Positions 1-64,000 of a stretch of 64,000 nt of DNA are shown here, piece after piece. The stretch spans positions 1,565,758 to 1,629,757 of the forward strand of contig NZ_LT839648.1 of the NCBI RefSeq assembly GCF_900176885.1. The letters run 5' to 3'. The position numbers were made by a program, and so were the translations under genes. Positions within the stretch are counted from its first letter, which is position 1; every line of letters begins with the position of its first letter. The stretch comes from Oceanobacillus senegalensis. GTDB lineage: Bacteria > Bacillota > Bacilli > Bacillales > Amphibacillaceae. The notes below the pieces were generated by a model. The model worked only from the letters and a program-made list of their open reading frames with translations. It did no database searches and was not told the origin of the DNA.

Positions 1-518
1 CCCTCCGGATCTATCTGAAAAGCTCGCAACTTTTTTAAGTATTCTACCTCCAAACGAAGAAATTCGTATTCTCTTTCCAATTGTTCACGTGTCATTTCTT
101 TTTCATTTATTTGCTTCTTTTTTGTTTGTTTATTTTCTCTATTCTTAGATGTATTAGTCATAGATGGCAGTCCTTTCGTTTCAAAAACATCAACACCCCC
201 CTTAAGAAAGGCTTTCTTCCAGTCAGCTATAATAGTGGAATTTTTCATCCCGAAATGAAGGGCTGTTTCCGTCTCTGAATATCCTGTTCTCTCTATAAAT
301 CTTAATACATCTAGCTTAAATTGAACAGAGTAAGTATGTTTCTTCTTCACACTTTTTAAACCATCTTCACCAAATTCTTCATATACTCGTATCCATCTAC
401 CTACACTGGATTTTGATTTTATATTATGCTTCTTAGCTAAATCTCTAATTCCTAAATATCCATTTTGATAATCTTTAACTACTTTTATCTTTAAATCATC
501 ACTATATTTTTTGACCAT
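1..518 (-). CDS. IS3-family transposase OrfA (partial, C-terminus off the window)
   Basis: This is the DNA-binding half of an IS3-type transposase, normally joined to OrfB by programmed frameshifting. It starts at ATG 516-518 with the residues MVKKYSDDLKIKVVKDY and contains two helix-turn-helix modules, one around residues 5-50 with the SKSSVGRWIRVYEEFG stretch and one around 60-95 with TETALHFGMKNSTIIADW. The last visible part, EFLRLEVEYLKKLRAFQ, is the leucine-rich coiled region that usually ends IS150-type OrfA. About 172 codons are visible with no stop. The GGGGTG ribosome binding site upstream lies in a hairpin, so read-through transcripts may be translated poorly. Confidence 0.88.
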   Translation of the reverse strand, partial: MVKKYSDDLKIKVVKDYQNGYLGIRDLAKKHNIKSKSSVGRWIRVYEEFGEDGLKSVKKKHTYSVQFKLDVLRFIERTGYSETETALHFGMKNSTIIADWKKAFLKGGVDVFETKGLPSMTNTSKNRENKQTKKKQINEKEMTREQLEREYEFLRLEVEYLKKLRAFQIDPE

Positions 519-525
519 AATAGAA

Positions 526-572
526 CACCCCAAAAATTAGTTTTTTCACTCTAACTTTTGGGGTGCACTACA
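526..572 (-). repeat. Terminal inverted repeat with hairpin that covers the orfA ribosome binding site
   Basis: CACCCCAAAAATTAG (526-540) pairs with CTAACTTTTGGGGTG (551-565) at 14 of 15 positions around a 10-base loop. The hairpin includes both the terminal repeat and the GGGGTG that would serve orfA (start at 518). Transcripts entering from outside would fold and hide the site, a strategy known in several insertion sequences for damping transposase production. That this happens here is inference. Confidence 0.7.
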
Positions 573-580
573 GATATTAA

Positions 581-690
581 CTGGGGGTCAGGCACCACAG
601 TCATGAGGGATTTAGTTGACGTGGATTTCGGTGTCAGTCCCCCGCTTCTTTATACGTAATTTTTTTACTTCACCGGGGGATAGCCACCAT
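581..690. repeat. Dispersed hairpin repeat (GTCAGTCCCCC / GGGGGATAGCCACC family), one half-copy and one copy
   Basis: CTGGGGGTCAGGCACCA at 581-597 is a half copy. GGTGTCAGTCCCCCG (630-644) and CGGGGGATAGCCACCAT (674-690) form an imperfect hairpin. The same unit returns at 5220-5287, 28540-28590 and, more degenerate, at about 20350-20625 and 28741-28800. All copies are intergenic. Confidence 0.7.
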
Positions 691-697
691 ATCACGG

Positions 698-847
698 TCA
701 AGAATTATTATTAAACAAATAATTTATAACACTCTCAAACGCCGATACATCTTTCGTTATCAAAAAGGCAGGCATAAGAATTATAGTGAATATAACTGCT
801 AAATAAGAAACTACCCATTTTGCAAAGATATTTGAAACCGTTTTCAT
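698..847 (-). CDS. Small membrane peptide, 49 residues
   Basis: The frame runs from ATG 845-847 to TGA 698-700 and is preceded by an AGAGGCG ribosome binding site seven bases before the start. The peptide begins MKTVSNIFAKWVVSY and has one hydrophobic segment (about residues 11-31) followed by a polar tail. I do not recognise the family. The good ribosome binding site and the membrane profile argue for a real gene. It directly abuts the hairpin repeat, and no other gene shares an operon with it. Confidence 0.5.
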   Translation of the reverse strand: MKTVSNIFAKWVVSYLAVIFTIILMPAFLITKDVSAFESVINYLFNNNS

Positions 848-1434
848 TTATATCGCCTCTTTCTGACTTTTAATAATATTCTATTATATCTAACGAAGAA
901 AATCAAGTAATTGTGACATATTTGTGAACTTTTTTTATGTAACTTAATAGTTTTAGGAAATGCTTAAGTATAATATGGAACAATTGAATAGGAACTATAG
1001 AAGAGATTCCTTGACAAGTTATCATGGATTGACTAATGAATTTAGTCTATTCAACAACCATTCTATCTATCAGCCACCCTGTTCCCATCAAAGATGTATG
1101 TTTTAAATAGCTCAAGTACTAAACCTCGTTTGAAGATACCCTGAACAAACGAATGGTTCAAGCTCAGTTCCCAACTTTGCTTGGTTGCTTCTTTCAAATT
1201 CTTCTGTAAAACACAAAAAAATTCCTCCCCTTTTCGTTTCCGACTTTGGAGGAGGAAAGGATATACACTTTTGTTAGCCAGTTTTTTACAGCCTTTATTC
1301 TTCGACGATAGAATCAGCGTTCTTCACTGCCCTCAGCTGGTATTAACCGGGTTCAAAGGGGTCAAGAAATGAACCTTGTCTCAGCCAAGCGTATAATTTT
1401 TTTACAAATCTAACATATTATAACTATTAAATTG
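848..1434. other. Intergenic stretch, no recognisable gene
   Basis: About 590 bases without a supported gene. The minus strand between 1050 and 1380 has short open stretches with no ribosome binding site and no conserved look. It could be decayed coding DNA, but I cannot name a parent gene. Confidence 0.4.
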
Positions 1435-1878
1435 TTATTTTTCTGTTGCTATATTCCCCATTGCAATAGAAATTCTATTCCAACTATTAATTTGATTAAT
1501 GATCAGAACAAGGTCAACATATTGTTTCTCGTCATAATGTTCTCGCACTCGTTGGTAAAGCTCATCTGGAACACGTTTTGTCGGGATTAATGTCACATGC
1601 TCAGCTAACTCTAAAGCTACTTTTTCTGCTTCTGTATAGAATTCACACTCGCCCCAGGCACTAACACAGTAAATTCTTTGTTCGGTTTCCCCCATTTTTC
1701 GTGCATCACTTGTATGCATATTCAAACAAAATGCACACCCATTAATTTGAGAAACTCGAATTTTAATAAGCTCACGAAGTTTTCGTTCGATCGCTGTCCC
1801 TTTTGTGTACTTTTCCATCCCCATCATCATTTCCATTCCTTCAGGGGCAATTTCATAATAAGAAACCCTTTGACTCAT
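1435..1878 (-). CDS. Carboxymuconolactone decarboxylase / AhpD-like protein
   Basis: A 147-residue protein of the AhpD-like alkylhydroperoxidase group. The CxxCxxxH redox motif is visible (Cys48, Cys51, His55 in GCAFCLNMH), preceded by the usual helical segment ERKLRELIKIRVSQING. Members of this small all-helical family use the two cysteines to reduce peroxides or form disulfides in the cytoplasm. The physiological substrate cannot be read from sequence. The start ATG is supported by AAAGGAG about nine bases upstream. It stands alone, with decayed DNA on both sides. Confidence 0.88.
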   Translation of the reverse strand: MSQRVSYYEIAPEGMEMMMGMEKYTKGTAIERKLRELIKIRVSQINGCAFCLNMHTSDARKMGETEQRIYCVSAWGECEFYTEAEKVALELAEHVTLIPTKRVPDELYQRVREHYDEKQYVDLVLIINQINSWNRISIAMGNIATEK

Positions 1879-2028
1879 AAAGCAAGACTCCTTTAATTTG
1901 GTATATGACCATTATACCACTCAAGAACATATGTACCATTCCAGGTGTTGGGGACTGGTAGTCTAATGCATAATAGGTGCAAATTCATTTTCTGGAAATG
2001 CGCTCGTTAATAGATGATACTTTCATCT

Positions 2029-2489
2029 TCAAGATTTCATAGACATGACAAGTCGCATCGCTAGCCGTACAGGGGTCGCGGGGCTTTCCATTTGATTGAA
2101 ATCTCCTATAAAAAACTTGTCCTTTTCGGGATAGTAAAATGCAAAGGAACCTGTTGAACCAGAATGGCCAATTAATTCACCTTTTCCCATAAAAAGTATG
2201 CAAGCCCATTTAGTCGAATTCTCATAAATCCAGAACCGTAACGAATTGGAAGCATAGAAACCTTCAACCTGTTGTTTACTTTCAGTTTATGAAAAACAGT
2301 ATGATTAAATAATTTACAGCTTTGTGATGCTTGCAAGTAAGAACGGTGTATCTTTATTCTTACCCCCGTACCCAAAACTATATGAAACATCTCCATTAAA
2401 GTTTTCAACAAGAAGAACAGATTCATGTATTTGTTTTTCTTTGTAACGCTTCCGAAAATTTTTTGGACTTTTCTTTTTTGAATTTCCAT
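2029..2489 (-). pseudogene. Broken serine hydrolase of the beta-lactamase / penicillin-binding family
   Basis: Three frames are needed to read this gene. Near the 5' end one frame gives HESVLLVENFNGDVSYSFGY and then LLASITKL, whose S-x-x-K is the catalytic box of class C beta-lactamase-like hydrolases. A stop follows, and the next readable part is already near the C-terminus (MLPIRYGSGFMRI). After a further frameshift the sequence reads GELIGHSGSTGSFAFYYPEK, the HxGxTG equivalent of the KTG box, ending at the TGA in 2029-2031. At about 150 codons against roughly 330 for the family, most of the middle is deleted. It is surely non-functional. Confidence 0.75.
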
Positions 2490-2713
2490 ATGGATGCCCC
2501 CATGATATTTTAGTAAATAACGATTATGAATAATACCATTATTCCATTAAATGGCCCGTCCGTGGAAGACTGTAAATGCTAAACTAGGCTTAACACTTTT
2601 ATACAAATAAGCGAATATGATGTCATTCCATGTTAATACTTTTCTGCACTGAGAACGTGGGAACTAATATAGTATAGGAAGATTTTTTGTCATCATTTAA
2701 ATGTGTAACTAAC

Positions 2714-2750
2714 CTAAAAACCCCACTTGTATGAACAAGTAGGGTTTTAT
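2714..2750 (-). terminator. Rho-independent terminator
   Basis: ACCCCACTTGT (2720-2730) pairs with ACAAGTAGGGT (2735-2745) around a four-base loop, with T-rich tracts on both sides. It lies 54 bases past the stop of the small gene at 2804-2944 and can also work in the other direction. Confidence 0.65.
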
Positions 2751-2803
2751 TTGACTTCGACTTCTGATTCTAATGGAAATTCCGTTTTCAACACGTCCTT
2801 TTC

Positions 2804-2944
2804 TTAAATAGCCAACTTACTATACTCGTTAATTTGTTCTTCTGTTAATTGTTCTATAAAATGATAAAAGCTAACTGACTTCATTCCATATCTTTCACAA
2901 ATAGACAAGTAACCACGGTATGCTGCTACACACATATTTTCCAT
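2804..2944 (-). CDS. Small protein of 46 residues, unknown function
   Basis: The frame runs from ATG 2942-2944 to TAA 2804-2806, with an excellent AGGAGGG ribosome binding site six bases upstream and a terminator behind it, so it looks like a monocistronic small gene. The peptide (start MENMCVAAYRGYLSI, end EEQINEYSKLAI) is soluble, with two cysteines and a predicted helical C-terminal half. The pattern of a helix followed by an acidic tail resembles small sporulation regulators, but I do not recognise a family and assign no function. Confidence 0.55.
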   Translation of the reverse strand: MENMCVAAYRGYLSICERYGMKSVSFYHFIEQLTEEQINEYSKLAI

Positions 2945-3083
2945 TATTTCCCTCCTATTTGTTATATAACAGAGATTATTTTATATTTATAATATATAAC
3001 AGTACTATGTGTTTGTCAATAACTATTTTGAGGGAAAATTAAAATAACCTCTTTAGAATAAGTTCATCTGTTATAAAACACAA

Positions 3084-3128
3084 GGACGGTTCTAATGCTC
3101 CCACCCAAAAATAGAAGCAGAACCGTCC
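3084..3128. repeat. Short perfect inverted repeat (GGACGGTTCT / AGAACCGTCC)
   Basis: A 10-base perfect inverted repeat, 3084-3093 and 3119-3128, with a 25-base spacer. There is no run of T on either side, so it does not look like a terminator. It resembles the dispersed hairpin repeats seen elsewhere in the window but has a different core. Confidence 0.5.
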
Positions 3129-3191
3129 ACCATACTTCCAACAGCATGAATGGCCATAATATTTATGCTGCCTGAATATGATAAAACAACG

Positions 3192-3548
3192 TCAGCTTGA
3201 GTGAATGAAGAAGGGCAAGTAGAGGAATATTCCTAGTAAAATCATCGTAATAAGCAGTACAATACTTTTCCACCTTTTTCGCCTCCAGAACAATAGGGAA
3301 ACGATGATGCTTTGTACAAATATCATTGTTGCCCCAATGATGACCATCCAAAGTGAGCCGATAAATGTTCCTAACATATTGATAAGGATCCCAACAGGCA
3401 TCAAAGCAATCACAATGATAACAACTGGACTTCCTTTAATACGTTCTAAAATCTTTGTGCGTTCAGATTCAGAAAATTGGTCGTATTCAATAAGTGCAAA
3501 CCACCCAGTAAGGAGAACGATTGCACCTAGTACCGAAATCGAACCCAT
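3192..3548 (-). CDS. Small integral membrane protein, 118 residues
   Basis: I see an N-terminal hydrophobic segment (residues 3-20), a short polar stretch EYDQFSESERTKILERIKG, and three further membrane spans (about 41-63, 65-87 and 93-114), the last two separated by a basic WRRKRWK loop. AAAGGGGGT lies seven bases before the ATG. No family is recognised. The gene is transcribed in the same direction as neighbouring genes but is separated from the upstream amidase by a terminator, so it probably has its own promoter. Confidence 0.65.
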   Translation of the reverse strand: MGSISVLGAIVLLTGWFALIEYDQFSESERTKILERIKGSPVVIIVIALMPVGILINMLGTFIGSLWMVIIGATMIFVQSIIVSLLFWRRKRWKSIVLLITMILLGIFLYLPFFIHSS

Positions 3549-3647
3549 GTGAAAACCCCCTTTATTATCATACTAACCAATTTCCTATCCAATTGAAACA
3601 TCATGGAGAACTGCAGATTTTGGGATTAGCCCCCAACCCGCCGCAAA

Positions 3648-3683
3648 CAAAAAACACCCGTCAGGATAAACGCAACGGATGTT
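3648..3683 (-). terminator. Rho-independent terminator of the amidase gene
   Basis: Read on the minus strand, AACATCCGT and ACGGGTGTT form a stem followed by TTTTTTG, 14 bases after the amidase stop codon. Confidence 0.7.
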
Positions 3684-3696
3684 ATTTAACGAAGCA

Positions 3697-5103
3697 TTAT
3701 AAATTAGGTCGCTTGCCACCAAGTGGATTCAATTTTTCAATCGCATAACCGGTATTCAGTACACGTCCATCCGCAAATGCTGGTCCCGTAATTTGGATTC
3801 CTACTGGCATCTTTCCATTCCATCCACAAAGAACGGATAGGGTCGGTGTACCAGTCATATTTAATGGGTTTGTCAAGCGAATAAAGTTCGGTAGTAATGG
3901 CACCTGCTCACCGTTCAAATCAACCATTTCATCCCCGATTTTATTCGGCATAACTGGTAATGTCGGTGAAATTAGCACGTCTACTTTTTTGAATATGTCA
4001 TTGAATTCTTCTGTCAACTGTTCTTTTACTCTAGCAGCATCTGCATATTGCTTGGAAGATGGGAAAAATCCAGAAACTAGGGAATCACGTATATCTTTCC
4101 CAAAGTCTTCGGGTCTTTCAATAATACTATTATAATGAACAGCAGAAGCTTCGGAAACAGAGAACGTAAATCCTGCCCAGTCAGCATCTTTCATCGTAGG
4201 TATTTTAACCGTTTCTACCTCTGCACCCAGATCAACAAGTACTTGGATGGTATCACGAACAGACTTTTCAATATTGGAATCGATGTTGTTGAAGAAGTAC
4301 TCTTCATTAACACCAATTACTAAGTCTTTCACATCTCCCGTAATTTGATTGAGATAGTTTTCAGGCTTCCGTTCAACAGAGCCAGCATTTTTTTCATCGT
4401 GACCAGCGATGATTTCGAGTAATCCAGCTGCATCTTTCACCGTTTTTGTCATTGGGCCAACATGATCCTGAGTCCATGATAATGGGAACACTCCATGGGT
4501 GCTAACTAACCCACGAGTAGGTTTTAATCCAACAATTCCACAAGCAGCCGCTGGAATACGGATAGAACCGGCTGTATCTGTTCCAATAGATGCAGCACTT
4601 GCACCAACTGTAACAGCTGCGCCTGACCCACCACTAGAACCACCTGGTGTCTTCTCCAAATCCCATGGGTTACGGACTGGACCGTAATACGGGTTATTGC
4701 TTGTAATACTCAGCGCATATTCATGTAAATTCAATTTCCCTGTAAAAATAACTCCAGCATCCCGAAGTTTTTGTACCACCGTAGCATCATAAGAAGGGAC
4801 ATAGTCTTTATGTATTTTTGAGCCCATCGTTGTTAATTTATCTTTAAAGAAAATATTGTCTTTCATTCCCATTGGGATTCCGTGATACATTCCACGATAG
4901 TTACCATTTCCGATTTCTACTTCTGCCTTCTTTGCAGATGCAATTGCCTCATTGCGATAAATGGATATGTACGCATTCGTTTTTTCCTGCGTTTCTTCCG
5001 CACAATCAAGTACCGCTTCTGTCAATTCAACAGGAGAAATCTCTTTGCTTTTAAGAAGTGGTGCTAATTCCTCAACTGATTTTGATACAAGCTCGTTTGC
5101 CAA
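3697..5103 (-). CDS. Amidase-signature hydrolase (GatA-like amidase)
   Basis: A 468-residue amidase-signature enzyme that hydrolyses a carboxylic amide bond. The Ser-cisSer-Lys triad is present: Lys81 in GMPMGMKD-type context, Ser156 in GGSSGGS and Ser180 in GTDTAGSIRIPA. It resembles GatA of the tRNA amidotransferase, but no gatB or gatC is adjacent, so a free-standing amidase is more likely; the substrate is unknown. The start is TTG 5101-5103, chosen because GGAGGAG lies five bases before it. It sits just downstream of the cyclohexanecarboxylate-type cluster on the same strand, yet a repeat and an IS relic separate them. Confidence 0.85.
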   Translation of the reverse strand: MANELVSKSVEELAPLLKSKEISPVELTEAVLDCAEETQEKTNAYISIYRNEAIASAKKAEVEIGNGNYRGMYHGIPMGMKDNIFFKDKLTTMGSKIHKDYVPSYDATVVQKLRDAGVIFTGKLNLHEYALSITSNNPYYGPVRNPWDLEKTPGGSSGGSGAAVTVGASAASIGTDTAGSIRIPAAACGIVGLKPTRGLVSTHGVFPLSWTQDHVGPMTKTVKDAAGLLEIIAGHDEKNAGSVERKPENYLNQITGDVKDLVIGVNEEYFFNNIDSNIEKSVRDTIQVLVDLGAEVETVKIPTMKDADWAGFTFSVSEASAVHYNSIIERPEDFGKDIRDSLVSGFFPSSKQYADAARVKEQLTEEFNDIFKKVDVLISPTLPVMPNKIGDEMVDLNGEQVPLLPNFIRLTNPLNMTGTPTLSVLCGWNGKMPVGIQITGPAFADGRVLNTGYAIEKLNPLGGKRPNL

Positions 5104-5219
5104 TTTCTCTCCTCCACCTTCTCTCGTTGTAATTTTCTGTACACTTTCATTGTAAGATGGAGAATTCTAGTAATCAAGAAATACAATTTTTATAGAAAGG
5201 TATAAAGTTAATTGATTGA

Positions 5220-5287
5220 GAATGGTGTCAGTCCCCCACTTCTCTAAAGCATTAATGCTTTACTACACTGGGGGATAGGCACCATTC
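5220..5287. repeat. Dispersed hairpin repeat, best-preserved copy
   Basis: GAATGGTGTCAGTCCCCCA (5220-5238) faces TGGGGGATAGGCACCATTC (5269-5287) as a nearly perfect inverted repeat. Between them sits an 18-base exact palindrome, TAAAGCATTAATGCTTTA (5245-5262). No open frame is present. It is non-coding and probably mobilised by an outside enzyme, but no such gene is visible here. Confidence 0.75.
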
Positions 5288-5460
5288 CTATAGGCTCTTC
5301 AAAGCCGATATTTCTTCTATCAATTCCGCGCCAACATTTGTTTCTAGTACTAGTTTCCTTTCTACCTCTTCGTTTACCACTTGCGTTAATTATGATTTTA
5401 CATTTTGTAGACTACTTTTATTTATTAGGAAATACCAATGACCGAAAAAATATCTTATTT
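5288..5460 (-). pseudogene. Remnant of an IS256-type transposase C-terminus
   Basis: The minus strand between about 5290 and 5375 encodes VERKLV-ETN-AELIEEISALKSL with interruptions. Almost the same text is found at 17383-17460, where it follows a recognisable IS256-type transposase core. The relic is cut off at the stop of the thiolase gene. It is dead DNA that marks an old insertion at the 3' end of the catabolic cluster. Confidence 0.5.
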
Positions 5461-6658
5461 TTATCCTTCATATTTCCTCACTACTGTAGCGATTCCTTGG
5501 CCAACACCAATACACATAGTTGCTAGACCATACTCCACTTTTCTTCTTTTCATTTCATACAATAAAGTAGTTAGAATTCTGGCCCCACTTGCACCTAATG
5601 GATGCCCATAAGCAATCGATCCACCATTGACATTTACTTTATCTATGTCGATTGATAACTCATTAATACAAGCTAGAGACTGCGCGGCAAAGGCCTCATT
5701 TAATTCAACCAGCCCAATATTATCTATGGATATATTTGCTCTTTTAATAGCTTTCTTTGTTGCTGGTACAGGCCCAATTCCCATGATGGCTGGATCTACT
5801 CCTGCCACAGCAAATGATTCAATATAAGCCATTGGGGATAGCCCCAATTCTTTTGCTTTATTTCCCGTCATTAATAATAAAGCACTAGCTCCATCATTAA
5901 TTCCTGAAGCGTTCCCTGCTGTTACGGTTCCACCTTCATAAACCGTTTTCAAGGTCTGTAATTTTTTTAATGAAGTGTTAGGGCGTGGATGTTCATCCTG
6001 TTTTACTAAGCTTGTTTTTCCCTTGATTTTTATTTTAACCGGAACCATTTCTTCTTGCATGCTTCCAGTTTCTATTGCTATATTCGCCTTTTGTTGACTC
6101 TTATAAGCGAACTCATCTTTACTTTCCCTGGATATGTCATACTTCTTCGCTACATTATCTGCAGTTTCAATCATGGAATATGGATAATGCTTATCTGCTA
6201 ATCTCTTATTCACAAATCTCCACCCAATAGTTGTATCATATGTTTCGATGGATCTCTGGAAAGATTTTGTTTGTTTTGCCGTGACGAAAGGAGCTCTTGT
6301 CATACTTTCTGTTCCACCGGCAATGAATATATCTCCTTCCCCACACATGATTGCTTTTGCCGCTTGATTCACTGCTTCAAGACTTGAACCACACAAGCGA
6401 TTTACCGTAACTCCACCGACTGACAGTGGTAAATCTGCTATTAGGGATGCCATTCTAGCAACCATTCCTGTTATCTTCCCCACTCTGATTAGCGCACCCT
6501 ATATAGACATCTTCGAGTTCTTCCACTGGAAAATCATTTCGCTTAACAATCGCCAGTATAACAATAGCTGCAAGGTCATCAGGGCGTACGTCTTTTAAAG
6601 CACCTCGATATTTACCTATCGGTGTTCGAATTGCATCAACTATTACCACCTTATCCAT
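5461..6658 (-). pseudogene. Acetyl-CoA acyltransferase (thiolase), interrupted by a single-base frameshift
   Basis: Together the two frames give a complete thiolase of about 396 residues, which would cleave a 3-ketoacyl-CoA with CoA in beta-oxidation. Frame one starts at 6658 (MDKVVIVDAIRTPIGKYRGA) and ends GCANQSGEDNRN then GC-stop. Frame two carries on with VARMASL, the active-site cysteine in NRLCGSSLEA, the histidine in GHPLGASGAR and the second cysteine in CIGVGQG. The frames differ by one extra G in the GG at 6462-6463. This is either a recent inactivating mutation or a sequencing error. It is the last gene of the cluster and closes the pathway to pimeloyl-CoA degradation. Confidence 0.85.
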
Positions 6659-6680
6659 TATCTTCCTCCATTCATCTCTT

Positions 6681-7424
6681 TTATCCGATCATGCTATGTC
6701 CCCCATTCACACTTAGAACCTGACCAGTAATCCAATTAGCCTCATCAGATAACATAAACAATACTGCACCAACTACATCACTTGTGGTGCCCAACCGTCT
6801 TGAAGGATATTGTTTGACTATTTTATTTACAATTGACTCATCGAACTCGCCCTGGTCAATCAGTCCAAGCGAAATAGTGTTACACTGGACATTGCTTCTT
6901 CCGACTTCTTTGGCTAAAGACTTCAGAAAACTTATTGCCCCATTTCTAGCTGCTGCAGACACAATTAAGTTCCTATCACCAGTTCTAGCGGAATCTCCAA
7001 CTATATTAATAAACTTTCCATGATTATCTTTCATAGAAGGTACGAATTCATAAACCAGATTTAATACACCATAAAAACACACATCTACTTCTCTCTTCCA
7101 CTCCTCCGGTTCATATTCGAAAAATCCTTTCATCTGAGCCCAGCCAGCATTGTTGACGATCATATCAATGTGACCAAAGTCCCCACCGAGCTTCTCCTTC
7201 ATTGACTTCACTTCATCATAATTGGCTAAATCCCCTTGAACAGATGTAGCATGAACTCCTAGCCTTTCTATCTCTTTAACTAATTGGATTGCTTCTTGCT
7301 CTGATTCACGATAATGTAACGCAACATTAGCTCCGTTTTCAGCTATAGCAAGCGAAAGCTCGCGCCCAACCCCTTTTGCTGCTCCGGTAATGAGCACATT
7401 CTTATTTTTTAAATTTATTTTCAT
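6681..7424 (-). CDS. Short-chain dehydrogenase/reductase-like protein lacking the YxxxK pair
   Basis: A 247-residue SDR fold protein. The nucleotide-binding motif GAAKGVGRE and NNAG are intact. At the catalytic position, where the neighbouring SDR at 10270-11016 has YSAAK, this protein has SAAAR, so both the Tyr and the Lys are replaced (Ser and Arg). It ends with the usual tail GQVLSVNGGHSMIG. In family terms it should bind NAD(P) but may not act as a standard alcohol dehydrogenase. It is in the middle of a collinear run (24 bases after the hydratase, 22 before the thiolase), so a role in the same pathway is likely. The spacing and ribosome binding site support the start. Confidence 0.8.
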   Translation of the reverse strand: MKINLKNKNVLITGAAKGVGRELSLAIAENGANVALHYRESEQEAIQLVKEIERLGVHATSVQGDLANYDEVKSMKEKLGGDFGHIDMIVNNAGWAQMKGFFEYEPEEWKREVDVCFYGVLNLVYEFVPSMKDNHGKFINIVGDSARTGDRNLIVSAAARNGAISFLKSLAKEVGRSNVQCNTISLGLIDQGEFDESIVNKIVKQYPSRRLGTTSDVVGAVLFMLSDEANWITGQVLSVNGGHSMIG

Positions 7425-7448
7425 TACCGCATGCCCCCTTTAAGATTT

Positions 7449-8228
7449 TTATTTTCCTGCAAAAGCAGCTGTTCGTTTTTCTAAGAATGCCTCTGTACCT
7501 TCCACCTTATCTTCTGTTCCGTATAAGACTGCCTGCGCTAATGTCTCAATCAACAAGCCCGTGTCTGTATCTAAGTCATTTCCCTTCTGCACTGCAATTT
7601 TTGCCATTTGTATGGCCAATGGTCCTTTTTGGGTAATCCGTCTAGCCTTATCCTTAGCTGCATCCAAGAGATCCTCTTGCCTTACAACTTTCGATACTAG
7701 TCCCAATTCTTTCGCTTCATCTGCCAGTAAAAATTCACCGGTTAAAATCATATCCAAAGCAACACCCTTACCTATGATTCTGGAAAGGCGTTGTGTACCT
7801 CCTGCACCTGGAATGACTCCAAGATTAAGCTCGGGTAATCCTAACTTGACATTTTCTGAGGCAATACGAATATCACAAGCTAACGCTAATTCTAAACCTC
7901 CACCTAAGGCATATCCATTGATTGCGGCAATCGTTGCCTTTTTACTACTTTCAATACGTTGATATAATTCAGTCATACTGCCAGAGACAAAAGCATCCAT
8001 TGGTTTTCTTTTCGTCAGTTGATTAATATCCGCACCAGCTGCAAATGCTTTTTCACCTGAACCAGTGAAAATGATGACCCTAATTTGTTCGTTCTGTTCT
8101 AATATTTCCATAGCAGATAGTAAGTCCTTAACTGTCTCCCCATTAATGGCATTACGCACCGAAGGACGATTGATTACAACCGTAGCAATACTCTCTTCTT
8201 GGATTAAAAGAATATTTTTAAAGTCCAA
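7449..8228 (-). CDS. Enoyl-CoA hydratase / BadK-like cyclohex-1-enecarboxyl-CoA hydratase
   Basis: A 259-residue crotonase. The oxyanion-hole and catalytic regions are complete: AFAAGADI, GYALGGGLELALACDIRIA and the two glutamates in LELALACD and LPELNLGVIPGAGG. The start is taken as TTG 8226-8228 because AAGGAGGAG lies just upstream and gives the standard family length. An upstream ATG would add 50 unrelated residues inside the dehydrogenase gene. It overlaps the end of that gene by 11 bases, so translation is probably coupled. Family members hydrate a 2-enoyl-CoA; in this setting the BadK step (adding water to cyclohexenecarboxyl-CoA) is the most attractive role, but a general beta-oxidation role cannot be excluded. 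Confidence 0.85.
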   Translation of the reverse strand: MDFKNILLIQEESIATVVINRPSVRNAINGETVKDLLSAMEILEQNEQIRVIIFTGSGEKAFAAGADINQLTKRKPMDAFVSGSMTELYQRIESSKKATIAAINGYALGGGLELALACDIRIASENVKLGLPELNLGVIPGAGGTQRLSRIIGKGVALDMILTGEFLLADEAKELGLVSKVVRQEDLLDAAKDKARRITQKGPLAIQMAKIAVQKGNDLDTDTGLLIETLAQAVLYGTEDKVEGTEAFLEKRTAAFAGK

Positions 8229-9390
8229 CCGAAACTCCTCCTTTTTTATACTCCTTTTGAATTTGCGACGCGATAATATTCTTTTGAATTTCAGAGGTAC
8301 CTTCATAAATTCTTGTAATCCTAGCATCACGATAAAAGCGCTCAATCGGATATTCAGAGATGTATCCAATACCCCCATGAATTTGAACAGCTTTATCTGC
8401 TACTCTATTATAAGTCTCTGAGCCTAGTAGTTTTACCATGGCCGCTTCTTTAATCACCTTTTTATTCTGATCAACCATGGTAGCTACTCGATACACCATG
8501 GAACGAAGCGCTTCAACCTCTACAGCCATTTCTGCTAGATAATGTTGAATAATCTGTTGTTCCATGATTGGTTTTCCGAATTGAATTCGATTATGAGCAT
8601 AATCGATGGACATTTCTAGTAATTTATCAGCTGATCCTAAATTCCTTGCAGCCATGCCTGCTCTTCCATTTGCTAGAATTTTTAAGGCATTAATATATCC
8701 TTCACCTTCCATACCCAGCACATTATCCACAGGTACTTCACAACCTTCAAAGAAAACCTCTGATGAATGTGAACCATGCAGCCCCATCTTTTGTTCAATC
8801 TTCCCAATAACTAATCCAGGAGTATCTTTTTCCACAATAAAGGATGTAATCCCCCGTGCTCCTCTTTCTGGATCCGTAACTGCCATTACAGTGAATATAT
8901 CCGCAATTGGGGCATTAGTAATATAATGCTTACTACCATTAAGAATATATTTATCCCCTTTCTTAATAGCAGTTGTCTTTAAATTAGAGGCATGTGACCC
9001 CGCACTCGGTTCTGTTAGAGCAAATGCACCAATTCTTTCCCCCGAAGCCATGCCTGGTAAGTATTTGCTCTTTTGCTCTTCTGTTCCCAATTCAACAATA
9101 CCTACTCCACCAATACCGGTATGACCACCAATGACAGTCGTATAACCATTGTGGGTTCTTCCAATTTCTTCTAAAATTGCACATTTCCCTACCATACTTA
9201 ATCCAAGTCCACCATATTCTTCAGGTACACTTAGCGCAAATAACCCCATTTGCTTCGTCTTTTCCATAATCCGTTCTGGAATTTCGTTCATTTCTTCTAT
9301 TTCCATCGCATATGGTTCCACTTCATGATCAATAAAGTCACGTATTCCTTCTTTTAGTGATTGAATATCCTCCGATAACTCAAAGTTCAT
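8218..9390 (-). CDS. Acyl-CoA dehydrogenase
   Basis: A 390-residue FAD acyl-CoA dehydrogenase with the family landmarks in order: GGLGLSMVGKC, the FALTEPSAGSHAS substrate/FAD signature, the arginine-rich C-terminal region, QIHGGIGYISEYPIERFYRDA and the catalytic base Glu363 in YEGTSEIQK. It removes two hydrogens from the alpha and beta carbons of an acyl-CoA and passes electrons to ETF. Unlike the second dehydrogenase at 13534-14709 it has the normal Glu. Its ATG overlaps the stop of the 3-hydroxyacyl-CoA dehydrogenase gene (ATGA). A likely role is oxidation of pimeloyl-CoA or a shorter product after ring opening (inference). Confidence 0.93.
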   Translation of the reverse strand: MNFELSEDIQSLKEGIRDFIDHEVEPYAMEIEEMNEIPERIMEKTKQMGLFALSVPEEYGGLGLSMVGKCAILEEIGRTHNGYTTVIGGHTGIGGVGIVELGTEEQKSKYLPGMASGERIGAFALTEPSAGSHASNLKTTAIKKGDKYILNGSKHYITNAPIADIFTVMAVTDPERGARGITSFIVEKDTPGLVIGKIEQKMGLHGSHSSEVFFEGCEVPVDNVLGMEGEGYINALKILANGRAGMAARNLGSADKLLEMSIDYAHNRIQFGKPIMEQQIIQHYLAEMAVEVEALRSMVYRVATMVDQNKKVIKEAAMVKLLGSETYNRVADKAVQIHGGIGYISEYPIERFYRDARITRIYEGTSEIQKNIIASQIQKEYKKGGVSVGL

Positions 9391-10090
9391 TTCAAATTCC
9401 CCTCTTTCTTATCATGATAAAACCCGCGTCCAGATTTTCTCCCTAATCTACCTGATTTCACATACTTTACAAGTAATGGAGATGGGCGATACCTTTCACC
9501 TAAATGGGCATACAAATACTCCATATTACATAATCTAGTATCCAAGCCAACTAGATCTACCATTTCAAGTGGGCCCATTGGATGATTTAATCCAAGTTTC
9601 ATAGCTTTATCAATTTCTTTTAGTGAAGCCACGCCTTCCATCAACATATTCATCGCTTCGTTCCCGATAACACAGTTCATTCTACTAGTAACAAAACCAG
9701 GGAATTCATTAACCCCCAACCGTTTCTCATTCCATTTTATCGGCAATAAATTTAATCACTTCTACAGTCTCATCAGACGTATCCATTCCTCGGATAATTT
9801 CAATTAATTTCATCCGATGAACTGGATTAAAACAGTGCATAGCAATGAATCCGTTTGGGTATTTAGTAGTTGTACCAATCTCGGTTGTGCTTATTGTCGA
9901 GGTATTAGTAGTCAAAATAATAGATTCTTTCACAACTGACTCTTGCTAAGTCGTTCATATAAACTTGGGCGCTCTCAATCGCATATTATGAAATATCCTA
10001 AAGATTTACGTTAAATCCAGAAATTACTGATTGATAAGCAATCCCACGCCCCATTGTTCCACTGCCTATAACAGCAATATTAGTGACCAT
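9387..10090 (-). pseudogene. 3-hydroxyacyl-CoA dehydrogenase, internally deleted and frameshifted
   Basis: The gene begins at ATG 10088-10090 with MVTNIAVIGSGTMGRGIAYQ, a perfect NAD-binding start, after GGGAGGGG. Around 9960-10000 the reading breaks, and about 50 residues of the Rossmann domain are missing. It picks up with TTNTSTISTTEIG and AMHCFNPVHRMKLIEIIRG, shifts frame again near 9735, and finishes with the normal C-terminal domain (NEFPGFVTSRM, NHPMGPLEMVDLVGLD). The total of about 235 codons compares with about 285 for the family. The deletion makes function very unlikely. If the pathway still works, another chromosomal copy must supply this step. Confidence 0.85.
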
Positions 10091-10125
10091 ATTATTTCCC
10101 CTCCCACTAAAATATTTTCTTTAGA

Positions 10126-10262
10126 AGAGGATGAGACATAACTAAAGTATTTACTCAAAATATGAAAAACGCATTACTTAGCGGAGTATATTTCTGGAGC
10201 GGTTCGTATACGCCAATTATCTGCGGGTTTTGATTTAAGAAAATACTTTCGTCCCAGCCTCT
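10126..10262. repeat. MITE-like element with long imperfect inverted ends
   Basis: AGAGGATGAGACATAACTAA at 10126 is mirrored by AAATACTTTCGTCCCAGCCT ending at 10262. The 137-base unit has no open frame and sits between the BadH-like gene and the broken dehydrogenase. Elements with ends of this kind (GAGGCTGGGACRWAA...) are common between genes in Bacillaceae as far as I recall. Its position suggests it entered the operon after the operon formed, and it might affect read-through. Confidence 0.65.
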
Positions 10263-10269
10263 ATTTGTT

Positions 10270-11016
10270 TTAAACCATTGTTAATCCGCCATTAACTGAT
10301 AATGTCTGCCCTGTTACGTAATCTGCCTCTGGTGATGCAAAATAGCCAACAGCATTAGCAATATCCGTCGGTTTTGCTAGACGTCTGAATGGGATTGCTT
10401 TTTCTAAAGCTTTCGTTATTCCTTTGTTATACGATCCAATTTCAGCAAATAACGGGGTATCACTTGGTCCGGGTGCCACGCAATTTGCGTTTATATTATG
10501 CTTAGCCATTTCACGAGCAATTGTCTTGGTAAAAGCAATAATTCCTCCCTTGGCTGCAGAGTATACCGCCTCCCCACTTGATCCAACTCTTGCAGAATCT
10601 GAAGAAATATTAATGACTTTTCCAGAACCATTCTCCATCATAATCGGTAAAATTTCTTTCGTAGTATGAATTTGCCCCATTAAGTTAATATCGATTACTC
10701 GCTTCCAAGTACTTGGTTCGCTTTCTATGAATGGCTCAATCTTATCCCATCCAGCATTATTAACTAATACATCGATAGATCCATATAGGGACAACGATTC
10801 CTTTACTGCTTCTTGGACACTTTCTAATGTAGTGACATCACAATAAACAGCTGCTGCCTCTCCACCTTCATCTCTTAAAATAGACACTGTTTCTTCAGCA
10901 TTGTTTAAATTAATATCAGCAACGATAACTTTCATAGATTTTGAAACTAGTACTCTTGCAATCTCCCTTCCAATCCCACTTCCAGCTCCAGTAATGAATG
11001 CAATTTTCTCTATCAT
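10270..11016 (-). CDS. badH: SDR oxidoreductase, BadH-like 2-hydroxycyclohexanecarboxyl-CoA dehydrogenase
   Basis: A 248-residue SDR with all catalytic parts: GAGSGIGRE nucleotide loop, NNAGWD, Ser in NISSDSARVG and the YxxxK motif as VYSAAKGG. Several stretches (NNAGWDKIEPF, SDSARVGSSGEAVYSAAKGG, ending GQTLSVNGGLTMV) are characteristic of BadH from the Rhodopseudomonas cyclohexanecarboxylate/benzoate pathway as I remember it. It would oxidise 2-hydroxycyclohexanecarboxyl-CoA to the 2-keto compound with NAD. Genes for the preceding and following steps lie in the same run. A generic 3-ketoacyl reductase is the alternative. Confidence 0.82.
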   Translation of the reverse strand: MIEKIAFITGAGSGIGREIARVLVSKSMKVIVADINLNNAEETVSILRDEGGEAAAVYCDVTTLESVQEAVKESLSLYGSIDVLVNNAGWDKIEPFIESEPSTWKRVIDINLMGQIHTTKEILPIMMENGSGKVINISSDSARVGSSGEAVYSAAKGGIIAFTKTIAREMAKHNINANCVAPGPSDTPLFAEIGSYNKGITKALEKAIPFRRLAKPTDIANAVGYFASPEADYVTGQTLSVNGGLTMV

Positions 11017-11051
11017 TTAAATCTCTCCCATTCAATTAATTTCATTTACCA

Positions 11052-12695
11052 TTATGATTGGGTAGGACTAAATTTTTCTTTGACTTGCTCTCTTAAGCGA
11101 AACTTTTGAATTTTACCACTAGGAGTTCTAGGAAAATCATCCACAACTTCCAAATGCTCAGGCCAATACTGCTTCGCCACATGTTTTTTCTCTAAATAAT
11201 CCTTTAAGTCTTCCAATGTAATAGGCTTCTTACCTTGTTTCATACTAATATAGGCACAAGCTTTTTCTTGTAATCTTATATCTGGCATTGCAACAATTTG
11301 TGCTTCCGAGATATCCGGGTGTTCATATAAAGCGTTTTCAATATAGGCAACGGGAATATTTTCTCCACCTCGTATAATAATGTCTTTGTTACGACCGGTA
11401 ATACGGATATAACCTTCTTTATCCATCACAGCTCTGTCACCAGTGATAAACCATCCATCCCTGTGTTCTGCCTCGGTTATATCCATCCGTTTTAAATACC
11501 CAACAAACTGTGCTGGTCCTCTACATAACAAAGTACCTTCTACATTTGGAGAACAGTTTACAAAATTTTCATCTACCACCTTTATTTCCATTCCTGGAAA
11601 AGGAAAACCATCCGTACTTACTAATTTTTCCTCCGGATCATCTGGTGAAGTTAATGTCACCAAGCCATTTTCCGATTGTCCCCATCCTGCTATGATTTTG
11701 AAATTAACTTTTCCCTTCGCTTCTTTAACTAAAGATCTTGGTACCGGTGCACCTAATGAGACAAATATACGGAATGTTCCAATATCTTGGTTTTCAATAC
11801 CCTCTAGTTGTATCGTATCTTGGAGAAAAGGTGTAGCTGATGCAGTAAATGTTATGTTCTCTTTCTTGATTAAATCAATGAATTCATGAGGATTCCAAAT
11901 ATCTTGATAGACACCCGTCCCTCCGATATGAAATGGGAGCCTTACTCCGTATCCAAATCCAGTTTGATGTGCAAAGGTGGACGCCATAAACATGACATCA
12001 TGCGAAGTTAAACGTAAACGATTAATCCAATAATTGGTCGATACACAGAGTGTATTATGTGTATGCATGACGCCCTTAGGTTTTCCTGTCGTTCCCGAAG
12101 TAAAAATAATTTCCGTAACATCATTAGGATTAATAGAAATCCGGTCTAAAATAGCTAGATTCTTTTTATTTTCCCAAGGTTCATCCGTTAAACAAGATAA
12201 CGCCTTCATTTTTTCTGGGACATGATCTCCTATTACAAAAACGTGCTCTAAACTCTCCCACCCATCCCGAAGACGAGAAACCATTTCCGTATAATCAAAA
12301 TTTCGGAATGTATCAGGTATTACTAGCATTTTTGCTTCCGACATTTTAATCATATAATTAATTTCCCGATCTCGATAAATTGGTACTAATGGATTGGTAA
12401 TGGCACCAATTCGTGTTGCTGCTAAATGAAGTATAATAAACTCATTCCAGTTAGGTAGCTGTAGGGATATAACGTCTCCCTTCCCTAACCCATACTCGAT
12501 CAATCCTATAGCAACTCTATCTACAAGTTTTCCAAGCTCAGCATACGTATACCGAGATTTTTTATCAATAATCGCCAGTTTGTTTGGATTTTTTTGAATT
12601 GCTTGATTTAAATAGTCTAGAATTGTTTTATTCGGCCAAACTTCTTGATACTTTGCTATATAAGCTTCTGTCAGAAGTGTCTCAAAGTTTCCCAT
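11052..12695 (-). CDS. aliA: Acyl-CoA synthetase, AliA-like cyclohexanecarboxylate-CoA ligase
   Basis: A 547-residue adenylate-forming enzyme that would activate a carboxylic acid with ATP and CoA in the cytoplasm. Motifs in order: IIFTSGTTGKPKGVMHTHN (P-loop A3), GWGQSENGLVTL (A5), DGWFITGDRAVMDKEGYIRI with GRNKDIIIRGGENI (A7-A8), and the catalytic lysine in FPRTPSGKIQKFRLR near the C-terminus. The start at 12695 is preferred over the ATG six bases earlier because AAGGGGG is then at normal distance. Neighbours (BadI-like and BadH-like genes) point to cyclohexanecarboxylate as substrate, but a medium-chain or aromatic acid cannot be ruled out. Confidence 0.85.
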   Translation of the reverse strand: MGNFETLLTEAYIAKYQEVWPNKTILDYLNQAIQKNPNKLAIIDKKSRYTYAELGKLVDRVAIGLIEYGLGKGDVISLQLPNWNEFIILHLAATRIGAITNPLVPIYRDREINYMIKMSEAKMLVIPDTFRNFDYTEMVSRLRDGWESLEHVFVIGDHVPEKMKALSCLTDEPWENKKNLAILDRISINPNDVTEIIFTSGTTGKPKGVMHTHNTLCVSTNYWINRLRLTSHDVMFMASTFAHQTGFGYGVRLPFHIGGTGVYQDIWNPHEFIDLIKKENITFTASATPFLQDTIQLEGIENQDIGTFRIFVSLGAPVPRSLVKEAKGKVNFKIIAGWGQSENGLVTLTSPDDPEEKLVSTDGFPFPGMEIKVVDENFVNCSPNVEGTLLCRGPAQFVGYLKRMDITEAEHRDGWFITGDRAVMDKEGYIRITGRNKDIIIRGGENIPVAYIENALYEHPDISEAQIVAMPDIRLQEKACAYISMKQGKKPITLEDLKDYLEKKHVAKQYWPEHLEVVDDFPRTPSGKIQKFRLREQVKEKFSPTQS

Positions 12696-12707
12696 AGCCA
12701 TGCCCCC

Positions 12708-13508
12708 TTATTTTCTAAACTTATTAAAATCTACAGGTCGTTTTTCAAGAAAAGCATTTTTACCCTCATTCGACTCCTCTGTGTTATAAAACAAAGCCAA
12801 ACTCCCCATTGCCAGTTGTGTTATTCCTTGAATATTTGCGGAATCCGCATTAAATGAATACTTCAACATTTTAATCGCTGTTGGACTTTTATCCAAAATT
12901 TTCCTAGCCCATTTTTCAGCCTCTTCTTGTAATTCATTAAGTGGAACTATTTTATTTACTAGTCCCATTTCTTTTGATTCCTCAGCTGTATATTTCTCAC
13001 ATAAGTACCAAATCTCTCTTGCTTTCTTTTCTCCAACAATCCTTGCTAAATAAGCAGAACCATATCCAGCATCAAAACTACCAACTTTAGGTCCGGCCTG
13101 ACCAAATTTTGCCGTATCGGCCGCAATTGTTAAATCACAAATTACATGTAACACATGGCCACCACCAATGGCATAACCGTTCACTGCAGCAATAACCGGC
13201 TTCGGAATATTACGAATGGTTTGATGTAAGTTTTCAATTTCAAGACCAATTCCACCACCTAAACCGCCAGTATAATCATACCCTCCTTCTTCCCCTTTTT
13301 GTTTCTGATCTCCTCCAACACAAAAGGCTTTTTCACCTGCACCTGTCAGAACAACTACACCTATTCGGTTATCATCCCAAGCATCATAAAAAGCCCAAAT
13401 TAACTCCTTAATTGTTTCTGCTCGAAATGCATTTAAACTATCGGGACGATTAATTGTTACTTTAGCAATTCCGTCTATTTTTTCATATAGAATATCTGTT
13501 AATTCCAT
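12708..13508 (-). CDS. badI: BadI-like 2-ketocyclohexanecarboxyl-CoA hydrolase (MenB subfamily of crotonases)
   Basis: A 266-residue crotonase of the MenB/BadI branch: [27 protein letters not shown] and [18 protein letters not shown]. MenB (menaquinone biosynthesis) and BadI are close relatives. Two points favour BadI: the segment [18 protein letters not shown] matches BadI better than MenB, and the flanking genes are AliA-, AliB- and BadH-like, with no other menaquinone gene around. BadI opens the ring of 2-ketocyclohexanecarboxyl-CoA by hydrolysis, giving pimeloyl-CoA, so this would be the key ring-cleavage enzyme. It lies 25 bases after the AliB-like gene and 12 before AliA. Confidence 0.82.
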
Positions 13509-13533
13509 TACATTTCCTCCTTCATCATTCTAG

Positions 13534-14709
13534 TTATTTTGAAGGTACTGGTCTTTCATAAGAACGAAACTCTTTTCCAATAATATCTTTTGCTATAACC
13601 ATTTGATTCGCTTGAGCAGTACCATCACCAATCTCAAGTCCAATGACATCACGTAAGCGCTGTTCCAGTGGCATTTCCTTTGTATAGGCATAATGTCCAT
13701 TTAATAATAAGCACTCATGTATCGCTTCTTGACTACATTTTGGCCCCATCCATTTAACCGATGCAGATTCCTTCGAGTGTTTTAACCCTTGATCCCGAAG
13801 CCAAAGTCCACGGTATGCTTGCCATTTAATCATTTCTATTTGTGTATAATGGGTTACAAGTGGGAATGAAACCCCTTGATATGTCGCCAACGGTTTCCCG
13901 AAAGATAGTCTCCCTTTTACATGCTCAATTGTTTCATCTAAACTCTGTAATGCTGCACCAACACATTGCAAGCCTATAAGTAGGCGACTAAGATCAAATC
14001 CATTCATAACTTGAATAAATCCCTTATCTTCTAGACCAATTAGATATTTTTCCGGTAATTCAACATCATTTAAATAAATCGAACCACGACCAATTGGGAT
14101 ATTTCCCATGTCCTCATACCCATTGCATTCCACTCCAGGTAAGTCAGAAGGACAGATAAATGCACTAATTCCACGACTTCCTAAGTCTGGTTTGGTTTTT
14201 GCGAAAATTAGGAAAGCGTCACCTATTGTTGCCACACTAATACCAGATTTTTCTCCATTCAATACATAAACTCCATCTTTATAAATAGCTGTAGCTTTAA
14301 TTCCAGCAGCATCTGTACCAGCATCAGGCTCTGTTAATGCAATCCCAACAATTTTATCTCCACTTGCAATCGGTGGAAGCCATTCTTTTTTTAAGTCTTC
14401 ACTAGCATGATTATTAATGATTTCCCCAATAAGAGAGTTTAGCATGACGGCATACGTTAGGTTAAAGTCCCCCCTACCTATTTCTTCAGCTGCAATCCCT
14501 GCTGTTACACAATCCGCTTCACTACCACCATACTCTGCTGGAATCCTAAGGCCATTCACTCCTAACAGTCCTAATTTCTTCCATAAGCCTCTTGGCAATA
14601 CTCCCTCTCTATCCCATCTTGTATAATTAGGAAGCAATTCCGCACGAACAAATTCTTTTAGCATATCTCTAAAATCTTCTTGTTCCGGTGTAAATGAAAA
14701 ATTCAACAT
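13534..14709 (-). CDS. aliB: Acyl-CoA dehydrogenase, AliB-like cyclohexanecarboxyl-CoA dehydrogenase
   Basis: A 391-residue FAD acyl-CoA dehydrogenase (GVNGLRIPAEYGGSEADCV, FALTEP-like IALTEPDAGTDAAG). At the spot of the usual catalytic Glu (YEGT) it has GDGT, so the candidate base is Asp362. Asp has been described at the active site of cyclic acyl-CoA dehydrogenases acting on cyclohexane or cyclohexene carboxyl-CoA, which fits. It is the first gene after the sigma-54 promoter, with GGGAGGG before the ATG. The reaction would be cyclohexanecarboxyl-CoA to cyclohex-1-enecarboxyl-CoA. Confidence 0.85.
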   Translation of the reverse strand: MLNFSFTPEQEDFRDMLKEFVRAELLPNYTRWDREGVLPRGLWKKLGLLGVNGLRIPAEYGGSEADCVTAGIAAEEIGRGDFNLTYAVMLNSLIGEIINNHASEDLKKEWLPPIASGDKIVGIALTEPDAGTDAAGIKATAIYKDGVYVLNGEKSGISVATIGDAFLIFAKTKPDLGSRGISAFICPSDLPGVECNGYEDMGNIPIGRGSIYLNDVELPEKYLIGLEDKGFIQVMNGFDLSRLLIGLQCVGAALQSLDETIEHVKGRLSFGKPLATYQGVSFPLVTHYTQIEMIKWQAYRGLWLRDQGLKHSKESASVKWMGPKCSQEAIHECLLLNGHYAYTKEMPLEQRLRDVIGLEIGDGTAQANQMVIAKDIIGKEFRSYERPVPSK

Positions 14710-14741
14710 AAATACCCTCCCTTTCCGTTTTCAATTTTAAT

Positions 14742-14759
14742 ATGCAAAAAATATGCCAA
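14742..14759 (-). promoter_or_regulatory. Sigma-54 (-24/-12) promoter of the catabolic operon
   Basis: On the minus strand the sequence is TTGGCATATTTTTTGCAT: GG and GC are exactly 12 bases apart and match the sigma-54 consensus TGGCAC-N5-TTGCW except for T in place of the final C of the -24 box. The predicted start of transcription is near 14732, 22 bases before the aliB ATG. The nearest regulator gene, also on this strand, is a sigma-54 activator. Confidence 0.85.
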
Positions 14760-14938
14760 CACTTATTTATGAACAAACCAGCATTACAACCTAATATTTT
14801 CGCAAAATTGATAATAAATCCTCAAACTTGATAATTATAAATGCAAAAAAATGTGATTGATGGCTACAGCTTTTACAAACACTTAAATTAGATTGGATGG
14901 AAAAAATATTTGGAAAGAACTTTAGTAAAAAGGTTGAG

Positions 14939-14969
14939 GATAGTAGAATACGTATTAAATACTATTATC
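14939..14969. promoter_or_regulatory. Candidate upstream activator site
   Basis: GATAGTAG-AATACGTATT-AAATACTATTATC is an interrupted palindrome about 180 bases upstream of the -24 box, the usual range for enhancer sites bound by sigma-54 activators. It is the best inverted repeat I found in this gap. The bound factor (the activator at 15248-16570) is inference. Confidence 0.4.
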
Positions 14970-15143
14970 TTAGCAAAAGGGAATGTTCGTCTCATCTATA
15001 AGGAGGAGAAGCGTCTGTTCAAATAACGTATAGAGGAATCTGGATAGGCTTATCCTGTGAGTAATCGAGCGATGCAAAGTTTACAAATTGATGAGTAATC
15101 AAATTTTGTATAATATTCAATTAAACCTTTAGAAAACTAGAAT

Positions 15144-15181
15144 GACCATTTGAATAAGCAATCAAAACTTTTCAAATGGTC
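15144..15181. terminator. Hairpin between activator gene and sigma-54 operon
   Basis: GACCATTTGAA (15144-15154) and TTCAAATGGTC (15171-15181) form a perfect 11-base stem with T-rich flank on the plus strand and a weaker one on the minus strand. It lies about 65 bases past the stop of the activator gene and would keep its transcript separate from the operon. The spacing to the -24 box (about 390 bases) leaves the regulatory region free. Confidence 0.55.
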
Positions 15182-15247
15182 ACTTTTTCTTTCATATTAA
15201 ACACAATACCGTTAAAGAGGCGGTCTCTTATCCAGTAATCCTAACAT

Positions 15248-16570
15248 TTATTTTAGTTTATATTTAGAAATTTTCCGATATAAACTAGCTACACTTATCT
15301 TTAGCTTTTGTGCTGCTATCGTTCTATCTCCGTTTGCATCATCTAAAGCTTGTTTAATTATGCTAATTTCAGCATTTTCAACAGCTGCATGGAGACTCAA
15401 AAATTCCATGTTCTCTTGCATTAATGAAACAGGCATACTCGATTTATTGTTGGAGGGAAGATATAGGTTTTTTAATGTTAAAGTATCGTTATCAACTATA
15501 TTCATTCCCCTTTCAATACAGGCTTTTAACTCTCTTATATTCCCTGGCCACTCGTAAGTTAATAACCAATCTTCCAAACCTGAATCAATATAAGTTACTT
15601 CTTTATCGAATTTATTATTATAAAACTCAATAAAACTGTATGTTAATGGTAAAATGTCTTCTTTTCTAACTCGAAGTGGGGGAATTTGCAAATCGAACAC
15701 ATATAAACGATAATATAAATCTTGCCTAAACTTTCCGTTCTCCACTAGTGTTTTTAAGTCACGATTTGTCGCTGCAATAATTCGAATGTCAACTTTCTTA
15801 CTTGTTGTTCCTCCTAGTCTTTCTACTTCTCTTTCCTGAAGAACACGGAGTAATTTGCCTTGCGATTGGTAGGAAAGCTCTGATATTTCATCAAGGAATA
15901 ATGTTCCATTCTGGGCTAATTCAATTTTCCCAGGTTTTCCCTCCTGTTTCGCTCCACTAAAAGCACCGGCTTCGTATCCAAAAAGTTCTGATTCAAATAA
16001 TTCATCAGGAATAGCGACACAGTTCACTGCAATAAAGGACTGATTCTTTCGTGTACTTAATTCATGAATAGCCTGGGCAAATAGCTCCTTTCCTGTTCCA
16101 CTTTCCCCTGTTAATAGAACCGTAGAATTATTCGTTGCAATTTTTGATGCTAATTCTTTAACCCTCTGTATGGCAGGGCTTTGACCTATTATATCATCAA
16201 AACTATATCGGTTTTGCTTAATCGATTTTTTCTTATATTTTTTTGCTTCGATTGAATTAATAAAAGAAATTAGTTCTATATAATCAATATTCTGCTCACT
16301 TAATAGAATATGGTAAATCTTTTTATCTTCCAAGTTTTTCATCCTAAGTAAACAGGAATAGCCAAATAGTTTTCCAAAAATAACTTTATTTTTCCCAAAA
16401 TTTGTATGGCGACTAACTATCGTATAAATTGATTTTCCAATTAACTCTCCTTCATTAATGTTAAATTCTTTATAAAAGGCTGGGCTAACATCTGTTATCT
16501 TATGGCTTTTATTTGTCTCTACGTACAACCTATCATCCACTTCATCTATCCGCTTTTTTACTAGTACCAT
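15248..16570 (-). CDS. Sigma-54-dependent activator with PAS sensor domain
   Basis: A 440-residue enhancer-binding protein. Residues 1-110 look like a divergent PAS-type sensor. Residues 125-360 are the AAA+ domain with Walker A GESGTGKE (155-162), the sigma-54 contact loop as GAFSGA (202-207, normally GAFTGA), Walker B GTLFLDEI and the arginine finger region FRQDLYYRL. The C-terminus carries a Fis-type helix-turn-helix (DRTIAAQKLKISVASLYRKI). There is no receiver domain, so it likely senses a small molecule directly. It lies just upstream of the sigma-54 promoter and is the obvious regulator of the catabolic operon, perhaps responding to an acyl-CoA intermediate (inference). It is preceded by the MaoC-like gene at 18 bases. 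Confidence 0.92.
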   Translation of the reverse strand: MVLVKKRIDEVDDRLYVETNKSHKITDVSPAFYKEFNINEGELIGKSIYTIVSRHTNFGKNKVIFGKLFGYSCLLRMKNLEDKKIYHILLSEQNIDYIELISFINSIEAKKYKKKSIKQNRYSFDDIIGQSPAIQRVKELASKIATNNSTVLLTGESGTGKELFAQAIHELSTRKNQSFIAVNCVAIPDELFESELFGYEAGAFSGAKQEGKPGKIELAQNGTLFLDEISELSYQSQGKLLRVLQEREVERLGGTTSKKVDIRIIAATNRDLKTLVENGKFRQDLYYRLYVFDLQIPPLRVRKEDILPLTYSFIEFYNNKFDKEVTYIDSGLEDWLLTYEWPGNIRELKACIERGMNIVDNDTLTLKNLYLPSNNKSSMPVSLMQENMEFLSLHAAVENAEISIIKQALDDANGDRTIAAQKLKISVASLYRKISKYKLK

Positions 16571-16588
16571 TCACATCACCCATCATTA

Positions 16589-17002
16589 TTAATTCGATAA
16601 TAGTAAAAGAACAACTTGACCCCTAATTACCTCCTTACCATCCACATCAAAGCAGGTTACTTTTTGTGTAACCCAATTTCTTTCTTCGTTAATGTCAATA
16701 ATAACTAGTTCTGCCGTAATCATGTCGCCTACATATACAGGGGAATTAAACACCAAATCCTTTTGCAATAATACACTTGGAATTCCAGGAAGTTTTGTAC
16801 TGATAACTTGAGTAATTAATCCTTCTGTTAACAAAGCAGGTACGATTGGTTTGTAAAAATGATTTTTCCAGATGTCCTCGTTCTGGTCATACACCGGACT
16901 ATAATCTCTAGTCAATCCACTACTCAATTTCACTTCTTCTTCTGTAAACATTCGTTGTAATCGTTCTGTTCTACCTTTGTATAATTTCTCGAATGTATTC
17001 AT
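16589..17002 (-). CDS. MaoC-like hot-dog domain protein
   Basis: A 137-residue hot-dog fold protein resembling MaoC-type acyl-CoA hydratases or thioesterases (features: GLTRDYSPVYDQN near residue 28, PIVPALLTEGLITQVIS, SPVYVGDMITAELVII). The D-(x)4-H hydratase motif of (R)-hydratases is only partly kept (DYSPVYDQN), so activity is uncertain. The start at 17002 has GAGGAG upstream. It is in an operon with the sigma-54 activator, which suggests it handles a CoA intermediate of the same pathway or its detoxification. Confidence 0.7.
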   Translation of the reverse strand: MNTFEKLYKGRTERLQRMFTEEEVKLSSGLTRDYSPVYDQNEDIWKNHFYKPIVPALLTEGLITQVISTKLPGIPSVLLQKDLVFNSPVYVGDMITAELVIIDINEERNWVTQKVTCFDVDGKEVIRGQVVLLLLSN

Positions 17003-17325
17003 TTTACTCCTCATCCCATTTTTTTAAATTTTCCCAATATTATTGTACATTATGCGCCATTCAATTTAAAGTAAACTGTATATAAAATCAAAATCTTTTG
17101 AACAGATAAAACAAATAAAAAGGTTAAATATATTACCACTATGTGCTTACCTATTTCCTTGCATACATAAATAGAAGTGGCATAATAAAAATTAATAAGC
17201 ATACTGCCATAGAAAAACATTCTAACTATTAATCTAGTATTGATTGAAAGGAAATAAGTATAATATATTATTTTTAATTTATTGTAAATATTTTTAATTT
17301 TAAGAGGATTTACCATTTAGGTTCT
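17003..17325. other. AT-rich intergenic region
   Basis: An open frame on the minus strand (17050-17316) lacks a ribosome binding site and has the composition of random AT-rich DNA. I see nothing else except that the promoter of the MaoC-activator operon should lie here. Confidence 0.4.
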
Positions 17326-17625
17326 ATGCCTTCATTTTTTCACTCCCATTATCCATTTCAATTCATATATCAATACTGCAATAAACTCTTCAAAGCAGAT
17401 ACTTCTTCTAATAATTCCGCTCTAACATTTGTTTCTCGTACTAGTTTCCTTTCTACCATTCGTTTTACTATATTCAGCTTTCGAGACTACTTTATGGTGT
17501 TCTCTTACTTTAATATACATCGCATCTACAAGAACCTTATTTACCTTTTTCCACAATTTTTCAGGCCTTTTTCGTCGCTTATCGGCCATTTCTTGCATTG
17601 TTTAAGTTTTGCAGATTAGGTCCAT
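17326..17625 (-). pseudogene. Decayed IS256-type transposase
   Basis: The minus strand reads KVNKVLVDAMYIKVREHHKV, matching the conserved region around the first catalytic Asp of IS256-type (mutator) transposases (VDAxYxKVRExxxVVSKA). It is followed by sequence with the text SALKSL, shared with the relic at 5288-5460. The frames are broken and no terminal repeat with target duplication can be drawn. Only about 100 codons of nearly 400 remain. Confidence 0.65.
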
Positions 17626-17627
17626 AT

Positions 17628-17745
17628 AATTGTGTAAAAAGAAAAGAGTCATTTTAATCTCTTTTGGTAACAATGTATTCAACCACGAAAAACATTGAAA
17701 AGGAGATTTAAAATGACTCAATTACAGTTTAACAAGGACCGCTAA
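17628..17745 (+). mobile_element. Left end of an IS256-type element, truncated after ten codons
   Basis: ATATAATTGTGTAAAAAG at about 17631-17648 looks like an IS256-type terminal repeat. It is followed by the usual leader, an AAAGGAGAT ribosome binding site and ATGACTCAATTACAGTTTAA, which reads MTQLQFNKDR and then stops. The rest of the transposase is gone. It faces away from the relic at 17326-17625, so two separate fragments or a rearranged element are present. Confidence 0.6.
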
Positions 17746-17811
17746 CTCCCATAATAGGAGCGTCTTTGCCAGAAATAAGGGCGATTCGTTTTCTATTTAA
17801 ATAACAAAAAT

Positions 17812-17843
17812 AAAAAGCCCTTCTGTGACAGAAGAGCTTTTTA
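17812..17843 (-). terminator. Terminator of the cold shock gene
   Basis: Perfect AAAAAGCTCTTCTG / CAGAAGGGCTTTTT type stem with T run on the minus strand, 15 bases after the csp stop codon. A G-T pair is the only irregularity. Confidence 0.85.
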
Positions 17844-17857
17844 CCAATTATAAAATA

Positions 17858-18055
17858 TTATTTAACAACATTAGCTGCTTGTGGTCCACGGTTACCTTCT
17901 TCGATATCGAAAGTAACAGATTGACCTTCTTCTAATGTTTTGAAACCTTCGCCTTGAATTGCTGAGAAGTGTACGAATACATCGTCTCCACCTTCAACTT
18001 CGATAAATCCAAAACCTTTGTCTGCGTTAAACCATTTTACTGAACCTGTGTTCAT
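17858..18055 (-). CDS. cspB: Cold shock protein, CspB family
   Basis: A complete 65-residue cold shock domain: start [20 protein letters not shown] (RNP1 KGFGFIEV), VFVHFSAI (RNP2), and the standard end GPQAANVVK. It binds single-stranded RNA and DNA as an RNA chaperone. The ATG at 18053-18055 has AATGGAGGAATTT ahead of it. An upstream frame would give a longer but non-conserved N-terminus. The region before it (to about 18180) is the long leader expected for a cold shock gene. Confidence 0.95.
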
Positions 18056-18475
18056 ATGAAATTCCTCCATTGTGCATAGTGCACGTTTATTACTTTGGTT
18101 GTTCTGACAATAATTCAAGACGATGATATACATTGTAAAGTTATGACATAAATCTTGTATTGCTAGCACGAACAATTAAGTTATTTATAGTATAGCACGT
18201 TTCACTTAAAAAAGATACCATCCCGGTAAACTATTCCTATGTGATCCTTTTTTCACGGTACAGCCTCTTTGTTTCTTATCCATACCAATTCTATCAAACG
18301 GTGTCACTTTAGCTTTAGTCCATCCCATTACAAATAATAACTACTCATACCTATTTTGATTAATTAATTTCGCCATTTCCATATAAACCATATAACTTTT
18401 CTACCCAAAATCGCTGGGACCTGTTGAAATTATTTCCTAAGATCCCATCATCTGTTTAGACAGTAAGAAATATTA
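18056..18475. other. Leader of the cold shock gene and intergenic spacer
   Basis: The part nearest the csp start (18056-18180) is presumably its 5' untranslated leader, with inverted short repeats such as GTGCACTATGCAC near the ribosome binding site. 18200-18475 shows no gene. Confidence 0.4.
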
Positions 18476-19372
18476 TTACTGATTATCTCCATTTTTTTGG
18501 ATAAATTGCCTTACCTCTGTGTCAGTTGGCATGCCAGATTGTGCACCTAATTTCATTACAGATAATGCACCTACAGCATTGGCGTAACGACACGACTCTT
18601 TAAGCGATAATCCCTTAGCCAGTTGAACAGCTAATCCCCCATTAAATGAATCACCAGCTCCAGTAGTATCTACTACATCGACGTGATAGCTAGGAAGATG
18701 TACTTGTTTACCTTTGTCATAAAAAACCGTACCATCTCCGCCTTTGGTGATGATTAGCTTCCTTTCAAGTTTGCTTAAATCACCTGAGTAATTCTTTATG
18801 AGCACCTTATATTCATGTTCATTTGGTGTTATCACATAAGCGAGGTCGATAAGTTTGTCTGGTAATTTTTGAATAGGTGCAGGGTTTAAAATAACCTTAA
18901 CACCATGATGATGGGCGATTGTAGCTGCTTTGACAACCGTTGGTAGAGGAATTTCGAGCTGTACTATCACAACGTCACTATCCGCTATTACCTCTTCGTT
19001 TTGTACTATCATCTCTTCCGTTAGCTCATTATTTGCACCAGGTACGACTATAATACTGTTATCCCCTTCCGCTAAAGTGATTGCGGCAGTGCCAGTTTTT
19101 GAACTGGGGACTGACCTCACATGGTCTGTCATTACCCCTTCTGCTTCTAAACGAATTAAGAGTTCTTTGCCAAACAAATCCTCCCCCACACATCCGATCA
19201 TTGTTACCTTTCCACCGAGACGAGCAGCCGCTACAGCTTGGTTAGCTCCCTTGCCCCCGGGAATGGTAGAAAACTTTTTACCAAGAATCGTTTCACCAGC
19301 TTTTGGTCGTTTGTATGCTTCCGTTACTAAATCCATATTTATACTACCAATAACCGTGATTTTTGGTTGCAT
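18476..19372 (-). CDS. rbsK: Ribokinase
   Basis: A 298-residue PfkB-family sugar kinase. The signatures are GSINMDLV at the start, GGKGANQAVAAARLGG (signature 1) and DTTGAGDSFNGGLAVQLA (signature 2, with the catalytic Asp). It phosphorylates ribose to ribose 5-phosphate. It lies 26 bases after the nucleoside hydrolase gene on the same strand with its own AAAGGAGGA, so the two form a nucleoside salvage unit: the hydrolase frees ribose and this kinase feeds it to the pentose phosphate pathway. Another PfkB kinase substrate is possible but less likely here. Confidence 0.93.
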   Translation of the reverse strand: MQPKITVIGSINMDLVTEAYKRPKAGETILGKKFSTIPGGKGANQAVAAARLGGKVTMIGCVGEDLFGKELLIRLEAEGVMTDHVRSVPSSKTGTAAITLAEGDNSIIVVPGANNELTEEMIVQNEEVIADSDVVIVQLEIPLPTVVKAATIAHHHGVKVILNPAPIQKLPDKLIDLAYVITPNEHEYKVLIKNYSGDLSKLERKLIITKGGDGTVFYDKGKQVHLPSYHVDVVDTTGAGDSFNGGLAVQLAKGLSLKESCRYANAVGALSVMKLGAQSGMPTDTEVRQFIQKNGDNQ

Positions 19373-19398
19373 CCTTTTATTCCTCCTTTGACCATCAA

Positions 19399-20325
19399 TT
19401 AAGAATCTAAACAGACCCTACTTAGGAAGTGATCAACGAAGCGCTGAACATCAACATCCATACAAACTTTCATGTTACCATCCTCGTTATCTTTACCTAC
19501 CGTTTGCCCTTTTTCTTTTCCTTCTGTTATCACATGGACACTCATCGTTTTCATTTTAACGAAAGAAGAATCGATAGCTACACCAACCGCCAAGGGGTCA
19601 TGTAATGCACATCCGTTTAAATTCGAATTCCTTTCAGCATAGGCATCCATATAAAACTCACACATATTTGCTAAGAAATGAGATAGCAGCGTATCTTTTT
19701 TTCTCCAATCATCCAATGTAGATCGTTTAAGCAAGGTTTTCAGTGTGACATCCAAACCGACGAGGGTCATAGGAATGCCAGATTGGAAAGTAAACTTTGC
19801 TGCTTCCGGATCGTGATAAATGTTTGCCTCAGCATAAGGCGTCGTATTACCTTGAACGGTTACAGCCCCTCCCATAAGGATGACATCTTCTACTAAGTGA
19901 ACGATTTCAGGATCTTTTTGAATGGCCCTTGCTAGGTTCCCCTGATTTGCTGTTGTAATAATCGTAATATCATTAGGATAACTATGTACAGTAGAAATAA
20001 GGAAATCATGAGCTTTCATGTTTTCAACCTGCTTACGTGCAGGAGGTAATTGGGCATTTCCAAGACCATTTTCACCATGGATCCAAGTCGTTTTTTCTGC
20101 AGGCTTTCGTCCTGTAAAGGTTTCTTCAACACCATGGAAAACTGGGATATTTTCGGCACCAAGTAATTGTAACAATTGCAATGTATTCCTTGTTGCTTCC
20201 GAAACGGATGTATTCCCAAAGGTTGTTGTGACACCTAAGATATTTAGCTCAGGAGAATGGACAGCATAGGCGAGTGCGAGTGCGTCATCAATACCTGTAT
20301 CTACGTCTAAAATAATATTTTTCAT
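19399..20325 (-). CDS. iunH: Inosine-uridine preferring nucleoside hydrolase
   Basis: A 308-residue nucleoside hydrolase. The calcium-binding signature DVDTGIDDALAL is at residues 6-17, and the downstream motifs GVTTTFGN, ITTANQGNLAR, ILMGGAV, EANIYHDPEAA and CALHDPLAVG are all in place. It splits the N-glycosidic bond of ribonucleosides to base and ribose. The gene starts with ATG behind AGGAGGT and heads a two-gene operon with rbsK. No transporter is next to it. Confidence 0.93.
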   Translation of the reverse strand: MKNIILDVDTGIDDALALAYAVHSPELNILGVTTTFGNTSVSEATRNTLQLLQLLGAENIPVFHGVEETFTGRKPAEKTTWIHGENGLGNAQLPPARKQVENMKAHDFLISTVHSYPNDITIITTANQGNLARAIQKDPEIVHLVEDVILMGGAVTVQGNTTPYAEANIYHDPEAAKFTFQSGIPMTLVGLDVTLKTLLKRSTLDDWRKKDTLLSHFLANMCEFYMDAYAERNSNLNGCALHDPLAVGVAIDSSFVKMKTMSVHVITEGKEKGQTVGKDNEDGNMKVCMDVDVQRFVDHFLSRVCLDS

Positions 20326-20344
20326 CGGTTTAACCTCCTGTTAA

Positions 20345-20625
20345 GTAATATAGAATTTGGAATCAGTCCCCATTACACTAACACTTTAAAAAAATGGGGT
20401 ACTGACCCTTTTTCCGGGTGCAAATCAGTCATTTCTATTTTAAGGGCAACTGCCGCCTTATTTTTTATTTTTTTTGGAGTACTATATTTCTAACATGCCG
20501 TAAACTAAAAACGTTAACAGTTTGGTAGAATATCATCCATATTCTGAATAAATTTTTAAAAGTTATGGTGCCAATCGCTCGCTACTCACTTTAGCGCAGT
20601 GGGGACAGGAACCATAGCTGTTGAA
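20345..20625. repeat. Degenerate dispersed hairpin repeats
   Basis: GGAATCAGTCCCCATTACAC followed by AAATGGGGTACTGACCC (20360-20406), and then GGTGCCAATCGC with CAGTGGGGACAGGAACCA (20566-20616), are degenerate copies of the family described at 581-690 and 5220-5287. They lie between the nucleoside salvage pair and the ger operon. No gene is present between 20326 and 20697. Confidence 0.55.
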
Positions 20626-20697
20626 AGTACTAAAAGCTTTTTCATGTGAGAAAGTAGCGTAATGGGAGTACCTAATACCTAAATAGTAAACCAAAAT

Positions 20698-20925
20698 CTA
20701 CTTTTCCAAAAGCTTACCTAAAGGCTTTAACATTCCTTCAACCATTTGAGTTGGTCCTGGCATTTCCGGAAAGTAAACAAGAAGGGTAGCAAGTATAATC
20801 CCTACTACTGTCAATAATACAAAAGCTATCTTTTCCTTTTTCTGGTCTTTGCCTATTCTTGGCCATTCAACAAGTGTAATTAAAATACCTAAAAAAATGA
20901 TACCTAATACAGATAAAAGTTTCAT
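20698..20925 (-). CDS. Small membrane protein of the germination operon
   Basis: A 75-residue protein with two hydrophobic helices (residues 3-19 and 33-50), a basic connecting stretch RIGKDQKKEK, and an amphipathic C-terminus. Its ATG overlaps the gerC stop by four bases (ATGA). Small fourth genes of this kind (sometimes called gerD-like or gerKD) accompany many Ger operons and can modulate germinant response. Function here is inferred from position only. Confidence 0.75.
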   Translation of the reverse strand: MKLLSVLGIIFLGILITLVEWPRIGKDQKKEKIAFVLLTVVGIILATLLVYFPEMPGPTQMVEGMLKPLGKLLEK

Positions 20926-22088
20926 TTACCGCCAATCACCTCATCTTTAGGTATGCCTTGTGGAGTAGTGGATCTTCCTGGTCTTTCAATAGTTACGGAA
21001 CTTTGGACTTTTACTTCTATTTCTGAAAATTTTTCCTCCCAATTATCTTCTACTTTTGCCCATTCATCAGGGTAATGACGATGAAAGGCTTCATCAAAAC
21101 CAAATATATCTGATTTTAAATCTTTTTGAACGTATTCTAATGCCGATTGAATGCGTTCCTCAATATCTTTTTGCATTTGGTTTTCTAGCTTTTTCAAAAT
21201 TTCTGGATTCATGATATTTAAGTTCGAATTATTTTCTAAGACATCATCTATTGATGTAGTTCTAACCGTCAACTTCCATTTTCCCTTGTCAATGATCGGA
21301 ATTAATTTTGAATCAGCTTCTAAGATTTCAAAGGTGATTAATCCTTCCCCATTTTCTGGGCTAACGGTCACGTTTGCTGTTTCTATTTCATTCCTTACCC
21401 ACAGCACTCCTCTAGTCATGGCATCGTCAATTTCTCCAACCAATTTTCCATTATTAAAAATAGCGGTTCCACTCAACGACAAATTAGCTGATCCTTGTGA
21501 TCCCTTATCTATTTTAAGGATTGGCAATGCAGCACTTCTCCCTTTAGCATTCAGCATTTGCAGCACATCTTTCACAGTAACACTTAATCCTGTCTTACCC
21601 TTAGCTAATTCCCTTGCAACTTCAGAAGAGGTTCTTTCTAAATCGGGAGTGACTGCTAAAAGGTCGATAGGCTTGTCTTTAGTTACAAATACATATGTTC
21701 GTAGCCTTTCAAAAGGATGCCTTGCAAAAACATCTAGAACATCATGAATTCCTTCTTCGGCCTTTTTTTCGCCAATAAAGAGAACACTATTATGTCCCAC
21801 AAATAGTTTTCTAGAAAGCTTTTGCTGTAGTTTGGAATTGACATCAGTAATCGTTTTTCCTGTACTTTGCTCAACAATTGATAACTTGTCCCCTTGACCT
21901 CCACTAGGTGCTTTTGGAATGATTATTTGTACAGAAAGTTCCATCTCTCCGTCACCCGTTTTATCTACGCCTGTTCCTGTAACAATGGCTACATCATTTA
22001 CTTCTACACGATCCCAACAGCCCGTAAGAATGAGCATCATGAAACACAACAAACATGTAACTTTTGGTTTTAGATTTATATTCAACAT
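20922..22088 (-). CDS. gerC: Spore germination lipoprotein GerC
   Basis: A 388-residue Ger(x)C protein, the lipid-anchored subunit of the germinant receptor in the spore inner membrane. The signal peptide ends in the lipobox LTGC (Cys at residue 24), followed by the family start WDRVEVNDVAIVTGTGVDKT. The C-terminal half includes the GLL-type lipoprotein domain. The operon order is gerA, gerB, gerC and then the small gene. Length is normal. The germinant it helps detect cannot be predicted. Confidence 0.93.
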   Translation of the reverse strand: MLNINLKPKVTCLLCFMMLILTGCWDRVEVNDVAIVTGTGVDKTGDGEMELSVQIIIPKAPSGGQGDKLSIVEQSTGKTITDVNSKLQQKLSRKLFVGHNSVLFIGEKKAEEGIHDVLDVFARHPFERLRTYVFVTKDKPIDLLAVTPDLERTSSEVARELAKGKTGLSVTVKDVLQMLNAKGRSAALPILKIDKGSQGSANLSLSGTAIFNNGKLVGEIDDAMTRGVLWVRNEIETANVTVSPENGEGLITFEILEADSKLIPIIDKGKWKLTVRTTSIDDVLENNSNLNIMNPEILKKLENQMQKDIEERIQSALEYVQKDLKSDIFGFDEAFHRHYPDEWAKVEDNWEEKFSEIEVKVQSSVTIERPGRSTTPQGIPKDEVIGGK

Positions 22089-22209
22089 GTCCCTTCTCTC
22101 CCCTTTAATGCGTTCATATTATTGCAGGTTAACAGACCCTACTTACACAATAAGGTGAAACTAAAAAGGATAAGCGGAGATAAACTACCCGTAAAGCCTG
22201 ACTAAAGAA

Positions 22210-23316
22210 TCACTTTGTGGGATTCGTTGGTTTTTCTGACTTTTTGCGAATAATAGCAAGGATCAACAATATTGTTGGAAGTAATGTAAAAAAAACAATG
22301 GCATAAAAAGGAAAGATTGTACTTAAAAAGGACTCAAGCTCTTGTAAAGTGGATGCTGACCAAATCCCCATTAGAACCAAAAGGAAACCTATTGGAAAAA
22401 TAATTGGACGATAATCTGATAAATTTAACAGCTGTGCAGTACCTATTGCAATGGCATAATAAAAAACAGCGATCTTAACAAATGTACCAGCAACCCAAAT
22501 TGCCATCACAATCGACTCTAAATGTTCAAAAAAATCCGCTACACTAATGTACCTAATAGCTTCCATGACCGGATATGTAAACCTGTCTGTTAAGTTTCCA
22601 AATAAAAACATCGTAATCAAGTTGGTGACTACCATTGTGAGCGCCACAATGATTACCGTAACCATGCCCGATTTCATCCCTTTCTTTCGATCACTCAAAA
22701 ATGGGAGCATGAAAGAAATAAGGAAAAATTCCAAGAACCAGCTTGCCGGCACAATTGCTCCCATTAAAGAACGTCCCATTCCTTTTTCTAAAAATGGCAA
22801 TAAATATCCAGGCTCTAATTCTGAGATAAGTAAAATAAGGAGTCCTACAAATAGAAAGATAACGATTGGGACAAAAATTTGAGCACTTCTCGCCATCACT
22901 TCCAGTCCTCCCCTTACAGCAAAGGCACAGACCAGTACCATGCTCACTAGTACGATGGTTAAAGGGGTATTTGGAAGAAAATTTCCCACGACAAACTCAC
23001 TGTATTCTCTTACAATCAATCCATTTATATGAAATAAAAAAAGTACATAAGCAAAACCAATTAATTTTCCAAGAATCCTGCCGATAATCTTCTCCGTATA
23101 CTGAATAAATGTCAGCTCTGGAAAGCGCCGATTTAATTGGACGGCAAGGATAACGGAAATGAAACCAGCAAAAGATGCCCATATTGGCGACAACCACATA
23201 TCCTGCTCTGCATACTTATGACTGATTGCCGGTACGAGAAGAATTGCTGTCGCCATAATGGTTGGATAGATGAGAATGCCCATCTGCATGGCACTAATTC
23301 TCCCTTTTTCAATCAT
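22210..23316 (-). CDS. gerB: Spore germination permease-like protein GerB
   Basis: A 368-residue APC-type membrane protein with about ten predicted spans and a family-typical start (KGRISAMQMGILIYPTIMAT). GerB is thought to be the germinant-binding subunit of the receptor. GAGGTG lies eight bases before the ATG. The gap of 121 bases to gerC is longer than other spacings in the operon and has no terminator. Confidence 0.93.
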   Translation of the reverse strand: MIEKGRISAMQMGILIYPTIMATAILLVPAISHKYAEQDMWLSPIWASFAGFISVILAVQLNRRFPELTFIQYTEKIIGRILGKLIGFAYVLFLFHINGLIVREYSEFVVGNFLPNTPLTIVLVSMVLVCAFAVRGGLEVMARSAQIFVPIVIFLFVGLLILLISELEPGYLLPFLEKGMGRSLMGAIVPASWFLEFFLISFMLPFLSDRKKGMKSGMVTVIIVALTMVVTNLITMFLFGNLTDRFTYPVMEAIRYISVADFFEHLESIVMAIWVAGTFVKIAVFYYAIAIGTAQLLNLSDYRPIIFPIGFLLVLMGIWSASTLQELESFLSTIFPFYAIVFFTLLPTILLILAIIRKKSEKPTNPTK

Positions 23317-23352
23317 TTTCGTTCACCTCATAAACAATAAAAATAGCTTGAT

Positions 23353-24954
23353 TTAATCCTCCCCTTTAATTGGTGACGGTTTCTGACTTTTGGATTGACG
23401 ATATTTGTTATAATTTCCAGTCAAATGTGGTCTTGTATTCAGCTTCCACCACGGGGCACGCACAAGCACATCTTTCATATCTTGCTTTTTCATTGGACCC
23501 ATTGGACTAAGATATGGTTCTCCAAATGACCTTAGTGTAGCAAGGTGGATAATAATCGTAATAATACCAAGCATGATTCCGAGTAATCCAAGGGTACCGG
23601 CTAATAAAATAATCGGGAAACGTAGCATTCGAATCGCAGAAGAAGCTGAATAACGCGGAATCGTAAACGAGGCAACTCCTGTAATGGCTACCACGATTAC
23701 CATTGGCGCAGAGACTATACCTGCCGAAACTGCTGCCTCCCCAATAACAAGAGCACCAACGATACTTACAGCAGATCCCACTTGTTTTGGTAAGCGTAAT
23801 CCAGCTTCCCTTAATGCCTCAAAAGTAACTTCCATCAGTAGAACCTCTACAATTGCTGGAAATGGTACCTGTTCGCGCGACCCAGCTATACTAATTAAAA
23901 GAGTTGTTGGAACCATCTCATGATGATAGGTGAGTATGGCCACGTACAAGGATGGGAGTAAAAGGGAAAGGACAAGAAATAGGTAACGAAGCCAACGAAT
24001 CAGCGTTGATATCAAAAATCTTCCATAGTAATCTTCACTGGACTGTAATAGGGAATATAACGTCGTTGGAACAACCATTGTAATAGGTGTTCCATCAACT
24101 AGTATAGCGACACGTCCCTCTAGCAAATTTGAGGTTACAGCATCAGGTCGTTCCGTTGCTAAAACTTGCGGGAAAGGCGAATACGGGTTATCTTCAATAA
24201 ATTCTTCCAAAACTCCACTTTCTAAAATTCCGTCGATATTTACCCTTCGTATCCTATTATTTACTTCTTCAATTAACGTTTTATCAGCTATCCCTTCTAC
24301 ATACGCAAGGACCACCTTAGTTTTGGTGTATTCCCCAATTTCCATGGATTTCATTTTTAACTTGGGGCTCCTTATTCTTCTTCGCAGTAAAGATGTGTTT
24401 ACCGACAGGTCTTCAATAAATCCATCACGGGGACCCCTGACAACCCTTTCAGCCTGTGGCTCATCTATGGACCGTTTTTCCAATTTCGAAAGTCCTATTG
24501 AAAAACCTGATTTTTGCTGATCTACTATTATTACTGGATTGCCTGAAGAAATCTCCCCGATACATTCAGAAAATGTTTTAACTTCTTTAACACTGGAAAC
24601 GGATACTCTCTTGTTAATTAATGTATCAATCCGATAACTTTTCTCTTCAGCCTGTTTCATAAGTGGAGATAGTACATTATCATCCATTTCTTCAACATTT
24701 GACAGGCCTTCAATGTAAATAAGAATAGCTTTATCTTTTTCACCTATGTAAAAGGAACGAAAAACAACGTCCGAGCAATCGCTATAAATGGAATGAAATT
24801 TTGTTTCATTATCCATCAAACTGCTAGATAAGGTGTCTTGTGTCTTTTCTGATTGTTTCCCTCCATGGGGTTGGGGTTTCTTCCCTTTTTTGGTTTTAGA
24901 CGCCTTCCTTGACCTAATTTTGGATAGTAATCGATATTGACTTCCCTCTTTCAC
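23353..24954 (-). CDS. gerA: Spore germination protein GerA
   Basis: A 533-residue GerA-family subunit. The N-terminal part (to about 290) is hydrophilic, rich in Lys at the start, and includes the PRDGFIEDLSVNTSLLRRRI signature. Then come at least five membrane spans (about 320-480). Together with GerB and GerC it forms a nutrient receptor in the inner spore membrane. First gene of the operon. The region upstream (24955-25163) should hold a forespore (sigma-G) promoter, but no clear match could be defended. Confidence 0.94.
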   Translation of the reverse strand: MKEGSQYRLLSKIRSRKASKTKKGKKPQPHGGKQSEKTQDTLSSSLMDNETKFHSIYSDCSDVVFRSFYIGEKDKAILIYIEGLSNVEEMDDNVLSPLMKQAEEKSYRIDTLINKRVSVSSVKEVKTFSECIGEISSGNPVIIVDQQKSGFSIGLSKLEKRSIDEPQAERVVRGPRDGFIEDLSVNTSLLRRRIRSPKLKMKSMEIGEYTKTKVVLAYVEGIADKTLIEEVNNRIRRVNIDGILESGVLEEFIEDNPYSPFPQVLATERPDAVTSNLLEGRVAILVDGTPITMVVPTTLYSLLQSSEDYYGRFLISTLIRWLRYLFLVLSLLLPSLYVAILTYHHEMVPTTLLISIAGSREQVPFPAIVEVLLMEVTFEALREAGLRLPKQVGSAVSIVGALVIGEAAVSAGIVSAPMVIVVAITGVASFTIPRYSASSAIRMLRFPIILLAGTLGLLGIMLGIITIIIHLATLRSFGEPYLSPMGPMKKQDMKDVLVRAPWWKLNTRPHLTGNYNKYRQSKSQKPSPIKGED

Positions 24955-25163
24955 ACCGCCAACCCCTTCATAATCCGAAAAAATAGTATTAATAGCATGG
25001 GATGATACATGGAAATTTATACCTAATAGGTACAGGGACGTTTGCTCAGGTTCATCGACCCATTTCTAACGATGACTAAGAGAACCAGAGAAACTGTCTC
25101 CCCTTGTATTTTTGTATAAAATGATAAAAATTAGCCATATTAATTGAAAAAAGTGGTGATATT

Positions 25164-25301
25164 ATGGCTCAATCAAGAACAAATTCACTTACCATGAACA
25201 GTACAACCTTAACTAATCTTCTCAGTGTGATTATTCTTATATTAACCGTTTACCATCATTTCACCGTTCAAGAGGAGATTGCTAATCTGAAAAGGAAATA
25301 A
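25164..25301 (+). CDS. Small membrane peptide of 45 residues
   Basis: ATG 25164-25166 follows GTGGTGAT, and the frame ends at TAA 25299-25301. The peptide starts MAQSRTNSLTMNSTTLTN, has one membrane span (LLSVIILILTVYHHF) and ends with a charged QEEIANLKRK tail. It is divergent from gerA and may share its promoter region. No family is recognised. Confidence 0.5.
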   Translation: MAQSRTNSLTMNSTTLTNLLSVIILILTVYHHFTVQEEIANLKRK

Positions 25302-25926
25302 AAACATGGGACTGTACCAGCCATGCAATAATAGGAACCGTGGCGAAAAGTACATTAATGTATGTTTTTCAACGTTCGAATTATTTTAATAGCGAATACT
25401 GTTAAAAAGCACAAGTATTTATCTTGTGCTTTTTAACTATGATGTCAGGCATCAAAATTACACTTTCCATACCGGAGAAAGGAAATCTACAAGAGCTGAA
25501 CCTGTGCTTCTTCCTTATTCTAGTTCTTCAATAACTATTTTTTTCACAGGTAATAACAGTATCCAAGTAATGTACTGGTTTCTCCGTAGAAGTTATACAG
25601 AACCGGCATCTCACCATACTATTCCTATTCGATGAAATTCTTTTCAATAAAGTGAATCTTCAAATTCTCTAGGATAATCCTCTCTTTGGATCCACCTTAA
25701 CTCCTTCTACGTAATATCAAAAAAACACTTATCTTTGGAACTTGGTCCGTCCTTTACTTCTAGTACTCCGGAAGCAACTTTATCAAGCTGCGACCACCCA
25801 TTAAGTAGCTCGCTAGAATTTGAGAAATCTGTTTCGAAAGGACTTACTTCAAAAGTTATTGTCTAACCATATAAACTAAATCATACTATTAGGTGAGGAC
25901 CATCATCGAGGGGGAGTAAGGATGAA
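25302..25926 (-). pseudogene. Degraded coding remnant of unknown origin
   Basis: On the minus strand between about 25870 and 25450, conserved-looking segments appear in several frames with stops between, for example FEVSPFETDFSNSSELLNGW followed by DKCFFDITSKELRWIQ. The layout suggests an old gene that has lost its frame, but I cannot name its parent. The rest of the stretch holds the presumed promoter of the LysR gene and nothing else visible. Confidence 0.35.
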
Positions 25927-26817
25927 ATGGAGTTAAGACAACTTGAATATTTTATGGCGGTATCGAAAGAACTACACTTTACTAGAGCAGCAGAGAAATT
26001 AAATATTGCACAGCCAACCTTAAGCCAGCAAATTAAAAGTTTAGAAGATGAAGTAGGAATTCCACTTTTTGATCGAATTGGTAAAAAAACAGCATTGACA
26101 GAAGCGGGAAATATTTTGTTACGTCATAGCCAACGTGTGTTTTACGAACTTGAACAGGCTCAGGCTAGACTAAGGGACCTAAATGGATTACAAAGAGGAA
26201 AACTCACCATAGGTTCCTTGCTGACGTGTGTCAACTATCTGCTTCCTCCTGCGATTTTAACGTTCAAACGCTTATATCCAAATATAGAGTTATCGGTATT
26301 AGGGTTAAGGTCTGGGGATATTAAAAAGGGACTGTTAGAAAATGATTTAGACTTAGGGATTACCTTCTTACCCATAGAGGAGGAAGAATTTGAGTTCATT
26401 CCACTATTTACGGAAGAACTTTCTTTGGCTGTTCCATTGGATCATCCATTTGCACAAATGAATAAGGTTGAAATGAAGGAACTTAAGAATGTACCAATCA
26501 TTTTACTACCAGAAAATTATTTCCTTAGGCAGCTTGTTGATACATATTGTACAGAAATAGGAATAACACTTGAACCATCACTTGAAATGACGACATTGGA
26601 ATCATTGATCCATATGGTTTCTGAAGGGATCGGTGTCACCATCTTACCTGCACCATATCTTGATAATTTAAAAAATAATCAGATTGTAAACGTAAAGTTG
26701 ATGAATCCAACCCCAAAAAGAAAGATTGGATTTGTGTTTAGAAAAGATAAATTCATGTGTACAGCTACAAGAGCCTTCATTGACCAAGTAACGGAAACGA
26801 GCAAATCCATCCCATAA
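25927..26817 (+). CDS. LysR-family transcriptional regulator
   Basis: A 296-residue LysR protein. The N-terminal winged helix is standard (MELRQLEYFMAVSKELHF then RAAEKLNIAQPTLSQQIKSL). The rest is a periplasmic-binding-like effector domain. GGGGGAG lies upstream of the ATG at 25927. LysR genes usually face the genes they control, but the DNA upstream is decayed and no partner is obvious, so its target may have been lost. Confidence 0.92.
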   Translation: MELRQLEYFMAVSKELHFTRAAEKLNIAQPTLSQQIKSLEDEVGIPLFDRIGKKTALTEAGNILLRHSQRVFYELEQAQARLRDLNGLQRGKLTIGSLLTCVNYLLPPAILTFKRLYPNIELSVLGLRSGDIKKGLLENDLDLGITFLPIEEEEFEFIPLFTEELSLAVPLDHPFAQMNKVEMKELKNVPIILLPENYFLRQLVDTYCTEIGITLEPSLEMTTLESLIHMVSEGIGVTILPAPYLDNLKNNQIVNVKLMNPTPKRKIGFVFRKDKFMCTATRAFIDQVTETSKSIP

Positions 26818-26951
26818 AGTAATCTTTCAATCAGTGGGGGCAGGTTATACCACAAGGGTATGACACAAGGCCCTATCCCACCTAAATGATTTTCGTTTAT
26901 CCTCCATTTTTTTAGATGGGGGTATTACTTCCCCTTAACTTGCGATAAAAA

Positions 26952-26982
26952 AACGAGAGGTACCATCAAACTGCCTCTCGTT
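26952..26982. terminator. Bidirectional terminator
   Basis: AACGAGAGG-TACC and its partner CCTCTCGTT form a stem flanked by A and T runs on both sides. It ends the redox protein gene on the minus strand and probably the LysR gene on the plus strand. Confidence 0.75.
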
Positions 26983-26991
26983 TTGTCTTAA

Positions 26992-27231
26992 TTATCCGTT
27001 TTTCACATCTTCCATACTTGCTCCATAATTAATATGGTAGGTTTGGCCATCTACAACAAGAGCCGGAACTGATTTTACTCCAGCGGATTCTGCTTCCTTA
27101 ATTCTTGAAGCGTCTTCCCCGAAATGAACGATTTCGAGATCCACCTTTGATTGGTCTAAGTATCCTAACATCATTTTCTCTGCATCAACACACACAGGAC
27201 AGCCAGCATGATAAAAAACCGCTTTTTTCAA
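26992..27231 (-). CDS. Thioredoxin/glutaredoxin-like protein
   Basis: A 79-residue thioredoxin-fold protein with redox centre CPVC at residues 11-14 (FYHAGCPVCVDAEKMM) and the cis-proline in VPALVVDG. It starts at TTG 27229-27231, with AAGGAGG nine bases before; no ATG is available. Likely cytoplasmic disulfide exchange. The partner is unknown. Confidence 0.8.
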   Translation of the reverse strand: MKKAVFYHAGCPVCVDAEKMMLGYLDQSKVDLEIVHFGEDASRIKEAESAGVKSVPALVVDGQTYHINYGASMEDVKNG

Positions 27232-27393
27232 CTATAAATACCTCCTTAATAGTCAATCTATATATAGCTTAAAGCGTGGAAAAAAGATTATCAATTAGTA
27301 ATTTCCTATTGTTATCATAGTCAATACCTATTTATCGGCTATGGTGTTAGGCTGATGTAAATGCAAAATAGAAAAATTTCAACCCCAAAAAAA

Positions 27394-27411
27394 GGCACGT
27401 TCTCACGCTCC
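27394..27411 (-). terminator. Terminator of the VOC gene
   Basis: GGAGCGTG-AGAA-CGTGCC on the minus strand followed by TTTTTTT, 40 bases past the VOC stop codon. Confidence 0.65.
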
Positions 27412-27452
27412 TTTTTTTATGTATTAATTTAATTTTCTGTGGAGACTTCCCC

Positions 27453-27824
27453 TTAACGATGTTGATCGATTAAAATTGGATTTCCGTCTGGGTCCTCTAT
27501 TGTAATAAATGCTGGTCCTTCTGTTGATTCATTGGCTTCTTGTATTAACTTAAATCCCTTCTTTTTCAACTCTTTTTGTAATTCTCGAATATCTGTAAAA
27601 TCTTCCAGGTTTTCAGCATTGTTATCCCAGCCTGGATTAAACGTCAGGATGTTTTTCTCAAACATTCCTTGGAAAAGACCAATTACCGTTTGCTGATTTT
27701 TCATGATAAGCCAATTTTGTTTAATGTCCCCACCAAACGTCTTAAATCCCAGTCCCTCATAAAATTCTTTTGATCGATGAATATCCTTTACATTTAAACT
27801 TACGGAAAACGCTCCTAGCTTCAT
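27453..27824 (-). CDS. VOC-family (glyoxalase/bleomycin resistance-like) protein
   Basis: A 123-residue protein of the vicinal oxygen chelate fold: SVSLNVKDIHRSKEFYEGLG at the N-terminus and ITIEDPDGNPILIDQH at the C-terminus are the two beta-alpha-beta-beta-beta modules. ATG 27822-27824 is preferred (AAGGAGG seven bases upstream). Metal-ligand positions are not all clear, and many such proteins have unknown substrates. Single gene. Confidence 0.85.
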   Translation of the reverse strand: MKLGAFSVSLNVKDIHRSKEFYEGLGFKTFGGDIKQNWLIMKNQQTVIGLFQGMFEKNILTFNPGWDNNAENLEDFTDIRELQKELKKKGFKLIQEANESTEGPAFITIEDPDGNPILIDQHR

Positions 27825-27966
27825 CAATTAACCTCCTTTTAAATAAATGAAATCTTTAACCAGTTGTTTTTTCATCCCCACCGAAAATAATCATTAGCTA
27901 CGGTTATGGATGATTTATTTGAACTTTTCATTCCTCGCCTATAGTCTAGATAATTTCAACAAGGCA

Positions 27967-28446
27967 TTACTTCAAATCAAATGCTTCCTTATAATATTCC
28001 CTTAACTCCGTAGCATTATCTTTCCATTCAACTTGTTGCCCGTTGACGATCTGATCAAGCACATCTAAACATCTATGCCACCCAGCCGCAACATACATTA
28101 CCATGTCCTTATCATCAAAAATGTGAGTGAAGACCATTTCGCAACCCTTATCCTTTTCATGTAATGAGATTCGTAGCAAATCATCAACCTCTTGAAACTC
28201 AAAGGTATGCGGTTTTGTTAACTCCGTTATAATCCCCTCATACTTCGTACCCTCTCCATCATCAAAGGCAATCTTCCCTCTTAACCTCAGGTCCATATCC
28301 CCTGTTGCAAAAGGGTACCATTGAGTAAAATATTCTGGGTTGGTAATCATATTGAAAACATCTTCCTGGTTATATTCGAAATAGCGTTCGAATCTTAGAG
28401 CATAACGGCCATTTACCTCATGTAGTGTTCCATATTTACTCATCAT
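27967..28446 (-). CDS. SRPBCC (AHSA1-like) domain protein
   Basis: A 159-residue START-like protein. Diagnostic stretches are RYFEYNQEDVFNMITNPEYFTQWYPFATG near the N-terminus and AAGWHRCLDVLDQIVNG near the C-terminus, as in AHSA1/activator-of-Hsp90-type SRPBCC proteins. Such folds bind hydrophobic ligands. The role here is unknown. Start codon ATG 28444-28446 (or the next one) behind AGGAGG. Confidence 0.82.
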   Translation of the reverse strand: MMSKYGTLHEVNGRYALRFERYFEYNQEDVFNMITNPEYFTQWYPFATGDMDLRLRGKIAFDDGEGTKYEGIITELTKPHTFEFQEVDDLLRISLHEKDKGCEMVFTHIFDDKDMVMYVAAGWHRCLDVLDQIVNGQQVEWKDNATELREYYKEAFDLK

Positions 28447-28539
28447 CTTATCCTCCTAATTAGGTATCATTCGTAGCGTGAGTACTTCTTCCCGGTAGAC
28501 TATTATAACATCAATATCATTTCTTACATGACACGGTTA

Positions 28540-28590
28540 TAGTGTCCGTCCCCCACTTCTCTAAAGCGTTCTGGGAGACAGGCACCATTC
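28540..28590. repeat. Dispersed hairpin repeat copy
   Basis: AGTGTCCGTCCCCCACTTCT at 28541 and TGGGAGACAGGCACCATTC ending at 28590 match the family at 5220-5287, including TCTCTAAAGC in the left arm, but the right part of the central palindrome is shortened. Confidence 0.65.
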
Positions 28591-28615
28591 CAAACCGCAA
28601 TAAAAGAACAGGTCC

Positions 28616-28732
28616 ATCCCGGTCCTGGCAGCTCATGTTCCATCTATAGACCATACCCCAACACCCATACCAAGAGCCATTTTTCTCTTGATGATTTACT
28701 AATTAATTGACACCATACAAATAACTGATAAT
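28616..28732 (-). pseudogene. Short relic of a second squalene-hopene-cyclase-type gene
   Basis: This intergenic DNA aligns with 31791-31908, inside the intact cyclase gene, with clear similarity across about 115 bases (for example CCCATACCAAGAGCCAT occurs in both). Translated on the minus strand it reads LVNHQEKNGSWYGCWGM with stops, against LVDHQEKDGSWYGRWGI in the intact gene. It is a leftover of a partial duplication or of a lost paralogue, and is flanked by dispersed repeats on both sides. Confidence 0.75.
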
Positions 28733-28740
28733 TTTCGGGG

Positions 28741-28800
28741 GGTATGATCTCTGTCCCCCGTCGCGTTAGCACTTTAGCAGCAGCGGGAAACAGGTACATT
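28741..28800. repeat. Degenerate dispersed hairpin repeat
   Basis: TCTCTGTCCCCCGTCGCG and GCAGCGGGAAACAGGTACA, with CACTTTAGCAG between them, form a poor inverted repeat of the same family as the other copies. It borders the cyclase relic on its right side. Confidence 0.5.
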
Positions 28801-28868
28801 GTCTCACTGCAAAAAATTGGGGCTCAACATGCACCTGTCCCTGCTTAACATCTCTAATAAGCCACTCA

Positions 28869-29414
28869 TTATTTCAAACGAATTTCGGTTCCAATTTGTA
28901 GATTATACGGGTTAATTCCTGGATTGAGATTATATAAATCTAACAGCGTTACACCTGGATGCTCCATACTAATCGAATAGAGTGTGTCTCCTGCCTTGAT
29001 TGTATAGTACTCGTTGCCGTAATCAGCGTCGTATTTGACTCTAACTTTGGATCCAATTTGTAAGTTATATGGGTCTACGTTCGGATTTAATACATATAAG
29101 TCTCTTAAATTGATATCTTCATACATGGTGGCAATGCTGTAAAAAGTATCACCGGCCGAAATCGTGTGATACCAATCACTTCCTGGATCAATGATAATTT
29201 CCGTTCCTATTTGTAAATGGTAAGGATCAATTCCTGGATTCCACTCATATAAATCATAGATGGTAACATTTTCTTGAGACGCTGCAATACTCCAAAGTGT
29301 ATCCCCTTCCTCTACAGTTACTGTAGATACTTCAGCGTGGCCATGATCTACTCCTATTCCTGTGATCATGCCAACAGCTAAAATCGGTGCCATAAGGAAT
29401 TTCAAACTTTTCAT
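28869..29414 (-). CDS. Secreted protein with three LysM domains
   Basis: A 181-residue protein with a signal peptide (MKSLKFLMAPILAVGMITG, cleavage probably after the HGHA region) followed by three LysM repeats: TVEEGDTLWSIAA..., TISAGDTFYSIAT... and TIKAGDTLYSISM..., each ending in a PYNLQIGTEI-type phrase. LysM binds peptidoglycan or chitin oligomers, so it should sit on the wall or spore surface. No catalytic domain is attached. The start at 29414 follows GAGGAGGG at the right distance; longer starts lack a proper site. Confidence 0.9.
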   Translation of the reverse strand: MKSLKFLMAPILAVGMITGIGVDHGHAEVSTVTVEEGDTLWSIAASQENVTIYDLYEWNPGIDPYHLQIGTEIIIDPGSDWYHTISAGDTFYSIATMYEDINLRDLYVLNPNVDPYNLQIGSKVRVKYDADYGNEYYTIKAGDTLYSISMEHPGVTLLDLYNLNPGINPYNLQIGTEIRLK

Positions 29415-29606
29415 CATCACCCTCCTCGGTGTAATATCCATACTTTTATCCATTACTTTTATCTTTCTAAAACAATTGTAATAAATGTAATGGTTATGTA
29501 ATATATGTATGTACTCTTTCATGAAGTAGTGATGAAACATGCTTATAAAAGCTGAATTATCAACTGATCGTGTTAATCGAATACAAAATGCCGCTACAAA
29601 AATTTA

Positions 29607-29632
29607 AAATCTTGGGTCAGTCCCCAAGATTT
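29607..29632 (-). terminator. Terminator-like hairpin downstream of the cyclase operon
   Basis: AAATCTTGGG and CCCAAGATTT form a perfect 10-base stem around a six-base loop. On the minus strand it is followed by an AT-rich tail with TTTTT. The loop contains TCAGT, and a related text with the same TCAGTCCCCAAGAT lies at 31389-31415. Confidence 0.6.
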
Positions 29633-29817
29633 CCTCTTTTGAGCAATGTTACTTTCTGACATTGCCTAGATAGATCTCAACTTAAAATATATCATTCCTA
29701 ATAATCTATTCCCGACGTTACTTTGAGTAAATATAAAGAAGGAGGAATATAGGTTTCTAGGACTCATTTAATAGAATAACTATCCTTAGATAACCAAGTT
29801 AAAAACTCGATATCATG

Positions 29818-30899
29818 TTATTTCCCTTTCAACCTTATATAAGGTCGTAGTAAATAACTTGCTACTTTTAACGGATCGGTTTTGGTTTGGAATAATTTCT
29901 TACCCCAGTAACCTTGTAGCGATTGAATCATTCGATCCAATCCTGTATTCGATAATTGCTCTAATGATCTTCTTAAAATGAGAGCATTTTTATAGCTCTT
30001 GCGAAGTGGTTTCATTAACTCCTCATACTTACCTAAACCACATAAATCATAGGCTGTAAACACCCCACTTAATATAGAAGCATACTGTCCAAAGCCCAAA
30101 AAAGGCATCATGGTTCCGAAACAATTTCCCACGTAAAAAGTATTCCCTATCCGCCCTGAGCCACATATTCCAATTGGATAACGGGTAATTTGGAACTGAT
30201 CAGTTATTCGTATTTCCTGTTGAAGCTGAGAGCGTACCTTTTCATAAAATGAGCTCCAAAGATGATGTCCGCATTTTCAGGGTAGTCTGGAATAGCAAGT
30301 GAAATATTTGCCTCTTTTTCTGAAAATGGAATGAGATAACAATATCCGTACGGCGCTATGTCATAATCAAGCCAAGCCATGACAGTATAGCGGTCAAAAT
30401 CACCTTTAACTGTTACGCCCTTTATCGAAACGGTTAGGTCTTCCCTAAAATTTCGGTGCTCCTTTGCATAATCCCCGTCTCCAGTTGCGATAACTACATG
30501 CGAATGTTTTCTTAGTAATTGTTCATATGTTTCTTCTGAATGATAATGAATCACTGATTTGGTTTGTTGTTCCAGCTGTGATTCAAATGAATCCTTATCC
30601 CTACCACGGATATTGGTAAATCCTAGTCGCCCCTCAATGTTTGTTTTTTCGTTCTTTGAAAAAAGCACCATTTCCTGAATATTTGAAGTAGGTTTGAGAT
30701 AAATTCCAAATTCCTCTGATAAAGTTGCTATAGAATCATACACTGGTCTAATAAGAATAGACAGTAAAATTTCTCCGTTAACAAAACGGTCCCCTACTTT
30801 GCTTCTTTTTTCATAGATTGTTGGAGTAATGCCATTTTTCTCAAGCGTAATGGCACATGCTAAACCGGAGAGTCCGGCACCCATGATAGCAATATCCAT
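29818..30899 (-). pseudogene. FAD-dependent oxidoreductase of the cyclase operon, frameshifted
   Basis: The N-terminal frame begins MDIAIMGAGLSGLACAITLE, a textbook FAD/NAD(P) Rossmann motif, and continues to a stop after about 231 residues. A one-base shift in a T run near 30265 restores the frame (WSSFYEKVRSQLQQE, then ITRYPIGICGSGRIGN and MPFLGFGQYASILSG), giving about 360 residues. The fold resembles geranylgeranyl-reductase-like oxidoreductases, which act on isoprenoids, fitting the nearby terpene cyclase. A sequencing error in the T run is a real alternative. Confidence 0.75.
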
Positions 30900-31081
30900 T
30901 ATCGAACCATACCCCTAAATGATTTATGTATAGCAAAAGCATTCCCTTATGGTGGGAATAAATACAATGGGAACATCCAATAACTGGATATTCATATAGA
31001 AAAAAGGAGAGTAGATGATTGGAATCTACCCTCCTCCACTTTATCTGCATCGACCTATTCCATAAATTCTCAAGTAAGTAC

Positions 31082-31391
31082 TTATTTTTTAAAAAACAAC
31101 TCCTTCTGCTCTATCTCACCCAACCGTTCTAGACCCTGTGGTTCATGATCTTGGAAATAAGCATGGTACAGCCTTCGTCATTACTTTTTTATTCGAATCT
31201 TGTGATGATCTTAGGTGGGAGCTATAGAGGATTGGGAAGTAATCCTGAAGAAACTTCCCTTCTACATGCGCAGTAAGAGCTATGATTTGAAAACCTAATT
31301 GTTCTGCAACAAAGAATACTGAGTTTAATACATGGTCACTGGAGGCTTTCACGATTGGATAACCTAAAATAACTACTCGATGCCGTTTCAT
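31082..31391 (-). pseudogene. C-terminal fragment of a larger protein, frameshifted
   Basis: The first frame reads MKRHRVVILGYPIVKASSDH and IIALTAHVEGKFLQDYFPIL. After a frameshift it ends RLYHAYFQDHEPQGLERLGE. Without the first ATG there is no ribosome binding site, so this is the tail of a gene whose front is missing. From memory it looks like the end of a long coiled-coil SMC/SbcC-type ATPase, but I could not confirm this. It interrupts the cyclase operon and is bordered on its right by hairpin-like DNA similar to that at 29607-29632. Confidence 0.5.
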
Positions 31392-31415
31392 AGATTTTGG
31401 AGTCAGTCCCCAAGA

Positions 31416-33299
31416 TTACAGAAATTTCTTTTTATAATGGTTTAAGGCCAATAAAGGAAAGATATAACGATAGCTATGGTAATGAATATAAAACCCTCCT
31501 GCCATACCCTGTCCTTTAGGATAACTTATTGTCCAATCATTCTTTTTGGAGGATGCAAGCAAAAATTTTACCCCGGCATTTATTTCTGGAGTTGGTTGAT
31601 CTGAGGCCTTTATTAAAGCATCTAATGCCCACGAAGTATGAGTTAGTGTACTAGCTCCTAAGGGGGTATACTCTTGATTTATATCGCTTTTACACGATTC
31701 TCCCCAGCCTCCATCAGAATTCTGTATGTCACCTAACCATTTTAGCGCTCTTTGTATCGAAGTGTTTTGAGGGGATACTCCTACAGAAACCATCCCGGTT
31801 ATCGCAGCCCATGTTCCATAGAGATAACATATCCCCCAACGCCCATACCAAGAGCCATCTTTTTCTTGATGATCTACTAACCAGTTAACACCGTTTTTTA
31901 TAACTGGATGATTTTTTGATAAATTTGTAAAGTTCCCGAAGAATTCCAACGTTCTTCCAGTTAAATCGGCAGTAGATGGGTCCGTAAGTAAAAATGCAGC
32001 ACCTTCAATTGGTAAATGGTGTAATATGGTTTTATCCACATTTTTTTCAAAGGCCGGCCATCCGCCATCGTTATTTTGCATGGAAAATAGCCAGTTGATT
32101 CCTCTGTCCCATGCTTGTTGATATACAGAATCGTTATGAACAAGCTCTGCAATGGACCTTAATGCTGCTGTTGTATCATCTACGTCCGGATTCATCGTAT
32201 TAACATGAGAAAATCCCCATCCACCTGGTAAACTGTACGGATTATGCACCATCCAATCTCCATATCGATGATGTTGGCGTGTTAGTAGATAGTTATTTGC
32301 TTTCTGAATCACAGGGTCCTGCCATGAAACTCCAGCATCTTGCATAACATAACTTATTAACGTTGTATTCCATACATTAGCTGTTGTATATTGCATATGG
32401 ATATGTCCATCCACTTGGCTTTCCATTGATTTTAATCCGTTAACTGCCCTTATAATGACAGGGTCATTCTTTTGATACCCAAGAGATAACAATGAAAATA
32501 TCATTAGAAAAGTAGAACTAAAATAGCTGTATAATGTTCCATCCGGTTCTATTCGGTCTAACATATATTTCTCCGCTTGTTGCATGCTGACGGAATGGAT
32601 GTAGGCAGGTAATCCAACAATGTGGTGAATTCCTTTTTGAAGGAAAGACAGAAATGAACGCCACTCGCCCCGATTCCAATTAAAATCATCATTTTCTCCT
32701 GTTACACTGGAACGATATAAATTCGAAAGGTCTGGACTTCTGTTCGTCGTTTTTTGATATTTTTTATCCGCAAGAATCATAATAGGAACTATATTGACTC
32801 GGCCATAAACAGAAAAATCAAAGAGATTAATAGGAAAAGCTAATGGAAAAAGGATAAATTCCACTGGGATGGGGAAAAATCTTGGCCACTTAGATTGTCC
32901 AGTCAAGGCAAGCATTATTTTCGTAAACATATGGACGTTTTCCAAACCGCCTAATGATAAGATGATTCTTCTAGCAGCTTGCATTTCCTTGTTCCCTTCA
33001 TGGAGGTACCCAGAATACAACAGTGCATAGTAAGCTTCAACCGTTGCTGATAAATTCCCTGTCTTTTCGTCGTAAAAAAGTTTCCAAGAACCGTCTTTCT
33101 CCTGTTTACTCAAAATTCTTTGCACTAAAGCCTCTATTAACTCTTCTTCTTCCATTTCCAACGTCCGTAATAAAATAATCATGTAAGCATCCGTTGATAT
33201 ACCTGTTTCAAAAGCATAGTCCCATGATCCGTCAGAAGTTTGGTCCTTTTTTAATGTCTGTACAATACGGGCAATTTCTTTCTCGATATTTTCTTTCAT
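31416..33299 (-). CDS. sqhC: Squalene-hopene cyclase family protein (hopene or sesquarterpene cyclase)
   Basis: A 627-residue triterpene cyclase. The acid motif DVDDT (around residue 371, in MNPDVDDTTAALRS) protonates the substrate. Several QW repeats are visible: DGSWDYAF, DGSWKLFY, NDGGWPAF, DGSWYGRW and SDGGWGES. It cyclises squalene, or in Bacillus relatives tetraprenyl-beta-curcumene, at the cell membrane, giving hopanoid-like lipids. The two activities cannot be separated by eye. The adjacent FAD enzyme fits a terpene pathway. Length is normal. The start is the ATG at 33299, although no strong ribosome binding site is clear there. Confidence 0.9.
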   Translation of the reverse strand: MKENIEKEIARIVQTLKKDQTSDGSWDYAFETGISTDAYMIILLRTLEMEEEELIEALVQRILSKQEKDGSWKLFYDEKTGNLSATVEAYYALLYSGYLHEGNKEMQAARRIILSLGGLENVHMFTKIMLALTGQSKWPRFFPIPVEFILFPLAFPINLFDFSVYGRVNIVPIMILADKKYQKTTNRSPDLSNLYRSSVTGENDDFNWNRGEWRSFLSFLQKGIHHIVGLPAYIHSVSMQQAEKYMLDRIEPDGTLYSYFSSTFLMIFSLLSLGYQKNDPVIIRAVNGLKSMESQVDGHIHMQYTTANVWNTTLISYVMQDAGVSWQDPVIQKANNYLLTRQHHRYGDWMVHNPYSLPGGWGFSHVNTMNPDVDDTTAALRSIAELVHNDSVYQQAWDRGINWLFSMQNNDGGWPAFEKNVDKTILHHLPIEGAAFLLTDPSTADLTGRTLEFFGNFTNLSKNHPVIKNGVNWLVDHQEKDGSWYGRWGICYLYGTWAAITGMVSVGVSPQNTSIQRALKWLGDIQNSDGGWGESCKSDINQEYTPLGASTLTHTSWALDALIKASDQPTPEINAGVKFLLASSKKNDWTISYPKGQGMAGGFYIHYHSYRYIFPLLALNHYKKKFL

Positions 33300-33490
33300 T
33301 CATTTCACCATCCTCCCTCAAGCTACCAGAACCATTTATTTAACCATTTTTATTCAAGTAAAAGAAAAACATTCATCAAGAGGCTTAAATCATCGTTTTA
33401 AATCGTATAAATTTTCTCAACAAACGCCCTAACGGTTATGGACCGTCATTCATATGTTAATTTAGAGAACAAAAAAAGGAGGAAATGAAT

Positions 33491-33592
33491 ATGTCTCAAG
33501 GAGGATATAACTACGGAAGCGGTTTTGCCTTAATCGTTGTTCTGTTCATCCTACTCATTATTGTGGGAGCAACATGGGGCTACGGTTATTAA
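33491..33592 (+). CDS. yjcZ: YjcZ-family sporulation peptide
   Basis: A 33-residue peptide with the hallmark start MSQGGYNYGSGFALIVV and a single membrane helix ending WGYGY. It is behind GGAGGAAATGAAT. YjcZ-type peptides are small hydrophobic proteins annotated with sporulation in many Bacillaceae. Single gene with a good terminator behind it. Confidence 0.9.
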   Translation: MSQGGYNYGSGFALIVVLFILLIIVGATWGYGY

Positions 33593-33609
33593 AAAGAATG
33601 GCTCAATAA

Positions 33610-33634
33610 AAAGGCTGCAATAAATGCAGCCTTT
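33610..33634 (+). terminator. Terminator of yjcZ
   Basis: AAAGGCTGCA-ATAAA-TGCAGCCTTT followed by TGTTTCG, 17 bases past the stop codon. Confidence 0.85.
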
Positions 33635-33811
33635 TGTTTCGTTATAAGAAAAGATTGTTGTCTATATGAAAATAGCCAATCAATGTAAGGTGTCTTCAGC
33701 ATTTATCATATATTTATATTACATAATTTTCTGCAAAAGGCGGGACAAATGCCCAGTACTTAGGACAACAGTGGAACATAGTATAAACATGTATAACGAT
33801 TAGGAGGTTAA

Positions 33812-34201
33812 ATGGTAATGAACTCACATTATGATAGGAATATGAATTATCCGACCATGCAAAGTCCAATGCAAGCAGGCACAATGAAAGGGTATGATCA
33901 TCAAAAGGAAATGTATGATTTTTGTAGAAACTACAAAGATCATTATGTCATGATGGAAACAGATGATGGAAAAGTATATGATGGCATCATTATGAATGTA
34001 GAAGCTGACAATGTAGTTATATTAATGCCTGTCGGTGACCAGCGCCCGGAAGAATTCGATGAAAACAGACAATTTGGTTATGGCGGATATGGTTATCCTT
34101 ATGGAGGTTATGGCCGGTTCCCATTCAGATTTAGAAGATTTCACCGATTTACTTTTCCATTCTTTGGAATAAGACGTTTCTTTTTCCCTTTCTTTTTCTA
34201 A
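33812..34201 (+). CDS. Sm-like/spore-coat-like protein with Gly-Tyr and Phe-Arg rich tail
   Basis: A 129-residue protein in three parts: a Met/Asn-rich start, a central beta-rich stretch (CRNYKDHYVMMETDDGKVYD then IVNVEADNVVILMP-like text) that resembles an Sm-type barrel, and a low-complexity tail with GYGGYGYPYGGYG and then FRFRRFHRFTFPFF. This layout is common in small spore-associated proteins of Bacillus relatives. AGGAGG precedes the ATG at 33812; the ATG at 33818 is possible. Its location next to yjcZ supports a sporulation role (inference). Confidence 0.7.
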   Translation: MVMNSHYDRNMNYPTMQSPMQAGTMKGYDHQKEMYDFCRNYKDHYVMMETDDGKVYDGIIMNVEADNVVILMPVGDQRPEEFDENRQFGYGGYGYPYGGYGRFPFRFRRFHRFTFPFFGIRRFFFPFFF

Positions 34202-34590
34202 TCATTTAATTGTTAAATAGACTACTACCATCTCATTTTATGTTCCCAAGTAGACACACAACTTTTGTGGGCATGCATCCATAGTTAAATTTCTAGCATG
34301 CCCCTTCATTGACAGATTAGAATAGCCTTCAACTTTTTAAGGTTAGTAATATACTATACGCATCAGTTCCATGTTCATGTAGTGATTATGTCTATTTGTA
34401 CATCATGATGAAAATATCTTTCGGCCCTTATACTCGCTAACAGTTAGACTACTTAATCCTCTAAATTTTGTAACACAATCATTTATTACAAGAAGGTTTA
34501 ATACAATAATCTTATACGTAGCCACCCTACAACGTTCCTATTCTCCTTCTTTTATATAGAAGCTTAAATGAACAAAGGGAGGGATAAATC
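34202..34590. other. Intergenic stretch with a palindrome
   Basis: About 390 bases with no open reading frame worth calling. GGGCATGC near 34270 and GCATGCCC near 34297 are inverted around a 20-base loop and may be a weak terminator. The SD-like AAAGGGAGGG at 34574-34583 belongs to the next gene. Confidence 0.4.
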
Positions 34591-35736
34591 ATACTTCCAT
34601 GCTTAAATAAGAAATTAGAGCACAAAAAGCTGACTCCCAAATTAAAAAACATAAAAAAATATTTAATTCGTAAAAGCAGTAACACCATCAGTGAAAAACA
34701 ATTAAACCAATCCGAACGTAATATCATACAGTTTATTCAGCTGGAGACAAAAAATAAAAATGTCAACAACATCACGAGAACGAATGCTTATTTAGATTTT
34801 TATAAAAAATTCCCTGAAATTCACTGGGCCTTTCTTGGACATATGGTATCCCGAAACGGTGGATGGAACATGACTGATTTAAAAGGAAGTCTATTACCAA
34901 GACTTTTATCAATAAACGAGCAGGAACAATTCTTCCTTTTTTTAGAGCGAGGAAATTGGTTAATCTTTCAAGATATTTATCCTCAATTATTGTTATACGA
35001 AGAAAGTGTAAAACGAAACACGAACCTGTTCTACCTTTTACCATTGTTCGGCGTTTCTTATTTTATGGAAGTAATTTGGAATTACTTTTACACCAATAAG
35101 GATGAATACCTTCTGGCCATAGCTCTGATAATCAATGAACAAAGCTATTTAGAAAAAAGAATCATCCAAAATGCTTATTATCAATCTACTGTATTAGAAA
35201 CACTAGAATTTAAACTTCAGGAGCTATTAAACTTAAATCAAATCCTCTTTCCTTACTCTGATGAAAAGGAAGTCAAAGTTGTTGGTCAAACGATTCATCA
35301 ATTCGCTTCTTTACATGATCGGATTATGTTGGGGAAACGTTTATACCAATTACTTTTTCATAAAGAAACGTCCCCCAAATTTTACCAATGGGCGATCCAA
35401 CACCCCCATACAGGTTCTAGAAAGGATTACTGGATCCATTTATTTAACGATATAGATGAGTCCATACCTGGAACCTCGTATAAGCGAAGAATAAAGAACT
35501 GTAGTCTAAAATCAAATTCACCAAAATTATATAGTCCCCAATTATCTTACGCCTGGAACAATATAGAGCAGAAAGCCGCTGAACAGGGTGACTGGTATAC
35601 AGATTGGAACGTGATCTATTATTTGCAAAAGAATAATCAAAAAGTGAATGGAGATATTTTTGATGAATATTGTGAAACATTGGAGCGAATCGAACTGGCA
35701 ATCCTCGCAAAAGAAACATTCTCATTGGAAAAATAA
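34591..35736 (+). CDS. yppC: DUF2515 family protein (YppC-like), apparent ATA start
   Basis: A 381-residue protein of the YppC/DUF2515 family, unknown function. The conserved opening TRTNAYLDFYKKFPEIHWAF and GHMVSRNGGWNMTDLKGSL lies in one uninterrupted frame that reaches back to a TAA at 34585-34587. No ATG, GTG or TTG occurs in frame before codon 85 (34843), inside the conserved part. The only well-placed start is ATA at 34591-34593, seven bases after AAAGGGAGGG. Either a non-standard start is used or the gene has lost its ATG. Confidence 0.75.
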   Translation: MLPCLNKKLEHKKLTPKLKNIKKYLIRKSSNTISEKQLNQSERNIIQFIQLETKNKNVNNITRTNAYLDFYKKFPEIHWAFLGHMVSRNGGWNMTDLKGSLLPRLLSINEQEQFFLFLERGNWLIFQDIYPQLLLYEESVKRNTNLFYLLPLFGVSYFMEVIWNYFYTNKDEYLLAIALIINEQSYLEKRIIQNAYYQSTVLETLEFKLQELLNLNQILFPYSDEKEVKVVGQTIHQFASLHDRIMLGKRLYQLLFHKETSPKFYQWAIQHPHTGSRKDYWIHLFNDIDESIPGTSYKRRIKNCSLKSNSPKLYSPQLSYAWNNIEQKAAEQGDWYTDWNVIYYLQKNNQKVNGDIFDEYCETLERIELAILAKETFSLEK

Positions 35737-36121
35737 AAACACAATCCATGCCTACCTATCTACTGTTATTTTATCTTCCCTAATAGGTACTTATTTAGAT
35801 CTTCTGATGGTTGGAACAGGTCTGTATTCCTTTCCAATCCGGCCATTCCCGGAAGTATTTTCTATTCATATCATTTTTACACTATGTATCCTGCCCATTT
35901 TTTCTGTCTTTGTTATTGCTGTATTAAAAAGATTAACTAGATTGCAAAGATACATATTCATATTCATTTGCAGCTTTATAATATTTGTAGTTGAACAAAT
36001 TACAGAACTACTAGGATTTTTTACCCACTCCAGTGCCTGGAAGCACGAATTTTCCCTAGTAGGTTATTTTATTTTCATGGTTATGATTTGGAAATTTTAC
36101 AAGTGGATGGATAGTAAATAG
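35663..36121 (+). CDS. CBO0543-type membrane protein
   Basis: A 152-residue membrane protein with a soluble start and about five spans. The text AYLSTVILSSLIGTYLDLLM followed by GLYSFPIRPFPEVFSI is what I associate with the CBO0543 family, unknown function. The start ATG 35663 has GGAGAT eight bases before it and overlaps the DUF2515 gene by about 74 bases in another frame, so an in-frame later start cannot be excluded. No homologous neighbour helps to define function. Confidence 0.6.
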   Translation: MNIVKHWSESNWQSSQKKHSHWKNKNTIHAYLSTVILSSLIGTYLDLLMVGTGLYSFPIRPFPEVFSIHIIFTLCILPIFSVFVIAVLKRLTRLQRYIFIFICSFIIFVVEQITELLGFFTHSSAWKHEFSLVGYFIFMVMIWKFYKWMDSK

Positions 36122-36176
36122 AAGGAACCGCGAGGACAGACCCTCATTTTCCAATTGAAAAAATGTTAGTCCTATA

Positions 36177-36219
36177 AGTGATATATATCACATAATCAAC
36201 CCACAGAATTCGTTATAAT
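36177..36219 (+). promoter_or_regulatory. Fnr-box promoter of the PAS protein gene
   Basis: AGTGATATATATCACA (36177-36192) fits the Fnr/Crp-type consensus TGTGA-N6-TCACA except for the first base. TATAAT follows at 36214-36219. With a start of transcription near 36226 the box is centred at about -41.5, the activator position typical for Fnr class II promoters. A matching box is present at 53334-53349. Confidence 0.75.
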
Positions 36220-36278
36220 AAGGATAGTTTCACCTTATGTTAATAATTTCTAATCAATTATATAAAGGAGATATGCAA

Positions 36279-36755
36279 ATGTCTGTAGAAAAATTGTCTG
36301 AATTAATTAGTCCTGAAGCTGTGATAAATTTTGAAACTGGTGCAATTAAAGCAAGCACGTTGGATTCCATCATTAATCTTCTGCCCTTTGAAATGGGTTT
36401 TTGCGATGAGAACGATATTTTCCGCTGGTATTCAAATAATCCAAACCGTGTACATGGTCGCCGTAAAGAAGCGATTGGTCGTCATGTACTTGAGCTTCAC
36501 CCAAAAGTGACTCATCACGTTGAAAAATTGTTAAATGATTTCCATTCAGGAGCACGCGACGAATGGGAATTTTGGTTCCCAAAGCGCTCTGGTGAATCTG
36601 GTCAAATTTACCAAAAATTCATGGCAGTACGTGACAAAAATGGAAAATACCTGGGCTGCATGGATGTCACCGTTAATCTCGATCTTTTCCAAGGAAAAGA
36701 GGGTAAACATACCCCTGAAACGATTGACGAATTTATAGCTGTGAAGCCCGAATAA
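36279..36755 (+). CDS. PAS-domain protein
   Basis: A 158-residue protein made of one PAS domain: INLLPFEMGFCDENDIFRWY, RKEAIGRHVLELHPK, and the closing strand KNGKYLGCMDVTVNL. It is related to the PAS part of the DUF438-hemerythrin protein at 53508-54749 (shared layout LLPxExxFxDxNxIF...G...H). Small PAS proteins of this type are often linked to heme, NO or redox sensing. The Fnr box suggests expression without oxygen or under nitrosative stress. ATG 36279 is placed eight bases after AAAGGAG. Confidence 0.8.
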   Translation: MSVEKLSELISPEAVINFETGAIKASTLDSIINLLPFEMGFCDENDIFRWYSNNPNRVHGRRKEAIGRHVLELHPKVTHHVEKLLNDFHSGARDEWEFWFPKRSGESGQIYQKFMAVRDKNGKYLGCMDVTVNLDLFQGKEGKHTPETIDEFIAVKPE

Positions 36756-36779
36756 AAAATACCTATCTCAGTTAAGTTG

Positions 36780-36811
36780 AAAAACACATGGAATTTCCTA
36801 TGTGTTTTTCT
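36780..36811 (+). terminator. Terminator of the PAS gene
   Basis: AAAAACACAT and ATGTGTTTTT around a 10-base loop with TTTTTC after it, 24 bases past the stop codon. Confidence 0.8.
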
Positions 36812-37348
36812 TTATATTAGAATTAGCGAGTTACTTACAATCAGAATCTGCATTCATAACGATAGAAGATCCATGCGGTAACCTAATTTTTTATTGATTG
36901 AATCGTTAAACAGATTTGGACATGAGGTATACATAGCGTACTACTCCATCATATTTCTATGCCTCTCCATTCTGTTTTGTCCTGATTGGGATATTATGTA
37001 ATACTAGAGCTTTTCTTTGAAATGGTTTAGAAATTGTAGGTTGACCCCATTTGCTAATTTCATCCTCGCTCTAATGACATAGTATTGTCAATTTAAATAG
37101 GATGATAATTATCCACAATCCACTTTTATTTTAAGTATATTAAAGTTAATTCGACGATTTTCGCTCGAATTATGGTATTTTCGACATTTTTCAAACATTT
37201 TACTCCCAGTATGTACTGTTTATTCAGTATTAACTGTACAAACAGTGTTTGATAAACAAATTTTATAGTGATAGAATCATATTGTTGTTTTTCTTTTGGG
37301 TGCTACTCAAAAGTTTTTTTATGAATATTTTTAATGGAGGTGTAAACA
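36812..37348 (+). promoter_or_regulatory. Promoter and possible operator region of the osmoprotectant operon
   Basis: About 540 bases without a gene. A good sigma-A promoter is TTGATA (37249-37254), 17-base spacer and TAGAAT (37272-37277). Just upstream are two short inverted repeats, ACTGTTTATTCAGT (37215-37228) and ACTGTACAAACAGT (37233-37246), 18 bases apart, which could be the operator of a GbsR- or BusR-like osmotic regulator. No regulator gene is adjacent. GGAGGTG at 37336-37342 is the ribosome binding site of the next gene. Confidence 0.65.
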
Positions 37349-38002
37349 ATTATTGATTTCTTCAATTACTTTAGTAATAACTATAGTCAAATACTGGAAT
37401 ATACGATAGAGCATGTACAACTAGTTGGACTTGCCATTATTATTTCCATTTTGATTGGTGTTCCCCTTGGTATTTATTTAACGACAAATGAAGACTTGGC
37501 TGGAACTGTTCTTCAAATATCTTCTATTATGATGACTATTCCTAGTATCGCCCTATTCGGTATCATGATTCCAATACTATCAACCATTGGACAAGGTATT
37601 GGATTTCTCCCCGCCCTAATCGCGCTTGTCCTTTACTCTCAATTGCCAATAATTCGTAATACCTATACAGGAATTAATAATGTTGATCCAAATGTACGTG
37701 ATGCTGCAAAGGGACTTGGTATGACAACAAGACAGAGATTACTAAAAGTCGAAATCCCTAATGCCATGCCACTTATTATGGCTGGTGTACGAACAGCAAC
37801 CGTATTAAATATTGGAATTGGAGCTATTGCAGCCTACATAGGAGCTGGAGGTCTTGGTTCATTAATCAACCAAGGAATTTCCAGATCAAACAATACCATG
37901 GTACTTGTTGGTGCAGTGGTTGTATCCATACTAGCGATTCTAGTTGATTATCTATTAAAATACATCGAGAAAAGAGTTACTCCAAAAGGAATTAAAAACT
38001 AA
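37349..38002 (+). CDS. Osmoprotectant ABC transporter permease, apparent ATT start
   Basis: A 217-residue inner-membrane permease with five to six spans and the EAA loop for ATPase contact (DAAKGLGMTTRQRLLKVEIP). It belongs to the glycine betaine/carnitine/choline-type OpuC family. Full length requires the ATT at 37349, eight bases after GGAGG, in frame with the conserved first membrane span. A TAA lies just upstream. The first ordinary start (TTG 37451) would cut off the first span. Operon order: permease, ATPase, permease, binding protein. Confidence 0.85.
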   Translation: MIDFFNYFSNNYSQILEYTIEHVQLVGLAIIISILIGVPLGIYLTTNEDLAGTVLQISSIMMTIPSIALFGIMIPILSTIGQGIGFLPALIALVLYSQLPIIRNTYTGINNVDPNVRDAAKGLGMTTRQRLLKVEIPNAMPLIMAGVRTATVLNIGIGAIAAYIGAGGLGSLINQGISRSNNTMVLVGAVVVSILAILVDYLLKYIEKRVTPKGIKN

Positions 38003-38016
38003 GAGTAGGTGATAAG

Positions 38017-38994
38017 GTGATAGAATTTAAGAATGTTTCTAAAGTATATAACGGTAGTGTGAAAGCTATCGATAATATTAACTTTAACGTGGAAAACGGG
38101 GAATTTGTTATATTAATTGGTCCGTCTGGTTGTGGGAAAACAACTTTATTACGAATGGTGAACCAATTAGAAGAAATAACCGATGGGGATATTCTCCTTA
38201 ACAATAAAAGTGTTAAACAATCCAATAAAATTGAGATGCGCCGTAAAATTGGTTATGTTATCCAAAGTAATGGATTATTCCCAAACATGACAATTGAAAA
38301 AAATGTCATGATTGTACCTGATTTACTAGGATGGGACCGGAAAAAACAACAAGATCGATTCAACTATTTAATGGAATTAATTGGATTAAATCCAGATGAA
38401 TACAGAAAAAGGTATCCACATGAACTTTCAGGTGGACAGCAGCAGCGTATAGGTGTTGCACGTGCCCTTGCTGCAGATCCGCCCGTGATGTTAATGGATG
38501 AACCTTTTGGAGCACTAGATCCAATCATACGTACCAAATTGCAGGAAGAGTTTTTACAAATTCAAAAAGAAGTGAACAAAACCATCCTGTTTGTCAGTCA
38601 CGATATTGATGAAGCGGTGAAAATGGGGGATAAAGTTGCCTTACTACGTGGTGGGAAAATGATGCAATATGATAACCCATCTGAGATTCTACATCATCCA
38701 GCTAATGATTTTGTTTCCGAATTTGTTGGACAAGATCGCGTACTAAAAAGTACCAGTCTATATTCCGTTAAAGATTTAGCTGATACGATTACCTTAGATT
38801 CGTATCAAAAAGCAGATAGTGCTCAAGCAGTTACTGAAGACATTTCTCTTCGTATTGTCATTTCCAAACTGCTTAATCAGGAAACAGATCAGTTAGTAGT
38901 TGAGGACAAACAAGGGAATAAATTAGGAAAATTAACACTAGATTTGGTAGAAAAATTCCTTCATAAAGAAGTGAAAGAAACTCCAAATAGATAG
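38017..38994 (+). CDS. opuCA: Osmoprotectant ABC transporter ATP-binding protein (OpuCA-like)
   Basis: A 325-residue ABC ATPase. Motifs are GPSGCGKTT (Walker A), LSGGQQQRIGVARAL (signature), VMLMDEPFGALDP (Walker B) and a switch His in LFVSHDIDEA. The family tail after residue 240 is kept, as in the OpuCA/OpuBA group, though shorter than two full CBS domains. It starts with GTG 38017 behind AGGTGATAAG. It energises uptake of betaine-like compounds by the two permeases. Confidence 0.92.
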   Translation: MIEFKNVSKVYNGSVKAIDNINFNVENGEFVILIGPSGCGKTTLLRMVNQLEEITDGDILLNNKSVKQSNKIEMRRKIGYVIQSNGLFPNMTIEKNVMIVPDLLGWDRKKQQDRFNYLMELIGLNPDEYRKRYPHELSGGQQQRIGVARALAADPPVMLMDEPFGALDPIIRTKLQEEFLQIQKEVNKTILFVSHDIDEAVKMGDKVALLRGGKMMQYDNPSEILHHPANDFVSEFVGQDRVLKSTSLYSVKDLADTITLDSYQKADSAQAVTEDISLRIVISKLLNQETDQLVVEDKQGNKLGKLTLDLVEKFLHKEVKETPNR

Positions 38995-39004
38995 GAGTGA
39001 AACG

Positions 39005-39751
39005 ATGATTACAAATAAACTAATTAGCCAAATCGTTAAAATCGCTTTTTGGTTGCTTATCATTGCCTTTTTTGCTTGGGTATTTGCGAATGATTTATTT
39101 CGACCGATATATGAAGAATTCGACACCTTTCTGAATCTATTAATCGAGCACATAACCATTGTGTTAATATCCGGATTACTAGCAATCATGATATCCATAC
39201 CACTTGGCATTTTTGTTACGAGAGAGAAATTTCGTAAGTCTGAATTTTGGATAGTCAATATTGCAAATCTTGGTCAAACCATTCCAAGTTTAGCTGTATT
39301 GGCACTAGCAATGGGGTTCTTAGGAATCGGAATGCAAGCAGCAATTGTTGCCCTATTCATCTATTCCCTGCTTCCTATATTGCAAAATACGATAGCAGGA
39401 ATCCAATCCGTAGACGAAAACATGAAAGATGCTGCTCGCGGTATGGGACTAACTCCAGCTCAAATTTTATGGCAAATAGAATTACCAAATGCGGCATCAT
39501 CTATTATCGCAGGAATTCGTACTGCAATCGTAATTAATATCGGTACTGCTGCACTTGCCTATCTGATTGGAGGCGGCGGTCTAGGAGCTTGGATATTTAC
39601 TGGAATTAGACTCTTTGATAATTCTTTCTTAATTTCTGGTGCTGTTCCAGTGACATTGCTAGCTATTTTAATCGATTACTTTTTCCGACTTATGCAAAAA
39701 GTCTTCGTACCAAAAGGGCTGAGATTAGCCAAACAAACACAAAAGTCATAA
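39005..39751 (+). CDS. Osmoprotectant ABC transporter permease 2
   Basis: A 248-residue permease, longer at the N-terminus than the first. It has about six spans and the EAA-type sequence DAARGMGLTPAQILWQIELP. It pairs with the 217-residue permease as the second half of the channel. AGGAGTG is six bases before the ATG, ten bases after the ATPase stop. Confidence 0.92.
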   Translation: MITNKLISQIVKIAFWLLIIAFFAWVFANDLFRPIYEEFDTFLNLLIEHITIVLISGLLAIMISIPLGIFVTREKFRKSEFWIVNIANLGQTIPSLAVLALAMGFLGIGMQAAIVALFIYSLLPILQNTIAGIQSVDENMKDAARGMGLTPAQILWQIELPNAASSIIAGIRTAIVINIGTAALAYLIGGGGLGAWIFTGIRLFDNSFLISGAVPVTLLAILIDYFFRLMQKVFVPKGLRLAKQTQKS

Positions 39752-39767
39752 AACAAGGAGCAATAAA

Positions 39768-40664
39768 ATGAAAAAACTACAATTACTCATTACCCTATTG
39801 ATTACTGTAGCTGTACTAGCTGCGTGTGGAGGGGGGAATGACAAACAAATTACCGTTGGAGCGAAAAACTTTACCGAACAATATCTATTAGCTAAAATGA
39901 CAACGTATATGTTAGAAGAAGAAGGCTTCGATGTGGAAGAAACAACGGACCTAGGTAGTACAGCATTACGACAAGCTTTAGAGAATAAACAAGTAGATAT
40001 TACCTGGGATTATGTTGGTACTGGTCTAGTAACCTATTTAGGTGAAGATCCAATGACAGATCCTCAAGCAGCTTTTGAGAAATTAAATGAAATGGACCAA
40101 GCAGAAAATGATATTGTCTGGACAAACTTAAATGAAGTGGATAATACGTATACACTAATGATGCGTGCTTCCGATGCAGACGAATTAGGTATTACTTCTA
40201 TTAGTGATTTGGCTGACTATGTAAATAATAACCCTGGAGAACTTACCATGGCTTCGGATGCTGAATTCACTAACCGCGAAGATGGACTACCTGGTGTATA
40301 TGAAACATATGGTTTTACATTCGAAAATGTCATCGATATGGAAACTGGCTTAAATTACAATGCTTTGCGTGACAATGAAGTAGATGTATCCGTAGGCTTT
40401 GCAACCGATGCTCGCATCGATGCTTACGATTTTATCAACCTAGAAGATGATAAATCCTTCTTCCCATCTTATAACGCGGCCGTAGCAATGACAACAGATA
40501 CTTATGAAAAATACCCAGAAATTGAAGAAATTCTTGCACCACTCTCTGACTTACTAACTAGTGAGATTATGCGAGACTTAAACTATCAAGTGGATATTGA
40601 AGAAAAAAGTGTTAACAAGGTAGCCAAAGAGTTCCTAGTAGAAAACGGGTTAATAGAAGGATAA
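39768..40664 (+). CDS. Osmoprotectant-binding lipoprotein
   Basis: A 298-residue solute-binding lipoprotein of the OpuAC/OsmF type. The signal peptide ends with lipobox LAAC (Cys20), followed by GGGNDKQITVGAKNFTEQYL, a stretch that starts the mature domain in this family. It is the extracytoplasmic receptor for the system. The specific ligand (betaine, choline or carnitine) cannot be told by eye. Confidence 0.92.
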   Translation: MKKLQLLITLLITVAVLAACGGGNDKQITVGAKNFTEQYLLAKMTTYMLEEEGFDVEETTDLGSTALRQALENKQVDITWDYVGTGLVTYLGEDPMTDPQAAFEKLNEMDQAENDIVWTNLNEVDNTYTLMMRASDADELGITSISDLADYVNNNPGELTMASDAEFTNREDGLPGVYETYGFTFENVIDMETGLNYNALRDNEVDVSVGFATDARIDAYDFINLEDDKSFFPSYNAAVAMTTDTYEKYPEIEEILAPLSDLLTSEIMRDLNYQVDIEEKSVNKVAKEFLVENGLIEG

Positions 40665-40665
40665 T

Positions 40666-40706
40666 AAAAAGGGATAGTGCTTTAATTAAGGCATTATCCC
40701 TTTTTT
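40666..40706 (+). terminator. Terminator of the osmoprotectant operon
   Basis: AAAAAGGGATAGTGC pairs with GCATTATCCCTTTTTT around a loop of TTTAATTAAG, starting two bases past the stop. Confidence 0.85.
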
Positions 40707-40994
40707 CTTTATGGGCCATAATATTCGATACCCTTAAGGAAAGATATGTGTAGGACTAATTTTAATTAATGCAAGCATACAGTAACTAGAAAATGTTTCC
40801 TCGCCTGTCTGCTAATACCACAAGCATGATATATATTTTTATTGGATTTTGTTAATTCCAATATGATAAGAACAACTATGCGAATAACCATGGCATGAAC
40901 AATTCACCCACCTATCCTTACGTCCATCGCCCATTGTTCCCTATTCATAAAAAGTAATCTAGTTACGTATCCATCATTTATGGGAGGTGGAAAC

Positions 40995-41555
40995 GTGTAT
41001 TTTTTTCAACCTATTTCAAATGAGGTTCGTTTGTTTCAAAAAGAATTCCATCACTATAAAAATACGAAGAAACTTATATTAGGATCGATTTTTGCCTGTT
41101 TTGCTGCCATTTTCCAAGCTTCTGGAGGTTTTTTACCAGATATAGGATACGTAATCAGTCCTCTTGCCACGGCTCCTATTCTGTTATGTACCATATTTTC
41201 CATTCCATCGGGAGTAATGATCTATTTTTTGACCATGATGCTGTTATTCATTATCCAGCCAACGGAACTGATTATATTTCCTTTTACGACAGGATTGTTA
41301 GGACTAGGTTTAGGGACAGCTTTTTCCCTTTTTAGGAGGAGAATAAGTATTATTTTTACCGGATCCGTTCTATTAATGATAGGAATATTGAGCCTCCTCT
41401 TTATTTTTCACTTTCCCGTTCTAGGACCAGTAGTCTCTAGCACTTTTTCATTTCTTAAGGCTGGTGGTATTTTTGTATTTACGTTTCTTTATAGCTGGTT
41501 ATGGGTGGAAATTGCTTTATTCATTGTTAAACGGTTAAACAGGTTGATCTCATAA
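40995..41555 (+). CDS. Integral membrane protein, 186 residues
   Basis: A protein with about five membrane spans and a start at GTG 40995, because GGGAGGTGG is at 40982-40990 (an upstream ATG would use the ribosome binding site as codons). The arrangement of a soluble N-terminus, GGFLPDIGYVISPLATAP and small hydrophobic spans reminds me of S components of ECF transporters, but there is no match I can defend. Standing alone, it is left as unknown. Confidence 0.65.
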   Translation: MYFFQPISNEVRLFQKEFHHYKNTKKLILGSIFACFAAIFQASGGFLPDIGYVISPLATAPILLCTIFSIPSGVMIYFLTMMLLFIIQPTELIIFPFTTGLLGLGLGTAFSLFRRRISIIFTGSVLLMIGILSLLFIFHFPVLGPVVSSTFSFLKAGGIFVFTFLYSWLWVEIALFIVKRLNRLIS

Positions 41556-41583
41556 CTGTCAATGGAACGATAGCCATTCAAAT

Positions 41584-42999
41584 TCATGAAATGATTTCGA
41601 ATATAGTTCCTTGGTTAAAATCTGTTACTTCCATAGAGCCATAAACTCCTAAAAATAATCTACTTTGATTTAGGTTGGTTCCCAAACTAACGTAATAAGC
41701 TGATGAAGACCCGAAATCATGATTAATTTGAATTTCATTGAAATCATTATGTTTACCATCTGGTCTCATAAAAGTATAGGCTAAAGCTCCTCTCGCCGGT
41801 GATTGGGGTTCTTTTTTAACAAAATCTGTAAACACCACACACCCGGTTAAATCTGGAATTCCAGTCCCCATATAAGCCTGAATGCCTGTAAGAGCCGTTC
41901 CCTCAAACTTATCGGTTCTAGAATCGGAGTGAAAATAACTTGTTAAAGGGTGAAGACGTTTCCCTGATAGTGCTGCCGCCTCTTGGTAGAAAGCTACTAT
42001 CTTCTCATTCAAAGATGAATCATTAGAGCAGTCTCTTAAAATCATAGTTGGAAAATCACCTTCCCATCCTCTCCAGCCAAGGTTAATAAAGCCTTCTTGG
42101 TCAAGTTTAGTATTCATATCATAAGCTTGAAGAAGCTGTGTGACCGGTATTGGCTTATCATTAACGTATGAAAAGACAGACTCTACCAATTCCTGTCCAA
42201 CATTTCCAACATATTTAATAAACTGATTGTGAAACTTTTGAAATGAAATGCCAGGAATATTACGAACCCCTTTAGCCGTTACTGTGAGCGTTTCCTGAAT
42301 GGTTGGGGGAAGTTCATCAAAACGAGTGGCGATGGGAGGATGATGGAAGTATGTATTTTTGTTTACATCCATTTCTATGATTTTTCCGGCGATTTCGATA
42401 TCTTCCTGACTTAGGTTAAACGGGTCAAAGCCTGATCCGCCATCTCCAGTTGTTATCACAAGCTTTCCTATTTCAGGTGAAAAGTTTAAACTATTGACAC
42501 CATTATGATTAGAAAAAGGTCTTCGTAAATTAAGTAATGTGCGTCGTTTTTGAGGATGGCCGTTTAAATTTAGAATCCATTCTTCAATCGTATCCACATG
42601 ATCATACTGCGTCCCTCTATTTTCCCACTTTAGGTTTAATGTATTTGGATCACATGGATTAGGAGTAAACGAATCAGGTAAAGCACCTGGACCTTGAGTT
42701 CCGGCCACGGAATAATGAAGATAAAAGATGCCATTATAGTAAAATTCGGGATGAAACGCTAACCCTAGTAATCCACGTTCATCGTATCCTCCGCCAGAGA
42801 CACCTAGCTTTAGGATGAGTGGTCGAATATCTAAGAACGTTCTAATGTCCCCATTTCCAATGAAAAAGATTTCTCCTACTTGGGTTGCAATAAATAACCT
42901 TTCCACGGAGTCACCTGGTAGGATTGCCGTCTTCAAAACAGTGGGTAAATTTATCTTATTTACAATGGGCCGTAATCTAACTGTCACCTTTTTCAACAA
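41584..42999 (-). CDS. Glucose/sorbosone dehydrogenase-like beta-propeller protein
   Basis: A 471-residue protein with the family pattern of soluble quinoprotein glucose dehydrogenases: ERLFIATQVGEIFFIGNG, ERGLLGLAFHPEF, FSNHNGVNSLNF, ITTGDGGSGFDPFNLSQ and NLGWRGWEGDF. The conserved His/Asp region (HNG and GDGG) that binds PQQ and calcium is present. There is no signal peptide, which is unusual for this family. It could be a cytosolic or spore-surface enzyme. PQQ genes are not in the window, so the cofactor is uncertain. Confidence 0.82.
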   Translation of the reverse strand: MLKKVTVRLRPIVNKINLPTVLKTAILPGDSVERLFIATQVGEIFFIGNGDIRTFLDIRPLILKLGVSGGGYDERGLLGLAFHPEFYYNGIFYLHYSVAGTQGPGALPDSFTPNPCDPNTLNLKWENRGTQYDHVDTIEEWILNLNGHPQKRRTLLNLRRPFSNHNGVNSLNFSPEIGKLVITTGDGGSGFDPFNLSQEDIEIAGKIIEMDVNKNTYFHHPPIATRFDELPPTIQETLTVTAKGVRNIPGISFQKFHNQFIKYVGNVGQELVESVFSYVNDKPIPVTQLLQAYDMNTKLDQEGFINLGWRGWEGDFPTMILRDCSNDSSLNEKIVAFYQEAAALSGKRLHPLTSYFHSDSRTDKFEGTALTGIQAYMGTGIPDLTGCVVFTDFVKKEPQSPARGALAYTFMRPDGKHNDFNEIQINHDFGSSSAYYVSLGTNLNQSRLFLGVYGSMEVTDFNQGTIFEIIS

Positions 43000-43117
43000 C
43001 GGACCCTCCCTCTAATGGTTTACTTTTATAAGAATATGATAAAATTGTGGTTCCGATGCACCATGTTTTTGTATCACATTAAAACCCTCCCAACCATACA
43101 AGAAGAAAAACTGGCAT

Positions 43118-43163
43118 AAAAAAACTGTAACCAGCCATGATAATAGCCGGTTACAGTTTTTTT
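43118..43163. terminator. Strong hairpin terminator
   Basis: AAAAAACTGTAACC and GGTTACAGTTTTTT with a 16-base loop. The T run on the minus strand ends transcription past the transporter remnant; it also works on the plus strand. Confidence 0.8.
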
Positions 43164-43181
43164 CATCTTATTATACTGCAT

Positions 43182-43372
43182 TTAGTTCTGATCCTTATCA
43201 GAATTCGTATTCTCTGTTTTACTTTGTGCTTTCACTGTTGCTAGCTCTGATTGAATTTCTTCCATTTTCTTATCGGTTAATTTATAGAATTTCATACATG
43301 TAAGGAAAACCCCTAACAATAATGCTGGTAAACCAAATGCTAGGATTAAAATAAAAGTGCTTTTTATGCTTT
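43182..43372 (-). pseudogene. C-terminal remnant of a sugar (glucuronide-type) transporter
   Basis: On the minus strand one frame reads KSTFILILAFGLPALLLGVF, a last membrane span, then KLTDKKMEEIQSELATVKAQ, the charged tail typical of GPH-type symporters, with stop at 43182-43184. No start and no other spans remain. Located right behind beta-glucuronidase, it is most simply the end of a uidB-type glucuronide transporter that was deleted. Confidence 0.65.
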
Positions 43373-43401
43373 TTCATAAAACATTCTATGGAAATAGGGG
43401 T

Positions 43402-43439
43402 AAAAAAACCTCGTAAAATAAACTTTTACGAGGTTTTTT
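43402..43439 (-). terminator. Terminator of the beta-glucuronidase gene
   Basis: AAAAAACCTCGTAAA and TTTACGAGGTTTTTT form a strong stem right at the 3' end of uidA, between it and the transporter remnant. Confidence 0.85.
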
Positions 43440-43444
43440 GCATA

Positions 43445-45256
43445 TTATTTTTTATATCCTAAATTTGGAATCTCTTTCCAACGTTCACTTAAATAACGTA
43501 CAACCATTTTCGGTTCTCTTGCTCTTGTAAAGATACCTTTTTTATTCCCTTGAACACGCATGATTCCAAATTTCGTTTGGAAATCAGCGAAATTCCACAA
43601 TTGTTCCCCAACAAAGTTCGGAATTTCATCAAATACTTTACTATTCATGCGATAGTAATCTTCTTGATATTCTTCACTAAATGGTTCACCAGACATACTA
43701 TGCATACCCGCAACGGTATCTGCACCATACTCGGTATACATAATTGGTTTTTCAGGATATTTTTCCTGCCACGCTTGTAGCTCTTTACGTGTTTCTTCCT
43801 CTGCTGTTTCCAAATCACCATGTTGTATATACCATCCGTAGTAACGGTTTAAAGCAATCACGTCATATAAATCGGCACATTTTTCCGTTTTTGGATTGGC
43901 CATCATGATAAGAACATTTGTTAGTGGACGATTTTGTGGATCTAACTCACGTGCAAGATTGAATAACGGTTCGAAATATTCATAAGCACCTTTTGAATAC
44001 GTAGCAGACTCATTGGCAATAGACCAAATGACAACACTAGGATGGTTTTTGTCACGCTTAATTAATTCACGAATCACTTGTTCATGTGCTTCTGAAGTAT
44101 TCATTGTACTCCATGTATCGTCCTCAAAATCCTCTTTTTCTAACATGGATACATCAAAATTGAAGGACGCCATTAAACCAACAGCTGGTGTTTCATCAAT
44201 CACCACAATTCCTTCACGATCACATAAACGCATCATCTCTTCTGAATACGGGTAATGGGACGTACGGAAGGAGTTGGCACCCATTTCTTTCATTAGGTTG
44301 ATGTCAAGAACATTATACACTTCATCCATTCCTCTACCATGAGCATATGTGTCCTCATGCTTACCGAACCCTTTGAAGTAGAACGCTTCCCCATTAATTA
44401 AGAATTTACCATCCTTCACTTCTACCTTACGCACACCAAATGGTTCTTCATAGACATCCTCTACTTCCCTATTATTTAGTCCTTCCACGCGTGCTGTATA
44501 AAGATAGGCATTCATTGGTTGCCATAATTTTACATTTTCTAGTACCGCACTAGATTCCGTACCTGTAGCTTGAGCCACTTCTTTACCAGCTTCATCAAGG
44601 ACGGTCACTCGTATTTCATCAAATACGCCACCAGTTTGGACCGTAAATTGTACATTTGCTTGTTTTTTCTGCAAATCAACTTCAGGAACAATAACAATAT
44701 CTTCAATATAGTTTTTTGGTGTTGAATAGATTTTTACCGGACGATGTAAACCAGCATAGTTAAAGAAGTCAAAGTTCTCATCAACTTTACGTACTAGTTT
44801 TCCGTTTTCATCCGTTGTTTCACTATAATTACCAACTGGCAATGTCGTATAATCTAAAATATTACTCAATTTTACGGTTAAGCGGTTCGTACCCTGTACT
44901 AAATAATCATTAATTTCTGCTTCAAATGGCATAAATCCACCTTTATGATGAACGACAAACTCTCCATTAACATAAACCCATGCCTCGTGTGTAGCAGAAC
45001 CAAAACGTAATACTAGTCTTTCATTTTGTAAAGCTTTCGCAATTGTAAATTCCTTTTCATAATAGAAAAAACCACTATGTTCACGAACTTCTTGTCTAAC
45101 TGCTTGATCATTAAACGAAGCAGGAACCGCCATCGATTCACTTGTTGGTAGCGGCTGAGTCACATCCACTTCCTTTACTTCGTCATCTATCATAAAATTC
45201 CAAACTCCGCTTAAATCCATTACGACACGGCTATTTGTAGCTACTGGATATAACAT
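43445..45256 (-). CDS. uidA: Beta-glucuronidase (glycoside hydrolase family 2)
   Basis: A 603-residue GH2 enzyme, the same length as E. coli GusA. Domains in order: sugar-binding jelly roll (SGVWNFMIDDE), immunoglobulin-like domain, then a TIM barrel. The acid/base Glu is in WSIANESATY and the nucleophile in MYTEYGADTVAG. Also visible is the N-K glucuronate-binding loop region (NFADFQTKFGIMRVQGNKKG). Start ATG 45256 follows GGAGG. No signal peptide, so the enzyme acts in the cytoplasm on imported glucuronides, but the transporter has decayed. It is divergent from an AraC regulator. Confidence 0.95.
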   Translation of the reverse strand: MLYPVATNSRVVMDLSGVWNFMIDDEVKEVDVTQPLPTSESMAVPASFNDQAVRQEVREHSGFFYYEKEFTIAKALQNERLVLRFGSATHEAWVYVNGEFVVHHKGGFMPFEAEINDYLVQGTNRLTVKLSNILDYTTLPVGNYSETTDENGKLVRKVDENFDFFNYAGLHRPVKIYSTPKNYIEDIVIVPEVDLQKKQANVQFTVQTGGVFDEIRVTVLDEAGKEVAQATGTESSAVLENVKLWQPMNAYLYTARVEGLNNREVEDVYEEPFGVRKVEVKDGKFLINGEAFYFKGFGKHEDTYAHGRGMDEVYNVLDINLMKEMGANSFRTSHYPYSEEMMRLCDREGIVVIDETPAVGLMASFNFDVSMLEKEDFEDDTWSTMNTSEAHEQVIRELIKRDKNHPSVVIWSIANESATYSKGAYEYFEPLFNLARELDPQNRPLTNVLIMMANPKTEKCADLYDVIALNRYYGWYIQHGDLETAEEETRKELQAWQEKYPEKPIMYTEYGADTVAGMHSMSGEPFSEEYQEDYYRMNSKVFDEIPNFVGEQLWNFADFQTKFGIMRVQGNKKGIFTRAREPKMVVRYLSERWKEIPNLGYKK

Positions 45257-45394
45257 AATTTTTCCTCCATTCATGTATCATACAAAGTTGCAAATGAATC
45301 CTAATCTTTTTATTGAATGAGAATCCATTCATAATCGTATCCAAATTCATGAAATAGATACTTTCTTTTTAAGCTTGTTTGTGTTTACATTTTG

Positions 45395-45448
45395 TATTAT
45401 AGTAAATTTCGCGATATAATCATCGTATCATTTTTACTATTATAGTAA
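45395..45448. promoter_or_regulatory. Direct repeats in the uidA/AraC divergent promoter
   Basis: TATTATAGTAA occurs at 45395-45405 and 45438-45448, exactly 43 bases apart (about four helix turns), in the 245-base gap between the divergent genes. AraC-type proteins bind direct repeats, so these are candidate operators. Confidence 0.5.
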
Positions 45449-45501
45449 TTTTATTGCTGTTTTTCATTTTTCTAGTCAAATTTAGTAGAAAGGTAGATTT
45501 T

Positions 45502-46719
45502 ATGGAGGAAAAATTAGAAAGAATATCCCAAATGATACACTCTATCACAAAAATTGATATCCGTTGGTATGATTATGATGGAAATATGATATACCCATTA
45601 ATCAATCATTCCATCCCTAGCGTTTTAAACCAACCAGATAATGAGTGTTTCCATATAAATGAGGTCCTAAGAAAGAACCAACGCAATCATTACTACCATT
45701 ATATCAATACATACGGACTTGAATACATTACAGTAGGTATCTGGAGAAGTAATTCATTTCATGGTAGTATCGTCATCGGTCCAATCATTACAAGTATTTC
45801 CGTAATGGATCTGATAAGTGATATTATTTCTAAAAACAATCTCCCTATCGGTAAGCGGAAGCAATTGGAAGAATTTTATCAGTCGTTACCAGTTTTAAGT
45901 CAGACGGAATGTAAACATATCGGAGAACTGCTTGTAAATATGAGTCATCATGATTTTATGAATGCTCAGAAAATATCATCTCCTACCCTGAAACCAGCAC
46001 CTAACCAACATATCAGAAAGATGGATATGGAAGGAGATAAACAGATTATCGAAAATAGATATGAATATCAGAATAAGCTAATGAATGCTATAACAAAAGG
46101 AAATAAAGTAGAAGTAAATCACTTACTCCATTCCATGTCCGAACTCGTGGCGTTTTCGGATCGAGTTCCGGGAAAACCTATTCGGTCTTTTAAAAATATT
46201 GCATTTGTCATGAACACATTGTCTCGTGTCGCTGCAGAAAGAAGTGGCGTCCACCCCATTTATCTGCATAATATTTCGGAAAGATTTGCGATTTTGATTG
46301 AACGTACTACGAATATTCCAAAATTAAAAAAACTAATGGTTCTTATGGCGAATGATTACTGTGATCTTGTAATAACTTTCTCTTCGGGACATTATAGCCC
46401 AATGATAAAAAAGGCTGTGGATTATATCCAACTAAATTTAGGAGAGGAATCACTAAGTCTTCATTATATAGCGAAACAAATACACGTTAATCCTTCCCAT
46501 CTTTCACGAAAATTTAAAGAAGATACCGGAATGACCTTAACAGAATTTATTCAACGAAAAAGAGTAGACGAAGCAAAATTATATTTACAAAAAGGCAATT
46601 TATCGGTTACAGATATTGCTTATATGGTAGGTTTTAATGACCTCAATTACTTTAGCAAAGTATTTAAAAAATTAAACAACCAAACGCCATCACAGTATGC
46701 GAAAGAGAGAAAGATGTAG
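45502..46719 (+). CDS. AraC-family transcriptional regulator
   Basis: A 405-residue regulator with a C-terminal double helix-turn-helix (HYIAKQIHVNPSHLSRKFKE and DIAYMVGFNDLNYFSKVFKK). The first 280 residues form a large sensory part with no motif I can name. The start ATG 45502 follows AGAAAGGTAG; an earlier ATG gives a hydrophobic leader without a site. Divergent from uidA and probably its regulator, sensing a glucuronide. Confidence 0.85.
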   Translation: MEEKLERISQMIHSITKIDIRWYDYDGNMIYPLINHSIPSVLNQPDNECFHINEVLRKNQRNHYYHYINTYGLEYITVGIWRSNSFHGSIVIGPIITSISVMDLISDIISKNNLPIGKRKQLEEFYQSLPVLSQTECKHIGELLVNMSHHDFMNAQKISSPTLKPAPNQHIRKMDMEGDKQIIENRYEYQNKLMNAITKGNKVEVNHLLHSMSELVAFSDRVPGKPIRSFKNIAFVMNTLSRVAAERSGVHPIYLHNISERFAILIERTTNIPKLKKLMVLMANDYCDLVITFSSGHYSPMIKKAVDYIQLNLGEESLSLHYIAKQIHVNPSHLSRKFKEDTGMTLTEFIQRKRVDEAKLYLQKGNLSVTDIAYMVGFNDLNYFSKVFKKLNNQTPSQYAKERKM

Positions 46720-46822
46720 GTTACGTTTGGATTGGAAGGGTTAGGTAAAAAAGTGCAACTAGCTAATATTTCATTGGTTGTGCCTTAATCTAATGACCCT
46801 TATCGTCAAAATCTGACAATGA

Positions 46823-46851
46823 ATGACAACGACGTGAGGATAAGGTATAAT
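46823..46851 (+). promoter_or_regulatory. Sigma-A promoter of the metNIQ-type operon
   Basis: ATGACA (46823-46828) and TATAAT (46846-46851) are separated by 17 bases. No S-box (SAM riboswitch) or T-box is seen between this promoter and the start codon, unlike most met transporters in this group. Confidence 0.6.
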
Positions 46852-46895
46852 AAATATGTTTTGAATCACCTTTCATTTGAGGAAGGGGTTTTTTT

Positions 46896-47645
46896 ATGAT
46901 TACCTTACATAATGTCAGCAAACGGTTCGGTTCATTTGAAGCCATTCAGTCGGTATCATTACGTATAAAGTCAGGCGAAATTCATGGGGTTATTGGCGCG
47001 AGTGGTGCAGGGAAATCAACATTGCTGCGTATGATGAACTTCATCGAACAGCCTGACGAAGGAGAAGTGATCATCGATGGAGATACACTAAACCATTTAA
47101 AAGGGAAGCGAATTCGTCAGATACGTCAATCGTTGGCTATGATTTTCCAAGGGTACCATTTGGTCGGAAATAAAACGGTTTTCGATAATGTCGTTGTACC
47201 ATTAGAATTAGCTAAAGTTCCGAAAAAAAGACGGACAGAACAAGTAATGGAGAGTTTGCGGTTTGTTGGCCTCGAGAGGTTAAAAGATCAGTATCCGGGG
47301 CAGCTTAGTGGAGGTCAAAAACAACGTGTCGCTATTGCACGAGCAATTGTCAACCAACCTAAGGTGCTGTTATGTGATGAACCCACGTCATCACTCGACC
47401 CGAATACGACGGCAGAAGTGCTCGAAGTGTTAGAGCGGATCAATCAAGAATTTGGTGTCACCATTGTCATCGTTAGTCACGAAATGGAAGTAATTAAAAG
47501 CATCTGTGAACGAGTGACGGTTATGGCAGATGGCCGAGTTTATGAAGAAATGGAGATTAATCCTACCGGTGTACATAAAATGGAACACAGCGCTGAAGGG
47601 TTTATCAAACGATTGAAATCAAGTGGTGACGATAATGATGCCTGA
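46896..47645 (+). CDS. metN: Methionine-type ABC transporter ATP-binding protein, short form
   Basis: A 249-residue ABC ATPase with GASGAGKST (Walker A), QLSGGQKQRVAIARAI (signature), VLLCDEPTSSLDP (Walker B) and a switch His in IVIVSHEMEV. MetN-like in the core, but it ends about 90 residues early: the C-terminal regulatory domain (NIL) that gives methionine inhibition in typical 340-residue MetN is missing. ATG 46896 follows AGGAAGGGG. The base composition from here to 49.1 kb looks richer in G and C than the neighbours, a hint of transfer. Confidence 0.88.
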   Translation: MITLHNVSKRFGSFEAIQSVSLRIKSGEIHGVIGASGAGKSTLLRMMNFIEQPDEGEVIIDGDTLNHLKGKRIRQIRQSLAMIFQGYHLVGNKTVFDNVVVPLELAKVPKKRRTEQVMESLRFVGLERLKDQYPGQLSGGQKQRVAIARAIVNQPKVLLCDEPTSSLDPNTTAEVLEVLERINQEFGVTIVIVSHEMEVIKSICERVTVMADGRVYEEMEINPTGVHKMEHSAEGFIKRLKSSGDDNDA

Positions 47646-48300
47646 TATATTAGTTGAATATCAAACGGAGATTTGGGTGTCGATTGGTGAAACATTTATT
47701 ATGGTTGGTTTTTCCATACTAGCAGCATTGTTAGTCGGGCTTCCAGTTGGGACCTTCCTATTCTTGTGTCGAAAAGGGCAATTACTTGAAAATAAATTTG
47801 TTTTTTCATCATTGAACTTAATTGTAAATATTATTCGTTCGTTTCCATTCTTGTTACTCGTTATCTTTTTGATTCCGTTCACCCGTTTTATTATTGGAAC
47901 AGCGATTGGTACAGCAGCAGCAACGGTTCCTATGACGGTTATCGCAATCGCACACTACTCTCGTCTTGTAGAGCAATCCCTTCTCGATGTCCCTAAAGGC
48001 GTGATGGAAGCGGCTGTTTCGATGGGCGCGTCGGTTAAAGATATTATTTTTAAATTTTTGTACGTGGAAGCACGCTCAGCGCTCGTCTTAAGTATGACGA
48101 CATCCACGATTAGTTTTATTTCCTACTCGACGATCATGGGTGTCGTCGGCGGTGGGGGTATCGGTGATTTCGCCATCCGTTATGGTTACCAACAATTTCG
48201 AACCGATTTGATGATTTATATTATCATTATTATGGTAATATTTGTTCAACTCATTCAATTTGCCGGCATTACATTAGCAAGAAAAATAGACAAACGATAA
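47635..48300 (+). CDS. metI: Methionine-type ABC transporter permease
   Basis: A 221-residue permease with about five membrane spans and the EAA loop EAAVSMGASVKDIIFKFLYV. It overlaps the end of metN by 11 bases, so translation is coupled. The precise start is one of two adjacent ATGs (47635 or 47638). The fold and gene order fit MetI of the D/L-methionine importer. Other substrates such as cystine or oligopeptides for this family cannot be excluded. Confidence 0.9.
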   Translation: MMPDILVEYQTEIWVSIGETFIMVGFSILAALLVGLPVGTFLFLCRKGQLLENKFVFSSLNLIVNIIRSFPFLLLVIFLIPFTRFIIGTAIGTAAATVPMTVIAIAHYSRLVEQSLLDVPKGVMEAAVSMGASVKDIIFKFLYVEARSALVLSMTTSTISFISYSTIMGVVGGGGIGDFAIRYGYQQFRTDLMIYIIIIMVIFVQLIQFAGITLARKIDKR

Positions 48301-48313
48301 GGAGAGATCATGG

Positions 48314-49156
48314 ATGAAAAAATGGCTCATGACCATGATGGTGGTCCTAGCATCTGTGCTAGTCGCGTGTAGCGGCAGCAACGACAGTGAGAATACTGAA
48401 AAGTCAAGTGAAGACAATACTAATGACGAAAATAAAGAGCAAACCATAAGAGTTGCAGTCGTTGAATCCCCTATGTTAGACATTGTTGAAATTGCAAAGG
48501 AAAATCTCGCTGAAGAAAATATTGAAGTAGAGATCGTTGAAATGGGTGACTATATTCAACCAAATGCAGCGTTAGCAAACAAAGAGGTTGATGCAAACTT
48601 CTCACAACATGTCCCATTCATGGAGCAGTTCAACGAAAACTCAGATGCTAGTTTAACAGAGGTTCAGCCTATTTATTATGCTAATTTCGGGCTTTATGCA
48701 CAAGAATACGATAGCGTGGAAGAGTTTCCTGAAGATGCAACCATTGGTATTGCAAATGACCCATCCAACGTCGATCGTTCCCTACGCCTGTTAGCTTCAC
48801 ATCATTTAATAGAATTGAACGAAATTGATGACGGACAGTACGGATTAGATGATATTAAAGAAGGCTCACACAACTTTAGTTTTGAGCAAGCGGGTATTAC
48901 TGCATTAACTCGTTTATATGAGGATTTTGATGGCATTATCGTTAACCCTACCCACGCGGATAACTTAGGTTTAACTCCGGCTGACGATGCCCTCATTACG
49001 GAAAAAGAAGATAATAAATTCGCGATTACATTAGTTGCACGTGAAGATAATGCTGATTCAGAATTGATCCAACAATTAGCGGACGCGATGACGAGCGAAG
49101 ACGTTCGCGAGTTTTTAAATTCCCGTGAAGGAAAAGCATCTATTCCTGCCTTCTAA
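48314..49156 (+). CDS. metQ: Methionine-type substrate-binding lipoprotein (NlpA family)
   Basis: A 280-residue NlpA/MetQ lipoprotein. Signal peptide with lipobox LVAC (Cys19, VLASVLVACSGS), then an acidic linker, then the binding domain with IRVAVVESPMLDIVEIAKEN at its start. AAGGAGAG before the start. It delivers the ligand to MetN-MetI. The regulatory domain missing in MetN and the absence of an S-box leave the substrate open. Confidence 0.9.
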   Translation: MKKWLMTMMVVLASVLVACSGSNDSENTEKSSEDNTNDENKEQTIRVAVVESPMLDIVEIAKENLAEENIEVEIVEMGDYIQPNAALANKEVDANFSQHVPFMEQFNENSDASLTEVQPIYYANFGLYAQEYDSVEEFPEDATIGIANDPSNVDRSLRLLASHHLIELNEIDDGQYGLDDIKEGSHNFSFEQAGITALTRLYEDFDGIIVNPTHADNLGLTPADDALITEKEDNKFAITLVAREDNADSELIQQLADAMTSEDVREFLNSREGKASIPAF

Positions 49157-49226
49157 AATTAAATCGTCCATCATTTCTCTGACATATTAGTATAAGCGTC
49201 AGAGCTAGTATTTCTGTCAAGTAGAT

Positions 49227-49302
49227 CAAAAAGGCTAAAGATCCATTACGCATTAATTTTTTGCTTATATTAAGTTGGTGCTAGTGATCTTTAGCCTTTT
49301 TT
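49227..49302 (+). terminator. Long-stem terminator of the met operon
   Basis: AAAAAGGCTAAAGATC and GATCTTTAGCCTTTTT pair over 16 bases around a loop of about 40 bases, 70 bases past the metQ stop. Confidence 0.75.
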
Positions 49303-49468
49303 ATGTTTGTGTACATCCATATATCTACCAGTTGATAGACATCTTTTATGGTACAGGGTTTCTGGGGAACGATACTAAAAAGGCTACCCCCTTGATGGAA
49401 GAGAGTGCCCTTTTATTTTGGATGTTCTTCCTTTTAGAGAACAGCCTTAATAATATAGTTTTAAAAAT

Positions 49469-50800
49469 CTATTTTAATGTAATAGCCTCTTGACCGCGCC
49501 CGTGTAACACAAACCGATCAATCACGTACCCCGAAGTTGCACCGACTACCGCAGGAACAATCCATCCTAATCCTAAATCAAAGAATGGGACAAAACCAAT
49601 CACTTGTGCAAAACCATCTACATTAACTCCAAGATTTGCTAACACATCATAGAGCGCATAAACAAAGGTCAAGGCAATCGACGCACGATACATTGTTTTT
49701 CCTTTTCCAATAAAAGGAGTTAGTAGGGATAGCATCATCAGGACAATCGCAATCGGATAGATAAATACTAAGATGGGAACAGCAATATCTAAGATTGCAT
49801 TTAGTCCAAGACTAGAAATCGCAAATCCGACGAAAGTTAGAACTCTAACATATGTTTTATAACTAAATTTCGGATATAAACCTTGGAAAAAGCTTGCACT
49901 TGCATTGATGAGACCTACACATGTCGTTAAACACGCAAGGATAACAATGATACTAAACAGCAAACTACCCGTATTTCCAAACAATAACTGAGAAGCTGTC
50001 GTTAAGATTTCCGCACCATTCGTGAATTGTCCTGCTTGTGGCAAAACAGCTCCAATCCATCCTAAACAAATGTAAACCGCTGCAAGTCCCAATACGGCAA
50101 CAATACCGGCACCGACACTTCCTTTAATCTTTTCATTTTTCGATTGGATCCCATAGTCTTTAAACGCATTGATGACAACAATTCCAAAGGCCAGCGCTGC
50201 CACTGCATCCATCGTGAAATACCCTTCAATGAACCCCGTGACAAACGGATTGGCCTCATATTTTGCGGTTACTGGACCTGTTACATTTTGTAATAAATAA
50301 AAAGCACGGATGAACAGGATTGCAAGCGCAATAAGTAGAATTGGTGTAAGCCATTGGCCTATACGTTCCACTAATTTTTGTGGATTTAGACAAATATAAT
50401 ATGCCGCAGCGAAAAATAAAACGGTAAAAAGAATAAGTGGTCCTCCCCCATTATTATCAAAATACGGCTGGAAACCTAATTCGAAAGCCACGTTTGCCGC
50501 ACGTGGGATGGCATAAAATGCACCGATGGAAAGATAAATGATTACAGCAAACACCACACCGAATACTTTATGGACACGACTACCGATTGTAACTAATCCT
50601 CCATCAACCGTAACAACAGCAAGTACCGCAATAAAGGGAAGCAATACACCAGTTGCAAGGAAACCAGCCATTGCTGGTGTAAAATTACCGCCTGACTCTA
50701 AGCCCAATAGTGGCGGAAAAATTAAATTTCCAGCACCAAAGAATAACGAAAATAGCATTAAACCTGTAAATAACACTTGCTTATTACTCATTTTTTCCAC
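49469..50800 (-). CDS. brnQ: Branched-chain amino acid carrier BrnQ
   Basis: A 443-residue LIV carrier with 12 predicted membrane spans, starting MEKMSNKQVLFTGLMLFSLF followed by FFGAGNLIFPPLLG. It takes up Ile, Leu and Val with sodium or protons. A T-box leader with an isoleucine codon lies upstream on the same strand, so the gene is turned on when tRNA-Ile is uncharged. Confidence 0.95.
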   Translation of the reverse strand: MEKMSNKQVLFTGLMLFSLFFGAGNLIFPPLLGLESGGNFTPAMAGFLATGVLLPFIAVLAVVTVDGGLVTIGSRVHKVFGVVFAVIIYLSIGAFYAIPRAANVAFELGFQPYFDNNGGGPLILFTVLFFAAAYYICLNPQKLVERIGQWLTPILLIALAILFIRAFYLLQNVTGPVTAKYEANPFVTGFIEGYFTMDAVAALAFGIVVINAFKDYGIQSKNEKIKGSVGAGIVAVLGLAAVYICLGWIGAVLPQAGQFTNGAEILTTASQLLFGNTGSLLFSIIVILACLTTCVGLINASASFFQGLYPKFSYKTYVRVLTFVGFAISSLGLNAILDIAVPILVFIYPIAIVLMMLSLLTPFIGKGKTMYRASIALTFVYALYDVLANLGVNVDGFAQVIGFVPFFDLGLGWIVPAVVGATSGYVIDRFVLHGRGQEAITLK

Positions 50801-50912
50801 TCCTAATCCTGTTGAAAGTAAATTTCTCAGATGATTGGAACAGAGAGTAACTAGTAACCTTAAGCAGTTTAAACCTAGTTACCGGCGCCTGGAAACTAGT
50901 ATTTTAAAAGAC

Positions 50913-51160
50913 AAAAAACTCGCCCCTATAAAAAGGGACGAGTTTGTGCTCGCGTTACCACCCATATTTCATATGCGTTAATTTGCATACGACTCTCTGC
51001 CACGTACAATCATACATGCTCCCAGTAACGGGGGATACCGTCAATACTTACTTTGTTCAGCATTGCACCTCAGGGATGATTTTCAGAAATAAGTTGTTCA
51101 TCGACTCCCACCAAACGCCGACTCTCTGAAGAACAAGGGTTATAACCTACTCTTTCCCAT
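50913..51160 (-). promoter_or_regulatory. T-box riboswitch (isoleucine specifier) upstream of brnQ
   Basis: On the minus strand the antiterminator sequence GGGTGGTAACGCGAGC lies at 50948-50963, a T-box sequence with one difference (consensus GGGTGGNACCGCG). The terminator that competes, AAACTCGTCCC with GGGGCGAGTTTTTT, is at 50913-50945. In the stem I region CTGAAAATCATCCCTG (51071-51086) the specifier codon AUC fits isoleucine. The leader begins near 51160. Confidence 0.9.
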
Positions 51161-51368
51161 CATTGATTTTGAATGTTTGAAAATAGTTTAACTAAATAAT
51201 TACTTTTCGTCAATAGGTTTTTTGAATAAAAATAAATTAGAATGTTCAAACGTTTAAGGGAACAGGTTAAGAACCAACCATTTGACTTTAGCTCTTAGAC
51301 GATGAAGCGAAATTGTAAACGCATATTTCTTGCAATAAAAATAGGTGCTTTAAGAAGCACCACGAAAA

Positions 51369-52355
51369 TTATTCTGCTGTCACTAAGGAGTGAGAAATAA
51401 CAACATTTCTTTGTTCTCCTAAATTGATTTTACCATCCTTACTCTTGATTGAAGCACGAACGACATCGCCCTCTTTTAGGTATTTGTTACCGTTTTTCAG
51501 CTGATTTTCTACTAATGTTTTTCGTTTACTCTCCACAGACTGAGTGGGGTCTGACACTTGTTTTAATAAATCAGGAGTTAAATTCATCGCAACTCCACCC
51601 GTCGTTCCAGATAGAACCATATCTCCTTTCGATAAATCCATGACTTGAGACACATCTGTCAAAGTTTCTGCCGGTTTATAGAGTAACTGATTCGTACTTG
51701 CAGATTGACGTAACTCATCATTGACCCAAAGATTTAATTCAAGATCATGGATGCGAGGGACCTCCTCTTTGTCTAGTAAGTATAGAATTGGCCCTGTAGG
51801 ACAAAACGTACGATAGCTTTTTCCTCTAAGCCACTGACCTTGAACGAACTGTACGTCACGTGCTGAAACATCATTTGTTAAAACAATCCCAGCTAAATAT
51901 TCATGCAAGTTATCATCTGTTACTTCTATAGCTTCATTAATATTCGAACCGATAACCAACCCTAATTCAATCTCATAATCTAGCAATTCAACATTAGAAG
52001 GACGAATTATTTCGGAATACGCACCACTAAGAGAGCTATCTGCTTTACTAAATAGCAAATTAAATGGTGGACGATTCGCTTCCATACCAGACTCTGTACG
52101 ATGACTAGAATAATTAGCCCCCTGGCAAATAATCCTTGCCGGTTTCGTCACGGGACTTAATAAGGTAACATCATCAAATGAAACGCTCTCAGCACTTGTA
52201 TCCTCTAATATTCTTTGTGCTTCCTCCTGTCCTTTCTCTAAAAAGTCTGCTAGAGTTGGATAATTCCCTTTTACTAGTTTGATTCGATTTTCTTCCACTA
52301 CTCCCCATTTCTCTGTGTGATTTTTTTCAAATCGAACAACTTGCATCCCCATCAT
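51369..52355 (-). CDS. Fumarylacetoacetate hydrolase family protein
   Basis: A 328-residue FAH-fold protein. The metal-binding motif appears as DYEIELGLVIG (Asp-Glu-x-Glu type) and NDVSARDVQ, with PVTKPARIICQGANYSSH at the front of the domain. Family members hydrolyse C-C bonds in beta-diketo acids or act as hydratases and decarboxylases in aromatic degradation. ATG 52355 follows AGGAGGAG. It lies 17 bases after a GntR gene and shares the operon with it, so it is probably an inducible catabolic enzyme of sugar acids or aromatics. Confidence 0.88.
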   Translation of the reverse strand: MMGMQVVRFEKNHTEKWGVVEENRIKLVKGNYPTLADFLEKGQEEAQRILEDTSAESVSFDDVTLLSPVTKPARIICQGANYSSHRTESGMEANRPPFNLLFSKADSSLSGAYSEIIRPSNVELLDYEIELGLVIGSNINEAIEVTDDNLHEYLAGIVLTNDVSARDVQFVQGQWLRGKSYRTFCPTGPILYLLDKEEVPRIHDLELNLWVNDELRQSASTNQLLYKPAETLTDVSQVMDLSKGDMVLSGTTGGVAMNLTPDLLKQVSDPTQSVESKRKTLVENQLKNGNKYLKEGDVVRASIKSKDGKINLGEQRNVVISHSLVTAE

Positions 52356-52372
52356 GCCTCTCCTCCTACTTT

Positions 52373-53101
52373 TTACTTGTTTTGATCTAGTAGCGTTTTT
52401 TCAAATAATAATTGAACCCTTAAAATCATATCGGTCATAACCGTTTTAGCTCTCTCTTCATCACCGGACATAATAGCATCGTATAAATCATGATGCCTAT
52501 TTAATACCTCTAAGGTTGGTTTTTTCTGTTGTAATTCAGGATGTTCATGTAGAGCTTCCATACTTTTTTCTCTGCTGATAATGAGCCCTTTATGTAATAA
52601 TTTAAGCAAGCTGATCATCAAGGAATTATGCGAGGCTTCGATAATTCGTAAATGAAAGTTATAATCTGCTTTAGCCCATTTTTTCGTATCGTTTATCGTA
52701 TCTTTTAGTTGTTGAAAGCAGATAGTGATTCCTTCTTTATCCTCTTCTGAAGCGTTTCTTGCTGCTAACCTAGCCGCTACTGGCTCAATCCCCAGGCGTA
52801 TATTGGTCAAATCAAGAAAGAACGCTCCATCTCCTCCTTGGTTGTCACCAATCCATGTCATGACATCCAAATCCCACCATTGCCAATCACTCGTTGGCAG
52901 GACTACTGTTCCTGAACGTTTAGTGGATCGAACCATTTTCCGAGTGGATAATCCTTGAAGGGCTTCTCGTACCACCGTCCGACTTACCCCATAATCCTCA
53001 CTTAAATCTTCTACTTTTGGTAGTTTTTCACCTGGTTTTATTGCACCATTAACTATTTTTCTACCAATTATGCTTACAATCTCATCGCTTCTATTTCTCA
53101 T
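52373..53101 (-). CDS. GntR-family (FadR/FCD type) transcriptional regulator
   Basis: A 242-residue GntR regulator. The winged helix is at residues 10-75 (VSRTVVREALQGLSTRKMV) and the all-helical FCD effector domain follows (RLGIEPVAARLAARNASEED). FCD regulators bind metal-dependent small acids. It is first in an operon with the FAH gene and probably represses it. A palindrome lies 58 bases upstream. Confidence 0.93.
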   Translation of the reverse strand: MRNRSDEIVSIIGRKIVNGAIKPGEKLPKVEDLSEDYGVSRTVVREALQGLSTRKMVRSTKRSGTVVLPTSDWQWWDLDVMTWIGDNQGGDGAFFLDLTNIRLGIEPVAARLAARNASEEDKEGITICFQQLKDTINDTKKWAKADYNFHLRIIEASHNSLMISLLKLLHKGLIISREKSMEALHEHPELQQKKPTLEVLNRHHDLYDAIMSGDEERAKTVMTDMILRVQLLFEKTLLDQNK

Positions 53102-53158
53102 TCATCCATCTCCTTTTCGATTAGGAAAAATCCCCCCCTTATACCTGTTTTCCTAATA

Positions 53159-53194
53159 AATAATATTTATCAATATTTTCAGATAAATATTATT
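53159..53194. promoter_or_regulatory. Operator-like inverted repeat upstream of the GntR gene
   Basis: AATAATATTTATC (53159-53171) and GATAAATATTATT (53182-53194) form a perfect 13-base inverted repeat with a 10-base spacer. It lies in the promoter region and is a probable binding site for the GntR regulator. Confidence 0.6.
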
Positions 53195-53333
53195 TGTTCA
53201 CATCTTACTTGCATCCTTGTTATTTGTCAATTATTTTTTTCAGAAAAATATTTAAGTTTAGAACGTAAGGACATCGCTTTAATCTCAAATATTTTCTTAC
53301 CAACTAATACAGAAAAGTAAAAGTCCGGGGATC

Positions 53334-53377
53334 AGTGACTCATATCACAGAGTTATCCCGTAATGATGCGATATAAT
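53334..53377 (+). promoter_or_regulatory. Second Fnr-box promoter
   Basis: AGTGACTCATATCACA (53334-53349) and TATAAT (53372-53377). The distance between box centre and -10 box is the same within one base as for the box at 36177, indicating a shared activation geometry. The transcript leader to the start codon at 53508 is about 125 bases. Confidence 0.7.
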
Positions 53378-53507
53378 AAATATGGTTCCATCTATAAGTG
53401 TTGAAGACATAATAGGAATCGTGTTTTTTAAAGGCAGTTACTAAGAAATTGTTCCCTATTGCTCCGCTTAACAGCCCTTAAAAAGAGCATCATATGGAGG
53501 CTAAAAA

Positions 53508-54749
53508 ATGGTTCAAGCACACTTAGATATCAAACAAATAAATAAGGTAAAAGATTTATTACTCCGATTACTTCATGGGGAGTCCGAAAAGAACGTTCAA
53601 GAGGATGTTGATCAGCATATTCAGTACTCAGATACTGTAGACATTTTATTGATTTTGCAAGAATTAAAAGCTGCAGATAATGGCATTACAATGAAAGAGA
53701 TTAAGAAGTTTTTTGACATCTATCATTCCCTATACGGTCAATCGTTACAAAACATCCTTGTTACAAAATCGCAACATCCAAGTCATCCTATTCAAATCTT
53801 TAATGAGGAAAACCGGGTATTTGAGCGTCTATTAACACGAATAAATTGCCTACTCAAAGCTATTGAAAAAGATTCACAACACCCGACAGATCCACTTATT
53901 GATGACATGAACCAATTAGGGCAAATGTACAGTCATTACAATCGTAAAGAAAAACTCTTTTTCCCTATACTAGAGCGTTATCGTATTTATACCCCGACTC
54001 GTACGATGTGGGCTGATGATGATCGCATTCGCACGTTATATAAAGGGGCCAAAAGAATAATGGAGAAAATTCCGCACATCGATTTTCCATACGTCAAACA
54101 AGCTTATCAAGATTTAGAAAAGGCATGTCATGACATGATTCAGCAAGAAGAATACTTCTTATTACCTATCGCCCAGTCCATTTTTAAAGAAGCTGACTGG
54201 AGTGCCATCGCAAAGGAAAGTAAAGCATTTGGATTTGCCATTAATGAACCTGATGAAGATTGGATCCCTGAAAACAAGTTATCTACGGATGATCAAGTAA
54301 AGACAACGAACACAACGAATAAAGAACATTTGCGATTTGGTGGGGGTTACTTAACCCTTAAAGAAGCCAACCATATTCTGAACAACCTGCCACTTGAAAT
54401 AACGTTCGTGGATAAAAATGGGATCTTCAAATATTTCAATGAAATCGTGGAATCATCAAAGATGATGTTTATACGTACACCCATTTCGATTGGCCGAAAT
54501 GTCGCAAATTGTCATCCTCCTAAGAGTTTGCAGAAAGTTATGCAAGTCATCCGTGACCTTAAGACAAAGAAGCGGTCATCAGAAACGATGTGGTTTAAAA
54601 AGAAAGATCAATATATTCATGTTACGTATAAAGGTGTGTTCGATGAAGACGGAGAGTACTTAGGAATCTTAGAATATGTACAAGATATTCAACCATTTCT
54701 GGACTTACCCTGTGAGGTTAAAAGAGGATTAAGCGTGGACAAACAATGA
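53508..54749 (+). CDS. DUF438-hemerythrin-PAS sensor protein
   Basis: A 413-residue protein. Residues 1-75 are DUF438-like (KVKDLLLRLLHGES, LLILQELKAADNGIT). Residues 95-235 are a hemerythrin-like helical bundle with several His residues (HPSHPIQIFNEENRVFERL, YSHYNRKEKLFFP, EKACHDMIQQEEYFLLP). Residues 285-400 are a PAS domain similar to the 36279 protein. Di-iron hemerythrin domains bind oxygen or NO, so a redox or nitrosative sensor is plausible. Single gene with Fnr box. Confidence 0.85.
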   Translation: MVQAHLDIKQINKVKDLLLRLLHGESEKNVQEDVDQHIQYSDTVDILLILQELKAADNGITMKEIKKFFDIYHSLYGQSLQNILVTKSQHPSHPIQIFNEENRVFERLLTRINCLLKAIEKDSQHPTDPLIDDMNQLGQMYSHYNRKEKLFFPILERYRIYTPTRTMWADDDRIRTLYKGAKRIMEKIPHIDFPYVKQAYQDLEKACHDMIQQEEYFLLPIAQSIFKEADWSAIAKESKAFGFAINEPDEDWIPENKLSTDDQVKTTNTTNKEHLRFGGGYLTLKEANHILNNLPLEITFVDKNGIFKYFNEIVESSKMMFIRTPISIGRNVANCHPPKSLQKVMQVIRDLKTKKRSSETMWFKKKDQYIHVTYKGVFDEDGEYLGILEYVQDIQPFLDLPCEVKRGLSVDKQ

Positions 54750-54869
54750 AGGTCAAAGGCAGCAACAACTAGTTCCACGGATTGGCGCATTGAAATCAGT
54801 TGAATACTCAGTTTCCTAGTCTACTTACGCGGGTTTTTAATAAGTAATTACGGATAAATGTAGCAATTA

Positions 54870-54911
54870 CATAAAGTGGATACCCTTGTTAGAAAGAATA
54901 TCCACTTTATG
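54870..54911 (+). terminator. Terminator downstream of the sensor gene
   Basis: CATAAAGTGGATA and TATCCACTTTATG form a perfect stem with a 16-base loop, about 120 bases past the stop. The T tract after it is short. Confidence 0.55.
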
Positions 54912-55047
54912 TTTACAATGAAACTATAACGCTTCTACAACTAAATGGCCTATATTTTCTGTTAACGAATCTTTCTCAAAATGTCTCTTGTTGCTTTATA
55001 ACATTTAAACAGAGTCGTTGAACTGGACGACGATTCGCTTTTGTACA

Positions 55048-56976
55048 TTACATACGCGATTTCCCAAGTTCTTTTTGAAGAGATTGAATTTCCTTCTGTA
55101 TACTAGGATAGTCGTCTATTTCTGGTATTACTCGCTGCTTTGATGTAACATTTCGTGTTGTAGCATTTGCCATTGTTTCAAATGCAAATAAGAGTTGTGC
55201 TAATTTTTCATCGGAAAGGGTCGGCCTATTCGATTCCTTTGAGCATTTTTCTAATAAATATCCTAATTGAACCACCCGAAATAACACAGGCCAGTAATAA
55301 TCTAGTACCTTACGATTAGCCGGAATTTCTCCAGAGGCAGTATTATATAAGGTTTGTAAATTATTTAAATTTGTCCTCATCTTAATTCTCTCTTGACTTT
55401 TCCTTGCATTAAACCCTTCTCCCTGATCTGAAAAAAGCACCATGAGAAACTGGGCTTGGCTTCGTAGTGTTTTGCTCAGTAAATGCGGAACCCTACTAGA
55501 AGCAGATTTTCTTCCAACCACATAAACCCCTAATAAACCAATCGCACTTCCGATTACGATGTCAATGAAGCGTGCTTGTGCAAAATAAGAGAAACTAAAC
55601 ACACCCTGGCTTGTACTTTCAGCCATTAACAATGCATTTGGCGTAAAGAAAAGTGCTGCCAAACCATAATTTTTCACAATGAACAACTCGGTTATAAAGG
55701 TCAAAAGTAAAATAAACAACGCAATTACAAAACCAGATGGATTTAATAACAGAATGAAGCTCGCAATAACTATACCAATGATTGTACCTAAAAACCGTTG
55801 AATCGCGCGATGAAATGTTGCCACAATCGTCGCCCCCGACATCACCGCTACACAGGATAACGGTACCCAATAGGAACGAGCAAATTCAAATTGATAGGCA
55901 ATAATCGCAGCAATAATCGTGACCACTCCAAAGCGTATGGAGGAAATAAGCACAATTGAATTTTTATCAAATGCTCCCATGAAGATGGTCTTTAGGGAAA
56001 CCTTATCAAATTGAATGGAATTTTTCACTTTACTAATTGGTTCATTAAGGATGGCATCTGCATGGTAGATGGTGGAAAACAGCTTACTTACCCGGCTATC
56101 CATCGCTTCAGGCTGTAATATTCTTGTCCCTTCCCGCTTATCACGGTTGCTTAAGGAATTTGCAAGCTTTCGAGTAGTCTCTCCTAATTCTTTCGGCAGT
56201 GTAGCATCTTCATATGAAAAGTTTTCTACAATCATCACAAACAACTCATTTGCATACATATTCAATCGATATAATCGATTGAACGTGTCGGTTGTTCGCC
56301 ACGAAATATATCCCGCTGAAAGAGTCTCTTCTGATTCATTTAAAACTTCCATCACTTTATGCTTGGCTTCCGTGAATCGATTGGTCCCAACAGAATCCAG
56401 TAGTTCTGCTAATTGCAAATAAACTCTTGTCACAACACCAGTTTCTGGACCATGTGGATCAAAAAACCACCCAATCATGGAAATGACCCATGATAAACAA
56501 CCACTAAGAAATACTAATCCTGCTCTTAAAAAGGCTTCATCCGGATTGATTGGCATTCCTGTTGACATGGAAAAAACCAATACAAAAAAGATGGCAGAAG
56601 GACCGGCTATTTTTAAAGCTCCGAAAACAAAAACGACTACTGCTCCTATAATTCCCATCAAAATGGCAACAGCTAGTGGATATGGTGCACTAATCGTTCC
56701 CAAATAGGTAACTAAGGTTAGTCCAAGAACGACAGAAAATATTTTCTTTGCCCGCTGCGCATACGGGATATTAAAAACATATAAATAGGTAAAGCCTCCT
56801 AATGCTGCTATTAAACCATATTGTAAATGACCAAAAGCTAATCCAATCAAAACAGGCAGTGCGGCTGCTACCCCCGCACTAAATGCTTTTAACCAAGGAA
56901 ATGGTTTCTTATTTACTTGTACTGCTTGCTTAATAATAGAGGGAAGCAACCCCATTGATTGTTGTTTGTCATACAT
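55048..56976 (-). CDS. FUSC-family (aromatic acid exporter-like) membrane protein
   Basis: A 642-residue protein with two blocks of membrane spans (about residues 25-170 and 340-485) separated by a soluble region. This duplicated architecture is that of FUSC/YccS-like exporters linked with aromatic carboxylic acid efflux. The start ATG 56976 lacks a strong ribosome binding site (AAGAAGGAAT upstream). No partner membrane-fusion gene is nearby. It may protect against aromatic acids, but evidence is only from family. Confidence 0.8.
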   Translation of the reverse strand: MYDKQQSMGLLPSIIKQAVQVNKKPFPWLKAFSAGVAAALPVLIGLAFGHLQYGLIAALGGFTYLYVFNIPYAQRAKKIFSVVLGLTLVTYLGTISAPYPLAVAILMGIIGAVVVFVFGALKIAGPSAIFFVLVFSMSTGMPINPDEAFLRAGLVFLSGCLSWVISMIGWFFDPHGPETGVVTRVYLQLAELLDSVGTNRFTEAKHKVMEVLNESEETLSAGYISWRTTDTFNRLYRLNMYANELFVMIVENFSYEDATLPKELGETTRKLANSLSNRDKREGTRILQPEAMDSRVSKLFSTIYHADAILNEPISKVKNSIQFDKVSLKTIFMGAFDKNSIVLISSIRFGVVTIIAAIIAYQFEFARSYWVPLSCVAVMSGATIVATFHRAIQRFLGTIIGIVIASFILLLNPSGFVIALFILLLTFITELFIVKNYGLAALFFTPNALLMAESTSQGVFSFSYFAQARFIDIVIGSAIGLLGVYVVGRKSASSRVPHLLSKTLRSQAQFLMVLFSDQGEGFNARKSQERIKMRTNLNNLQTLYNTASGEIPANRKVLDYYWPVLFRVVQLGYLLEKCSKESNRPTLSDEKLAQLLFAFETMANATTRNVTSKQRVIPEIDDYPSIQKEIQSLQKELGKSRM

Positions 56977-57417
56977 TCTATTCCTTCTTTACTATTATTT
57001 TCTCTCATTATTATCTATATAATACCAGAATTTATCAGCATCTGTATTTACTATTAATAGATAAAAAAGACTGCAATGTTCTGCAGTCTTTTGTTTCGAA
57101 AAATGAAACATTCCTGTTTATCCAAATAAAACCAACGAATGCAGTACAACCATCTATCTCCCATTTAATATGATAGAAATTTTATTCTAAAAGTGGACAA
57201 ACGCTATATACTAGGATAACAGTGAGTCGCGGAGACAGGCAACTCGGGACACTGCTAAGATGGGATAAATCGGTGAAACTTACCCTTCTTGTCCTACATA
57301 AAAACGGTCCAATCATGAATGAAACGAGAAATTTAGGATGTGACCCCTGTTTCAGATGATTCGCTGTGATCGACTCATATTCGATGAACGAACTTTTTTC
57401 GCCGACCTCTTATATCA
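56977..57417. other. Intergenic region with orphan terminator
   Basis: About 440 bases with no gene. AAAAGACTGCA and TGCAGTCTTTT (57065-57092) make a clear terminator, standing more than 300 bases past the ohr gene on the minus strand. GGAGACAGGCAACTC near 57233 resembles a fragment of the dispersed repeats. Confidence 0.5.
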
Positions 57418-57852
57418 TTAGGATGGTTCACTCTTCCCTACTCTAGGTTTTAAAACCACTTCTATATTTTCTCTTGTCGCTTTGGAATACGGACAAAGTT
57501 GATGGGCTTCTTCTGCTAATTCCTCCGCCTCTTCTGGGCTTACTCCTTCGATTTTGATAGTTAGCGCAACTCCAATTTTAAAACCATCATCAAACTCATC
57601 TTTTAGGAAGCTTACTTCAGCAGTTGTTTCCGAAATAATTGGTGTCATTTTCTCTTTAGCTATATAATTTAAGGCACCATCATAGCAAGCTGCATAGCCA
57701 GCAGCAAATAATTGCTCTGGATTCGAACCTGCTCCTGTTTCATTTCCAGCTGGATGAACTAGATTTAGATTGATTATTCCATCATCTGATTTCACATGAC
57801 CATCTCGTCCATTCTTTGCTGTTGCAGCGGAAGTAAAAAGTATATTACTCAT
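57418..57852 (-). CDS. ohrA: Organic hydroperoxide resistance protein Ohr
   Basis: A 144-residue OsmC/Ohr protein. The two active-site cysteines are present: AAGYAACYDGAL and LCPYSKATR. It reduces organic hydroperoxides in the cytoplasm. AGGAGG lies eight bases before the ATG. No ohrR regulator is adjacent; its usual partner may be elsewhere. Confidence 0.94.
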   Translation of the reverse strand: MSNILFTSAATAKNGRDGHVKSDDGIINLNLVHPAGNETGAGSNPEQLFAAGYAACYDGALNYIAKEKMTPIISETTAEVSFLKDEFDDGFKIGVALTIKIEGVSPEEAEELAEEAHQLCPYSKATRENIEVVLKPRVGKSEPS

Positions 57853-58134
57853 CTAAATCCTCCTGTTCCTGATTGTATTTTACTTTCCTGCATTGCTTAA
57901 AGATTTTTAATTTATCGTTACTAGTAATCTATTCCCGCTACTGTCTTGAATAAACATAAGGGAATAAAGAATCGTTGACGTGGATATATATGGGGCATTC
58001 CTTAGTAAATTGTTACAATTCCAAAACATATATATGAATAATTTGTAAAAAATCCCAGTAAGGTATTTTCAAACGATGAAATAGCGTTATACTGTAATTG
58101 AATTTAAAATATCTTCCAAGGAAGGTGCGAGCTA

Positions 58135-58338
58135 ATGACAGGCACAGCATTATTAATCAACAGGGATTACTCTGTTACAGTATTGGAAAACGTGGAGCAT
58201 CGCGTGTATGAAGAGTTAGTTGGTCAGGAAGATTCGAAGCATAAACAATGTACTATTAATGGCAAAAATGTTAACTTTGAACCCATTAGTAAGGTCGTTT
58301 GGTATGATAATACGATTGACTGGGACTATGGGTATTAA
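58135..58338 (+). CDS. Small acidic protein of 67 residues
   Basis: Starts MTGTALLINRDYSVTVLEN, ends DNTIDWDYGY. Soluble, with one Cys. GGAAGGTGCG is eight bases before the ATG. No family is recognised. It is probably a true gene because of the good ribosome binding site and coding-like composition. Confidence 0.5.
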   Translation: MTGTALLINRDYSVTVLENVEHRVYEELVGQEDSKHKQCTINGKNVNFEPISKVVWYDNTIDWDYGY

Positions 58339-58965
58339 AATATAAAGTGAATCTTCAATTAGTGGGAGTTTTTTCTTCCATCCTCCACTGATTGTTAGAT
58401 GAACGAATCAGGTGTTTACTGGCTGCCCGACCCCCACTTATAATTCTGAGATATCGCGAATTTTTCTCGTAAGGGTCTTACAGCCAGTTATCACGTGATA
58501 ATAAGTTGCATTTTAAGCGTTTAACCCCTTGTCCTTACTATCCGCAAATAACATTCCTTATATTTGAATTTGTGCAAAAAACACTTCCGAAACTGAATTA
58601 ATATTTTGTTGTTTTAATTGTTGTCTAATCTAATTTTTATCAATTTTTCCAAGTTCATACTGAGAATATTCCCATCGGATATAACTTCTGTTGGTATCGG
58701 GAAGACCTTTGGCTTATCACAACCACTATTCTTAGAATTACCTCTGATAAATCCATTTAGCTGACCACCCTTTGTCTTTAACATTATAGATTATTTTTAT
58801 AAAAATAACCATTTTGGTGAGATTTAGTTTGATTAATGCAAGTAGACAATAATAACTCTCGATACAATCTAAATAAGAATCACTAAAAAGCCTTGAATAA
58901 AATTCAAGGCTTTTTAGAATATTTTTAGATAACTCCCATTTAAGGAAAAATAGAATAAACTCAGT
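58339..58965. repeat. Intergenic region with inverted repeats and S14 terminator
   Basis: TTAGTGGGAG with CTCCACTGA (58359-58390) and ACTGGCTG (58419-58426) with CAGCCAGT (58481-58488) form nested hairpins that look like another intergenic repeat family. The rest, to 58884, shows no gene. AAAAAGCCTTGAAT and ATTCAAGGCTTTTT (58885-58915) form the terminator of the S14 gene. Confidence 0.5.
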
Positions 58966-59151
58966 TTACCAACTTGCTTTTTTCAGTCCAGGTATTTGAC
59001 CTTTGTATGCAAAATCGCGAAGGCAGATTCGGCATAATTGAAATTTCTTCAATACACTATGTGGTCTGCCGCAATGATTACAACGGCTATATTCGCGAAC
59101 AGCGAATTTTTGTGGCTTTTGCTGTTTTACAACTAATGATTTTTTTGCCAT
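58966..59151 (-). CDS. rpsN: Ribosomal protein S14, zinc type, stand-alone copy
   Basis: A 61-residue S14 of the small, zinc-binding type: [20 protein letters not shown], then CNHCGRP and [16 protein letters not shown] with four Cys. Start ATG 59151 follows GAAGGAGG. This protein belongs to the 30S head. Normally the Zn-type gene sits in the spc operon; here it stands by itself with a terminator. An extra, non-allelic copy is likely, or the genome uses a moved one. Confidence 0.92.
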
Positions 59152-59320
59152 GCGGCATCCTCCTTCTATTAATATATAGAAAGATATCATAACATGAATT
59201 TAATTATTTCCAACCAGCCAATTTGTGGGGAGAATCCCAATAAATTCCAAAACAGGTATCTATATAAACGAATATTTCATTGTAAGCTATAAACAATATG
59301 ATTATAAAGGAGGTTAACAC

Positions 59321-59752
59321 ATGAAACATGTTAAAGCTTTACTTATTAAGTTTATAGGGTCTCTAGCTCTTCTATATATAATTCTCGGTGTAATGTATGA
59401 GATGACCTTCGGCGAGGTTCTAATTTTATCCGCTGTCTTGGGAGTAGTAGCTTATGTTATCGGAGACATGCTTATATTACCAAGAACAAATAACGCGGTA
59501 GCAACAACTGCTGACTTTGGATTAGCTTGGATACTTATTTATTGGTTTTTAAATGGGATGACTTTTGATGTTAACGCATTTACTGCTTCTTTGCCTGCAG
59601 CATTAGGTGTAAGTTTGTTTGAATTATTCTTTCATCGCTATTTAGCAAACAATATCTTACTTAACGAAGAGAGAAATCCAAGATCCAGAAATCTTCAATA
59701 TCAAACAGAGATATCAGAGGAATTAGGAAAAAGACGCTCAAAACGAAAATAA
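59321..59752 (+). CDS. yndM: YndM-family (DUF2512) membrane protein
   Basis: A 143-residue membrane protein with four spans and a charged C-terminus (RSRNLQYQTEISEELGKRR). It fits the DUF2512 family common in spore formers (MKHVKALLIKFIGSLALLY start, DFGLAWILIYWFLNG). AAAGGAGG is seven bases upstream. Function unknown. Single gene. Confidence 0.8.
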   Translation: MKHVKALLIKFIGSLALLYIILGVMYEMTFGEVLILSAVLGVVAYVIGDMLILPRTNNAVATTADFGLAWILIYWFLNGMTFDVNAFTASLPAALGVSLFELFFHRYLANNILLNEERNPRSRNLQYQTEISEELGKRRSKRK

Positions 59753-60025
59753 TTTTTAGAGGGGCGATTCTTTTGCATCAACGCATCTGAACCGTCCCAT
59801 TTGTATTGCACTGTTTTCCAATCCTCTCGTTTTACTTTCCATCCTTCTTGTTGTTTTCTTTCTTTGATTACTTCATGGATGTGCGTGAATACCTACCCAA
59901 CAGGGAAGAAAAGACTTCATACATATATGGCTGAATTCCTCTTCCGTATCAATAAATTGGGAATAACACCATCCTTAAAAATACTTCCTGTAACGGTTTA
60001 TTTAACCTGTCTTTTCGTAATCCAG
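59753..60025. other. Spacer, no clear gene
   Basis: A plus-strand open stretch (59801-60052) has no ribosome binding site and runs into the end of the JetD gene. I see no terminator or known repeat. Confidence 0.35.
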
Positions 60026-61312
60026 CTAACTGCTTTTTATTTTTCTTTCTAATTCGAGTACCATCTCATCAACTAATGCTTCCTGATAACCTGCTCTTTT
60101 TCTCTTTTTCAATTCCTGGGCCACCCCTACTAATCCTGGTGCTTCGACAGCATCCAATTTATTTAATCTCCCAGCAGATACCTCTATCTGTGATTCACAT
60201 TTATGGTAGGAGGAAACATCCATATGCCAAAGTTGAACATGTTCCGGGTGTCTCCTTAATAATCTATCTGCCATACCGATTCCCTCTGGATCAAGGTCAC
60301 CAGCATAATAGAGCGTACAGCCATCCTTTACCAACAAATCAATCAATAACAGGGATGCTAACTTAAATTGCCCATGTGTACAAATTAAAGGAACTTCTGG
60401 TAGTTTGTCTAAGATACTGGAATAAACGCCCGAATTCTCCACAATCCAAACAGATTTATGTTTATTTAATGGATAGATTCTTTCTAGTGGGATTAGTTCC
60501 CTTAGTGGGGTGTTCATGACACTGTGTGTTTCTGCTGCGGATTCCCACATAGAGTGTATTCCCTTTTCTGTCTCTGCTACCAAATTCACACAAGTCACAT
60601 AATTGGTTATGTCATCACGTAAAATTCGATAAGCTAGTAATAAATCATTAATCCCTTCACTATCCGTTGGAACAATAACTGATTTACTATTGTAATAATT
60701 GACAGCAAGTAAATGAACCCATAATCTTCCTGTATTCGTATTTAGATCAAATGCGTGAGGGTCTCGGGTAATACGCTGGCTAAATAACGGTAATCGTTCG
60801 AATTGGATTGGTAAATGATTATAAGCCTGTTCCAGATGACGTACTTTCTTGAGAAATTGATCAAAAGACTCCTCCATCATGCGATAAATCCAATAGGTAT
60901 CTGGTGTTTTTCTCCGTATATAATTGATCCAAAAAGCAAGAGCTGGATAATCACTCTCCATCTTATCCAACCATTGTTTTTGCTGACTAGCTTTTAACTG
61001 CTTCTTTTCCATTTTAGAGTAGAGTGGCTCGTTAAAATATGCCTCTAGTAATGTCTTTAGATTGACTCCAACAAATTTAGTAGATTGTAATTGTTTGTCA
61101 AAGCCCTCCAAAGAGATTTTTCCTTTTTGTCGCAACTCTGTGACCGTTAATCCAAAAAAGCGTGCGATAGCCACTAACTCCTCCACCGTAAAATGATCAA
61201 CTTTCACTGTACCACCTATCCGGCCAAGGGATTCGTATTTCTTCTTGAAGAGAGAAAATAGACGATGATAACTTGTATCATCGCTAAAATATGCTAATGC
61301 TTCCTTTATCAT
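60026..61312 (-). CDS. jetD: Wadjet JetD-type nuclease (TIGR02679, DUF2399)
   Basis: A 428-residue protein of the TIGR02679 family, the Toprim nuclease subunit of the DUF2397/DUF2398 type of Wadjet. It has a DUF3323-like N-terminal region (FTVEELVAIARFFGLTVTEL) and a C-terminal DUF2399 Toprim domain, with the metal Glu in SVWIVENSGVY and DxD in YYAGDLDPEGIGMADRL. In Wadjet it cuts circular plasmid DNA held by the SMC-like complex. The start at 61312 is preferred (AAGGTG before it, ten bases after the JetC stop); an ATG at 61339 would overlap JetC by 17 bases. Confidence 0.88.
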   Translation of the reverse strand: MIKEALAYFSDDTSYHRLFSLFKKKYESLGRIGGTVKVDHFTVEELVAIARFFGLTVTELRQKGKISLEGFDKQLQSTKFVGVNLKTLLEAYFNEPLYSKMEKKQLKASQQKQWLDKMESDYPALAFWINYIRRKTPDTYWIYRMMEESFDQFLKKVRHLEQAYNHLPIQFERLPLFSQRITRDPHAFDLNTNTGRLWVHLLAVNYYNSKSVIVPTDSEGINDLLLAYRILRDDITNYVTCVNLVAETEKGIHSMWESAAETHSVMNTPLRELIPLERIYPLNKHKSVWIVENSGVYSSILDKLPEVPLICTHGQFKLASLLLIDLLVKDGCTLYYAGDLDPEGIGMADRLLRRHPEHVQLWHMDVSSYHKCESQIEVSAGRLNKLDAVEAPGLVGVAQELKKRKRAGYQEALVDEMVLELERKIKSS

Positions 61313-61322
61313 TGTTTCACCT

Positions 61323-64000
61323 TCATACCAATGTTTCATCTTCGTCTTTTTCTACTGGAACTTCCAGATTCATTTGATTGCCATCCCAATGGTAACTGAT
61401 GACACTGACAAAATCTGCATTTTTGGGTCGGACTAGTTCACTAATGGATAATTCGTTGATCGTGTCATAATCCCCCCAAAGTACTTGAGAGTTCATAATG
61501 TAATTAAACCCTAATTGTTCCACTATCTCAAACATTTCTCGAATATTATTTTCATCGACACCAGCAAAGGCTTCATCTAATGAAATAATATAAGGTGCTT
61601 CTGGGTCAGCTTCTAAATAACGAGAATAGCATGCAGTAAATAGTGGGATATACATCGCCATCGCTTTCTCGCCACCACTAAATTTATAGAATTGATTATT
61701 ATTCAGCTCTCGTTTCTTTTCTCCTTCTCTTTGGAAGTACAGAACAAAGGAAAACCATTTACGGTAATCAAGAACTTCTTTTAAGACTTGAAGTAGGGTT
61801 TGTAATTCACTACTTTCCCCAATCATTTCCTTCGCCCTCGCAATTTTAGAACGGAAGTGAACGGTAATTTTCTCTAAATCCTCTTCCTTAAGCAATTTAG
61901 GGTCTTGTCGTAACAAATGAACCAAATCAACGGTATCCATTTCCGTTTCCGAATCAGCTGTACGGGGTTTCCATTTGATGGAGAACGTTAGACCTGATGA
62001 TGTATTTCGCGTCTCCATTAAATGTTTCATTTTAGTCACCCACTGTTCCGCTCTCCGAATTCTAGCACGTAGTTTTTGCCCAACGGAATTAAATAAAATC
62101 TCTTCATACAAGGCCTGATCCTGTTCATTCAAGAAGCTTTCCTGTTGCGCGTGCTGCAGTTCAATCTGCTGCCCAACTGTATAAGGATTTACCTGCTTCC
62201 CTAGATAGTTTAGCTCAATGAGTTGACGGCGCATCTTTTGTTTCCATTGTTCGATATGTGGAGTCTGTTCCTCCTCCACAACCTCTTTTATCCATTCTGG
62301 CGTTTGAAATGGGGCATCATATAGATTAGGTCGATGCTCCATTAAATCACCTATTTGTTTAAAGAAGGTCTGTGATAGCTGGGATGCGAGTTTACCTCGG
62401 TCGGTTTCTTTGAGTAAATGGCCAAGATCCTTCATAACATCTCCGGCAATTGTATCCGTACTTTGCTCCATATCATAATCAATAAATCCTCGATTGAGCT
62501 CTTGTTTGAACGAATATTCCCATGTTTCCTTCATGTTCGTCCAAAAGCCAACTAGCTTCCTTTTTGTTTCGATATGTTCTTCCACATGCTCCATCTTAGT
62601 CTCTTTACTTGGTAGAGTCCTATTTTTTTCAGTTAGCGCGTGATCAATTTCAACGATATTTTGCTGTAAGTCAACTATTTGTTTACGGATATCTGCAACA
62701 CCTTGCTGGTCCAATTGCTGTTTAACTTGCTCTATATTTTGTTTTAAACCTTTCATCAGGTCTTCGGTACTATTGAGTTCCCCTTGCATTTCGATTATTT
62801 CTTGCTCCAATTCTTTCAATCGAGCCTGTATATCCTTTCTACGTTGTAACTCATTCACATATTGAATATGTCGTTTCTCCAAATTGGATAGGTCTTTTTC
62901 ATATCGTTTCATGACAGAAATGGCTGTTTGATAGGATGTAAAAGTTAGTTCTAAATTATAATTTCTCGCTTTTTCATCAATCCGATGCTTTACTGTTGTG
63001 TATTCACGATAGATATTCTTTAATTCCCTCGATAATTTGTTTATCTGCTCTTTGTAATGCTCTATTTTTAGTCGGGCATCTTTAATCTGACGAAAACTCT
63101 CCTGTAAATCTTTATCATTTGGAAACTGCTCTAAGCGATTCATTGCCTGAGCAATCGTTGCTTCGACATCTTCTATTTGACTAACTAGCAATTGTTTATC
63201 TTCATTTAAGGCATTGATCTCATGTTGAATACGTTGAATTTGTTCTTCTCTAAATCGCTTCCTCGCATTACGACCGATATATCGAACATCCGTTACTGGT
63301 ATTGCATGTCCTTTTAATAGACCAATTTGGTACATACCTTGTTCACTTACAGAAGCTGTAGAATCACCATCCCCCTCTATCGTAATACTTCTTAATACCT
63401 CATCTATTAAGCTTTCCGGTAGATTACTGTCTGCATCTAGATCGGGTTTTAGATAATCTGCTAACGTATGGGCCATCATATTCGGATTAGGGCATAAAAT
63501 TCGATCATGCTCGATGTTCCAATCCTTCTCTGTAATTAAAGCATCCAATATTCTACTATCCATTAAGGCTGCTTCCAACCGTTTTCGAACTTCTTGATCC
63601 ACATGGTCCTGAAATTCCACGGCTGCATAGAAAGGTATATGTGCAATTCCGTTTGCTTTTAGCTTTTGTCTGGTCTCTTTTGTTAACGGATCTGTCTCTG
63701 GTTCAGGATCCTTTTTCTCTCTCCAAACCTTCAAGTCATTTTCTTTTTCCTCTAACTTTTCCTTTAACTGCTTAAGATTAAAGTTTAATCGGTTTAATTG
63801 TTCCCCTTGTGTTTGTTTATATTGGAAAATAGCCTGTCTAAATGGGGATACTACGTTATCAAAAGGAATAGGCTCATACAATGAATGAATAGAGCGTGAG
63901 GTTTCTTGCAGCACCTCATCCCCCACTTTTAGCCACGAGTTATCTCCAAGCCACGTATAGATTTCATTCAATTTTTGCTCTTTATCTTCTTCAAATAAGC
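61323..64000 (-). CDS. jetC: Wadjet JetC-type SMC-like ATPase (TIGR02680), N-terminus off the window
   Basis: 891 residues are visible and the frame is open to the edge (…LFEEDKEQKLNEIYTWLG). The long central part is coiled coil (about residues 40-700). The C-terminal ATPase half has the ABC signature FSGGEKAMAMYIPLF and Walker B with YIISLDEAFAGVDENN. TIGR02680 proteins are about 1,350 residues, so the Walker A end and the upstream jetA and jetB genes should lie past 64,000. The protein is the loop-extruding motor of an anti-plasmid system. JetD follows on the same strand, 10 bases away. Confidence 0.9.
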   Translation of the reverse strand, partial: LFEEDKEQKLNEIYTWLGDNSWLKVGDEVLQETSRSIHSLYEPIPFDNVVSPFRQAIFQYKQTQGEQLNRLNFNLKQLKEKLEEKENDLKVWREKKDPEPETDPLTKETRQKLKANGIAHIPFYAAVEFQDHVDQEVRKRLEAALMDSRILDALITEKDWNIEHDRILCPNPNMMAHTLADYLKPDLDADSNLPESLIDEVLRSITIEGDGDSTASVSEQGMYQIGLLKGHAIPVTDVRYIGRNARKRFREEQIQRIQHEINALNEDKQLLVSQIEDVEATIAQAMNRLEQFPNDKDLQESFRQIKDARLKIEHYKEQINKLSRELKNIYREYTTVKHRIDEKARNYNLELTFTSYQTAISVMKRYEKDLSNLEKRHIQYVNELQRRKDIQARLKELEQEIIEMQGELNSTEDLMKGLKQNIEQVKQQLDQQGVADIRKQIVDLQQNIVEIDHALTEKNRTLPSKETKMEHVEEHIETKRKLVGFWTNMKETWEYSFKQELNRGFIDYDMEQSTDTIAGDVMKDLGHLLKETDRGKLASQLSQTFFKQIGDLMEHRPNLYDAPFQTPEWIKEVVEEEQTPHIEQWKQKMRRQLIELNYLGKQVNPYTVGQQIELQHAQQESFLNEQDQALYEEILFNSVGQKLRARIRRAEQWVTKMKHLMETRNTSSGLTFSIKWKPRTADSETEMDTVDLVHLLRQDPKLLKEEDLEKITVHFRSKIARAKEMIGESSELQTLLQVLKEVLDYRKWFSFVLYFQREGEKKRELNNNQFYKFSGGEKAMAMYIPLFTACYSRYLEADPEAPYIISLDEAFAGVDENNIREMFEIVEQLGFNYIMNSQVLWGDYDTINELSISELVRPKNADFVSVISYHWDGNQMNLEVPVEKDEDETLV

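Follow-up and report, generated by a model that had tools for sequence, protein, structure and literature searches.

The 64,000-nucleotide stretch of Oceanobacillus senegalensis DNA analysed here (hereafter, the window) carries a run of genes that raises two questions: does a Gram-positive spore former open alicyclic rings, and what would switch on such a pathway? The bad-ali clusters listed in a published survey are associated with MarR (Gram-negative) or TetR regulators and include no Bacillota, the only Gram-positive examples being Rhodococcus and Corynebacterium, with TetR regulators (PMC9795900). A preliminary description of the locus proposed a ring-cleavage cluster of the cyclohexanecarboxylate (CHC) type under sigma-54 control and considered this new in a spore former, which agrees with that survey and, as far as their listings show, with paper searches. 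A sigma-54 circuit for alicyclic-acid ring cleavage is not described in the literature we examined. We conclude that the locus is probably a divergent bad-ali-type catabolic cluster, switched by sigma-54, for an alicyclic acid resembling CHC. The genes named in the preliminary description are indeed found, all on the minus strand and read from position 17014 down to 5461 (Table 1).

Table 1. Features of the O. senegalensis cluster, with positions in the window.
Feature	Position	Strand	Remarks
MaoC1, MaoC-fold (hot-dog) protein, 141 aa	16589..17014	-	Asp37 kept, Tyr42 at catalytic His place; directly 5' of activator
Sigma-54 activator	15248..16570	-	AAA+ domain, GAFSGA loop, Fis-type HTH; N-terminal domain of ~110 residues, type unproven
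Proposed activator half-site TTTGCA	14842..14847	-	TTYGCA pattern read on sequence
Proposed activator half-site TGCGAA	14799..14804	-	TTYGCA pattern read on sequence
-24/-12 promoter element TGGCATATTTTTTGCA	14743..14758	-	49 nt before AliB-like ATG
AliB-like acyl-CoA dehydrogenase	13534..14709	-	GDGT replaces usual YEGT
BadI-like candidate ring-opening hydrolase	12708..13508	-	MenB/BadI branch of crotonase family
AliA-like CoA ligase	11052..12701	-	NCBIfam model and identity
BadH-like short-chain dehydrogenase	10270..11016	-	NCBIfam model and identity
Dispersed intergenic repeat	10100..10262	-	43 genome matches, itself included; non-functional as part
3-Hydroxyacyl-CoA dehydrogenase remnant (pseudogene)	9387..10090	-	Intact relatives in L039, L097
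ACAD2, second acyl-CoA dehydrogenase	8218..9390	-	YEGT motif; pimeloyl-CoA step proposed
Enoyl-CoA hydratase, generic	7449..8228	-	BadK role possible; TTG 8228 = proposed start
SDR2, second short-chain dehydrogenase	6681..7424	-	
PcaF-like thiolase	5461..6658	-	Split by frame change; 403-aa intact copy in L097

Judged by their sequences, the four core proteins are related to, though divergent from, AliA, AliB, BadH and BadI of the bad-ali pathway. Identity to the nearest fetched bad-ali cluster is 46% for AliA, 46% for AliB (L079), 47% for BadH (L088) and 61% for BadI (L079), and the best NCBIfam models for the first three are the CHC ones; the AliA-, AliB- and BadH-like assignments are upheld on both counts. 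In the profile searches proposed as a check, no CHC equivalog cut-off was reached (AliA 576 of 792 bits, AliB 379 of 575, BadH 274 of 431, BadI 352 of 468). L079, which has all four genes together, likewise falls below three of the four. The clusters of Rhodopseudomonas palustris and Aromatoleum sp. CIB (PMC9795900) and their relatives L079, L080, L087, L088 and L089 share with our locus the joint occurrence of the four enzyme kinds and nearby beta-oxidation genes, and in Salipiger (L080) every enzyme kind of the cluster has a counterpart. They differ in identity (AliA 40-46%, AliB 41-46%, BadH 41-47%, BadI 55-61%), in their MarR or TetR regulators, and in that our group of loci has MaoC1 and no constant BadK. 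The AliB motif GDGT, also shared, occurs in 27 of 27 readable Bacilli AliB-like rows and five of five reference AliB rows, and YEGT in seven of seven ACAD2 rows. GDGT is present in L082, L093 and L094 as well, and the nearest AliB matches among all those fetched are the unlabelled L095 (48%) and the carboxylase-linked L082 (47%). The gene called BadK-like does encode an enoyl-CoA hydratase, but a generic one: a hydratase at least 55% identical was seen in 9 of 20 stretches, some of which end early, and the window's protein is 39-42% identical to hydratases beside three reference clusters. Published bad-ali clusters are frequently without badK (PMC9795900).

With these enzymes, the AliA-like ligase would form the CoA ester, the AliB-like dehydrogenase would yield the 1-ene, and a hydratase step would add water to it. 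The BadH-like dehydrogenase would then produce the 2-oxo ester, the BadI-like hydrolase would cleave the ring, giving a pimeloyl-CoA-type product, and ACAD2, the hydratase, 3-hydroxyacyl-CoA dehydrogenase and thiolase would liberate acetyl-CoA. The same chemistry might instead serve another ring acid, for instance a cyclohexane or cyclohexene acid with substituents (perillate-like monoterpene or naphthenic), with CHC at most a side substrate. Consistent with this alternative are the divergence of the proteins from the CHC models, the variation of non-core genes between loci, and the suggestion that badKHI clusters without aliAB act on monoterpenes (PMC9795900). However, an AliB-like dehydrogenase, which is suited to a saturated ring, is present in 18 of the 20 stretches and the gene kinds agree with those of bad-ali clusters; we regard a different principal substrate as rather unlikely.

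The downstream part of the cluster is damaged in this genome. The beta-oxidation genes reported for the run are present, but two are broken: the 3-hydroxyacyl-CoA dehydrogenase gene is interrupted by in-frame stops and frame changes and lacks part of its sequence, and the thiolase gene changes frame after approximately 60 codons. Comparison with a genome of the same genus (L097), where the corresponding proteins are intact at 288 and 403 aa, supports both lesions. Elsewhere, the genome offers eight further strong 3HCDH_N places and ten further strong thiolase places.

The BadI-like gene could also be a second MenB, with the remainder a general beta-oxidation operon devoid of ring chemistry. 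Its product lies above both MenB NCBIfam cut-offs (383.1 versus 380 and 368.7 versus 342.7 bits), scores higher with the MenB models than with the CHC BadI model, and is 64% identical to Anoxybacillus MenB (L091), compared to 61% for the nearest bad-ali BadI, and 59% identical to the MenB of its own genome. These scores and plain identities favour MenB, but the protein is distinct in its residues, and a separate MenB is encoded at C4:820409. The ring-contact residues of MenB are Leu106, Val108 and Leu109 (PMC3637252). Position 109 is Leu in 29 of 29 MenB rows, whereas the 41 BadI-like rows have Glu (38), Met (2) or Leu (1), an acidic residue being shared here with the bad-ali clusters; Leu106 is retained and position 108 is Ile or Val. 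MenB-invariant Asn107 and Gln112 are changed in all 41 BadI-like rows, Leu109 in 40 and Asp110 in 39. At MenB position 91, the BadI-like protein retains Lys or Arg, whereas the five reference BadI rows have His. In a tree from which 15 of the 25 family MenB rows had been dropped beforehand, the BadI-like protein was not placed inside BadI, but the MenB rows and KSB1 formed a starred clade with the window row outside it; the AU test did not reject a single clade of BadI-like with the reference Bad rows (p 0.361). We do not favour a MenB-only function and consider it very unlikely, given that the genome encodes MenB elsewhere, that the ring-contact residue differs and that AliA-, AliB- and BadH-like genes lie alongside. 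The KSB1 match (L057) groups with MenB in the tree and was excluded from the 20 stretches.

Control of the cluster by sigma-54, as read from the DNA, is very well supported. The adjoining regulator is neither a MarR-type BadR nor TetR-like; it is a predicted sigma-54 activator with an AAA+ domain and HTH_8, in a genome with one RpoN match, and it lies beside a -24/-12 element. A perfect element precedes the first gene of the putative operon in 27 of the 28 loci whose stretch contains the activator, compared to none of the five whose stretch lacks it. The 28th locus (L042) has the activator, no AliB before BadI, and an element with one mismatch (TTGCG at its end). A chance origin is excluded because the element is conserved across loci, rather than from a single match. 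L103 was not counted as a negative (its AliB lies inside an operon whose promoter and activator are in L151, a different contig of that genome), and L044 (truncated where its contig begins) and L098 (whose activator is in L150), which have perfect elements and no activator in the stretch, are in neither promoter count. In activator-less clusters, no regulator was assigned among the ORFs read. The N-terminal domain of the activator, described earlier as PAS, gave no Pfam match, and support for that label comes from a low-confidence model (mean pLDDT 63). The activator's loop reads GAFSGA instead of GAFTGA, invariantly in 14 of 14.

Comparison also supports an upstream array of TTYGCA half-sites, located 20-115 nt ahead of the -24 element, with two half-sites in the window. 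There are 81 in 21 regions, compared to a mean of 20.05 and a maximum of 33 in 200 shuffles, although the pattern was picked from the regions later scored and its dinucleotide-keeping shuffle is approximate. Shuffles for the promoter element and for the first half-site pattern test preserve single bases only. The 21 regions include L098 and omit L054 relative to the 21 promoter loci, and L103 remains among the five upstream controls. Initiation at the promoter would require the linked AAA+ activator, which would bind this array.

Bacillus has other sigma-54 catabolic systems, those of RocR, AcoR and BkdR, and these, together with GabR (PMC4279683), share an AAA+ activator with a Fis-type HTH adjoining a catabolic operon controlled by a -24/-12 element, whereas the ring-acid gene set, the hot-dog neighbour and the TTYGCA array are features of our locus. 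The Clostridium CrbR butyrate operon (PMC6615313) likewise combines acyl-CoA genes and maoC with a predicted sigma-54 promoter and multiple upstream sites, but its maoC is inside the enzyme operon and its task is butyrate synthesis, not ring cleavage.

The MaoC-like ORF, which lies within the range of the preliminary description and was passed over there, is the most informative neighbour. MaoC1 lies immediately 5' of the activator in 28 of the 29 activator loci and accompanies it where the pair sits elsewhere (L158, L150, L153). Across the class, it is present in 5 of 398 genomes, each of them one of the 20 that carry a BadI-like gene. This co-occurrence (1.9e-7) includes the window's genome, which was selected because it has both genes; when that genome is omitted, 4 of 4 in 19 of 397 corresponds to 3.8e-6, and both figures ignore kinship. 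The catalytic pair of MaoC (R)-hydratases is Asp-His. In 37 of 37 MaoC1/MaoC2 rows, with one locus represented twice, this His is replaced by Tyr; the two remaining aligned rows, 27% identical to MaoC1, keep it. MaoC1 may no longer be an enzyme.

We propose MaoC1 as a sensor of CoA esters or a partner of the activator, to which it probably signals the presence of a CoA ester from the pathway. A more tentative version is that MaoC1, once an enzyme, now works in trans as an acyl-CoA sensor: on binding CHC-CoA or a CoA ester further along the pathway, it would license the activator. We know of no such in-trans hot-dog sensor for bacterial enhancer-binding proteins. FapR of Bacillus offers a precedent (PMC5052256), with a hot-dog domain that senses a CoA thioester and is not enzymatic, but in FapR the fold is fused to a DNA-binding domain of its own, whereas MaoC1 is a separate protein beside the activator. 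It is also conceivable, if doubtful, that MaoC1 is a pathway enzyme, either a BadK-replacing hydratase with an Asp-Tyr pair or a thioesterase. Its predicted model (pLDDT 88.9) matches the fold of (R)-hydratase 1iq6 (TM 0.83), Tyr42 is invariant and Asp37 nearly so, BadK is not constant, and in eight loci a second such protein, MaoC2, is encoded between the AliB and BadI genes. Yet MaoC1 tracks the activator rather than the enzymes; of the 20 class genomes with a BadI-like gene, 15 gave no match to it at E <= 1e-22, and no -24/-12 element was seen before it in the promoter scan. The near-constant pair can be tested directly as a candidate for a new way of sensing CoA esters and, if MaoC1 is a sensor, would be a further example, after FapR, of a hot-dog fold in a non-enzymatic role.

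BadI-like genes are not rare in Bacilli, occurring in 20 of 398 genomes of the class and 14 of 397 of the order at a scan cut-off (E <= 1e-112) chosen after MenB matches were seen. Comparison of 20 stretches (the window and 19 named loci) supports the gene content, with BadI-like and AliA-like genes in all 20, BadH-like in 19 and AliB-like in 18, although the set is often incomplete or rearranged in distant Bacilli (L105, L107, L108, L110, L111). Genes outside the core differ from locus to locus, and no transporter or other accessory gene is common to more than three loci. Because several loci are close kin (L043/L045, L048/L050, L053/L055, L098/L153), the events behind the locus counts are not independent; L102 and L152 come from a single genome, and L157 duplicates L051 and was counted once. 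If our reading holds, alicyclic-acid ring cleavage extends to a set of Bacilli. Three of four scored Bacilli BadI-like proteins pass a MenB model cut-off (window, L046 and L109, not L112), and automatic annotation may therefore hide such clusters.

Comparison of the encoded proteins suggests that the cluster is probably a divergent member of the known bad-ali type (AliA ligase, AliB dehydrogenase, BadH dehydrogenase and BadI ring-opening hydrolase), which would act on an alicyclic acid of the cyclohexanecarboxylate (CHC) kind. The profile searches bear out the preliminary description of a CHC ring-cleavage cluster only in part. The best NCBIfam model is the CHC one for the AliA-like (576 bits, cut-off 792), AliB-like (379 bits, cut-off 575) and BadH-like (274 bits, cut-off 431) proteins, but all three scores fall below the cut-offs, and the BadI-like protein scores higher with the model for MenB, a related crotonase-family enzyme (383 bits, cut-off 380), than with that for BadI (352 bits, cut-off 468). 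These CHC cut-offs are strict: a Marinobacter cluster (L079) carrying all four genes together itself falls below those for AliA, BadH and BadI.

Identities to the nearest of five fetched bad-ali clusters are 46% for AliA, 46% for AliB, 47% for BadH and 61% for BadI. Each enzyme kind of the cluster has a counterpart in the Salipiger bad-ali cluster (L080), where the thiolase and the second acyl-CoA dehydrogenase (ACAD2) are 53% and 47% identical, but the second short-chain dehydrogenase (SDR2) only 29%, and the 3-hydroxyacyl-CoA dehydrogenase is a larger protein. Two observations over all fetched loci count against the bad-ali reading: the AliB-like protein is closest to the unannotated L095 (48%) and to L082, a carboxylase-linked relative (47%), and the BadI-like protein, outside its Bacilli counterparts, is closest to an Anoxybacillus MenB (64%). 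The MenB identities reduce our confidence slightly.

Could the BadI-like protein simply be a MenB? The genome has a MenB of its own (C4:820409), 59% identical to it, and aligned residues as well as gene context speak against that identity. In E. coli MenB the ligand ring is contacted by Leu106, Val108 and Leu109, according to the accessible text of PMC3637252. Position 109 is Leu in all 29 MenB rows, Glu or Asp in 5/5 reference rows from bad-ali clusters, and Glu in 38, Met in two and Leu in one of 41 Bacilli BadI-like rows (one identical pair among them). The MenB-invariant Asn107 and Gln112 are replaced in all 41 of these rows and Asp110 in 39. Position 91 sides against BadI, being Lys or Arg in the 41 rows, Arg in MenB and His in the five references. 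A phylogenetic tree groups the MenB rows and the KSB1 row L057 in a starred clade, separate from the main BadI-like clade (36 rows, support 96, starred). Of the BadI-like rows, three are placed next to MenB and two next to BadI (support for these joins, 83 and 90); 3 of 11 reference rows (L081, L084, L085) stand apart from all others. An AU test does not reject a single clade of BadI-like and reference rows (p 0.361).

The Glu of the YEGT motif is the catalytic base of acyl-CoA dehydrogenases. GDGT replaces this motif in all 27 readable Bacilli AliB-like rows (L054 is unreadable there) and in 5/5 reference AliB rows, while ACAD2 of the same loci keeps YEGT (7/7). We regard GDGT as a mark of the family and not of the substrate, because the carboxylase-linked relatives L082, L093 and L094 share it and L095 reads ADGT. 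In the tree, AliB-like rows are placed together with these relatives and the reference AliB in one starred group of 20 rows. The three carboxylase-linked relatives are encoded on plasmids, in clusters that also carry genes for biotin carboxylase and carboxyl transferase, possibly a different, carboxylase-based pathway with an AliB-like enzyme.

Features of the cluster in reading order
Feature	Position or length	Strand	Remark
MaoC1 (MaoC-fold protein)	17014-16589	minus	first
Sigma-54 activator	16570-15248	minus
Gap with -24/-12 element	538 nt	minus	between activator and AliB-like gene
AliB-, BadI-, AliA-, BadH-like genes, in that order		minus
3-Hydroxyacyl-CoA dehydrogenase		minus	broken
ACAD2		minus
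Enoyl-CoA hydratase	start probably TTG 8228	minus
SDR2		minus
Thiolase		minus	split; last

Two genes of the cluster are damaged. The 3-hydroxyacyl-CoA dehydrogenase remnant is about 160 nt short of the intact 867-nt gene of L097, a genome of the same genus, and its matching pieces contain one TAG, one TAA and one TGA stop; the thiolase changes frame after about 60 codons. In L097 the whole gene set is intact and in identical order. We infer that the host's GTDB genus is that of Oceanobacillus piezotolerans, since the match in a genome of the same genus (G079) has the contig coordinates of the named record L039. The gap between the BadH-like gene and the remnant holds a dispersed intergenic repeat of about 140 nt (10100-10262); the genome contains 43 matches to it, some of which cover one half only.

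The core gene set is constant and the remainder variable. Among 20 stretches (the window and 19 Bacilli loci, each ending 8 kb from BadI or earlier), BadI-like and AliA-like genes occur in 20, BadH-like in 19 and AliB-like in 18; 17 stretches carry the activator, and these same 17 carry MaoC1. SDR2 occurs in 11, the enoyl-CoA hydratase originally described as BadK-like in nine, ACAD2 in seven and the window-type 3-hydroxyacyl-CoA dehydrogenase in three. In more distant genomes of the class, members of the set are often missing or differently arranged. Five loci of more distant Bacilli (L101, L104, L106, L109, L112) have the four core genes together in a stretch lacking activator and MaoC1. At E <= 1e-112, BadI-like genes occur in 20/398 class genomes (12/145 genera) and 14/397 order genomes (9/135 genera). 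Within the family, 5/159 genomes have a match of at least 86% identity, the other matches listed being at most 62%, as expected for MenB. Named hosts, a partial census from one scan with six peptide patterns, are Oceanobacillus, Lentibacillus, Peribacillus, Niallia, Cytobacillus, Neobacillus, Psychrobacillus, Mesobacillus and Bacillus.

The proposed sigma-54 control is well supported by comparison of loci. The element TGGCAY-N5-TTGCW occurs without mismatch 39-119 nt ahead of the first gene of the operon, whichever gene that is, in all 21 loci of the first comparison that have an activator in the stretch, and again in six distinct loci fetched later (L151, L153, L155, L156, L158, L159). With L042, which has an activator, no AliB there and an element with one mismatch, this makes 27/28, versus 0/5 loci lacking an activator in the stretch (L049, L101, L104, L106, L154). 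Of 500 single-base shuffles of the 150-nt stretches, 0 to 0.2% gave a perfect element. Searches of the genome gave a single match for RpoN and eight strong ones for the sigma-54 interaction domain.

Upstream, 20-115 nt before the -24 element, the 21 regions hold 81 half-sites (TTYGCA/TGCRAA), versus a mean of 20.05 and a maximum of 33 in 200 shuffles; there are two at 160-255 nt upstream and none in five AliB-upstream control stretches, one of which (L103) is invalid as an activator-less control. The window, with two, has among the fewest. Because the pattern was drawn from the 21 scored regions themselves, a fairer check comes from the six loci fetched later, which have 2, 2, 5, 4, 2 and 3. 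Elsewhere in the window's genome, a second acyl-CoA cluster (C4:2540000-2559000) has a sigma-54 activator and a -24/-12 element; one dehydrogenase there matches in three pieces, and the 3-hydroxyacyl-CoA dehydrogenase is broken. It is perhaps another decaying sigma-54 catabolic cluster. At C4:3626000-3644000, thiolase, short-chain dehydrogenase and 3-hydroxyacyl-CoA dehydrogenase genes adjoin a further sigma-54 activator, and a -24/-12 element is present there as well.

The sigma-54 control proposed for the BadI-containing cluster differs from that of described bad-ali clusters, which in the accessible text of a survey have MarR regulators in proteobacteria and TetR-like regulators in the Gram-positives Rhodococcus and Corynebacterium; that text names no Bacillota (PMC9795900). 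According to a sigma-54 survey of 2025, Bacilli and Clostridia are enriched in acyl-CoA dehydrogenases, 3-hydroxyacyl-CoA dehydrogenases and thiolases under this control, and 'cyclohex' is absent from its main text (PMC12316311). Among the papers listed, at the level of titles and abstract openings and in literature mostly outside subscription, we found no published account of this cluster; two of the listings covered 20 of 232 and 10 of 189 papers.

MaoC1 accompanies the activator closely. It lies directly 5' of it on the same strand in 28/29 distinct loci (20 from the first survey and eight fetched later; the exception is L100), and the two genes also stay together where they sit 3'-terminally in the cluster (L158) or lie several kb ahead of AliB (L150 with L098; L153). 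At E <= 1e-22, MaoC1 occurs in 5/398 Bacilli genomes, all among the 20 with a BadI-like gene; the two scans apparently used one draw, since genome number and handles agree. By count, this co-occurrence has a probability of 1.9e-7, or 3.8e-6 without the window's genome, with kinship ignored in both. In Aromatoleum, CHC-CoA is recognised by the repressor BadR, according to the accessible text of PMC9795900. We propose that MaoC1 serves the activator as a CoA-ester sensor or partner; the rival reading is that it is an enzyme. The predicted fold is that of an (R)-hydratase (pLDDT 88.9; TM 0.83 to 1iq6), but Tyr takes the position of the catalytic His in all 37 rows of MaoC1 and MaoC2, whereas the two remaining rows have His; of the 37, 35 keep the Asp, one has Glu and one is unread there. 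MaoC2 is a second such protein between AliB and BadI (L041, L048, L050, L053, L054, L055, L099, L159). In L113, from genome G153, a MaoC gene nearer the canonical type lies between activator and AliB (6080-6478, reverse-complement coordinates), with a second -24/-12 element upstream of it at 4667.
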